Positions 1-38,968 of a DNA stretch of 38,968 nucleotides are shown piece by piece (positions within the stretch are counted from its first letter, which is position 1; every line of letters begins with the position of its first letter). The DNA comes from Synergistaceae bacterium (GTDB lineage: Bacteria; Synergistota; Synergistia; Synergistales; Aminobacteriaceae). The stretch covers positions 1 through 38,968 of the forward strand of contig JAISUO010000086.1 in the NCBI GenBank assembly GCA_031272035.1. Direction: 5' to 3'. The notes under the pieces are model-generated. The model did no database searches. It had not been told where the DNA came from and saw only the letters and a list, made by a program, of their open reading frames with translations. The translations under genes and the position numbers were made by a program.

Positions 1-11
1 ATCACCTCCCC
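1..11 (-). promoter_or_regulatory. Strong ribosome-binding site for a gene just off the left edge
   Basis: Read on the minus strand, the first bases of the window give GGGGAGGTGAT, a near-perfect match to the 16S anti-Shine-Dalgarno. Nothing follows it inside the window, so a leftward gene very probably starts within a few bases beyond the edge. The identity of that gene cannot be seen. Confidence 0.6.
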
Positions 12-18
12 TCACATT

Positions 19-36
19 AGAGCCGCTGGCTCTTTT
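19..36. other. Short perfect hairpin in the leader of the off-window gene
   Basis: A six-base-pair stem (AGAGCC / GGCTCT) with a three-base loop is followed on the plus strand by four T residues. It could be a weak terminator for rightward transcription or a 5' UTR hairpin of the leftward gene whose Shine-Dalgarno is at 1-11. The stem is too short for a firm call. Confidence 0.3.
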
Positions 37-192
37 CTGTATAAATTTTTGTGCGTCATTTACCAGTGTTAAGCGTCTTTTTTCAGTACACGATTACACA
101 ATCCGCTATAAAAACCAAGCTTGCGTCGCAACAGCATAGTTTCACCGGAAAAAAATGTCAAGAATGAAATTAGTTCTCTTGTCAGTTCTGCG

Positions 193-1362
193 TCAATCTA
201 AATTAGCGTAAATACCAGCCATAAAAGGCAGCGACAGTTCCAGGCTGTCTCCCGGAATCCTCTGAACCATGAGCAGCGCCGTCATATCGAAATTGGGATC
301 CACACAGAACCAGGTGCCTGCAGCGCCGCTCCAGCCGAATTCCCCAGGCAGACAGTTCAATCCGGCCTGCGCCGGGTCCGTCAAAACCCGTACACCCAGG
401 CCATAGCCGTAGCCCCGCTGTTTTTGCGTGCTGTGCGCAGCAAGCTGAGCCGGCGTCAGGTGGTTGGATGACATAAACCGGACGGTATTGCGGCCTAAAA
501 TGCGCGCGCCTTCATAGCTGCCCCCTTTCAGCAGCATCTGCGCAAATATGTTGTAATCCTGCATCGTACTGTACAATCCGGCGCCTCCGGACTCAAAAGA
601 AGGCCGGACGAGGGGCGGCCTCATATAGCTCACGGCCTCCCGCCACGCGCCGTCCTCCCCTTTTTCGTAAATCCCGGACAGGCGGCTGGCCTGTTCCTCG
701 TTCAAATAAAAGCCGGTATCTTTCATGCCCAGCGGTTCGAAAATCTCACGCCGCATAAAATCTCCCAGCCGCATCCCCGTGATGGCTTCCAGAACGCCGC
801 CCAGCACGTCGGTGCCGTAACCGTAGAGAAAGCGCGACCCCGGCGCGCAGGACAGGGGTTCCGCTCCCAATTCCTCCAGCAGTTTTTCCATCGGAAAATC
901 GCCCCCGTAAGGCGGGATATCCACTTCCTTATAACGTGCGCAGCTCGGATACTTCGCCACAGGGTATGGTAATCCCGCGGTCATCGTAAAGAGATGCCCG
1001 ATCTCAAGCGGGATGTCAGATTTCCGCACCTCGAAGCCGCTGAAGCTGTTGGGATGATAATATCGCGTCTCGCCAAATTGAGGCAGGAATTTTGAAACAG
1101 GGTCGAACATACGAAAATAACCCTGCTCATAAAGTTTGAGCAAAGCGACTACGGTCACGGGCTTGGTCATAGAAAAAATTCGGTAAATGGTGTCCTCTCC
1201 AACAGGAATCCTGTTGGCAAGGTCGGCATAACCGCTGTAATCGCAGAAAACGGTCTCACCCTTTTTCATGACCATTGCGGCGACTCCGACTGCCACTCCC
1301 GAACAGGTAAAACGTTTCAGCAGTTCCGCGCTGTAAGAGAAGCCCTCTATGATTCTTTTCAC
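193..1362 (-). CDS. Beta-lactamase-family serine hydrolase (class C / EstB-like)
   Basis: This 389-residue protein has the class C beta-lactamase / DD-peptidase / EstB esterase fold. The nucleophile motif S-M-T-K is at residues 64-67, the second motif tyrosine is Y180 in a Y-G-Y-G-T-D context, and the family's H-L-F-T-M-T-A-G-L element is near residue 125. No signal peptide is visible, so it is probably cytoplasmic and more likely an esterase, amidase or D-aminopeptidase than a true antibiotic lactamase. The start is GTG, with AGGG seven bases upstream. It lies 36 bases downstream of the LarA-like racemase on the same strand and is probably co-transcribed, so it may hydrolyse an ester or amide of the racemase substrate. 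Substrate is unknown. Confidence 0.85.
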   Translation of the reverse strand: MKRIIEGFSYSAELLKRFTCSGVAVGVAAMVMKKGETVFCDYSGYADLANRIPVGEDTIYRIFSMTKPVTVVALLKLYEQGYFRMFDPVSKFLPQFGETRYYHPNSFSGFEVRKSDIPLEIGHLFTMTAGLPYPVAKYPSCARYKEVDIPPYGGDFPMEKLLEELGAEPLSCAPGSRFLYGYGTDVLGGVLEAITGMRLGDFMRREIFEPLGMKDTGFYLNEEQASRLSGIYEKGEDGAWREAVSYMRPPLVRPSFESGGAGLYSTMQDYNIFAQMLLKGGSYEGARILGRNTVRFMSSNHLTPAQLAAHSTQKQRGYGYGLGVRVLTDPAQAGLNCLPGEFGWSGAAGTWFCVDPNFDMTALLMVQRIPGDSLELSLPFMAGIYANLD

Positions 1363-1398
1363 AATATCACCCTTATTTCATTTATTTCACCGTCATTT

Positions 1399-2694
1399 TC
1401 ATGGAGATTCCGAAATTTCCGGCACGACCTCCGCGCCGCAGCGAACAATCGCCAGGCGCGCTCCTTCGCCGTATCGGTTCAACAGGCGCGCAAGCTCCCG
1501 CCCGATGTCCCGTACTCTGCGGATTTTCGCCCGGGCAAGCACTTCGTCCGGCAAGCCGTTTGTGTACATGGACATGTGGTACCGCCTTCTCATTCGGGAA
1601 AGCTGTGCACCCACCGCCACCGCCAGCGGGTCCCAATTTTCCGTTTTCCCGTCCTGGCAAAGCGCCTCCAAAACGGTTTCGGCGTTGTCGTCGCCTATCA
1701 TCCGGGCATATATGGGATGCGGTCCTTCTCCCTCATAGCATGGAGCCACCAACAGGGATGTACCTCCATCGCGCAGCAAAATATCCGACGGGTAAAAGCC
1801 CTTGGTGCCCTGCCAAAAGTCGCCGTCGGAGGGGTGAGAATCTACAAGAACGATGTCGGCCCGATGAGGCGCTTTGACAAAGTAAACTTCCCTGCCGAAG
1901 GAAACGCCTTTCCGATGGGCCAGGACGGGGTGGCCCGCAACCACGCGATAGATTTCTCCCCCTCCCAGCAAAACGGTGTTGACGATAAAGTGCAGCCCAA
2001 TCGTTTCGGCCCACTGCTCAATGTCATGACGAACGGGGTTGTCCGCATCGCCAAAATAACTGTTGCTCAACATGGCCGCTTTCATGTGGAAACGGGACAC
2101 GGTGCGCTCCGACGTAACGCCGGGAAAGAGGATTTTGGCGCCGCCCGACCAACCCAGCGTTCCGTGGGGCGCTATGTTTCCTATGCCAATCCGCACGTCG
2201 CTGTCCATGACATCGCGGTACACTTCGATTCCTATGCCGTTTTCCGTTGTCCCAACAAGTATAAGACTGTTCGGATCTGTAAAGGAGGACTGTAAAACCC
2301 GATATTCGCTGAGGACTTCTTCCCCCAGCTTTTCGCAAATTTCCCGTGATTCCATTTTTCTGTGGCTTCCCAGCGCCAGAACGAAGAAAATATCTTCTCT
2401 TCTCGTACCCAGGGCCTCAAGCCTGGGCAGGAGAGACCTCAAAATCAACCACACAGGCGTAGGCCGGGAGATGTCGTCACTTATAATACAAACCCGCTTC
2501 CCGGGGGCGATCAAATCTTCAAGCCTGACGCCGATCGGGGCATTCAGTGCGTTCTCAACCTCCAACAACGGTTCTGAAGCCGCCTTTATCCGGTTGGGCT
2601 CTATTTCAAAACACTCGCAGTCATCGGGCAGATCAAATTCAATGACATCTTTACCGTAGCTGATCCACTGCAGCACAAACATCACATCCGCCAA
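1399..2694 (-). CDS. LarA-like nickel-pincer nucleotide-dependent racemase
   Basis: This 431-residue protein belongs to the LarA family (DUF2088 N-terminal domain). The family uses a nickel-pincer nucleotide to racemise or epimerise alpha-hydroxy acids. The catalytic set is complete: H111, H177, K187 and H203 have exactly the spacing of H108, H174, K184 and H200 in Lactobacillus plantarum LarA. The D-D-I-S-R-P-T-P motif (residues 73-80) and G-W-S-G-G-A-K (181-187) are also present. The start is TTG, supported by GGGAG eleven bases upstream and by a promoter at 2720-2749. LarB, LarC and LarE, which build the cofactor, are not in the window. The true substrate (lactate, malate, gluconate-type or other hydroxy acid) cannot be told from sequence. 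Confidence 0.9.
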   Translation of the reverse strand: MADVMFVLQWISYGKDVIEFDLPDDCECFEIEPNRIKAASEPLLEVENALNAPIGVRLEDLIAPGKRVCIISDDISRPTPVWLILRSLLPRLEALGTRREDIFFVLALGSHRKMESREICEKLGEEVLSEYRVLQSSFTDPNSLILVGTTENGIGIEVYRDVMDSDVRIGIGNIAPHGTLGWSGGAKILFPGVTSERTVSRFHMKAAMLSNSYFGDADNPVRHDIEQWAETIGLHFIVNTVLLGGGEIYRVVAGHPVLAHRKGVSFGREVYFVKAPHRADIVLVDSHPSDGDFWQGTKGFYPSDILLRDGGTSLLVAPCYEGEGPHPIYARMIGDDNAETVLEALCQDGKTENWDPLAVAVGAQLSRMRRRYHMSMYTNGLPDEVLARAKIRRVRDIGRELARLLNRYGEGARLAIVRCGAEVVPEISESP

Positions 2695-2719
2695 ATTGTT
2701 TCTGACTCCCGGTGATTGA

Positions 2720-2749
2720 AGTATAGCTGATTTGCGTTCAAAAGGTCAA
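2720..2749 (-). promoter_or_regulatory. Sigma-70-type promoter for the racemase-hydrolase pair
   Basis: On the minus strand a -35 box TTGACC (2744-2749) and a -10 box TATACT (2720-2725) are separated by 18 bases, placing transcription about 20 bases before the TTG start at 2694. A second TTTGACC copy lies 17 bases further upstream and could be part of an operator. The promoter sits between the end of the SbcC-like gene and the racemase, so the pair can be expressed independently. Confidence 0.6.
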
Positions 2750-2785
2750 ATAAGAATCAGGTCAAATTTATCAATTTCCGTCGGG

Positions 2786-5700
2786 CTATTCGGGCCGGCG
2801 TTTCGTTTTTGCCCGACGGACCCTTCGAAGGGGAACCGTCCGCTCCCGGCTTCTGCCCGAGTCCAGTTCGATGAGAGCGAAGCCCTTCTCTTTTTCGAGT
2901 CTGGAGCGGAACATTTCAGCCGTGGACCGGTGGCAGGTCAGAAGGATGACCTGAAGGCCTTCGGAAAGTTTCCACAGAGCCTCCAGAGCGCCCCGTTGAC
3001 GTTCTTCGTCGAAGCGCACCAGAATGTCATCCAGCACCACCGGGATGGACTCCGATATTTCCGCCTGACGGGCCGCCATCGCCAGCCGGAGAGAGAGCCA
3101 GACCTGATCCGCCAGTCCGGAGCTCCAGACGTTCTCATTCAGTTTTATTCCGGTTTGACGCTCCAGGAGCAGATCGTTTTCCTTTTCGGAATCGGAAGCG
3201 GATTCCGGACCTTCTGAACTGAAAAGCATCCCCCATCTTCCGGCATCCGTGCCCAGAATATCGGCCAGAATGTTTTCCGCCTGACGGGTGACGGTGGGGT
3301 GACGATTCTTTTCGTGACGCTCCCGGGCTTTTTCGGTAAAATGCCGCGTCAGAATCACCGAGATCCACTCTCTGAAAACTTCTCTGCTTCGAAATCGCAG
3401 TATTTCGTTTTTCTGCCGAAGGTCGAAGAGTCTTTCGTTCATGGCCGTATCCGCCAGCCGCTTTTCCATGGCGGAACAGGAGCCGCTCAGTTCTTTCAGC
3501 ATGTCCTCGAAATTCTCGGCCTGTAAACGAAGCTGTTCCATCTCCGAAACCTGATCCGTCGCGCTCGCCAAAAATTCCCTCTCCCAGGCGGGCTCGATCG
3601 CGCCCTCCCCTCCCGTTATTCCCTGCAGGAGGCGTTTCGCTTCGGAGAGGCGGGCTTCAAGAGTCTGACGTTGGGCGCTCTGGCCGGCAAAAACCCGAAA
3701 AGCAACCTCGTCCTCCGCTCCGGCATCGTCGCAAAGTTTTCGAAGAGCTTTTTCCAGGGTATCGAGCTCCTTTTCGGCCTGAACTTTTTCTTCCCCGATA
3801 AGCTGCAGCGTTCCCGACGCCTCCTCCAGCCGCAGTTTCATCTCCAGAGCCTCTTTGAGCGAATGAAGGACGACGGGGAAAGTCTCCTCGTCCAGGTCCA
3901 GCCCCATTTTCCTCCCCAAAGCCCCTGTGCGGGCGTTGGCCTCTTCCGCGTATTTTCTGCGTTCCGCCAGGCGGTTCCGCACCTCCTGAAGGGTCTGCAG
4001 ATCTTTGACCGCCTCCTGAGCCTGGCTCAAAAAGGACAAAAAGGTTTCGGGGGTCAGTTCCTCGTTGAAACGACCGCTCCGCAGCCATGTCCGCCATTCC
4101 TCTTCCCAGGCCCTGAATTCTTTCTCCAAAAGGCTCAGATCGTTTTCGAAGGACTCCCTGCGCCCCTCCGATTCCACCAAAGCCTGAGAGAGGCGTTCGC
4201 TTTCCTCCGTCAGATCCTGATGACGGCGCAAAAGGCTTCGTTCTTCCTCCAGCGTTTCGAAAACGGCGTCCAACCCGTCCAGTGAAGAAGGAACACGAAT
4301 GCCCAGAATTTTGGAATTTTCTTCGATGGAAGCCGCCACGCTCCGCATCTCCAGGCGCAACGACTCAATGTCATCCTCAATGTGTTCAATGGTCTCGCAC
4401 CGTCGCTCATATCTTTCCTCCCACTGATTCACCTGTTTGAGGTGTTCCCTTTTTTCTCCGAAGATCAAAAGGACGGGAGCGAGAGCGGTCAGCATGAAAA
4501 AACCGGCGCCGTAAAAATTCCAGGGGCGCAGACGGGGCTCCAGATACCCCAGAACCACGGCCACCCCCGCCAGGAACACGAGAAATACCAGCAGCAGGGC
4601 GGGAACCCAGGGCTTTCGAAACACGGGAGGGTTCGCGTCGATCTGCATCTCCTCCTCAATGGCCTCCAGACGAATTTTTTCTCCCCGAATTTCCTGATAA
4701 ACGGCATCGTTATGAAGCAAATCCCCTCGAATCACAAAAAATAAATCCCTGCGTTTCTGGAAAACCTCGGAGGCCGTTTCGGGTTCCTTCATCCGGTCAA
4801 GGGCCAGGCGCAGCTCCATTTCCAGCGTCCGACGCCGCTCAGCCTCCGACTCCAGTTCTCTGAGAAGGGCATATTTTCGCTCAAGAAGAGATTTTCGATT
4901 CTCTTCATACTGTCTCGCCTTTTGCTCGGAGACAAGAGAAAGGTCCGCTTCGGCAAGATCCGTTTCGCCCCAGTGAGGGGCGAAAGTCCGGAGCGCCAGC
5001 TTCAACAGAGTTTCCTTTTCCGAAACCTCCATCTCCAGAGGGGGAATTTCTCCGGTTATCCGGAGGATTTTTTCCTTTTCTCCTTCAAGGGATTCCAGCT
5101 CTTCCCGGTACGTCAAAAGGCTCATCAGCGGGCTGTTGCTCATCTGCGAACAGCGCAGACGCTCCTGTTTTTCCTTCCGCCTCAGTTCCTTCACCCGTTC
5201 CCGCAGGGTTTTCACCCTGCTCACGAGGTCCTCCAGACGCAAAAGGCCGTCGGGTGGTATGGGCCCTGGCGGCAGAGGAATTTGAGACAGGGCGCTTTCC
5301 GTTTCGCGGATTTCCAGCCAGAGGGGCCGCGCCCGGGTGATCACGTCGAGAAACGCCCTTTTCTGCCGGGCTTCTGAGAGCTGCCGTCTCGTCTCTCCCA
5401 AAGCGACGCGCCTGGCCTTCAGTTCTTTTTCCGCTTCCAGAAGTCTGCCGTTTTCTCTCTGCCAGGCCGCGATTTCTTCTTCGTTGGCGCGAATTTCGTC
5501 GAAAATTCTGTTGAGGAGGCCGCCGGATCGGTCTCCCGGAACGCAAAGCTCTTTTTCCAGAGTCTCCATGCGGGTCAGAAACCGGGCCAGCGACAGAGCT
5601 CCCAGTCCCGCTTCCGCGGAGAAGAATCGGTCCTGAACTTCGTCGTCGTCGAAATGACGGGGAGACTGCAGGTCGTCCAGTCCCACCGCAAAAATGCGCT

Positions 5701-6013
5701 CGAAAACTCCAATTCCCACCGGAAGAAAATTTTCCCGCAGAGGCGTCATGACGGAGCCGTCGCCAATGAGGTGCTTCCGTCGGGTGCTTTCCAGTCTCAG
5801 GGTCCTTCCATCGTCCATGGACACCAGAAGATGACCGGAAACGCCGGGTAAAAATTCCGATTTTCTGTAAAACAGAATTTTGCGTATAAAATTGAGAAGA
5901 GTCGTCTTGCCGCTTTCGTTGGGACCATGCAGAACCGTCAGCCGCGGAGCGAACCTCCCCTCCACCCGGTGCAGATGTCCGACGCCCTCCATCGCGAACT
6001 CCGAGAATCTCAT
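2786..6013 (-). CDS. SbcC/YhaN-like membrane-anchored SMC-type ATPase
   Basis: This 1075-residue ATPase has the Rad50/SbcC plan, closest in layout to Bacillus YhaN. The Walker A G-P-N-E-S-G-K-T is at residues 30-37. Long coiled coils follow, and in the middle lie two hydrophobic helices at about 468-491 and 498-518, which would anchor the hairpin apex in the membrane. The second coiled coil leads to a signature-like S-S-G-L-A-D-Q stretch, Walker B V-V-L-D-D at 992-996 and an L-T-C-H H-loop, so the ATP site looks intact. The C-terminus is strongly basic. Its ATG overlaps the stop of the upstream SbcD-like gene by four bases (ATGA), implying coupled translation and a complex. A role in DNA repair or end processing is inferred from the family. 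Confidence 0.85.
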   Translation of the reverse strand: MRFSEFAMEGVGHLHRVEGRFAPRLTVLHGPNESGKTTLLNFIRKILFYRKSEFLPGVSGHLLVSMDDGRTLRLESTRRKHLIGDGSVMTPLRENFLPVGIGVFERIFAVGLDDLQSPRHFDDDEVQDRFFSAEAGLGALSLARFLTRMETLEKELCVPGDRSGGLLNRIFDEIRANEEEIAAWQRENGRLLEAEKELKARRVALGETRRQLSEARQKRAFLDVITRARPLWLEIRETESALSQIPLPPGPIPPDGLLRLEDLVSRVKTLRERVKELRRKEKQERLRCSQMSNSPLMSLLTYREELESLEGEKEKILRITGEIPPLEMEVSEKETLLKLALRTFAPHWGETDLAEADLSLVSEQKARQYEENRKSLLERKYALLRELESEAERRRTLEMELRLALDRMKEPETASEVFQKRRDLFFVIRGDLLHNDAVYQEIRGEKIRLEAIEEEMQIDANPPVFRKPWVPALLLVFLVFLAGVAVVLGYLEPRLRPWNFYGAGFFMLTALAPVLLIFGEKREHLKQVNQWEERYERRCETIEHIEDDIESLRLEMRSVAASIEENSKILGIRVPSSLDGLDAVFETLEEERSLLRRHQDLTEESERLSQALVESEGRRESFENDLSLLEKEFRAWEEEWRTWLRSGRFNEELTPETFLSFLSQAQEAVKDLQTLQEVRNRLAERRKYAEEANARTGALGRKMGLDLDEETFPVVLHSLKEALEMKLRLEEASGTLQLIGEEKVQAEKELDTLEKALRKLCDDAGAEDEVAFRVFAGQSAQRQTLEARLSEAKRLLQGITGGEGAIEPAWEREFLASATDQVSEMEQLRLQAENFEDMLKELSGSCSAMEKRLADTAMNERLFDLRQKNEILRFRSREVFREWISVILTRHFTEKARERHEKNRHPTVTRQAENILADILGTDAGRWGMLFSSEGPESASDSEKENDLLLERQTGIKLNENVWSSGLADQVWLSLRLAMAARQAEISESIPVVLDDILVRFDEERQRGALEALWKLSEGLQVILLTCHRSTAEMFRSRLEKEKGFALIELDSGRSRERTVPLRRVRRAKTKRRPE

Positions 6014-7158
6014 TCTTCCGAGATTTCCCTGCTCAGTCTTCCGCAGGCGTTTCGCAAAATTTTGTCCATATCGGCCTCCGTCATTTCCTCCAGCAGAGGG
6101 GCTGTTCCTTCATCCGCCAAAACGCGTTTGAGGAGGCCCTTTTCCTTCAGAACATCGTAAAGCGCCAGTCGGGAATCGATTTTCGACGTGAAAAACGAGA
6201 TTTCTCCGCGAAAATCGGAGAGCAGGTCGTCGCTTCCCCCTTCCGGAAGGTCTCCGTCCGCGGAAGAAATCGCCTCCTTCGAAAGCTCCGTCTCCGTCCA
6301 GTCGATCCAGTCGAGAATCACAAAATTTTTCTTCAGAGCTTCATCCTCATTGAAAAATTTTATCCATTTTTCCACGTTTTTCAGAGACGATTCGCCTTCT
6401 TTTTCTTCGGCGAGCTCTCTGTCAGGGGGAAATTTCCCCACTATTTTAAGCCGCAGCGCCAGGGGGCGTCCCAAGGCTCGAAAACGCTCCTTCAAAGAGA
6501 CCAGAAACGCCGCGGCTGCATCTTCGGTTTCAAAATCGATTTTCTCCTCCCAGGTTTCCAGACGAAGGGCGTCCAACTCCACAAACTGCCTTTCCAGAGT
6601 CCCGTCTCCCTTCAGCGTGACTCGCCAGGCTCCGTGAGGTCCGGCTTCATTCAGGCCCCGTCCCTGCAGAGGACCGGGAGAAGAGGCGAGTTCTTCCTTC
6701 AGCGCGGTGGACAGTACGGGGAAGGCCGCCGGCAATTCATCGATCGGACGGACGAAGGAAAAACAGGGCCTGTCGATCTTTGTCGCTTCTTCCGGCTTTT
6801 CCGTTTCCCCTGCGCCGAACAGAAACACCCGCTCCTGCTCCTCGACGTAACAGGAAATTTGCGCTCCGGCCAGCCGGTCAAACTGTTCCAGCAGCAAAAA
6901 ACGGGTTCTCACGCTGCACAGGGAAGGATCATGAAGAACTCCGCTCAAAACCGCGAAATCCACTTTTTCCGCTATGGCGTAATCCACGAGACGGCCCAGC
7001 GCTTCCCAGGGAATATCCCGCAGGCGAAAGAGGACGTCCTCAAGGCCGGGCCCTCCGGAGAAGGGAGCATCCGGACGAAGGTCCGCCGCGTGAAGAAAAC
7101 ATATGGCGTTTTCTGATGCCCGATCCTCGGACCGTCCGCCGGAAAGCGCAGCGTCCAC
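6010..7158 (-). CDS. Degenerate SbcD/YhaO-like phosphoesterase, probably nuclease-dead
   Basis: This is the partner of the SbcC/YhaN-like ATPase, recognised from a degraded calcineurin-type metallophosphoesterase domain. It keeps the YhaO-type start (F-L-H-A-A-D-L) and the V-D-F-x-x-L-S-G strand. Motif I D-x-H has become D-L-R, motif II G-D has become G-V, and neither G-N-H-D nor G-H-x-H can be found. The stretch between motifs III and IV is much shortened. A recognisable family tail follows (P-L-Q-G-R-G-L-N-E-A-G), then a C-terminal domain rich in charged residues. The start chosen is GTG at 7158, because GGAGG lies seven bases upstream of it. A TTG at 7182 gives a longer frame but has no such site. 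The protein has 382 residues from GTG and is likely a structural or regulatory subunit. Confidence 0.75.
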   Translation of the reverse strand: MDAALSGGRSEDRASENAICFLHAADLRPDAPFSGGPGLEDVLFRLRDIPWEALGRLVDYAIAEKVDFAVLSGVLHDPSLCSVRTRFLLLEQFDRLAGAQISCYVEEQERVFLFGAGETEKPEEATKIDRPCFSFVRPIDELPAAFPVLSTALKEELASSPGPLQGRGLNEAGPHGAWRVTLKGDGTLERQFVELDALRLETWEEKIDFETEDAAAAFLVSLKERFRALGRPLALRLKIVGKFPPDRELAEEKEGESSLKNVEKWIKFFNEDEALKKNFVILDWIDWTETELSKEAISSADGDLPEGGSDDLLSDFRGEISFFTSKIDSRLALYDVLKEKGLLKRVLADEGTAPLLEEMTEADMDKILRNACGRLSREISEE

Positions 7159-7165
7159 AAAAAAG

Positions 7166-7170
7166 CCTCC
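7166..7170 (-). promoter_or_regulatory. Ribosome-binding site that fixes a GTG start
   Basis: GGAGG on the minus strand is followed after seven bases by GTG at 7158. The sites upstream of the alternative TTG (7182) and ATG (7176) are poor, so the protein most likely starts at the GTG. Confidence 0.65.
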
Positions 7171-7211
7171 ATTCATGAACAAATATACATGCCTGCTTCA
7201 ATAGCTTCACT

Positions 7212-7239
7212 ATAGTATGAAAAAATAATTAAAAATCAA
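7212..7239 (-). promoter_or_regulatory. Promoter for the SbcD-like / SbcC-like operon
   Basis: In a very AT-rich stretch, TTGATT (7234-7239) and TACTAT (7212-7217) are spaced 16 bases apart on the minus strand, about 50 bases before the GTG start. The match is moderate. Confidence 0.45.
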
Positions 7240-7316
7240 CTTTTAAATTCTAACCTTTATTTTTATTAATGGGAAGGACTTGGGAATATCAGACTATTAT
7301 GGAAATAGTGTATATA

Positions 7317-7352
7317 AAAAGGCCTGAAAAGGAAAAAGTTCCCCTTCAGGCC
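7317..7352 (-). terminator. Rho-independent terminator of nrdJ
   Basis: GGCCTGAA (7321-7328) pairs with TTCAGGCC (7345-7352). Two further G-C pairs are possible inside the loop. On the minus strand the stem is followed by TTTTTATATA. It lies 27 bases past the nrdJ stop codon. Confidence 0.8.
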
Positions 7353-7378
7353 CTTCTTTTGGCTTTTAGCTTTGGTTT

Positions 7379-9970
7379 TTATTTACAGGGACTGTAACCA
7401 CAGCTGAAACAGTAGGCGCAGCCCGAAATCATCTCCAGAGGGGCCCTGCACTCCGGACAGACCGCGGCTCCCGCGTGGTGAGAAGACGATGCGGAGTCTC
7501 CCTTCTCGATCAGTTTTTCCAGGAGCAGGGCGATGGCGTCCGGGATGGACCGGGCCACGTGGGACTCGTCGAAGCCGAACATCCAGTACTCCTTGCCGGA
7601 AAGCCCTTTCAGCGTGGCGATGAAATCTTCCAGCTTGCTTCCGGAGCGAAGTCCGATGGAGATGGCCCTGGACAGAGCCTCAGTCATGGCCTTGAGCTCC
7701 GAACCGCTCTTTCCGATGGTGATGAAAATTTCGAAGGGATCGTTTCCGTCGAAGTTGAGGGTGACGTATATGCTCCCCCAGGGAGTGCTTTCCTTGATCG
7801 TCTTGCCGAATACGATCAGCCCGGGACGTTCCTTGACTCGGCCCGTTCCTTCGGATTCTCCATTTTCTTCGCTCTTTTTGATCTCGATGGGCTGGTAGGA
7901 CCGGGAGCCGTCCCGGTAGATGGTAATGCCCTTGCAGCCCAGACGGTAACAGGTCTCGTAAACCTGGCGGACGTCGTCAATGGTGGCGCTGTTGGGAAGA
8001 TTTACCGTCTTGCTGACTCCCGAGTCCACCAGACGGGCGAAGATGCCGGTCACGTCCACGTGCTGCTGGGTGGAGATGTCGTAAGCCGTGACGTAAACGC
8101 TGTTCGAGAGGTGGTTTGTCTTTTTGTATTCGATTCTCTGTTCCTCGGAGAGCAGCTTGTGCCAGAATTCCCGCGTCTCCGTTCCCACACCGTCCACTTT
8201 TGCGATATACCGGTTCCAGGACCAGGCGAAGTTGGGTTCGATTCCGGAGCTGGCGTCCAGAATCATGGAGATGGACCCGGTGGGCGCGATGGAAAGACGG
8301 CGGCTGTTGCGCATTTGTCCCTGAACCAGGCGCCTGAGAGCCGTTTTTGCCTCTGCGAAGCCGTATCCGCTGTCGGGCCTGCGAAATTCCATCAGGGTGC
8401 TGACCAGAGTGCGGGGGATCAGATCGCCCTGCCGCATACGGGCCAGGAGCTGGTCGTACTCTTCCTCCGAAAGAAGCTGGAACCATTCGTCGCTGAACAG
8501 GACTCCCTCGGCGAAGAGGCGTTCTCCATCCTCAATTCTGCCTCTGAAGCTGTCGAACAGTTCTCGAACCAGACAGGACTCCGGGAAGGGCTCCTTGCCC
8601 GCGTCGCTGACGATTTGAGTGGTCGCCAGAAGCGCCTCCATGGCCATAGTGCCGCTGAGTTTTTCGCAGTAATCGTAAAATTCCGGACTGCCGTAGACGA
8701 TTTTCTGCAGGATGGCGGCATCCGCCAGGCCCATGATTCCCAGCCCCACAGGACGTATTTTGCGGGTGCGCGTTCCGATTTTTTCCAGAGGATAGCTGCA
8801 GGCATCGATGACCAGGTCCAGATAATAGACGGACCGGACCACCTGATTCTTAAACTCTTTCCAGTCGAATTTTCCCTCCCTGTCGACGAAGGGCTCCACG
8901 TTGATGGAACCCAGGTTGCAGCTCGTGTAGTTGGGAAGAGGCTGCTCCCCGCAGGGATTGGTGGACTCGATGACCCAGTCTTCGTCCATTTTCAGAATGT
9001 TGTCCTGCTGGGCCCTGTCGATGAAAAATATCCCGGGGTCTCCCCGCTTCCAGGCGCTTTCGCAGATACGCTCCATGAGCGCCCGGGCCTGTATGGTTCG
9101 GGTGACGGTTCCGTCTGCCCGGGAAATCAGGTCGAAGGTTCCGTCACTGGACGCCGCCTCCATGAGTTTATTGGAAATCGCAACGGAAATATTGAAATAG
9201 GAAAGTTTGCCATCTTCGGTCTTGGCGTCGATGAAACGCTCTATATCCGGGTGATTGTCGAAAAGCATCCCCATCAGGGCGGCCCGGCGCCTGCCCCCCT
9301 GTACGACCACGGCTCCCATGGTGTTCCAGGTTTCCATGAAGGAAACGGGTCCCGAAGCGTGTCCGCCGGTTCCCGCCCGAATTTCCGACCCGCTCTCCCT
9401 CAGCCATCCGAAATTTCCGCCCACTCCGCCGCCGAATTTACTGATGATGCTGGCATCCTTCACGGACTCGAAAATCCCGTCGATACTGTCGGGGACGTTG
9501 ATGACGAAACAGGCAAAAAGCTGCTGGCTCTGAGTGCGGGACGCGAAAAGACGCGTGTAGTCCTCAAAGGTCATGGCCTCCACGGGCCTGTAGATGATGG
9601 AGGCGAACTCCGGCAGAACGGTGAGCCCCGCCGCCGCGCTGAAAAGACAGGGAGAGTTGAAGAGAAAGCGACGTCCCAAAATGTCGCTGGTGATGTTCTT
9701 TTCGAGGGTCTGCAGCCATTCCAGGGAAGCGGGGTCGGAGGGGTCGAGATAAGAGGTTTCCGCGCTGGCAATGGTTCTCGCCACACGGCGGGCGAACTCC
9801 TCGAAGGTTTTTTCCCTGCGCAGAGACTGGAGCGCCTCGTCGTAACGCGGAACAAAGTATCTCTGCTCCAGGAGCCACATGGCGTTTTCCGAGAGACGAG
9901 GCACAGGGGGTGTTTCAAAAGCGCCAAAGGGGAAATGAACGGCAAACCGTTCCTTTAATGAACGAGTCAA
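7379..9970 (-). CDS. nrdJ: Adenosylcobalamin-dependent (class II) ribonucleotide reductase
   Basis: The enzyme reduces ribonucleotides to deoxyribonucleotides with a cobalamin-generated thiyl radical, which allows DNA synthesis without oxygen. In the longest reading (866 residues), the radical cysteine is C343 in N-P-C-G-E. The redox pair is C157 (A-C-F-V) with C354 (S-C-N-L-G-S-I-N). The family hallmark A-P-T-G-S-I-S is present, and a cysteine-rich tail (C-P-E-C plus C-x2-C and C-G-Y motifs) re-reduces the active site. There is no N-terminal ATP-cone. The preferred start is TTG at 9970, with AGGAG eight bases upstream. A GTG at 9979 is also in frame but abuts the Shine-Dalgarno. No cobalamin riboswitch is evident in the short upstream gap. 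Confidence 0.95.
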   Translation of the reverse strand: MTRSLKERFAVHFPFGAFETPPVPRLSENAMWLLEQRYFVPRYDEALQSLRREKTFEEFARRVARTIASAETSYLDPSDPASLEWLQTLEKNITSDILGRRFLFNSPCLFSAAAGLTVLPEFASIIYRPVEAMTFEDYTRLFASRTQSQQLFACFVINVPDSIDGIFESVKDASIISKFGGGVGGNFGWLRESGSEIRAGTGGHASGPVSFMETWNTMGAVVVQGGRRRAALMGMLFDNHPDIERFIDAKTEDGKLSYFNISVAISNKLMEAASSDGTFDLISRADGTVTRTIQARALMERICESAWKRGDPGIFFIDRAQQDNILKMDEDWVIESTNPCGEQPLPNYTSCNLGSINVEPFVDREGKFDWKEFKNQVVRSVYYLDLVIDACSYPLEKIGTRTRKIRPVGLGIMGLADAAILQKIVYGSPEFYDYCEKLSGTMAMEALLATTQIVSDAGKEPFPESCLVRELFDSFRGRIEDGERLFAEGVLFSDEWFQLLSEEEYDQLLARMRQGDLIPRTLVSTLMEFRRPDSGYGFAEAKTALRRLVQGQMRNSRRLSIAPTGSISMILDASSGIEPNFAWSWNRYIAKVDGVGTETREFWHKLLSEEQRIEYKKTNHLSNSVYVTAYDISTQQHVDVTGIFARLVDSGVSKTVNLPNSATIDDVRQVYETCYRLGCKGITIYRDGSRSYQPIEIKKSEENGESEGTGRVKERPGLIVFGKTIKESTPWGSIYVTLNFDGNDPFEIFITIGKSGSELKAMTEALSRAISIGLRSGSKLEDFIATLKGLSGKEYWMFGFDESHVARSIPDAIALLLEKLIEKGDSASSSHHAGAAVCPECRAPLEMISGCAYCFSCGYSPCK

Positions 9971-10039
9971 ATAAGCCACTCCTATTCAGAGAAAAATAAG
10001 CACACAGTAATGTGACCGGTATAATATAACACTCCTGAA

Positions 10040-10068
10040 AACCAAAAGGACCTCCTTTTCGGAGACCC
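10040..10068 (-). terminator. Terminator of the lon-nth operon
   Basis: GGACCTCC (10048-10055) and GGAGACCC (10061-10068) form an eight-pair stem with two G-U pairs and a five-base loop. On the minus strand TTTTGGTTTT follows. It lies about 20 bases after the endonuclease III stop codon and about 70 bases before nrdJ. Confidence 0.55.
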
Positions 10069-10087
10069 TCGATTTTTTGTCGATTTT

Positions 10088-10870
10088 TTATTTGCCGCTT
10101 CGAAAATCGCACAGGCCCGACAGGACGCATTTCCCGCAAAGCGGGCCTCGGGCCCGGCAGACGGCTCGCCCGTGTTCGATGATGTTGACGTGTCCCCCCA
10201 GGTAGCGGGAGGGAGGCGCTTCCTTCTCCAGCAGGGCGCAGATTTCCTCGGGAGGCGTTTCCTCCGGAACCAGGCCCAGGCGTCTGCAAACTCGGGCAAT
10301 ATGCGTATCCACGGGAAAAGCCGGAAGCCCCATGTCGAACACCAGCACGCACGCCGCGGTTTTCGCTCCCACCCCCGGCAGGGAGAGCAGGTACCGTCGG
10401 GCCTCGTCACGGCCTTTTTCCACCAGGGACAGAATGGAATAACAGCCGAAATCCGCCCGAACGATCTCCAGAACCTCCAAAATGCGCCGGGCCTTTGTGG
10501 GGGCCAGCCCTGCCGGACGAATGGCCTCTTCAAGGGCGTCGTAACCCGCGGCGGCCGTCTCCTCCCAGGAGGGCCAGCGCTCCTTCAGGCGATCGAAGGC
10601 GAAGTCCCTGTTCCGGTCGTTGGTATGCTGGGAGAGGATCGTCAGAATCAAACCGTCCAGGGGCTCCTCGTGCTGCAGGTCCGGAGGAAGGCCCTCATTG
10701 TGCCACTGAGACTCAAGAAGATCCAGCGCCGCGTTCAGCTTCTCCCCCGCAGTTCGGAAGGATTTCCGCTTTCCGGAGGTCGGGAGAGGAATTGTCTTTT
10801 CTCCCTTTTTTCCCTTTTCTCTCTGTTTTTCCTGTTTTGCTCCGTCGGAGCGTTTCGAAGGAGGAAGCAC
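10088..10870 (-). CDS. nth: Endonuclease III-type DNA glycosylase/AP lyase
   Basis: This base-excision repair enzyme removes oxidised pyrimidines. The helix-hairpin-helix motif L-P-G-V-G-A-K-T carries the catalytic lysine K170, and the V-D-T-H aspartate is D188. Their spacing of 18 equals K120/D138 of E. coli Nth. The C-terminal 4Fe-4S cluster motif is complete as C-x6-C-x2-C-x5-C. The protein has 260 residues against about 211 in E. coli. The extra length is a lysine-rich, probably disordered N-terminus of about 40 residues. Start GTG at 10870 is only seven bases after the Lon-family stop, with GGAG ten bases upstream, so the genes are probably co-transcribed. Confidence 0.9.
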   Translation of the reverse strand: MLPPSKRSDGAKQEKQREKGKKGEKTIPLPTSGKRKSFRTAGEKLNAALDLLESQWHNEGLPPDLQHEEPLDGLILTILSQHTNDRNRDFAFDRLKERWPSWEETAAAGYDALEEAIRPAGLAPTKARRILEVLEIVRADFGCYSILSLVEKGRDEARRYLLSLPGVGAKTAACVLVFDMGLPAFPVDTHIARVCRRLGLVPEETPPEEICALLEKEAPPSRYLGGHVNIIEHGRAVCRARGPLCGKCVLSGLCDFRSGK

Positions 10871-10877
10871 GACCCCT

Positions 10878-11519
10878 TCACTCCTCAGCGGAATCGCCGG
10901 CGGGTTTGTCGTTATCGTCCCCGGCCAGTTTTTTCCGGAGTTTCGCCCCTTCTTCCATGAACCTTCTCAGGCGGGACTTCACCCGGAAGTGCACGGAGTC
11001 CGTGGGGAACTTTCCGTTCTTTCCCTCCCGGCCAGCCCGCAGCCCCGTCAGAAGCTCGATTCCCTCGTCGACGGTGGACACCGACCAGACGGAGAACTTT
11101 CCCTCCTCCACAGACTGAAGCACTTCGTGGTCCAGCATGAGATGCCTCACGTTCTGTCGGGGAATCATCACGCCCTGCTCGCCGGTCAGTCCGCCGATTT
11201 TGCAATACTCATAAAATCCCTCGATCTTTTCGTTGACGCCTCCGATGGGCTGGATGTTGCCGAACTGGTCCACCGACCCCGTCACGGCGATGGACTGCTT
11301 CAGAGGCAGGCCGGAAAGGGCGGAGAGCAGACAGTAAAGCTCCGTGGAGGAGGCGCTGTCTCCCTCGATTCCGCCGTAGTTCTGCTCGAAGGTGATGCGC
11401 GCCGACAGGGTCAGCGGCATATCCTGAGCGTATTTGCGCCCCAGATAGCTCGAAAGGATCATGAGCCCCTTGTTATGAATGGGCCCGGTCATCTTGACCT
11501 CCCGCTCGATGTTGACCAC
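10878..11519 (-). CDS. C-terminal part of a Lon-family protease (S16 catalytic segment)
   Basis: This 213-residue frame continues, in the same reading frame, the Lon-like gene at 11523-13328 after a single TAG codon. It carries the serine-lysine dyad of Lon proteases: serine in G-D-S-A-S (residue 55) and lysine in N-E-K-I-E-G-F (residue 98). The spacing of 43 equals S679/K722 of E. coli Lon. The first residues (V-V-N-I-E-R-E-V) lie inside the protease fold, not at a domain border. A GTG at 11519, two codons after the TAG, could serve for re-initiation, and GGGG lies about nine bases upstream of it. It may be made separately, by stop-codon readthrough, or not at all if the gene is a pseudogene. 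Confidence 0.8.
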   Translation of the reverse strand: MVNIEREVKMTGPIHNKGLMILSSYLGRKYAQDMPLTLSARITFEQNYGGIEGDSASSTELYCLLSALSGLPLKQSIAVTGSVDQFGNIQPIGGVNEKIEGFYEYCKIGGLTGEQGVMIPRQNVRHLMLDHEVLQSVEEGKFSVWSVSTVDEGIELLTGLRAGREGKNGKFPTDSVHFRVKSRLRRFMEEGAKLRKKLAGDDNDKPAGDSAEE

Positions 11520-11522
11520 ACC

Positions 11523-11525
11523 CTA
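11523..11525 (-). other. In-frame TAG interrupting the Lon-family gene
   Basis: The minus strand reads CAG TAG GGT GTG GTC here, and the protein reads M-G-Q-stop-G-V-V-N-I-E. The frame before and after is the same, and homologous Lon-like proteins are continuous through this segment. A single base change (from CAG, GAG or AAG) would create the TAG. It may be a nonsense mutation, a sequencing error or a recoding site. Confidence 0.85.
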
Positions 11526-13328
11526 CTGCCCCATATAGACGTTGGCCGTAATACGGGAAGGATGTCCAAAGCGGTAATCCGTCAGATCGATGACGGAAAG
11601 ACCGTTGATCTGCCCCACCGCCTCGCCCTTCGTATCCACCCGAATGACGCCGGTGGCGAAGGCCCGGGTCAGCTTGTCCTGATAAAGGGAGGAACGATAT
11701 TTTTTGTGAGAGATCGCTTTTTGCACGTGAGTTCGGTCCACTCGCTTCGCGCCCTGGATGGACGCCCAGGTGTGGGACTCCATGATCAGTTCCCGGATTT
11801 TTCCGGCTTCCACGGACATGAGTTCCTGATCGTCGGCGGCGCGGCTGGTCCATTCCACCACCTCGGAGACGGCGCCCGCGTCGAAGGGCAGCATCTTTTC
11901 CTTCCGGATCAGCGCCGCGATAAAGGAGGCCATCTGCCTTTCCGTGGAGCGGTTTCGGGGCATGTCGAAATCGAAGCTGGCCTGGATTTTGAAGATTTTC
12001 CCGAACTCGGGGTCGTAGTGCTGGAGCAGTTCATACATCCAGGGCATTCCCACCATGATCACCTTCAGATTGGCGGTGATGGGCGTGGGGCGCAGGGAGG
12101 AAACGGGGATGGCGCCATACTGCTCCCCCAGATTCTCTATGGACACCTCTTCGGTGCGCATAATCCGCTTGATGGCCTCCCAGGACATGAAGTTCATCAG
12201 GACTTTTTCGGCGTCCAGAACGAGAAAACCCCCGTTGGCCCGATGAACGGCCCCCGCCACGATGCGCCGGAAGTCCGTGTAGAGATAGCCCTGACGGCTT
12301 TCGTACTCCACTTTTCCCACCAGGTTGTAGTAGGTGGGATTTGTCTCCCATATGACGGGGGCCCCTCCGTCCGGGTCGTTGCTGACGAAGAGGTTGGCCG
12401 TGTAGCGGCTGAAATCCACCTCGGCGGACTCGTCCCTTACCGATGTGACAAAAGCGCCGAAGTTCCTGATGACGTCCTCCGTCAGCCGGTCGAACCACTT
12501 CGAGAGGGTTTCGTTGTCCACATATTTTTCACGAATGTCCGACAGACAGGGCGTGATGGCCGCCCGGCAAATTTCGGCCTCCAGTTTGCCGATGGCTTCC
12601 TTCAGATCCTTTTCCATGTCCCGAATCTGCCTCAGAGACGTCAGAGTTCTCTGAGAGACCTCCTCGGAAACGGACTGCCATTCCTTCTGCTTTTCGTCGC
12701 TGAGGGCTTCGAACTCCTCCTGCTGAATTTCCCGAACGACGGTTTTGCCCTCCTCGTCCTGGGTCTCCACCAGAGGGATGTTCACAAATCCCTGAGGGGT
12801 GCGTTTCAGAGAAAACCCCTTCTGAGCCGACCAGGCCTTGAGCTCGTCCATGATCGCCCCGGCCTTTTCCTGAAATTCTCTGACGTGCTGGGCCTTGGCG
12901 TCCTCGTACTGACTTTTTTCGAAGGCCTTGCTGATGGTGACCTTGAGTTCGCTGACGAGTTCCTCCAGGGCCTTGCAGAGGTGTTTGCCCTGACCGGCGT
13001 TCAGGTGCATCGCCAGGGGCTCCCCCGGTTCATCGAAGTTGTAGACGTAGACCCAGTCGTCAGGAGCGGCGGCGTTTCTGGCCCGCTCCCTCAGCCGCTC
13101 CAGCGCGTAGGCGGTGCGCCCGCTTCCCGGATGTCCCGAGACAAAAATGTTGTACCCTCTTCCCGGCACTTCGAGCCCGAAGGAAATGGATTCTATGGCC
13201 CTTTCCTGACCGATGAGTCCCCGTGAAGAACGAATGTCCTCCGTCGTTTTGAACCCCCAGCTCTCAGGGACCTTGACTTTTCTCAATTTATCGGGTGACA
13301 GTTTCCATTTTTCTGTCCTGTTCATCAT
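11523..13328 (-). CDS. ATPase part of a Lon-family protease, cut by TAG
   Basis: This is a Lon-like protease of the AAA_32/LonB type, 601 residues before a TAG. It carries a Walker A-like G-H-P-G-S-G-R-T (65-72; arginine for lysine is common in this subfamily), Walker B L-V-L-D-A-E (369-374), a helical insertion at about 140-270, and the first 35-40 residues of the S16 protease domain. The catalytic dyad lies after the stop, in the frame at 10878-11519. Together the parts would make about 817 residues, a usual length for the family. ATG-ATG start with AAGGCGAG upstream. Whether an active protease is made depends on how the TAG is handled. Confidence 0.85.
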   Translation of the reverse strand: MMNRTEKWKLSPDKLRKVKVPESWGFKTTEDIRSSRGLIGQERAIESISFGLEVPGRGYNIFVSGHPGSGRTAYALERLRERARNAAAPDDWVYVYNFDEPGEPLAMHLNAGQGKHLCKALEELVSELKVTISKAFEKSQYEDAKAQHVREFQEKAGAIMDELKAWSAQKGFSLKRTPQGFVNIPLVETQDEEGKTVVREIQQEEFEALSDEKQKEWQSVSEEVSQRTLTSLRQIRDMEKDLKEAIGKLEAEICRAAITPCLSDIREKYVDNETLSKWFDRLTEDVIRNFGAFVTSVRDESAEVDFSRYTANLFVSNDPDGGAPVIWETNPTYYNLVGKVEYESRQGYLYTDFRRIVAGAVHRANGGFLVLDAEKVLMNFMSWEAIKRIMRTEEVSIENLGEQYGAIPVSSLRPTPITANLKVIMVGMPWMYELLQHYDPEFGKIFKIQASFDFDMPRNRSTERQMASFIAALIRKEKMLPFDAGAVSEVVEWTSRAADDQELMSVEAGKIRELIMESHTWASIQGAKRVDRTHVQKAISHKKYRSSLYQDKLTRAFATGVIRVDTKGEAVGQINGLSVIDLTDYRFGHPSRITANVYMGQ

Positions 13329-13416
13329 ATCGATCTCGCCTTCATGTCGTTATTAAAAATATATTTTTAATTCTACCTTAGAACCACCCGACCTACAAAC
13401 CAGAATTCTTATGAGA

Positions 13417-13422
13417 TATAAT
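13417..13422 (+). promoter_or_regulatory. Consensus -10 box upstream of the small membrane protein
   Basis: A perfect TATAAT lies about 50 bases before the TTG start at 13469. The matching -35 (CTACAA at 13393-13398, 18 bases away) is weak. On the other strand the same AT-rich gap must hold the promoter of the Lon-family operon. Confidence 0.4.
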
Positions 13423-13454
13423 CCACAGAGGACATATCTCGACACACAAATTTC

Positions 13455-13460
13455 AGGAGG
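13455..13460 (+). promoter_or_regulatory. Ribosome-binding site that fixes a TTG start
   Basis: AGGAGG is followed after eight bases by TTG at 13469. It selects this frame over a longer, overlapping frame starting at 13411. Confidence 0.7.
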
Positions 13461-13468
13461 GGCAGACA

Positions 13469-13903
13469 TTGCGTATTTCATGGTCTTCGCTTTTCAAATA
13501 TATCTGGCCGCCCACAGTGCTTTCCGGAGTGCTGTCGCTTTTGCAGGAATGGCGCCGATGCGATTTCAGGGACAGGGCTTTCGTGGCGCTTTTTTTCATT
13601 CCGGCCATGCTGTCGGTGGGAGGATTGCTGGTTTACGTGGCCTGGTTCGTACTGTTCCGGCTGCCCTCGTTCGTTCTGGGGGTTTTGGGCTGGCTGCTGC
13701 TGATCTCGATTTTCTGCGGAGGCGGGCTGTTCTGCTGCGAAAAACTCAGAGGGGGCAAAACCTGGAGTTCCTCCTCTTCCTCCGGAAGCTACGACGGAAC
13801 CACGATCTTCGAAGATCCCGCCGACTCAAAAAAATCCGGCGATGAAAGCCACGGAGGAAAAAACTGGTTCGACAGCGTACGCAACATGAAGTGGCCGCGA
13901 TAA
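13469..13903 (+). CDS. Small membrane protein of unknown function
   Basis: This 144-residue protein is not recognised. The N-terminal third is amphipathic and aromatic, then two hydrophobic segments follow at about 37-60 and 64-86. A soluble tail begins with a short serine run and ends with basic and tryptophan residues. The predicted form is two membrane helices with a cytoplasmic tail. The TTG start is supported by AGGAGG eight bases upstream. It precedes nikR by 67 bases on the same strand and may share its transcript. That suggests, but does not prove, a link to metal or membrane homeostasis. Confidence 0.65.
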   Translation: MRISWSSLFKYIWPPTVLSGVLSLLQEWRRCDFRDRAFVALFFIPAMLSVGGLLVYVAWFVLFRLPSFVLGVLGWLLLISIFCGGGLFCCEKLRGGKTWSSSSSSGSYDGTTIFEDPADSKKSGDESHGGKNWFDSVRNMKWPR

Positions 13904-13970
13904 CGCGACAAAAACAGAAGAGAGTAAAAAAGAAAGAGCGAAAGGAAGAGCGTGAAAGAATGAGAAAATC

Positions 13971-14381
13971 ATGACGGAAAAACTCGTCCGGTTTGGAGTG
14001 ACCGTTCCGGAGGACGTTCTGACGGAGTTCGACGGCCGGCTGAGAAAGCACGGCAAAGAAAACCGTTCGGACGTGATCCGCCAGCTCATACGGGGCTATC
14101 TGGCGGAGGACCGCTGGCGGGAAGAAAACGGGCAGGTCTATGGAACGGTCACCCTGATCTACGATCATCACGCGTCTCAGCTTTCGAAAGATCTGACCGC
14201 CGTTCAGCACGATTACGGAGAAGTCGTCATCTGCTCCACCCACGTCCACATCACCCACGACACCTGTCTGGAGTGCATCGTGCTGCGGGGCGTGTCGTCT
14301 CAAATCCGAACCTTTCTCGACGCTCTCGGGAAAATCCGGGGGCTCAAAAGCGTCGACACGATCATCACATCGGACATATAA
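13971..14381 (+). CDS. nikR: Nickel-responsive transcriptional regulator NikR
   Basis: This 136-residue regulator has an N-terminal ribbon-helix-helix DNA-binding domain (residues 1-45) and a C-terminal ACT-like nickel domain. The high-affinity nickel ligands are all present as H80, H91, H93 and C99, with the same 11-2-6 spacing as H76, H87, H89 and C95 of E. coli NikR. It represses or activates nickel uptake genes when loaded with nickel. No nickel transporter or hydrogenase is nearby, but the window holds a nickel-dependent LarA-like enzyme 11 kb away. No canonical NikR operator was found by eye. The Shine-Dalgarno is weak. Confidence 0.93.
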   Translation: MTEKLVRFGVTVPEDVLTEFDGRLRKHGKENRSDVIRQLIRGYLAEDRWREENGQVYGTVTLIYDHHASQLSKDLTAVQHDYGEVVICSTHVHITHDTCLECIVLRGVSSQIRTFLDALGKIRGLKSVDTIITSDI

Positions 14382-14384
14382 AAA

Positions 14385-14429
14385 GACCGGGTTTCCTCCC
14401 CAAAAGGAGTACCCGGTCCCGTTTTTTTT
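14385..14429. terminator. Bidirectional terminator between nikR and gnd
   Basis: GACCGGGT (14385-14392) pairs with ACCCGGTC (14411-14418). It is followed by eight T residues on the plus strand, and on the minus strand by TTTTTATAT. It serves two convergent transcription units. Confidence 0.9.
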
Positions 14430-14435
14430 GCCCGG

Positions 14436-15890
14436 CTACACGGCGTAGGTGGTAGCCGCCGTGCTTCCGCCCTCACCGGTCCAGTTGGTGTGAAAAAACT
14501 TCCCCCGGGGCGCGTCGACGCGTTCGTAGGTGTGGGCGCCGAAGTAGTCCCGCTGCGCCTGGAGGAGATTTGCGGGCAGGCGTTCACTGGTGTAGCCGTG
14601 GAAATAGTTCAGCGACGCGGAAAGCGCCGGAACGGGAACGCCCTGCCTCACCGCCGCGGCAACCACGTTGCGCCATCCGGAGACCCGCCGAGCGACGCTG
14701 TCTTTGAAGAAAGGATCCAGCAGCAGATTGGCGAGGTCATGGTTCTTTTCAAACGCCTCACGGATTTTGCCCAGAAAAACGGAACGGATGATGCAGCCGC
14801 CTCTCCACATCAGAGCGACGCCGCCGTAGTTCAGGTTCCATTTATAGGTCTCCGCCGCCGCCCGCATCAGGGCGAACCCCTGCGCGTAGGAGACGATCTT
14901 CGCGGCGTAGAGAGCGGCCCGGATGTCTTCCACAAACGCGGCCCTGTCCCCTTCGAAGGGGGCGGAAATGGATTTTGGAAAGGCCGCCGCGGCAATCACG
15001 CGTTCTTCTTTCATAGCGGACAGACAGCGGGCGAAGACCGCCTCGCTGATCAGCGTCAGAGGCACTCCCTCATGAAGCGCGGTGATGCTCGTCCATTTGC
15101 CCGTTCCCTTCTGCCCCGCCGTATCCAGTATTTTATCGACGAGTGGTTTCCCGTCCGCGTCTTTGTAGCCCAGAATGTCGCGGGTGATCTGGATCAGATA
15201 GCTGTCCAGCTCCTCCCTGTTCCACGCGGCAAAGACCTTTTGGATTTCGTCCGCGGTCATGCCGAGAACGTCCCGCATCAACTGGTAGGACTCGCAGATG
15301 AGCTGCATGTCTCCGTATTCGATGCCATTGTGAACCATTTTCACGAAATGCCCGGCGCCGTTTTCACCCACCCAGTCGCAGCAGGGCGTGCCATCCTCCA
15401 CCTTTGCGCAGATGGCCTGGAAAATGGGCTTCACCAGAGGCCAGGCCGCCGGCGAGCCTCCCGGCATCATTGAGGGACCCTTCAGAGCGCCCTCCTCGCC
15501 TCCGGAAACTCCCGTTCCAATGTAGAGCAGCCCTTTGCTTTCCACGTATTTCGTCCGGCGAATGGTGTCCGTGAACTCCGAATTTCCGCCGTCGATGATG
15601 AGGTCGCCCGGCTCCAGCACGCCCAGAAGCTGATCAATGAAAGAGTCCACCGCCTCCCCCGCCCGGACGAGGAGCATGACCCTCCGCGGTTTTTCGAGCT
15701 GGTCCGCCAGCTCCTTCAGAGAATACGTCCCCACGATATTGAGGCCTTTCGCGCGGCCTTCCACAAATTCCCGAACCTTTTCCGCCGTGCGATTGAAGAC
15801 CGCCACGCGGAATCCCCTGCTTTCCATGTTGATCACGATATTTTCGCCCATGACGGCGAGTCCGATGAGGCCGATATTCGCTTTCTGCAT
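14436..15890 (-). CDS. gnd: 6-phosphogluconate dehydrogenase (decarboxylating)
   Basis: The enzyme converts 6-phosphogluconate to ribulose 5-phosphate and CO2 with NAD(P)+. The 484-residue protein is full length. Its N-terminal Rossmann motif is G-L-I-G-L-A-V-M-G-E-N, with N-R-T following the second strand, as in NADP-type enzymes. The substrate-binding signatures D-G-G-N-S-E, G-V-S-G-G-E-E-G-A, K-M-V-H-N-G-I-E-Y and G-T-G-K-W-T-S are all present. AAGGGG lies seven bases before the ATG. It is the last gene of the sugar importer operon, 33 bases after the PfkB kinase, so it probably processes the product of imported sugar acid as well as serving the pentose phosphate pathway. Confidence 0.96.
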   Translation of the reverse strand: MQKANIGLIGLAVMGENIVINMESRGFRVAVFNRTAEKVREFVEGRAKGLNIVGTYSLKELADQLEKPRRVMLLVRAGEAVDSFIDQLLGVLEPGDLIIDGGNSEFTDTIRRTKYVESKGLLYIGTGVSGGEEGALKGPSMMPGGSPAAWPLVKPIFQAICAKVEDGTPCCDWVGENGAGHFVKMVHNGIEYGDMQLICESYQLMRDVLGMTADEIQKVFAAWNREELDSYLIQITRDILGYKDADGKPLVDKILDTAGQKGTGKWTSITALHEGVPLTLISEAVFARCLSAMKEERVIAAAAFPKSISAPFEGDRAAFVEDIRAALYAAKIVSYAQGFALMRAAAETYKWNLNYGGVALMWRGGCIIRSVFLGKIREAFEKNHDLANLLLDPFFKDSVARRVSGWRNVVAAAVRQGVPVPALSASLNYFHGYTSERLPANLLQAQRDYFGAHTYERVDAPRGKFFHTNWTGEGGSTAATTYAV

Positions 15891-15923
15891 CTCGCAACCC
15901 CTTTTCGAAAAATCCGGTCCGGA

Positions 15924-17000
15924 CTACCGCTTCACGCGGGCGTTTCCCTCGTAGATGCTCCAGACCTGCTCTTCATCCACGGGCAAACCGTAGTCCTGCT
16001 CCATCGTCACCACCAGGGCGCCGCAGGCCCAGCCGAACTGCAGCCATTTTTCCGGTTCCCAGCCCCGCAGAATGCCGTACAGCAAACCTCCGGTGAAGCC
16101 GTCCCCGCCTCCGATGCGGTCCAAAATGGCTATGGGACGGGGCTCGACCGCATACCAGGCGCCTTCCGCCCGCATGATCGCCCCCCACATATGCTCGCTG
16201 GCGGAGATCACCTGGCGCAGGGTCGTGGCGAAAACCCGCACGTTGGGATATTTTTCCGCGGCTCTGCCGATCATTTCCTTAAAGCCCTCTATCTTGCCGG
16301 CGAGGTCTTTTCCTCCCGCTTCGGGACCCTCCACGCCGAGGCTGAGCTGAAAGTCCTCCTCGTTGCCGATCAGGATGTCCGCCGTGGACGCGATTTCGTG
16401 AAAGGCGGCGGCCAGCTCCTTTTCCCGTCCCTTCCAGAAAGAGGCCCGGTAGTTCAGATCGAAGGAAACCCGCGTTCCGTATTTTTTCGCGGCCCGCACA
16501 AGCTGGAGGCAAAATTCGCTGCACTCCGGGGACAGAGCCCCCACCAGCCCGGAAAGATGCATGATCTGTACGCCTTCTGCTCCAAAAATTCTGTCTATAT
16601 CGAAATCGCCGATGGAAAGCGTGCGTCCAACCTCTCCCGCGCGGTCGTTGTGCACCCTGGGCCCCCGGACTCCGAAGCCGCTGTCCGCGATGTTGAACTG
16701 ATGGCGGAATCCCCAGGGACCGCCCTGAGAGACGTCTTTTCCCTCAAAGGCGATGTTCCGGCTTCTGAGGTCGTCCTTTATGAAGCGCGCTATGGGATTG
16801 TCCTTCACGAAGGTGGTCAGTACCTTTACGGGCAGCCCCAGAGACGCGGATATGGAGAGAACGTTGCTCTCGGCGCTGGTGGCCTGCATCCGAAAGGTGT
16901 CCGAGGTATGTACGGGCTGTCTGTTGACGGGCGTAATGCGAACTCCCATGCTCGTCGGAGTCAGCAGACTGGTTTTACAGTTTTTTTTGATTTCCATCAT
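15924..17000 (-). CDS. PfkB-family sugar kinase, 2-keto-3-deoxygluconate kinase-like
   Basis: This 358-residue ribokinase-family enzyme phosphorylates a sugar or sugar acid with ATP. The catalytic aspartate is D300 in R-I-G-G-G-D-G-F, and the variant G-G-G-D in place of G-A-G-D is typical of KDG kinase-like members. F-D-L-N-Y-R (180-185) and N-E-E-D (213-216) also fit this group. GGAGG lies six bases before the ATG. Position between ABC permeases and gnd suggests a substrate such as 2-keto-3-deoxygluconate, 2-ketogluconate or gluconate. No KDPG aldolase or ketogluconate reductase is present here, so the exact substrate is unresolved. Confidence 0.85.
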   Translation of the reverse strand: MMEIKKNCKTSLLTPTSMGVRITPVNRQPVHTSDTFRMQATSAESNVLSISASLGLPVKVLTTFVKDNPIARFIKDDLRSRNIAFEGKDVSQGGPWGFRHQFNIADSGFGVRGPRVHNDRAGEVGRTLSIGDFDIDRIFGAEGVQIMHLSGLVGALSPECSEFCLQLVRAAKKYGTRVSFDLNYRASFWKGREKELAAAFHEIASTADILIGNEEDFQLSLGVEGPEAGGKDLAGKIEGFKEMIGRAAEKYPNVRVFATTLRQVISASEHMWGAIMRAEGAWYAVEPRPIAILDRIGGGDGFTGGLLYGILRGWEPEKWLQFGWACGALVVTMEQDYGLPVDEEQVWSIYEGNARVKR

Positions 17001-17050
17001 TCACTACCTCCCTGATTGGTGGGTACGCAAATCTATTTTATCCTTTGACT

Positions 17051-17881
17051 TTATCCTTTGACCGCTCCGGACGTGAGGCCGCGTATGACATATTTCTGCG
17101 TAATCAGAGTGATGGCCAGCACGGGCAGAGTGATCACCACAGATGCCGCCATCAGACCTCCCCAGTCGATAGTCGCGAAAGCGATAAAATTGAAAATGGC
17201 GACGGGGACCGTTTTAGTCTCGTTGCTCGCCAGTATAATCGAAAACATGAAGTTGTTCCATGAAAAGATAAAAGCCAAAATACTGCAGGTCACAATGCCG
17301 GATCCCGATATGGGCAGAATGACCCTGAAAAAAGTCTGAGTTATGGAACATCCGTCCACCCGGGCGGCATCCACGAGATCGGGAGGAATGGCCTCAAAAA
17401 ACGGGACCATGACCCATACGATAAAGGGGAGTCCGACCAGAAGATGGCTCAGAATCAGAGAAAAATACGTGTCCACCAGTCCAAAAAATCGAAACATGAT
17501 AAAAAGCGGCAACAGAAATGTAATTCCTGGAACGATGCGCGATATAAGAATCAGAACGGCCAGTTTGTGCTGTTTGTACCTCGCGATGCTGAAGGCCGCG
17601 GGCAGCCCCAGCAACAGGCCGATAATGACGCTCCCACCCGCCACGGCAAGGCTGTTCCACATGTATTTCAGGAAATTCTGAGCGCCGAAAACGTTGCGAT
17701 AGTTTTCGAGAGTGGGCGAAAAAATCAGAGCCGGCGGCATTTTTACGATGTCAAGGGCCGTTTTGAAGGAGTTAAAAAGCATCCAGAGCAGCGGGGCAAT
17801 GAAAAAAAACACCAAAGTACCCATCACGACAAAATAAAGAACGTTTAAAATTCGACCCTTCATCCTGCGTTGTTGCGGCAT
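17051..17881 (-). CDS. Sugar ABC transporter permease (MalG-like, CUT1)
   Basis: This 276-residue inner-membrane permease has six predicted helices. The EAA loop lies in the later half (E-A-I-P-P-D-L-V-D-A-A-R-V-D-G), where the transport ATPase docks. It belongs to the MalG type of carbohydrate uptake family 1. Its ATG follows the preceding permease stop by three bases, with GGAGG eight bases upstream of the start. It pairs with the permease at 17885-18769 and the binding protein at 18894-20174. The ATPase is probably the divergent gene at 20337-21437. Confidence 0.92.
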   Translation of the reverse strand: MPQQRRMKGRILNVLYFVVMGTLVFFFIAPLLWMLFNSFKTALDIVKMPPALIFSPTLENYRNVFGAQNFLKYMWNSLAVAGGSVIIGLLLGLPAAFSIARYKQHKLAVLILISRIVPGITFLLPLFIMFRFFGLVDTYFSLILSHLLVGLPFIVWVMVPFFEAIPPDLVDAARVDGCSITQTFFRVILPISGSGIVTCSILAFIFSWNNFMFSIILASNETKTVPVAIFNFIAFATIDWGGLMAASVVITLPVLAITLITQKYVIRGLTSGAVKG

Positions 17882-17884
17882 TTT

Positions 17885-18769
17885 TCAAACCTCCAGCTTT
17901 TTCCGAAGGGTTACGATAATCAAACTCAACCCGAGCACCAGCGTAAAGAAAATCACCAGAAGCGAGGAGGCGTACCCGAAATTGAAATACTGAAAACTCG
18001 TCTGATACGTGTAGATATTGAGATTTTCCGAGCTGTACCCGGGCCCCCCCATGGTCATCGTGTAAATGATATCGAAGGTTTTCACGCAGTCGATCAGGCG
18101 CAGCAGCGCGGCGACGCTGACCACGGGAGCGATCATCGGCAGGGTGATTTTGAAAAAAATTTGAAAAGGTCCCGCTCCATCCACCCGGGCGGACTCGTAG
18201 GGCTCCGCCGGCAGCCCGGCAAGACCGGCGATGACGATCAGCGCGATGAGGGGCGTCCACTCCCATATGTCCACCAGAACCAGGGCGGGAACCACAGTGG
18301 AGGAGCTCGTTATCCACAAAGATTTGGAAAGACCCAGAGATCTCAGGGCATAGTTCAGGATTCCGGCGGTCGGCTCGTACATGAGCAGCCACACCATCGC
18401 CACGGCCACGGGCGTCGCCATCATGGACATCAGGAAGATCGAGCGCACCGCGCGCCTGCCCCTGAAGTCTTTCGCGTCGAAAAGGACGGCGATCAGGACC
18501 CCCAGCACGACCTCCACGACCATAGCCAAAGCGGTAAAATACACCGTAACCCAGATGGAATTCCAAAAACGGGGGTCTGAAGTGAAAATTTTGACGTAAT
18601 TGCTGAATCCCGTGAAAACAGGAGTCGGACTGTAAGTGAGGCTCCAGTCCATGAAAGAATTATAAACCGTGTAGCCGAGGGGAAAAATCATCATCGCAAA
18701 AATGAACAGGATTGCGAAAGACGGATAAATCCATTTTGCATGCCTGTCCACAAAACCGGAAAAAGACAT
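17885..18769 (-). CDS. Sugar ABC transporter permease (MalF-like, CUT1)
   Basis: This 294-residue inner-membrane permease has a first helix at about 14-33 and further helices toward the C-terminus. The EAA-type loop (residues P-Y-E-S-A-R-V-D-G-A) docks the ATPase. It is the first permease of the pair and follows the binding-protein gene after 124 bases that contain a hairpin. GGGGAGG lies about eleven bases before the ATG. The likely substrate is a sugar, oligosaccharide or sugar acid, given the kinase and dehydrogenase downstream. Confidence 0.92.
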   Translation of the reverse strand: MSFSGFVDRHAKWIYPSFAILFIFAMMIFPLGYTVYNSFMDWSLTYSPTPVFTGFSNYVKIFTSDPRFWNSIWVTVYFTALAMVVEVVLGVLIAVLFDAKDFRGRRAVRSIFLMSMMATPVAVAMVWLLMYEPTAGILNYALRSLGLSKSLWITSSSTVVPALVLVDIWEWTPLIALIVIAGLAGLPAEPYESARVDGAGPFQIFFKITLPMIAPVVSVAALLRLIDCVKTFDIIYTMTMGGPGYSSENLNIYTYQTSFQYFNFGYASSLLVIFFTLVLGLSLIIVTLRKKLEV

Positions 18770-18826
18770 GAAACGAACAGCCTCCCCTAGTGAGTCATAA
18801 ATATGGGTAACGAACAGGTCATAAAG

Positions 18827-18840
18827 CCCTTCCCGAAGGG
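18827..18840 (-). promoter_or_regulatory. Intercistronic hairpin between binding protein and permeases
   Basis: CCCTT and AAGGG form a five-pair stem with a four-base loop, followed on the minus strand by CTTTATG. The U-tract is poor, so it is more likely an mRNA-stabilising or partial attenuation element than a full terminator. Such elements often keep binding protein above permease levels in these operons. Confidence 0.35.
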
Positions 18841-18893
18841 AGTGACGTCCTTCGTTTCCCCTCAGGAAGAGCTTTTTCTGAAATTACTTCAAC

Positions 18894-20174
18894 TTATTTT
18901 TCTCTGTCGAGAAGCTGCTGGAAGCGTTCGTTGGCGCTGGCCGCCACAGCCTTGTAGTCCTTGCCTTCGATGGATGCGGTGATCGCCTCGCCGATGATGT
19001 CCCTGGCCTCTCCCACAGCCACCACCTGAGGTCTGTCGTGGTCGATTCCGTTGGCTGAAAGTTTCACCGCTTCGGCCCATTCCTTATTGAAGTTTTTGGT
19101 GCCTTCGGCGGTGCCCCACACGGAAACCCGGGCGCACTGGTTGCTCTTCGAGCCCTGGATGTAGGTCATGCCCTTTTTGTTGGTCATGTACTCAAGGAAT
19201 TGCCAGGCCGCGTCTTTTTGTTTGCTGGAGTTGTTCATGGCAAGCCCCCAGGAACAAATGTTGTACATTCTGGAGCCCTTCGGTCCCGCCGGGAACACGG
19301 CCACTCCCGTTTTATCGGCCACCGTGGATTTCGCCGGGTCGAGAACGTTCGAGAAAAGAGAGCTGGCGTCCAGCCAGAAAGCGGCTTTCCCCTGAGCAAA
19401 TATTGCCGCCGCCTGAGGCCACGACATATTGAGGGCGCCTTCCGGTCCAAAGTTCCGGAGCAGGCTGCCGTACATCCCGATCGCGGACAGAGCCTCCGGG
19501 GTGTTCACCGTGGCCTTGCGCGTCGCTGGGTCGAAGAAGTCTCCGCCGTAGCTGAAGAGGAAACTGGAGAACTGGGTAATCGCAGGACTGCGCTGGCCGC
19601 GAATGACGATACCGTATATTTCCTTATCCTTGTCCGTGAGTTTCTCCGCCGCGGCGTAAAGATCGTCGAGGGTCTTGGGCACGGCAAGCCCTTTGGCCTC
19701 CAGAAGGTCCCGGCGGTAGTACACCACCTGGCACTCCGTCACAACCGGAATGGAGGTCACATAAGAGCCGTCAAAGGTGACCACGGCGCGGGAACCGGGA
19801 GTGAAATCCTCGAAGTCGTAATCCTTTGTTTTTGCGATGTAGGGAGCGAGATCCGCGTACCATTTGTTCCGGTACATGATTCTCGCCTCCTGAGGCGGAC
19901 GAGTGGCAAATACGTCGATGTTCGAACTGCCGGCGGTAAATTCGGTGGTCAGTTTCTGGTTGAGCTGGTCTTCTCCGTAGGTTTCGAGACTCACTTTGAT
20001 TCCGGTGGCCTTTTCGAACTCCGGAAGCATTTCCGCGACGGCTTCAATGAAAGGATGGTTCACAGCCACTACCCGAAGTGTCGTCTGAGCGGCCGAAGCC
20101 GGTAAAACAAACGCTGACAGGATCGTCACCACAAGCGCCAACAAAACCACTGATCCAAATCCTGGCTTTCTCAT
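18894..20174 (-). CDS. Sugar ABC transporter substrate-binding protein (family 1)
   Basis: This periplasmic family 1 solute-binding protein has 426 residues from the chosen ATG. The signal peptide runs from M-R-K-P through a hydrophobic core to a cleavage site after A-S-A. No lipobox is seen, so it should be a free periplasmic protein. The start is ATG at 20174 because AGGAGG (20181-20186) is six bases upstream. A longer frame from 20192 would translate that Shine-Dalgarno as a run of arginines. It is the first gene of the importer operon, behind the promoter at 20246-20273. Confidence 0.92.
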   Translation of the reverse strand: MRKPGFGSVVLLALVVTILSAFVLPASAAQTTLRVVAVNHPFIEAVAEMLPEFEKATGIKVSLETYGEDQLNQKLTTEFTAGSSNIDVFATRPPQEARIMYRNKWYADLAPYIAKTKDYDFEDFTPGSRAVVTFDGSYVTSIPVVTECQVVYYRRDLLEAKGLAVPKTLDDLYAAAEKLTDKDKEIYGIVIRGQRSPAITQFSSFLFSYGGDFFDPATRKATVNTPEALSAIGMYGSLLRNFGPEGALNMSWPQAAAIFAQGKAAFWLDASSLFSNVLDPAKSTVADKTGVAVFPAGPKGSRMYNICSWGLAMNNSSKQKDAAWQFLEYMTNKKGMTYIQGSKSNQCARVSVWGTAEGTKNFNKEWAEAVKLSANGIDHDRPQVVAVGEARDIIGEAITASIEGKDYKAVAASANERFQQLLDREK

Positions 20175-20180
20175 ACCGTA

Positions 20181-20186
20181 CCTCCT
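20181..20186 (-). promoter_or_regulatory. Ribosome-binding site that fixes the binding-protein start
   Basis: AGGAGG followed after six bases by ATG at 20174. It rules against the upstream in-frame ATG at 20192. Confidence 0.7.
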
Positions 20187-20245
20187 CCTCATTTTGACAA
20201 ACCTAACGAAAAAAACTATACTTTCTGTGCTTAACGGCGTTTATT

Positions 20246-20273
20246 ATTATAGGAGACAGGGGTAAAAAAGCAA
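20246..20273 (-). promoter_or_regulatory. Promoter of the sugar importer operon
   Basis: TTGCTT (20268-20273) and a perfect TATAAT (20246-20251) are spaced 16 bases on the minus strand, about 70 bases before the binding-protein ATG. The same 160-base gap serves the divergent ATPase gene, so a shared operator is possible, but no clear inverted repeat was seen. Confidence 0.55.
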
Positions 20274-20336
20274 GTTTTTCCCCGTCGGCGCATTTCGGCA
20301 GAAACCCTTATTAATTCACGAATACAGGTGAAAAAC

Positions 20337-21437
20337 ATGTCGAGAGTGGAGCTCAAAAATATCGGAAAAGTTTATCCCGGCGGAGTAAAAGCCGTCGACG
20401 ACGTCTGCCTCACCATTGATGACGAGGAATTTGTCGTGCTCGTTGGGCCTTCGGGCTGCGGCAAATCCACCACGCTCCGGATGATCGCGGGGCTGGAGGA
20501 AATAAGTGAAGGAGAACTTTTTATCGACGGCGCGCGAATGAACGACGTTCAGCCCAAGGACAGAAACATCGCCATGGTTTTTCAGAACTACGCGCTTTAT
20601 CCCCACATGACGGTATACGATAATATGGCTTTCGCCCTCAAAATAAAAAAATTTCCAAAAGACGTCATTGATACCCGCGTTCATGAAGCCGCTCGGATTC
20701 TGGACATCGAACGCTACCTGGACCGGAAACCGAAAGCGCTTTCCGGCGGTCAGCGCCAGCGCGTCGCGGTGGGACGGGCGATTGTGCGTCAGCCGAAGGT
20801 GTTTCTTTTCGACGAGCCCCTCTCGAACCTGGACGCGAAACTCCGGGTGCAGATGAGAGCGGAGATCATCGCGCTGCACAAGAGGCTTTCCGCCACCATT
20901 ATTTACGTAACCCACGATCAGGTGGAGGCCATGACCATGGGAGACAAAATCGTGGTCATGAAGGACGGTCTGGTTCAGCAGATCGGCGCTCCCCTGCACG
21001 TCTATCACCACCCGGTCAACAAATTCGTGGCCGGTTTTATCGGGACTCCGCCGATGAACTTTATCGAGGCCGTTCTCACGGAACGCGGAGGCGTTCCCTG
21101 CTTCGGCAGAATCAAAGTCGCCGACGAGCACATCGACCTTTTGAAATCCCGCGTCGGGAAAAAGCTGACGGCGGGCATCCGGCCGGAGGATTTCGTCTGT
21201 ATCGCTCCGGACAGCGCCGCCCCGGGGGAAATTACGGGAGTTGTGGACATGTCCGAGCCTTTGGGAGGCGAGATCAACCTGCATCTCACCATGGAGGAAA
21301 CCGGCGTGAAAATCATCGCGAAAATGGATTCCGAGCAGTCCCCCCGAACGGGAGACCGAATCCGGCTGAACGTCAAAAACCACAGGATCAAATATTTCGA
21401 CAGCGACACAGAAAAAAACCTGGTGGATCCGGATTGA
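20337..21437 (+). CDS. Sugar ABC transporter ATP-binding protein (MsmX/UgpC-like)
   Basis: This cytoplasmic ATPase of the CUT1 class has 366 residues. It shows Walker A G-P-S-G-C-G-K-S-T, Q-loop Q-N-Y-A-L-Y-P-H, signature L-S-G-G-Q-R-Q-R-V, Walker B V-F-L-F-D-E-P-L-S-N-L-D and H-loop V-T-H-D. A C-terminal TOBE/regulatory domain spans the last 130 residues. The start is ATG at 20337 with AGGTG six bases upstream; the in-frame GTG at 20328 overlaps that site. It is divergent from the binding-protein operon and most likely energises it. ATPases of this type can also serve several importers. Confidence 0.93.
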   Translation: MSRVELKNIGKVYPGGVKAVDDVCLTIDDEEFVVLVGPSGCGKSTTLRMIAGLEEISEGELFIDGARMNDVQPKDRNIAMVFQNYALYPHMTVYDNMAFALKIKKFPKDVIDTRVHEAARILDIERYLDRKPKALSGGQRQRVAVGRAIVRQPKVFLFDEPLSNLDAKLRVQMRAEIIALHKRLSATIIYVTHDQVEAMTMGDKIVVMKDGLVQQIGAPLHVYHHPVNKFVAGFIGTPPMNFIEAVLTERGGVPCFGRIKVADEHIDLLKSRVGKKLTAGIRPEDFVCIAPDSAAPGEITGVVDMSEPLGGEINLHLTMEETGVKIIAKMDSEQSPRTGDRIRLNVKNHRIKYFDSDTEKNLVDPD

Positions 21438-21464
21438 CGTCCGGTCCTTCCTCCTTGAATAAAT

Positions 21465-22412
21465 CTAATAGGGGGAGGCCGGATCCAGAAATTCTCTGTA
21501 ATTTTCGCGGTCGACGACTTTGGTGGGGATCCTCTTCAGCGGTTCCACCTGTTTGCCGTCAAGGATATCGACGGCCATATCCACGGCATCGATCACCATC
21601 ACAGGGCTGTAAAGAGTGCTCTGAATCCAGATGTCCTCGTTTTCCATCATCCTGAAATATTCCTGACAGCCGCCGCCGCCCGTAACGACTTTCACGTCGC
21701 CGCGCTTCGCCTCGCGAATAGCCGCAAGCACACCGATGGAGGTTTCGTCGTCTATCGAAAAAACGGCGTCGATTTTCGGAACTTTCGCAAGAATGTCGGA
21801 GAAGTCCTTCAGCCCGTCGCCCCGCGTGAACTCGGTCTGAAAGGTGATAATTTTGAGATTGGGAGCCAGTTGAGCCACCGTTTCCACAAAGCCCTTTTTG
21901 CGCAGCTCGGAGATGATGCCGGATGAAGGAACCTCGAGCATTACCACCGTCGCCTCCGGACCGACCTTCTCCAGGATGTATTTTGCGCTTTGCACGCCCA
22001 TGTCTTCGTTGTCGCCGGTCACGGTGCGGACGCCGTCGATGTTGTATTCAACGTCGAAAATGATCATGACCACGCCTTTTTTCAGCGCTTCCCGGACGGG
22101 CTCGTCCATTTCCCGATACTCCTCGCAGACGACGACCGCCTGAGCCCCCCAGGCCAAAAGCGCCTCGAACTGCCTGCTCATCTGATCGCCGCTGCCGCTG
22201 GCGTAAATTTTATATTCGATTCTGCCCTCTTTTTCAAGCTCCCTGCAGCGCTGCTCGGCATGGTACGTGATTCCGGCGACCCACCCGTGAGTGACGTAAC
22301 GCCCAAGCACGCCGATTTTATATGGCGCGGCGTACCCGGGATCGCAGGCGGTCAGAATCACGCTCAAAATTAAAATTAAAAACGCTCCCCGGAGAGACAA
22401 AAATTTTCTCAT
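21465..22412 (-). CDS. Sugar-binding lipoprotein (periplasmic binding protein type I)
   Basis: This 315-residue ribose/galactose-type periplasmic binding protein starts with a lipoprotein signal peptide. The lipobox L-T-A-C ends at C23, and the next residue is aspartate, which in E. coli retains lipoproteins at the inner membrane. The fold is type I, with D-D-E-T-S-I-G-V-L-A-A in the second lobe. No permease or ATPase of the ribose class is adjacent. It instead follows a hybrid histidine kinase by 119 bases and probably presents a ligand to it. GGGAG is seven bases before the ATG. Twelve pentanucleotide repeats lie directly upstream and may switch its translation. Confidence 0.85.
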   Translation of the reverse strand: MRKFLSLRGAFLILILSVILTACDPGYAAPYKIGVLGRYVTHGWVAGITYHAEQRCRELEKEGRIEYKIYASGSGDQMSRQFEALLAWGAQAVVVCEEYREMDEPVREALKKGVVMIIFDVEYNIDGVRTVTGDNEDMGVQSAKYILEKVGPEATVVMLEVPSSGIISELRKKGFVETVAQLAPNLKIITFQTEFTRGDGLKDFSDILAKVPKIDAVFSIDDETSIGVLAAIREAKRGDVKVVTGGGGCQEYFRMMENEDIWIQSTLYSPVMVIDAVDMAVDILDGKQVEPLKRIPTKVVDRENYREFLDPASPY

Positions 22413-22491
22413 ACTGTGACTCCCTGTCCTGTCCTGTCCTGTCCTGTCCTGTCCTGTCCTGTCCTGTCCTGTCCTGTCCTGTAATTTTCAT
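22318..22491 (-). CDS. Possible leader ORF read through the pentanucleotide repeat
   Basis: An ATG at 22491 with AAGGA nine bases upstream opens a 57-residue frame. It reads the repeat as four copies of a T-G-Q-D-R unit and then runs out of frame across the start of the lipoprotein gene to a TAA at 22318. At twelve repeats it is one base out of phase with the lipoprotein; at ten or thirteen it would be fused to it. It is a candidate regulatory leader, not a protein with a recognisable function. Confidence 0.35.
   Translation of the reverse strand: MKITGQDRTGQDRTGQDRTGQDRESQYEKIFVSPGSVFNFNFERDSDRLRSRVRRAI
22423..22482. repeat. Pentanucleotide microsatellite, (CCTGT) x 12
   Basis: Twelve perfect tandem copies of CCTGT (ACAGG on the coding strand) fill 60 bases between the histidine kinase stop and the Shine-Dalgarno of the sugar-binding lipoprotein. 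No frame through it contains a stop codon. Perfect long pentamers are prone to slipped-strand copy-number change. Confidence 0.98.
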
Positions 22492-22531
22492 GACTACACA
22501 TCCTTAACGCGGTTTTGTCCTGATGAATTTT

Positions 22532-25500
22532 TTAAGAGCCCGCTCGGGTCCATTCGGAAACGACGTTCAGTTTCGCCAGCTTTTCGACGATCGCGTCGTA
22601 GTCGAGCTTCTCGTTCTGTTCACGCAGCCACGTCACCAGTTCTCCGCCGGTTTCGTAGTCATACTGTTCCAGATCCGAAATTATCCTCTCCAGCCTGCTG
22701 GTGTTGAACCGCCGCGCGGCGTTCAGAGCCTCCCCCAGCAGCGTTTTATCGGGAAAAGGCGCGGATTGCTTTCGGGCGGTATTTTCGGACGGAACGTCGA
22801 GAAGCTCCTTCAACCGTCCTGTGAATTTTTCAACGAATTTTATCATTCTCCCGTTGTTTGCCGCAACTTCGACGTAATCTCCGGCTTTCGCGGCGTATTC
22901 GAGCTTTTCCGCCATATGAGCCGCTTCTGTCGCGCATACCCCGTAACTGCTTCCCTTAAATCCGTGAACGATTATGGCGTAGCCCTCCAAATCCTCTTTC
23001 GAAAAACGCCGCAGCTGCTCCAGCAGCGCCGGAGTGTGCTGCACATAAGAGCGAAGCACGCGAATATAGGATTCCTCGTCGCCGTAACGCAGCACGCCGG
23101 ACGTCGTATCCAGCCCCGCTTCCTCAAGGCGGTTCAGGAGCTCGCCGTGTTCCGCCGGATTTATGCGATTCATCCCGCCTGCCAAATTCGCCGCTTCCTC
23201 GGCCTGTCTCAGCGTTTCTTCGCTCTGACGGTCACGAATCCACCTGTTGAGCGTCTCGTTCAGAAGCGTCAGATCGATGGGCTTGGAAATAAATCCGTTA
23301 AAACCATTGGCGGCAAACATCTCCTCCACTCCAACGACGGCATTCGCGGTGAGCGCCACGATGGGAACGGTTCGAGCGTATTCCGTCCCGATCTCCGTCC
23401 GGATAATCCGCGTGGCCTCTACTCCGTCCATTACGGGCATCATGTGATCCATAAAAATCAGGTCGAACCTGCGGCGCTCCCCATTTCCTTCTTCCGCGTC
23501 CCCCGCCGCGCGGACTTTTTCTATCGCCTCACGTCCGCTCGTGACGCATTCGACCTCGATTCCATATGGCCGCAGGAGCCCCACCAGAACGTCCAGGTTC
23601 GTCTGCACGTCGTCTACGATCAGAATTTTTCCATAGGGCATGAAGGCCCTCTCTATCCGCTTCTTCGACTCTTCGCCGGAAACGCCGTCTATTTTGCCGG
23701 CTTTCGTAAAACGGAAATTTTCCAGGTCGTCGGCGACCGCGGCCCCCACAGGCGTCCAGTCGACGACGGTCTGAGGCAGACTGAAGCTGAACACGCTGCC
23801 CGCGCCGAACTCGCTTTCCACGGAAATCTCTCCCCCCATAAGATCAAGGAGACGTTTCGCTATCGAAAGCCCCAGTCCGGTGCCCTCGACGTGGCTGTCC
23901 ACGCTGTTTTCAAGGCGGCTGTAATCCGAGAAGAGCCGCGCCATGTCTTTCTCTTTGATGCCGATGCCCGTATCCGCCACGGAAAAACGCAAACTGGCGT
24001 CGTTCCCGACGGCGCTCCAGGCGACACGGAGCGTCACCGTCCCCGCGTTTGTGTACTTGAAGGCGTTCGACAGAAGGTTGTTCAGTATCTGCTCGATCCT
24101 CAGCCTGTCGCCCCTCAAAATCCTGGGAAGCGTCTCGTCCATCAGAAGTTTGAAGGCGATGTCCTTCGAGCCTGTGCGCACGATGTTCAACTGGACGGTT
24201 TCGCCTATGAGCGCCGCCGAGTCGTAGTCGGCGGGTTTGATCTCAAAGTTGCCCGATTCGATTTTGGACAGGTCGAGAAGATCGTTGACGAGGCTCAAAA
24301 GCAGCCGGCCGGAGTGATGGATCTTTTTGAGGGTTTCTTTCACGCGCCAGGAAAGGTCGTTCAACAGCTCAACTTCCGAAAGCCCTATGATGGCGTTAAG
24401 CGGCGTACGGATCTCGTGGCTCATTCGGGCCAGAAATTCCGTCTTGGCCCGCTCTCCCGCCCGCGCCATTTTTTCGGCTTCGATGAGGCGCGTTATCATG
24501 CCGTCCCTGGTTATCGAAGACACCAGCAGGAGTCCTCCGGAGAACAAAATGTGCTCCTGCTCCCTTGAAAGGCCATAGACCGCGCTGTCGCTGCTGAACC
24601 GAACAAAGCCCCAGAACAGGCCCTGATAAGTGACGGGCAGCGCCACGAAAAAGCCGGTGTCCCGCAGGGCATCCATGCGTCTTCTGACGATCTTCCGGTT
24701 CGACGCCAGACTCCACTCGGGCAGCAGGTCTGAATAAGAAACGTTCACCCGCAGTCCCGTCTTCGACGGTTTTTCGTCCCCCTCGTTCCATACGGCAATC
24801 TGAGTCGCCCGCGACGCCTGACCCAGCGTCTCGTTGCGCCAGAGCGCCGCCGAGCTGGCGTTCACGCTGCGGGCCAGAACCTCCAGAGCCTTCCAGACGA
24901 GAAAACTCCTGTCGGGGTTCCGGCTGGAAATCAGGAGCGCCGATATGCCGTTCACCGCAATGAGAAGACGATCCTTCCGCTTCGTCGCGTGTTGGACGCG
25001 CCATTTCACAACGCGCCAGGCGCCGGCGGCAATCAGGAAAAACAACCCCAGCCACAGGATGGGCCTTTCATAAAACCGCAGTTCCTTGTTCATCGTAAGC
25101 GCGAGTTCGTCGCTCTCGACGCCTTCCCCGTTGATCCCCGAGAGGTGAAGGGTATAGTCGCCTCCCTTCAGGTTGGTATAACTCACCGTCGTCGTCGCCG
25201 AAAGGTCGTAAACCGTCGGATGTTCGTCGAACCCCTCCAGAAAAACCGACATGGAATTTTTCGACCGGGCGCCGTAGGAGAGAAGGGCAAAATCCACGGT
25301 TACGCGACTGGCGCTCTTCGGGATAAAGACGTCGTCGTCGGGTCTGTCGAAAGTTTCCCCGTCGATGGAGAGACTGTTTACAGCCGCCAGAGGTTTGACC
25401 GCGTTTTTCCGGGGCTGTCCGGTGTTGATTACGCTGACGCCCCGCCCGCAGGGGATGTAAAGCGCGCCGTCCTCGTCCAGAAAACTGCGGGCGCCCTTCA

Positions 25501-27301
25501 CGGGCAGCGATCTCAACCCCTGGTCGAACCCGAGGAACTCCGCCGGAACGTGTTTTCCCGAGGTCGAGAATATTTCCGCCATTTTGCACACGTAGACGCC
25601 GTTGGGGGCCAGGCTCCATAAATTGCCATTCTCGAACCGAATGTCGTACACGCCGTCGCCATACGGCTCAAGTTCGCTTGAGCTTTTCGCCGCGCCTTTT
25701 CCGCCCTCGGCTATCCGGCTGATTCCTTTTTCAGTGCCAACCCAGACGCAGTCGTTCTTTTCGTCCAAAACAACGCAGAAGACGACGTTGGAGGAAAGCC
25801 CTTCCGCCTCGGAGATCTTCGTCACGAAACCCCCCTGTATCCTGTAGATTCCGCCCCCGTCGCTCCCCGCCAGAATCGTTCCATCGCGAGTCTCCGCAAC
25901 GCTCAGGATCACCGGAACGTCAATTCCGTCCCTCCGCGTGTACGTTTTTATCACCCTGTCGCCGCGCACGACGGCAATTCCGTCGTTCATAGCGAGGATC
26001 ACCCCCCCGTCCGCCGATAGGCAGGCGCTTCGCAGGGTGTCCCCCGGCAGCCCGTCATTTTCCGTGAGGGAAACGACTTTTCCATTCGCGTCGCATCGGG
26101 TGAGGCCGAGTTTTTGATACGCGCATATCCACAGATTGCCCTCGGCGTCGGTCAGCAGGCCGCTTATGCGCACGCCGCTGAAAAGAGCCGTGAGCGAATT
26201 CGCTATCGAACCGCCGTACTCGTCCACAACGATCAATCCGTCGTCGGTTCCCATATAAAGATTTCCTCTGTACTTCGTGACGGCGTTCACGGCCATATCC
26301 CGTATTTTGTACGCGAAGAACAGGTCCCTGAACTTCGCCTTCGTGAACTGGAGCACTCCGCCGCCGGGGGAGGCAAACCAGTAGTTCCCTTCGCGGTCCT
26401 GAATCATGTCCCCGAAAGAGCCGCTCACGATCGTTCCGTCCACGTGATGGAACCCCCGCGGCTTCTCCCTGTCGAAATAGCCGATGCCGTTTCTGGCGCA
26501 TACCCACAATTTGCCGTCGTGGTCCTCGTTAATCCCGTCGATCATGCTGAGGGCCCGCGCATTCAGCAGGGTCCACTCATCAGGGGATCCCGAAGCGAAG
26601 GCGACGATTTTATTTTCCGACGAGCCGAGATAGACCCCTCCGTCACGCGAGCAGTAAACGCTCTCGAACCGGAGTCCTTCAAAGTCCTCTTCTTCAAGGC
26701 GACGTGAGTTTTCTCCGCTCAGAACCAGCGCCGAGCCGCTGAGAAGCACGCACCACACATCGCCGGCGAGGGAGGTCGCCACGCGGGAGGCAAGAATCGG
26801 TTCGTTTTCAGGCCCCATGACCGGTGATATTCTGCCCTCCCTGGATACCCGCGCTACTCCCGTCGCAGTCGCCGCGAAGATTTCGCCGCTCCGCCCCTCC
26901 GTTATGGAGCGGACGGAAAGAAGACCTCTGAAATGCGTGAATTTCCCGTCTTTATAGGCTGAGAGTCCGCCGCTTGTGCCTATCCACAAAACGCCCTTCG
27001 AGTCCTCGAAGATCGCGTCGATGTTGTTCGTCGGCAAAGAGCCGTCGGTCCTGCCGAACATCTTCGAGCGCTGCCCGTCGAAACGCGCCAGTCCCACCTG
27101 GCTGGCGACCCAGATATACCCGTCCCGGGTCTGGAGAATTTTGCCCGCTCCGGGAACGGGTATGGGACTTTCCTCTCTGTAGGAGGTCTGGATATATTCG
27201 GACAAAAAAAACTGATCGGCCTCCGCGAAGCTCCCGAAGCCGAGAAACAAAACCGCAAACCCGACAAACAATCCCGCCGCTCTCACAAATCTCCGGTTCA
27301 C
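22532..27301 (-). CDS. Hybrid histidine kinase with periplasmic propeller, receiver and HPt
   Basis: This 1589-residue sensor is a one-protein phosphorelay. A signal peptide or anchor (residues 1-28) leads to repeated two-component-propeller units (about 50-630), a Y_Y_Y-type beta domain (about 660-738) and a transmembrane helix (about 747-767). A GAF-like region (about 775-935) follows. The kinase core has H962 in S-H-E-I-R-T-P, the N-box around N1079, D1111-T-G-I-G and G-T-G-L-G-L. The receiver has phospho-acceptor D1285 in F-M-D-H-M-M-P and K1340. The HPt domain has H1446 in I-V-H-G-F-K-G-S-S. About 90 residues of unknown role end the protein. GTG start with GGAGG five bases upstream. No DNA-binding response regulator is adjacent. 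The sugar-binding lipoprotein downstream may be its ligand partner. Confidence 0.93.
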   Translation of the reverse strand: MNRRFVRAAGLFVGFAVLFLGFGSFAEADQFFLSEYIQTSYREESPIPVPGAGKILQTRDGYIWVASQVGLARFDGQRSKMFGRTDGSLPTNNIDAIFEDSKGVLWIGTSGGLSAYKDGKFTHFRGLLSVRSITEGRSGEIFAATATGVARVSREGRISPVMGPENEPILASRVATSLAGDVWCVLLSGSALVLSGENSRRLEEEDFEGLRFESVYCSRDGGVYLGSSENKIVAFASGSPDEWTLLNARALSMIDGINEDHDGKLWVCARNGIGYFDREKPRGFHHVDGTIVSGSFGDMIQDREGNYWFASPGGGVLQFTKAKFRDLFFAYKIRDMAVNAVTKYRGNLYMGTDDGLIVVDEYGGSIANSLTALFSGVRISGLLTDAEGNLWICAYQKLGLTRCDANGKVVSLTENDGLPGDTLRSACLSADGGVILAMNDGIAVVRGDRVIKTYTRRDGIDVPVILSVAETRDGTILAGSDGGGIYRIQGGFVTKISEAEGLSSNVVFCVVLDEKNDCVWVGTEKGISRIAEGGKGAAKSSSELEPYGDGVYDIRFENGNLWSLAPNGVYVCKMAEIFSTSGKHVPAEFLGFDQGLRSLPVKGARSFLDEDGALYIPCGRGVSVINTGQPRKNAVKPLAAVNSLSIDGETFDRPDDDVFIPKSASRVTVDFALLSYGARSKNSMSVFLEGFDEHPTVYDLSATTTVSYTNLKGGDYTLHLSGINGEGVESDELALTMNKELRFYERPILWLGLFFLIAAGAWRVVKWRVQHATKRKDRLLIAVNGISALLISSRNPDRSFLVWKALEVLARSVNASSAALWRNETLGQASRATQIAVWNEGDEKPSKTGLRVNVSYSDLLPEWSLASNRKIVRRRMDALRDTGFFVALPVTYQGLFWGFVRFSSDSAVYGLSREQEHILFSGGLLLVSSITRDGMITRLIEAEKMARAGERAKTEFLARMSHEIRTPLNAIIGLSEVELLNDLSWRVKETLKKIHHSGRLLLSLVNDLLDLSKIESGNFEIKPADYDSAALIGETVQLNIVRTGSKDIAFKLLMDETLPRILRGDRLRIEQILNNLLSNAFKYTNAGTVTLRVAWSAVGNDASLRFSVADTGIGIKEKDMARLFSDYSRLENSVDSHVEGTGLGLSIAKRLLDLMGGEISVESEFGAGSVFSFSLPQTVVDWTPVGAAVADDLENFRFTKAGKIDGVSGEESKKRIERAFMPYGKILIVDDVQTNLDVLVGLLRPYGIEVECVTSGREAIEKVRAAGDAEEGNGERRRFDLIFMDHMMPVMDGVEATRIIRTEIGTEYARTVPIVALTANAVVGVEEMFAANGFNGFISKPIDLTLLNETLNRWIRDRQSEETLRQAEEAANLAGGMNRINPAEHGELLNRLEEAGLDTTSGVLRYGDEESYIRVLRSYVQHTPALLEQLRRFSKEDLEGYAIIVHGFKGSSYGVCATEAAHMAEKLEYAAKAGDYVEVAANNGRMIKFVEKFTGRLKELLDVPSENTARKQSAPFPDKTLLGEALNAARRFNTSRLERIISDLEQYDYETGGELVTWLREQNEKLDYDAIVEKLAKLNVVSEWTRAGS

Positions 27302-27576
27302 CGTATCCTCCGTTCATCTCCATCTCTAAAGGAAAGGCAGAAAACCCCTACACTCCGACTCTGGCGCAATTTGTCAGCGCTTTCGCAGTAATCTCTATGC
27401 AACTGAAAGCAATAAAATGATTTGCCTAATTATATCAAAAAGACGACGAAAAGACGGAGTATACTGGAGAGGAAAAGAGCGGTTGTTTTCTTTTTCGCCG
27501 TTTGCGGCAGAGATGCGGCAACGCGCTTTTGCCGGCGGCTCAACGGGCTCAAATCTGGATAACTGGACTGGAGAAC
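27302..27576. other. Divergent intergenic region, histidine kinase / M48 protease
   Basis: No gene is seen. A minus-strand TATAAT (27429-27434) could serve the histidine kinase, and a plus-strand TATACT (27470-27475) could serve the M48 protease. Neither has a good -35, so activator-dependent promoters are possible. The stretch 27500-27545 is rich in short G-C inverted repeats with no T-tract. Confidence 0.35.
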
Positions 27577-28836
27577 ATGCACAATATCTATTTTTATCTC
27601 ATTATCACCTTTTACGTCTACGATTTCGTTTCCGACCAGTGGCTGTCGTACCTGGACAGGACCATGTGGTCTCCCGTCATGCCCGCGGAACTGGAGGGCA
27701 TTTACGACAGAGAGGAATACGCGAGACAACAGAATTATAATAAGGAAAACGACCGTTTGGGGCTGATAACTTCAGGCCTGTATTTTGTTGTAATCACAGC
27801 GGCTTTATTGTGCGGCGCGGCCGGATGGCTGGACGCCTTTCTTCGAAGGTACACGAATCACTTCATCCTGCTTCCGCTTTCTTTCGGCCTCGTGCTGATG
27901 ACGTTATCCTGGATGGCGGATATTCCCTTCGACTGTTACGACACGTTCGTCATCGAGAAAAAATACGGCTTCAACAGGACCACGCCCGGCACTTTCGTGC
28001 TGGACAGGCTGAAATCATTCGCTCTCGCGCTGATTTTGGGAGTTCCGCTGCTGTCTGTCATTTTGTCGGTGTACCATTACGCGCAAAACTGGTTTTGGCT
28101 GCTGGCGTGGATCGTCCTTTCCGCATTTTCGCTCATCCTCGCGTTTTTCTACTCCGAATGGATCGTTCCGATTTTCAACAGGCAAACGCCGCTGGAAGAA
28201 GGCGAACTGAGATCCGCTATCGAGGCTTTCGCCGAAAAGGCTTCCTTCCCGATTCAAAATATTTATATCATCGACGGTTCGAGGCGAAGCACGAAATCCA
28301 ACGCTTACTTCACCGGCTTCGGAAAGAAAAAGCGCATCGTTCTCTACGACACGCTGATCGACGACCTGACTGTGGAGGAAATCGTGGCCGTTCTCGCGCA
28401 TGAAATCGGCCACAACAGGATGAAACACGTTCTTCGCGAAATACCGATTTCGCTTGCGGAGTCCGGATTCATGTTGTGGTTATTCTCTCTTTTCATGAAC
28501 AATCAACCGCTCGTCTCCGCCCTTGGGGGAAGCGCCATGCCGTCGTTCCACCTGAGCTCCGTCGGTTTTTCTCTGCTGATCATCCCGCTCAAGGACGTTT
28601 TGAGCCTGTTGTCGAACTGTCGCTCCCGAAAACACGAATATGAGGCCGACAATTTCACCGTTCAATACGGGCTGGGGGAAGCTCTGATTTCGGCTCTCAA
28701 AAAAATCTGCTCCAAATCGCTGGAAAACCTGACCCCTCACCCTGTCGTCGTCTTCGTGTGTGACTCTCATCCGACGCTGCTGCAAAGGATTCATAACATC
28801 GAAAAACAGAAGGACTCCCGGGCAAATTCCCATTGA
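27577..28836 (+). CDS. M48 family membrane metalloprotease (Ste24/CAAX protease type)
   Basis: This 419-residue integral membrane zinc protease resembles eukaryotic Ste24 in size and layout. Several helices precede the catalytic H-E-I-G-H (residues 275-279 from the chosen ATG), and the third ligand lies in the E-Y-E-A-D segment near residue 354. The start is ATG at 27577 with GGAG just upstream. A longer frame from 27502 adds 25 residues with no membrane or family character. Bacteria lack CAAX prenylation, so the role is probably membrane-protein quality control. It converges on ftsH, another membrane protease, across a shared terminator. Confidence 0.9.
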   Translation: MHNIYFYLIITFYVYDFVSDQWLSYLDRTMWSPVMPAELEGIYDREEYARQQNYNKENDRLGLITSGLYFVVITAALLCGAAGWLDAFLRRYTNHFILLPLSFGLVLMTLSWMADIPFDCYDTFVIEKKYGFNRTTPGTFVLDRLKSFALALILGVPLLSVILSVYHYAQNWFWLLAWIVLSAFSLILAFFYSEWIVPIFNRQTPLEEGELRSAIEAFAEKASFPIQNIYIIDGSRRSTKSNAYFTGFGKKKRIVLYDTLIDDLTVEEIVAVLAHEIGHNRMKHVLREIPISLAESGFMLWLFSLFMNNQPLVSALGGSAMPSFHLSSVGFSLLIIPLKDVLSLLSNCRSRKHEYEADNFTVQYGLGEALISALKKICSKSLENLTPHPVVVFVCDSHPTLLQRIHNIEKQKDSRANSH

Positions 28837-28880
28837 CAAGAGTTGTCCCCATTCCCGATGGAACGATACGGAATCAATAA

Positions 28881-28921
28881 AAAAAGCCGAGAGAAAAGCT
28901 CTCCCGGCGTTCGCGTTTTTT
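28881..28921. terminator. Bidirectional terminator between the M48 protease and ftsH
   Basis: GCC-GAGAG and CTCTC-(CC)-GGC form a stem with a two-base bulge. T-tracts flank it on both sides: six T residues on the plus strand, and seven T residues then ATTG on the minus strand. Confidence 0.7.
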
Positions 28922-28949
28922 GCTGACCTGAACTGCCCAAAGGCGGAAA

Positions 28950-31007
28950 TTATGCCAGAAACTCCCGCTGTGGAAGTTTATCCGTCTTCTCATCGGGCAG
29001 TTCGGGTATTTTTTCTTCGAGCTGCTCCGTTTCTCCGGCGATTTTCGTCCCGTCGTCCTTTGCCTCCTGCTGCACGCCCTCGTCGGAGCCGGGGGCGGAA
29101 GAGTCCTCCGACGTTTTTTCCGGACCTTTTTTCCCGTTTTTCTCCGGCAAATCCCCGTTGTCGATCAGGATGTCGAACTCCTTGCCGTCCAAAGTTTCGC
29201 GCTCCAGAAGAATTCCGGCAATACGCTCCAGAAGAACGCGGTTTTCCGTCAAAATCGTTTTTGCCTTCGCGTAGCAGGAATCGATGATCGATTTCACTTC
29301 CTGGTCGATGGCATAGGCCACTTCTTCGCTGTAGTCACGGTCCTCGGAGATGTCCCTGCCCAGGAAAATTTCCTCGTGCTTGCGTCCCAGCTTCACGAGC
29401 CCCAGTCGATCGCTCATCCCCAGCTCCGTCACCATCTGACGGGCCGTTTTCGTCGCGCGGTCGAGGTCGTTGGCCGCTCCGCTGGTCACGTCTTCGAAGA
29501 TCAGTTCTTCCGCGGCGCGGCCGCTGAGAAGAATGCTGATTCTGTTCAGCATTTCCGTTCTCGACACCAGGAAGCGATCCTCTTCCGGAAGCTGCAGCGT
29601 GTAACCCAGAGCCGCGTGACCCCGCGGAACGATTGAAATTTTATGAACGGGGTCGCTGTCCGGCAGTTTTTTCGCGACAAGCGCGTGACCGACCTCATGG
29701 AAAGCAATGATCTTTTTTTCCTTCTCGCTGATCAGACGGCTTCTGCGCTCCGGACCCGCCATGACTCTTTCGATGCCCTCTTCAAACTCCTCCATCCCGA
29801 TTTTTTCCCTGTCGTGCCGGGCGGAAAGCAGCGCCGCCTCGTTGACCAGGTTGGCCAGATCCGCCCCGACGAAACCGGGCGTTCTGCGGGCCAGCACGCT
29901 GAGATCCACGTCGTCGGCGAGTTTTTTGTCCTTGCAGTGTACCTTGAGGATAGCTTCGCGTCCATTGATGTCGGGACGGTCCACGACGATATGACGATCG
30001 AAGCGGCCCGGACGCAGCAGCGCGGGGTCCAGAATATCGGGGCGGTTGGTGGCTGCGATCAAAATCGTGCTGCTGGCCTCCTCGAATCCGTCCAGTTCCA
30101 CCAAAAGCTGATTCAGAGTCTGTTCCCGTTCGTCGTGCCCGCCGCCGAGCCCCGCGCCTCTGTGGCGGCCAACGGCGTCCATTTCATCGATGAAGACAAT
30201 GGAGGGCTGATAGCGTTTTGCCTGATCGAACAGATCACGCACCCGCGCCGCTCCAACGCCCACGAACATCTCCACGAAGTCCGACCCGCTGACGCTGAAA
30301 AAGGGAACGTCCGCTTCTCCCGCCGCGGCGCGGGCAAGCAGCGTTTTTCCCGTTCCGGGAGGGCCCAAAAGCAAAACGCCTCGCGGCACCTTCGCCCCCA
30401 GTTTCGTAAACTTTGCCGGATCCTTGAGGAAGTGGATGACCTCCTGAAACTCTTCCTTGGATTCTTCGCACCCCGCCACGTCGTTGAACGTCACCTTGGG
30501 GCGATTGTCCAAAAACAGCTTGGCCTTGCTTTTGGCGAAGGACATCACCTTGCCGCCGCCGCCCTGCATGTTGTAAAGAAAGAAAATCCAAACGCCTATC
30601 AGCAGAAGCGTTGGCAGGAGAGACGAAAGAATCGTCACCCACCAGGAGGTTTTCTGAGGCGCTTCCACGTTGACAATGGCCCCCTTCGCCGCGGCTTCGG
30701 AGGCCAGCGTTTCCACATTGACACTGTAGGTCAGGAACTTGCTTCCGTCTTTCAGCTCTCCCCGCAGCGTCGCCGAACTGGATTCTCCCGGCAAGGTGTT
30801 GTTTCTGATCTGTAAAAATTTGACCCGACCCGCGTTCAACTCCGTAATAAAAGAGCTGTAACTGATTTCATTGTATGGCTGTGGGGTCTGAGCCGGTGTC
30901 AAAAACATGTTCACCAGACTGACCACCAACACAATCAGAATCAGGTATAAACCCAGATTCTTCACCACTCGCCCCAAAACATCGCCACCCTTCCACGTAT
31001 CCTGCAC
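28950..31007 (-). CDS. ftsH: ATP-dependent zinc metalloprotease FtsH
   Basis: This membrane-anchored AAA+ protease degrades misfolded membrane proteins and regulatory proteins. The 685-residue frame has helices at about 17-36 and 123-145 with a periplasmic domain between. Walker A G-P-P-G-T-G-K-T is at 215-222 and Walker B V-F-I-D-E at 271-275. The second region of homology is R-P-G-R-F-D-R, and the zinc site H-E-V-G-H is at 437-441. The C-terminus is acidic and low-complexity. The GTG at 31007 is the longest start. A GTG at 30965 with GGGG six bases upstream would give the more usual M-K-N-L-G-L beginning and is a real alternative. It lies downstream of tilS and hpt, a common arrangement. 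Confidence 0.96.
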
Positions 31008-31237
31008 TTCGCCCCGTCGCGTTCAAGCCGCGAACAAAAGGTTTCGTTTTTTTAAAATTTGTTTCTTTTTATTTCCCGTTTTTTCTTCACAGTATCATCC
31101 AATCCAACCTCGCTATTTTAACAGGAAAACCTCGAAACAAATCCTCAAATCCAACATCGTCTCAAATATGTATAAAACGGGCAAACGCAATATTTTTGCT
31201 TTAAAACCGGCAATTTTTTCCATCATATTTCCAGACC
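31008..31237 (-). other. AT-rich leader between hpt and ftsH
   Basis: No gene is seen in 230 bases. On the minus strand a TAAAAT about 110 bases before the ftsH GTG could be a -10 box, but no convincing -35 stands at the right distance. No strong terminator follows hpt, so ftsH may be read both from tilS-hpt and from its own promoter. Confidence 0.3.
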
Positions 31238-31774
31238 TCATATCTCCAGAGTGCGAATGTCCGGCAGGTTGCGCCACCGACCCGCGCAGTCCAGACCGTA
31301 TCCCACCACGAAGGTATCGGGTATGGTAAAACCACAATAGTCAATGGGTACAGAAATTTCACGTTTTTCGCTTTTGTCCAAGAGAACACAGGCCCGCAGA
31401 CTGGCCGGTTTGCGAGTTCGCAGGGTGTTCAGAAGATAGGACAGCGTGAGCCCCGTATCAATGATGTCCTCCACGATCAGAACGTTTCTTCCATTGATAT
31501 TGGAGCCGATGTCCTTCAGAATCTGCACAACGCCGCTGCTCTTTACCGCATCTCCATAAGAGGAAATCGACATGAAATCTATTTTGACATCGAGCTCCGG
31601 CGGCATGCAGCGCACCAGATCCGACAGAAAAATCACGGCTCCGTTTAAAATCCCCACCACCAGAAGTTCTCCGCCGGGGGTTTCAGACGCGATTTTCTTC
31701 GCCAGCGCGTCGACGCGGTCCTGTATTTCTCCCTCTGAAATCAATATTTCACCTGTTTTGTAATTCGGTTTCAT
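31238..31774 (-). CDS. hpt: Hypoxanthine phosphoribosyltransferase
   Basis: This purine salvage enzyme joins hypoxanthine or guanine to PRPP. It has 178 residues from the chosen ATG. The PRPP-binding signature V-L-I-V-E-D-I-I-D-T-G is present, as are the S-Y-G flexible-loop region and the C-terminal P-D-T-F-V-V-G-Y-G-L-D. The ATG at 31774 follows the tilS stop TGA by one base and has GGGGAG eight bases upstream. The in-frame GTG at 31783 overlaps that site. Translation is thus probably coupled to tilS. Confidence 0.95.
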   Translation of the reverse strand: MKPNYKTGEILISEGEIQDRVDALAKKIASETPGGELLVVGILNGAVIFLSDLVRCMPPELDVKIDFMSISSYGDAVKSSGVVQILKDIGSNINGRNVLIVEDIIDTGLTLSYLLNTLRTRKPASLRACVLLDKSEKREISVPIDYCGFTIPDTFVVGYGLDCAGRWRNLPDIRTLEI

Positions 31775-31775
31775 G

Positions 31776-32909
31776 TCAGCCACTCCCCTTTTCCCCTTTC
31801 GTGTCGTCAGGACGACGCCAGTTCACGCTTTCTCCATCGCCCCATACGGACACGCCGTCTCCCCACTGAAACTCGAAGCTTTTTCGTCCCTGCAACAGAC
31901 GCGCCAGTTCCATGCCGCGTTTTCGAGAAAGGGCGTGAAGTCCCAAATATCGTCCCGTTTCTCGAATCAAAAAAACTCTTTCATGAAGGGAAAGCGACGC
32001 GGCCTCCGCCCGGTCCATCGTCCAGAGGGCGTTCTGGCCGGCGGGCGTCCTCGTCGTTTTCAAAAGGAAAGTTGCGCGGCGTTCTTCCTCTTCGCGATAA
32101 TAACGCATTTCTTCCCCAAAGGCCACCAGATGATCAACGGCTCTCTCATTCACACGAGCGGCAATCAGCGGCATGAGTTCATTGCGGATGAAATTGCGCG
32201 TAAAACGGTTATCCCGATTCGTGCTGTCTTCACGCCATTCGATATTGCGAAAGCGCAGGATGGAGCGCAGAAATTCCCGAGAACGGGTCAGGAGAGGCCG
32301 AAAAAAAATCCCGCTTCGTTCGGGAATTCCAACCGCCCCGCGGGCTCCCGTTCCCCGCAGCAGATTGAACAGCACCGTTTCCGCGACATCTTCCCTGTTG
32401 TGCGCCAAAGCGACGCCGAAGGCTCGGCGCTCTCTGGCCAGAGCGCCGAGGAAGTCCCGGCGAATGCGACGGCCACCCGACTCCAGAGATTCTCCCTTTC
32501 GCAGAGATCCGGGAACGTCGACGTGGAGCACACGGCTTTCAATCCCCCACTGTGCGGCCATCCGCTCCACGTAACGGGCATCTTCGAGAGAAATCTCTCC
32601 TCTCATTCCGTGCTCGAGGTGTCCCACAATCAGCGGCCGCGGGCAGAACGTCCGGAACAGCCAGAGCATCGCCATGGAATCGCTTCCTCCCGAAACGCCG
32701 AGGATGATGGGGGCCCGTTTCGCTTCCGCCGTTCCTTCCTCCATCCAGCCCAGACGTTTTCCGGTTTCGAAAAAAAAGGAACTCAGCGCGCTCAGAGAGA
32801 CTTCCCACGGAATCGCGCGGCTGCGTTCTCTTTCGTACTCCTCTTTCGGGAGTCGCTCCACCGCCTGACGATAAAAGGCCCTTGCTTCAGCAGTCTTCAC
32901 GATTTTCAC
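31776..32909 (-). CDS. tilS: tRNA(Ile)-lysidine synthetase
   Basis: The enzyme attaches lysine to C34 of the CAU-anticodon tRNA-Ile, changing its decoding from AUG to AUA. The PP-loop S-G-G-S-D-S is at 73-78 of a 377-residue protein, followed by H-L-E-H-G-M-R-G and H-N-R-E-D-V-A-E-T, both diagnostic of TilS. The N-terminus before the PP-loop is longer than usual by about 45 residues. The C-terminal tRNA-binding domain is short. GTG start with a weak Shine-Dalgarno. It is the first gene of the tilS-hpt-(ftsH) cluster. Confidence 0.93.
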   Translation of the reverse strand: MKIVKTAEARAFYRQAVERLPKEEYERERSRAIPWEVSLSALSSFFFETGKRLGWMEEGTAEAKRAPIILGVSGGSDSMAMLWLFRTFCPRPLIVGHLEHGMRGEISLEDARYVERMAAQWGIESRVLHVDVPGSLRKGESLESGGRRIRRDFLGALARERRAFGVALAHNREDVAETVLFNLLRGTGARGAVGIPERSGIFFRPLLTRSREFLRSILRFRNIEWREDSTNRDNRFTRNFIRNELMPLIAARVNERAVDHLVAFGEEMRYYREEEERRATFLLKTTRTPAGQNALWTMDRAEAASLSLHERVFLIRETGRYLGLHALSRKRGMELARLLQGRKSFEFQWGDGVSVWGDGESVNWRRPDDTKGEKGSG

Positions 32910-32993
32910 CCGATTTTTCCGTCAAATGTCTCAACAGAGCGGCAGTCAAAATAACGGGGCTGCCACACCAGGACAACCCCGCCGAGTTTATGT

Positions 32994-32999
32994 ATTATA
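32994..32999 (-). promoter_or_regulatory. Candidate -10 box for tilS
   Basis: A perfect TATAAT on the minus strand lies about 85 bases before the tilS GTG. The -35 region (CCTGAA-like) is weak. Several CAGGT/TCAGG repeats lie just upstream at 33008-33036. Confidence 0.35.
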
Positions 33000-33139
33000 A
33001 CATGTTTCAGGAGTTTTTCAGGTCAGGTTCTCAGGTTTTATCGACCTCAGACGCTGTCCAGGCATTATTTTCGAACGTATTTTTGCTTCAGAATATATAT
33101 TTTAGAGGATATATTATTATTTTAGAATGAAAAATGCCC

Positions 33140-33145
33140 TATAAT
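33140..33145 (+). promoter_or_regulatory. Candidate -10 box for the SulP transporter
   Basis: A perfect TATAAT lies 35 bases before the ATG at 33181, in a very AT-rich stretch from about 33065. No good -35 stands 16-18 bases upstream. Confidence 0.4.
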
Positions 33146-33180
33146 GAACAGACAGCGTAAAACACGGGGAGCGAAGAACA

Positions 33181-34830
33181 ATGACTGCAGGGTATCTGAT
33201 CAAAAACTACGTTCGGGACATCAAAAGAGAATTCGCGGGGTACAGTGCGGCGAACTTCCGGCAGGACGCCCTTGCCGGCGCTACAGTGGCGGCGGTGGCT
33301 CTGCCCCTGGCGCTGGCTTTCGGAGTGGGAAGCGGCGCGGACGCGGCGGCGGGACTTATATCAGCCATTGTTTCGGCTTTCGTCATCGGAACGCTTTCCG
33401 GAGCGTCCTTTCAGATCTCCGGTCCCACAGGAGCTATGACTGCAATCCTCATTCCCCTGTCCATAAAATTCGGAATTTCCGGTGTTCTGGCCGCGGGATT
33501 TATATCGGGAATTTTGCTGACGGCGGCGGGCCTCTGTAAGGCGGGCAGACTGGTGAATCTCATTCCGGTCTCTGTCATCACCGGCTTTACGTCGGGAATC
33601 GCCATCATCATCGCCCTGGGACAGCTCGAATCTTTCCTGGGGGTTTCATCCCAGGGGTCGGGGACCCTCATTCGGGTATGGAACATCTTTGCCCGGGGAT
33701 TCAACCCCAATCCTTACGCCGTCGCAACGGGACTCGCGGTCATCGGACTCATTCTCCTCTGGCCCGCCAGATGGGCCTCAGTGATTCCGGGCTCGCTGGT
33801 GAGCATCGTTCTTGCCGCAGAGCTTTCCTCCGCTCTGGATCTGCCTCTGGCCACGGTGGGGCAAATTCCGGTAAAACTCATTCATGACGCGCATCTCTCC
33901 TTCGAGACGTTTCATCTGGCGTTTTCCGAGCCCATGCTCCTGGCGGGAACGAGCATCGCCGCTCTGGGGATGGTCGAAAGCCTGCTCTGCGGCGTGGCGG
34001 GAGGCAGGATGAAGGGAGAAAAACTCGACGTGGACAGAGAACTGGTCGCTCAGGGCATCGGCAATATGCTGCTCCCCTTTCTGGGCGGCGTTCCCGCTAC
34101 GGCGGCCATCGCCCGCTCCAGCGTCGCCATCCGCTCCGGCGGCAGAACCCGAATGACCGGAGCTGTGCAGGGAGCCATTCTTCTGCTTTCGATGTTCCTG
34201 CTGGCGCCTTTCATGTCAAAGATACCTCTGGCGGCCCTCGCCGGAGTGCTGATGGTCACCGCGTGGCGCATGAATGAATGGCATACCATTCGATATATTT
34301 TTGCTCGAAAGTTCCGCATGGCCGAACTGAAATTTCTCATCACACTGAGCGCAACCGTCTTTTTTGACCTGACCGTCGCCATCGCGGCGGGGGTTTTCTT
34401 TGCCATCGCCGTCTTTGTTTTTAACGTCGCCAATCTTGTAATCACCGTTCACGAAGCGGATTCCCGTCTTTTCCCGGCAGGGAGCGGAGATAAGGAACAC
34501 GCCCGGATCGTTTCCGTGACCGGCCCCATGTTTTTCGCCGCCATGGAGCGTTTCGAGACCGCTGTCCATCAGATAAAGGCCGATATACTGGTTTTCTCCA
34601 TGGGAGGCGTTCCCTATATCGATGCCTCCGGTGCACATCAGTTGCGAAATTTCTGCAAAGCGCGCAAAGACCGGGGAGAAACCATTTTGTTTGCGTCGCT
34701 TCATCCAGGAGTGAAAGAATTTCTGGACCAGGCGGGCATCGTGGAAATCGTGGGCAGAGACGCGTTTTTCGACAGCGTCCCCGCCGCACTGGGTTCGGTT
34801 GGTAAAAAAACGGAGCTTTCTTCTGACTGA
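33181..34830 (+). CDS. SulP family anion transporter with STAS domain
   Basis: This 549-residue SLC26/SulP transporter takes up sulfate, bicarbonate or a related anion. The N-terminal 400 residues are strongly hydrophobic, with the family's alternating glycine-rich helices and the S-G-P-T-G-A motif in helix 3. The cytoplasmic C-terminal STAS domain carries D-A-S-G near residue 480. In anti-sigma-antagonist relatives that motif includes the phosphorylated serine. ATG start with GGGGAG nine bases upstream. It stands alone, divergent from tilS, so the substrate cannot be told from context. Confidence 0.93.
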   Translation: MTAGYLIKNYVRDIKREFAGYSAANFRQDALAGATVAAVALPLALAFGVGSGADAAAGLISAIVSAFVIGTLSGASFQISGPTGAMTAILIPLSIKFGISGVLAAGFISGILLTAAGLCKAGRLVNLIPVSVITGFTSGIAIIIALGQLESFLGVSSQGSGTLIRVWNIFARGFNPNPYAVATGLAVIGLILLWPARWASVIPGSLVSIVLAAELSSALDLPLATVGQIPVKLIHDAHLSFETFHLAFSEPMLLAGTSIAALGMVESLLCGVAGGRMKGEKLDVDRELVAQGIGNMLLPFLGGVPATAAIARSSVAIRSGGRTRMTGAVQGAILLLSMFLLAPFMSKIPLAALAGVLMVTAWRMNEWHTIRYIFARKFRMAELKFLITLSATVFFDLTVAIAAGVFFAIAVFVFNVANLVITVHEADSRLFPAGSGDKEHARIVSVTGPMFFAAMERFETAVHQIKADILVFSMGGVPYIDASGAHQLRNFCKARKDRGETILFASLHPGVKEFLDQAGIVEIVGRDAFFDSVPAALGSVGKKTELSSD

Positions 34831-34862
34831 AAAAACTGATAAAAGAAGCTGATATTTGAATA

Positions 34863-34898
34863 TCGCCGGTTTCAGCTTCATAAGCGACGAACCGGCGA
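34863..34898. terminator. Hairpin between convergent sulP and slt genes
   Basis: TCGCCGGTT (34863-34871) and AACCGGCGA (34890-34898) form a perfect nine-pair stem with an 18-base loop, midway between two convergent stop codons. Neither side has a real T-tract, so termination may be inefficient or need Rho. Confidence 0.5.
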
Positions 34899-34927
34899 AA
34901 TCAGCGTCATTTGCTTGCAAACGGGCA

Positions 34928-37012
34928 TCAGTCGGAGCTTTCTCCCTCCAGGTTTTCGGAAGGGAGCGTTTCGTCCTCCGCGGGGGATATTTTCACTTTG
35001 GCGACGCCGGTTTTCCGCTCTCCATAAAGCATCCGGTAAACCGCAAGATTGCCGGAAACTTTTTGAACGTAATCGCAGGTCTCATCAAAACGCACCCGCT
35101 CGATCCATTGATCGGGCTTCAGATTCTGCCCTCCGTCGGCCAGCCATTTCCTGGCGTTGCCGGAGCCGGCGTTATAGGCCGCCATGATCCAGTCCTCCCG
35201 GTCGAAAGACCTGCGAAGGCGCGCAAGATGCGACGTTCCCATGGTGATATTGTCCTTCACATCGGTGATGTTGTACTGTTTGAGCCCGATATGTTTCGCC
35301 TCGTCCTTTGCCGTTCCCGGCATCAGCTGCATCAGCCCCGAAGCTCCGGCCCAGCTCACCGCTTCAGGGCGGAAGGCGCTTTCCTGGCGCATGATCGACC
35401 AGACAAAATTGTCCTCGACGCCGTACGTTTCGCAGGCTTCATCCACCTGCTTTTTAAAGGGACGGGGATAGAGACACTCCAGTCCTCTGCGATACAGCTT
35501 CGTCCCCGTTCCAAACCAGCGCGACAGGAGACGGGCCTGCGTGTAGGAGCCATCCGTCTCTCCCAGCCACTCGGACAGCGCGATCGAGCGGTAAAGTTCT
35601 TTCGCGCTGGCGCCGGGGCGCTGCATTTTCAGCTTCGCGTAGTAGATAAAACCCCATTCCTCCAGAATACCGGGTTTGGAAGCCAGAGCCGGAGGATCTC
35701 CCGGCAGCAGGGTTATCGCGCCGGGACGGGCCCAAAAGGCATAAGAAGAAAGCGGATGATCCTGAATCAGCGTGTTCAGCGTTTTTTCCGCCTCATTATG
35801 CCGTCCCGCGGCCTTTTGGAGCGCGGCCGTCCAGTAGAGTACGCGAGGTCTCCAGGAAGCGTTCAGTCCGGGCGACGCGAGCTGTTTCCAGTACCAGAGG
35901 GCTTCTTTGTGGTTTTTCGCGCTCCAGGACTCCCAGCCTCTTTTCCAGAGAATTTTCAGAGCGTTCGGAGAGTCCGGCCAGACGCTCACAAGATCGTTTT
36001 CGAGTTTTTTCGCCTCTTCCGCCTCGACCAGGCCCGCGAGAGCGAACATCGCCCGTGCCTGAACCTTGCCCTTTCGTTCTTTGATAATTTTACGAAGCGT
36101 CGCGATGGCATTCGCCTTTTCGGCCCTGCCGGCAAGCGTCGCGATGCGGCGAACGGAGGATTCCGCCCAGCCGTTGCCCCGCAGAGCCAGGTTTCCCCAG
36201 AGGTTCAGGGCCTCCGCGTACCGCTTCATCTGATAAAGGGCAAAGGCCCGATAATAGGTGGCTTTTCTCCAGCCGGGCGACTTTTGCGGAACTTCGCTCA
36301 AAAGGTTAAAAGCTGTCTTATAATCATTTTTCAGGTACGCATAGTGCCCCAGAGCCAGATTTTCCGCCGCGGACCAGGGTTTGGGGCGCGCCGCCAGCAA
36401 ATCCCGGCCGGCTTTATTTGTGGGCTGAAGCTCCAAAAGTTTCAGCGCGTTGGCTCTCTGATCGCCAGGAAGCTCGATCATTCGAGTCAGGGTGAAAATT
36501 TTGCGTTCGTTGCTGTCCGCCGCCGTCAACATCCTGTTCAGCGCCTTCTTCGTGTCTTCGGGCCGTTCGTTTCCCAAAAGACGAACCTGAGCCCAGGCCG
36601 CATAGTAACGCAGTTCCGCCGGAGCGTTTTTCTCCAGGCGGTCGGCCACCTTCAGAGCTTCCGGAATTCTTTTCTGGTTTTCATATCCCAAAAGCAGCGT
36701 CATATTGGCATAGGGACTCACTTCAGCAGGAAACGAAGCCCCCTGACGCTCCAGAATTTCTACGGCTTCATTCCATCGATTTTGTATCCGCAGAGCGTTG
36801 GCCATAAGGGAATGATCTTTCGGCGTAAGCTTTTTCCCGGAACGATACACCTCGTCCATCGCCGCCCAGGATCGTTTCCGAAAAAGTTCGGACAGGGAAA
36901 TTTCTCCGGCCCGGGCAGGACCGCCGTACAAAAGCGCCAGCAGCAGGAACAGGACTTCGACCATCAACTGCGCATATCGACGCAACACGCTTTTCTTCCT
37001 GTTTTCTTTCAT
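34928..37012 (-). CDS. slt: Soluble lytic murein transglycosylase (Slt70-like)
   Basis: This periplasmic enzyme cleaves peptidoglycan glycan strands to 1,6-anhydro products. It has 694 residues from the chosen ATG. A signal peptide ends near A-R-A-G. A long alpha-helical superhelix of TPR-like repeats fills residues 40-500. The catalytic domain has glutamate E544 in M-R-Q-E-S-A-F, then G-A-S-G-L-M-Q-L-M-P-G-T-A and A-A-Y-N-A-G-S-G-N. The start is ATG at 37012 with GGGGAG about ten bases upstream. A longer frame from 37060 adds 16 residues before the signal peptide and is unlikely. It lies 60 bases downstream of ispE. Confidence 0.92.
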   Translation of the reverse strand: MKENRKKSVLRRYAQLMVEVLFLLLALLYGGPARAGEISLSELFRKRSWAAMDEVYRSGKKLTPKDHSLMANALRIQNRWNEAVEILERQGASFPAEVSPYANMTLLLGYENQKRIPEALKVADRLEKNAPAELRYYAAWAQVRLLGNERPEDTKKALNRMLTAADSNERKIFTLTRMIELPGDQRANALKLLELQPTNKAGRDLLAARPKPWSAAENLALGHYAYLKNDYKTAFNLLSEVPQKSPGWRKATYYRAFALYQMKRYAEALNLWGNLALRGNGWAESSVRRIATLAGRAEKANAIATLRKIIKERKGKVQARAMFALAGLVEAEEAKKLENDLVSVWPDSPNALKILWKRGWESWSAKNHKEALWYWKQLASPGLNASWRPRVLYWTAALQKAAGRHNEAEKTLNTLIQDHPLSSYAFWARPGAITLLPGDPPALASKPGILEEWGFIYYAKLKMQRPGASAKELYRSIALSEWLGETDGSYTQARLLSRWFGTGTKLYRRGLECLYPRPFKKQVDEACETYGVEDNFVWSIMRQESAFRPEAVSWAGASGLMQLMPGTAKDEAKHIGLKQYNITDVKDNITMGTSHLARLRRSFDREDWIMAAYNAGSGNARKWLADGGQNLKPDQWIERVRFDETCDYVQKVSGNLAVYRMLYGERKTGVAKVKISPAEDETLPSENLEGESSD

Positions 37013-37072
37013 TGTAAATCTTCTCCCCGGCAACGATGATGATTCTGCACACTGGAGCACAGAGACTTCATT

Positions 37073-37963
37073 TTACCTTATCTCGACGGAGAATACCCGC
37101 TGTACCCGGCGAGGCCACGGGGAACGCAAAGGAGATGGAGCATCGTAGAAGAGCGCAAAGGCGGCTCCTCCGCTGCCGGTAATCCCCCAGGCGCAACTGC
37201 CGGATTTTTCAAGTACAGAAAAAATTTCTTTATACTCCGGAAATTTTTCCAGGAGCTCTGGAGCGAAGTCATTCGGCAAAAAACCGATCGGTTCGCGATG
37301 TCTCAGTCTCCGGAGCAGCATGCGGGATTCCTCCTGAGCCGCAGCCTCGTCCAGGGGATAACGGTTTTTGTACCAGTGGTCCAGACGGGCATAAGCGTTT
37401 TCCGTGCCCACGCTCCAGTCCGGGAATACCACCCATACATGTAAAGCGACAGGGTCGAGGGGTTTCAGCTCCTCCCCCGCTCCCGAAACCCGCGCCAGAG
37501 AGACGCCGGAAAATAAAAACGGGACATCAGCCCCTGTTTTCAGGGCGATTTCCCTCCACAGGCGATCATCGTCGACAATTCCGCACAGCCAGCGCAACAT
37601 CGCAGCGCCGTTGCCGCTGCCTGCTCCCAGTCCCGACCCCGGAGGCAGGGTTTTCGATATTTCCACCTCCAGAAACGGGACGTCAACCCCGGCCTCGCGA
37701 GCGAGCCGCAGAGCCCGTGTCACAATATTTTCTCCCTCAATCTCCATTCCCCGGACGGAAATTTTGTCCGAATCGCCCTCTGAAGCCGGAGAAATCGAAA
37801 GCATTTCCGCGGAAGGAAGCCGCAAAAACAGCGACAGAATATTGTGATATCCATCGGGACGCAGAGACGTCACCCGCAGAGAAAGGTTGATTTTTGCTCC
37901 ACAGGGCTGCAGGAAGCGCACAGGCTTGTACAACAGGGAAATTCCCTTCTGATAATTTTCCAT
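37073..37963 (-). CDS. ispE: 4-diphosphocytidyl-2-C-methyl-D-erythritol kinase
   Basis: This GHMP-family kinase acts in the non-mevalonate isoprenoid pathway. The protein has 296 residues. Catalytic K24 lies in C-G-A-K-I-N-L and D146 in T-G-A-D-V-P-F. The ATP loop L-P-P-G-S-G-L-G-A-G-S-G-N is at about 106-118. The ATG at 37963 has no close Shine-Dalgarno, but it overlaps the stop of a seven-codon reading frame (TAATG). A TTG at 37933 with AAGGGA nine bases upstream gives an alternative start that still keeps the whole fold. Confidence 0.94.
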   Translation of the reverse strand: MENYQKGISLLYKPVRFLQPCGAKINLSLRVTSLRPDGYHNILSLFLRLPSAEMLSISPASEGDSDKISVRGMEIEGENIVTRALRLAREAGVDVPFLEVEISKTLPPGSGLGAGSGNGAAMLRWLCGIVDDDRLWREIALKTGADVPFLFSGVSLARVSGAGEELKPLDPVALHVWVVFPDWSVGTENAYARLDHWYKNRYPLDEAAAQEESRMLLRRLRHREPIGFLPNDFAPELLEKFPEYKEIFSVLEKSGSCAWGITGSGGAAFALFYDAPSPLRSPWPRRVQRVFSVEIR

Positions 37964-38224
37964 TAACAGTTCATTTTTCCTTTCATGAACATAAACAACT
38001 CATGAACGCAAACAACGCCATCGAAGGCGACAGCTCTTCTTTTGAAAATGATACCAGATAATGGCAGTTATAAAATTGCCCCCCGGTCCTGCTGAGGGGC
38101 ATGAATGCGACATGCATCCGTACCGATATTGGGAGTGATTCAGAACGCGCTGCCCGTCCTTCCGCGCATGGCGACAGCCTCCGACGTTATATCCGGCTCC
38201 CGCACCTTTTTCGCTTTTTCGGCG
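37964..38224 (-). other. Intergenic region between the family 5 binding protein and ispE
   Basis: No gene is supported in 261 bases. GCCCC (38078-38082) and GGGGC (38096-38100) can pair and are followed on the minus strand by AATTTTAT, a weak terminator for the binding-protein gene. TGGTATCAT on the minus strand, with its -10 at 38048-38053, is a possible extended -10 promoter for ispE. Confidence 0.35.
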
Positions 38225-38968
38225 TCATTCTTCGAAATAGATGGTGTGGAAAGTATGCACTTCCGTCGGACTCGGGACGAAACCTTTGACGTAACTCTGC
38301 GCTCCGGCGATCGATTCATCGTTTTGCAGATAAATCAAAGGAATCTTTTCATTTACATAAAGCTGCATTTTCCTGTAATTTTCTCCACGCTCCGGTCCCT
38401 CGGGAAGGCTTCGGCCTTTAACGAGAAACGCGTCCATTTCCGAATCATGGAAAAGCGAATAGTTAGTGCTCCCCACCGACTCCAGTATATTTGAAGTGGA
38501 GTAATCGGGGTCTGGAACGACTGAAACCTTCCCCAAAATAAACAGGTCATGAGTTCCTGCTCTCAGGCCATTAAGGAATGCGCCCCATTCCAAAACCCTG
38601 ATTTCGGCGCTGATTCCGATGTCGGCGAACTGAGCCTGAATGATCTGCGCCATATCGATGCGTTCCTTACGTTCATTCACCCAAATTTCGAGTTTCAGGT
38701 CTTTCACTCCGGCTTCGTCTAAAAGTTTTTTCGCAAGTTCGACATCCTGTTTGTGGGGCTCGACTTCTCCATTGATGGAATAACGCACTCCTGGAGGGAT
38801 AATAGAGTTGGGAACCATCCCCACTCCGCGCCAGACGACTTTTTGAATGCTTACGGTATCAAGGGCGGCGAGAAGCGCCTTCCGGACACGGAGGTCATCG
38901 AAGGGTTTCTTTTGGCAGTTGATCCCCATGTAGGTCACGGAGTTTTGGGGTACGCGATAAAGCGTAAG
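38225..38968 (-). CDS. C-terminal part of a peptide/opine-type ABC solute-binding protein (family 5)
   Basis: The frame is open to the window edge, so the N-terminus is missing. The 247 residues seen are the C-terminal half of a family 5 (DppA/OppA-like) binding protein. Recognisable parts are the P-F-D-D-L-R-V-R-K-A-L segment, the I-P-P-G-V loop, the L-L-D-E-A-G helix and the Q-A-Q-F-A-D-I-G-I region. The end, I-P-L-I-Y-L-Q-N-D, matches the conserved final strand. It should deliver peptides or related solutes to a DppBCDF-type importer, whose genes are not in view. Confidence 0.9.
   Translation of the reverse strand, partial: LTLYRVPQNSVTYMGINCQKKPFDDLRVRKALLAALDTVSIQKVVWRGVGMVPNSIIPPGVRYSINGEVEPHKQDVELAKKLLDEAGVKDLKLEIWVNERKERIDMAQIIQAQFADIGISAEIRVLEWGAFLNGLRAGTHDLFILGKVSVVPDPDYSTSNILESVGSTNYSLFHDSEMDAFLVKGRSLPEGPERGENYRKMQLYVNEKIPLIYLQNDESIAGAQSYVKGFVPSPTEVHTFHTIYFEE

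Follow-up and report, generated by a model that had tools for sequence, protein, structure and literature searches.

A YhaO-type subunit that has lost its nuclease motifs is retained beside a Rad50-like ATPase in a clade of the Synergistaceae

Mre11-type subunits are textbook nucleases, and YhaO–YhaN is a membrane-anchored cousin of the Mre11–Rad50 repair complex. In Bacillus subtilis, yhaONM is an SOS-induced putative double-strand-break repair cluster, and YhaN, which corresponds to SbcE, has been linked to double-strand-break repair (PMC4205851, PMC3896406). Eukaryotic DNA polymerase B-subunits are inactivated Mre11/DP1-like phosphoesterases in which the catalytic residues have all been lost and which are kept as scaffold (PMC4996933). 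In the literature searched, we found no bacterial Mre11 or YhaO described as naturally nuclease-dead; the YhaO–YhaN family is already known, and in that literature neither the pseudonuclease state nor the stripping in steps presented here appears to have been described.

The DNA analyzed here (the window) is a stretch of 38,968 nucleotides from a Synergistaceae bacterium, contig JAISUO010000086.1. It includes a yhaO-like gene located directly upstream of a yhaN-like gene, with the following features:

6010..7158, minus strand: nuclease-dead YhaO-type (Mre11/SbcD-like) subunit, 382 aa from GTG 7158 or 390 aa from TTG 7182
7163..7173 (bounds approximate), minus strand: Shine-Dalgarno-like GGAGG and spacer ahead of GTG 7158, in the same context in a congener (G099)
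7075..7083, minus strand: former motif I, D-x-H, now D-L-R (residues 34-36 from TTG 7182)
6937..6942, minus strand: former motif II, G-D, now G-V (residues 81-82 from TTG 7182)
6685..6837, minus strand: shortened segment, former site of GNHD, LLHCN and GHxH, partly of low confidence in the AlphaFold2 model
6295..6633, minus strand: retained cap-domain region (residues 184-296)
6019..6225, minus strand: retained C-terminal helices (residues 320-388), whose presumed role, by analogy with Mre11, is to bind the ATPase coil

The longest open frame of yhaO begins at TTG 7182. As GGAGG is found 7 nt upstream of GTG 7158 and the congener G099 is arranged alike, the coordinates 6010–7158 given in the preliminary description of this DNA are correct. 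The yhaO stop codon and the ATPase start codon overlap by four bases (ATGA, 6010–6013), in agreement with the translational coupling proposed there. No Pfam or NCBIfam model matches the window YhaO at a trusted score, and its kinship with the YhaO family is visible only through its relatives.

Such relatives were sought in 188 genomes of the phylum Synergistota, 22 of which carry one. A profile search splits their YhaO proteins into 19 intact ones and three shortened ones: the window protein, that of G099 (50% identity to it) and that of G104, which belongs to another genus of the same family (36%). All 19 intact proteins keep DxH, GD, GNHD, LLHCN and GHxH, whereas none of the five metal motifs (DxH, GD, GNHD, H, GHxH) is complete in the window YhaO. 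DxH has been replaced by DLR, DLR and DFR in the window, G099 and G104, respectively, and GD by GV, GR and GE. The first aspartate of DxH is the sole ligand still in place in the three short proteins. GNHD, the histidine of LLHCN and GHxH are missing because most of the segment from GNHD to GHxH is deleted: its coverage is 24–37% and its identity 13–23%, versus 44–58% in intact outgroups. The Pfam Metallophos model matches all 18 intact relatives scanned and none of the three short proteins. The N-terminal half, the cap and the C-terminal region do align with the intact relatives, and a profile built with these matches the window YhaO with an E-value of 2e-50. Judged by its sequence, the window YhaO is a descendant of the Mre11/SbcD superfamily and not an active member of it; it is almost certainly unable to cut DNA in the way that Mre11 does. 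The earlier claims that the subunit is nuclease-dead and that the middle of its domain is shortened are thus borne out by the alignment across Synergistota, and no alternative metal site is apparent in the protein.

Could the loss be an artefact of sequencing, assembly or gene calling, or damage private to this copy? The genomes are drafts, and the window has a private in-frame TAG in another gene, a lonB-like one. Against this, the same pattern of loss recurs in G099 and G104, each a separate genome, the frames are open, the start is conserved and the adjacency to the ATPase gene is kept. The pattern common to three genomes refutes this explanation, to which we assign a practically negligible probability.

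An AlphaFold2 model of the window YhaO, built on the alignment of relatives (pLDDT 78, pTM 0.70), shows half of the phosphoesterase sheet, the cap and the C-terminal helices. When it was compared with the PDB by Foldseek, the best matches listed were all Mre11/SbcD chains, with TM-scores of 0.2–0.4, low as expected because half a domain is missing. The predicted structure, then, still matches the Mre11 fold.

To judge how rare such losses are, GTDB contigs were scanned with an alignment of the ATPase, which yielded 80 loci from many phyla. Among 79 distinct full-length YhaO proteins (GTDB loci and the Synergistota set), 73 have all eight ligands, and there is no case of single-ligand loss. Besides the window, G099 and G104, the failures are three proteins of normal length in which several ligands have been replaced:

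L186:4763-6004: YhaO of Acidimicrobiales
L207:4676-6004: YhaO of Planctomycetota
L202:4368-5981: YhaO of Planctomycetota

The ATPases beside these three keep Walker A, signature and Walker B. Taxonomy and the differing substitutions, used here in place of a tree, make the three nuclease losses look independent.

The partner encoded downstream in the window has the following features:

2786..6013, minus strand: YhaN/SbcE-type Rad50-like ATPase, 1075 aa, ATGA overlap with yhaO
5900..5926, minus strand: Walker A, GPNESGKTT
4454..4609, minus strand: two-segment hydrophobic, putative membrane hairpin in the middle of the coil (residues 469-520)
3104..3127, minus strand: ABC signature, WSSGLADQ
3026..3043, minus strand: Walker B, PVVLDD

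Walker A, signature and Walker B (PVVLDDILVRFD) are all intact in the N- and C-lobes, as had been claimed. The apex of the coil lacks a CxxC zinc hook and has the hydrophobic hairpin instead. Its segments begin at residues 470 and 500 (KD 3.0 and 2.0), and one or two hydrophobic segments occur at this mid-coil place in all YhaN homologues that were scanned. Its hydrophobicity is what suggests insertion of the hairpin into the membrane. A structural model of the ATPase (pLDDT 78, pTM 0.42) gives the order N-lobe, coil, hydrophobic helices (469-491 and from 498), coil and C-lobe.

Loss is not confined to YhaO in the relatives of the window genome (G000). In the ATPase of G104 (genus g19), Walker A, signature and Walker B are still present, but approximately 37 residues with the likely Q-loop region have been lost. 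Three further YhaN descendants are more severely reduced:

L054:3427-5898 (G033): ATP-dead YhaN, coil and hydrophobic hairpin conserved
L055:3188-5647 (G034): ATP-dead YhaN, coil and hydrophobic hairpin conserved
L056:2172-4031 (G106, g20): headless YhaN of 619 residues, coil-hairpin-coil, with its own start site

The YhaN proteins of G033 and G034 (genus g4), 820 residues long, have lost Walker A, the Q-loop, the signature and Walker B and still possess the coil and the hairpin. Neither genome yielded a yhaO; that of G034 is 99% complete. A branch (92/93) of the coil-region tree separates G000, G099, G104, G033, G034 and G106 from the remaining sequences. In an rpoB tree, the genera g1, g4, g19 and g20 form one clade (100/100) with the sampled locus-less genera g5, g8, g10, g11, g13 and g14; rpoB is missing from the G000 assembly, and g1 is therefore represented by G098 and G099. 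A copy was not detectable in G098 or in G035, both incomplete genomes. Every copy of the locus retained in the rpoB clade is damaged, whereas the sister of this clade consists of genera with intact pairs. The simplest history starts with one nuclease loss in the ancestor, after which different branches went on to lose the ATPase, the head or the entire locus. Two independent inactivations, one in g1 and one in g19, would be less parsimonious, given that these genera have both the histidine-to-arginine change and the deletion in common. The parts surviving longest in the clade are the mid-coil hairpin and the coil.

As this loss is stepwise and within one clade, the pattern is in part one of reductive evolution and not of new function alone. 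The main rival explanation takes it further: nuclease, ATPase, head and locus would be lost in turn, and the window pair would be a barely functional relic undergoing slow erosion. The fate of the relatives just described favours this reading, while the selection tests that follow oppose it, and on balance we regard it as rather unlikely.

Between G000 and G099, dN/dS is 0.39/1.72 for the dead YhaO and 0.33/1.47 for the ATPase, about 0.23 in both cases, a sign of purifying selection, these ratios being rough since synonymous sites are near saturation. For the ATP-dead YhaN of G033 and G034, which share 75.6% identity, the ratio is about 0.16, which likewise indicates purifying selection, and the hairpin is the best conserved part of that protein (86% identity). 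In neutral simulations with 0.3–1.0 changes per site, the yhaO frame gains 8–15 stops and was left open in 0 of 2000 runs; the actual frame is long and has none. All of this speaks against plain decay. The assertion in the preliminary description that the pattern is "not random decay" is supported by the low dN/dS and the simulations; the stepwise loss of the system in the clade was not anticipated there.

Constraint on YhaO has nevertheless changed. YhaO is the better conserved partner in each of the six intact pairs compared. For the dead clade, a small sample of three draft-genome sequences, the identities of YhaO and ATPase are 0.50 versus 0.58, 0.37 versus 0.39 and 0.43 versus 0.40, that is, YhaO evolves at a rate roughly equal to or above that of its ATPase, the reverse of the intact pairs. 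As the dead YhaO is no longer consistently the more conserved protein and yet has a low dN/dS, constraint has relaxed but not vanished. By region, identity is slightly lower in the cap and clearly lower in the N-terminal half of the core; the C-terminal half of the core is mostly deleted. The C-terminal part of YhaO is almost as well conserved as in active relatives, with an identity of 0.22–0.26 between dead proteins and intact relatives, versus 0.26–0.28 for intact outgroups. By analogy with Mre11, the portion retained is the one expected to hold the ATPase.

A broken second yhaON in G032 was considered as a pseudogene comparator and rejected, being 94–100% identical to the intact copy. This frameshifted copy (L066, G032 C1:2417000-2427830) lies close to the other end of an assembly that consists of a single contig and is most likely an unpolished circular overlap.

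The neighbours of the pair in the window encode a class II-like ribonucleotide reductase, an HhH-GPD glycosylase/endonuclease, a LonB-like protease, LarA and a beta-lactamase-family protein. The LonB-like gene (10878-13328, minus strand) has its in-frame TAG at 11523-11525, between the ATPase and protease domains. The matched gene is free of internal stops in all nine related genomes searched, and the likely origin of the TAG is either an error in sequencing or a nonsense mutation private to this genome. A second, intact sbcCD had been suggested as something to look for, and the window genome does have a separate complete SbcCD, with all motifs present in SbcD (C88:34922) and an SbcC of 1250 aa carrying GPTGAGKTT, LSGGE and LFLDEGF. 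Intact SbcD is also encoded in G099, G104 and G034.

It had also been proposed that the complex recruits another nuclease, and a new metal site in the dead subunit would be a variant of the same idea. Apart from its general appeal, this proposal can point to the HhH-GPD (endonuclease III-like) gene, which has the same orientation and lies at a distance of about 3 kb. However, in the stretches examined none of the window neighbours lies beside the G099 or G104 copies, so that the three genomes have no conserved neighbour gene, and the half of the core bearing the second set of ligands is mostly deleted. Recruitment is hence unsupported, and we consider either version very improbable.

The best-supported mechanism, and in our judgement a probable one, is that the dead YhaO still works with the ATPase in a structural or regulatory role. 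YhaO would have turned into a pseudonuclease in the ancestor of a Synergistaceae subclade, keeping the cap as well as the C-terminal region, the latter being expected to grip the base of the ATPase coiled coil. In the most likely working model, YhaO–YhaN would act as an ATP-driven clamp on DNA or DNA ends, anchored to the membrane through the putative hairpin, which occupies the apical position of the zinc hook of Rad50. The dead YhaO would be only an assembly or regulatory clip in it, and cutting could fall to the separate intact SbcCD. We infer that the two proteins form a complex, that the hairpin enters the membrane, that the pair binds DNA and that YhaO acts as a clip; a putative tethering of DNA by the pair is plausible. 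Since related genera have an ATPase-dead YhaN, a headless one or none, an ATP-driven clamp is not essential in the clade. A structural partnership and decay may both be true, a secondary role being kept once the main one was lost.

More tentatively, YhaN-type Rad50 proteins might have a selected function of hairpin and coiled coil that needs neither nuclease nor ATPase. If so, this function, for instance as an envelope or nucleoid-membrane scaffold, would have been exposed by the serial stripping of enzymes in this clade, which offers a natural dissection of the parts of a Rad50-like complex that are worth keeping. Whether the membrane-hairpin class (YhaN/SbcE) has a structural role apart from DNA cutting becomes a testable question, and the apparently independent losses in Planctomycetota and Acidimicrobiales suggest that its reach extends beyond one family.

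Compared with B. subtilis YhaO–YhaN, the window pair has the same yhaO-yhaN order, an SMC/Rad50-like ATPase partner and the YhaO fold; it differs in that its YhaO is devoid of metal motifs and truncated in the core. With SbcCD and Mre11–Rad50 it shares the small-subunit fold, the ABC ATPase head and the long coiled coil. Unlike them, it has no nuclease centre, carries a hydrophobic hairpin rather than a zinc hook, and coexists with a separate intact SbcCD in the genome. Eukaryotic DNA polymerase B-subunits have a polymerase as partner, whereas the window YhaO has a Rad50-like ATPase, and there is no close homology between the two; they nonetheless provide a precedent for an Mre11-like fold turned scaffold, as proposed here for the window YhaO (PMC4996933).
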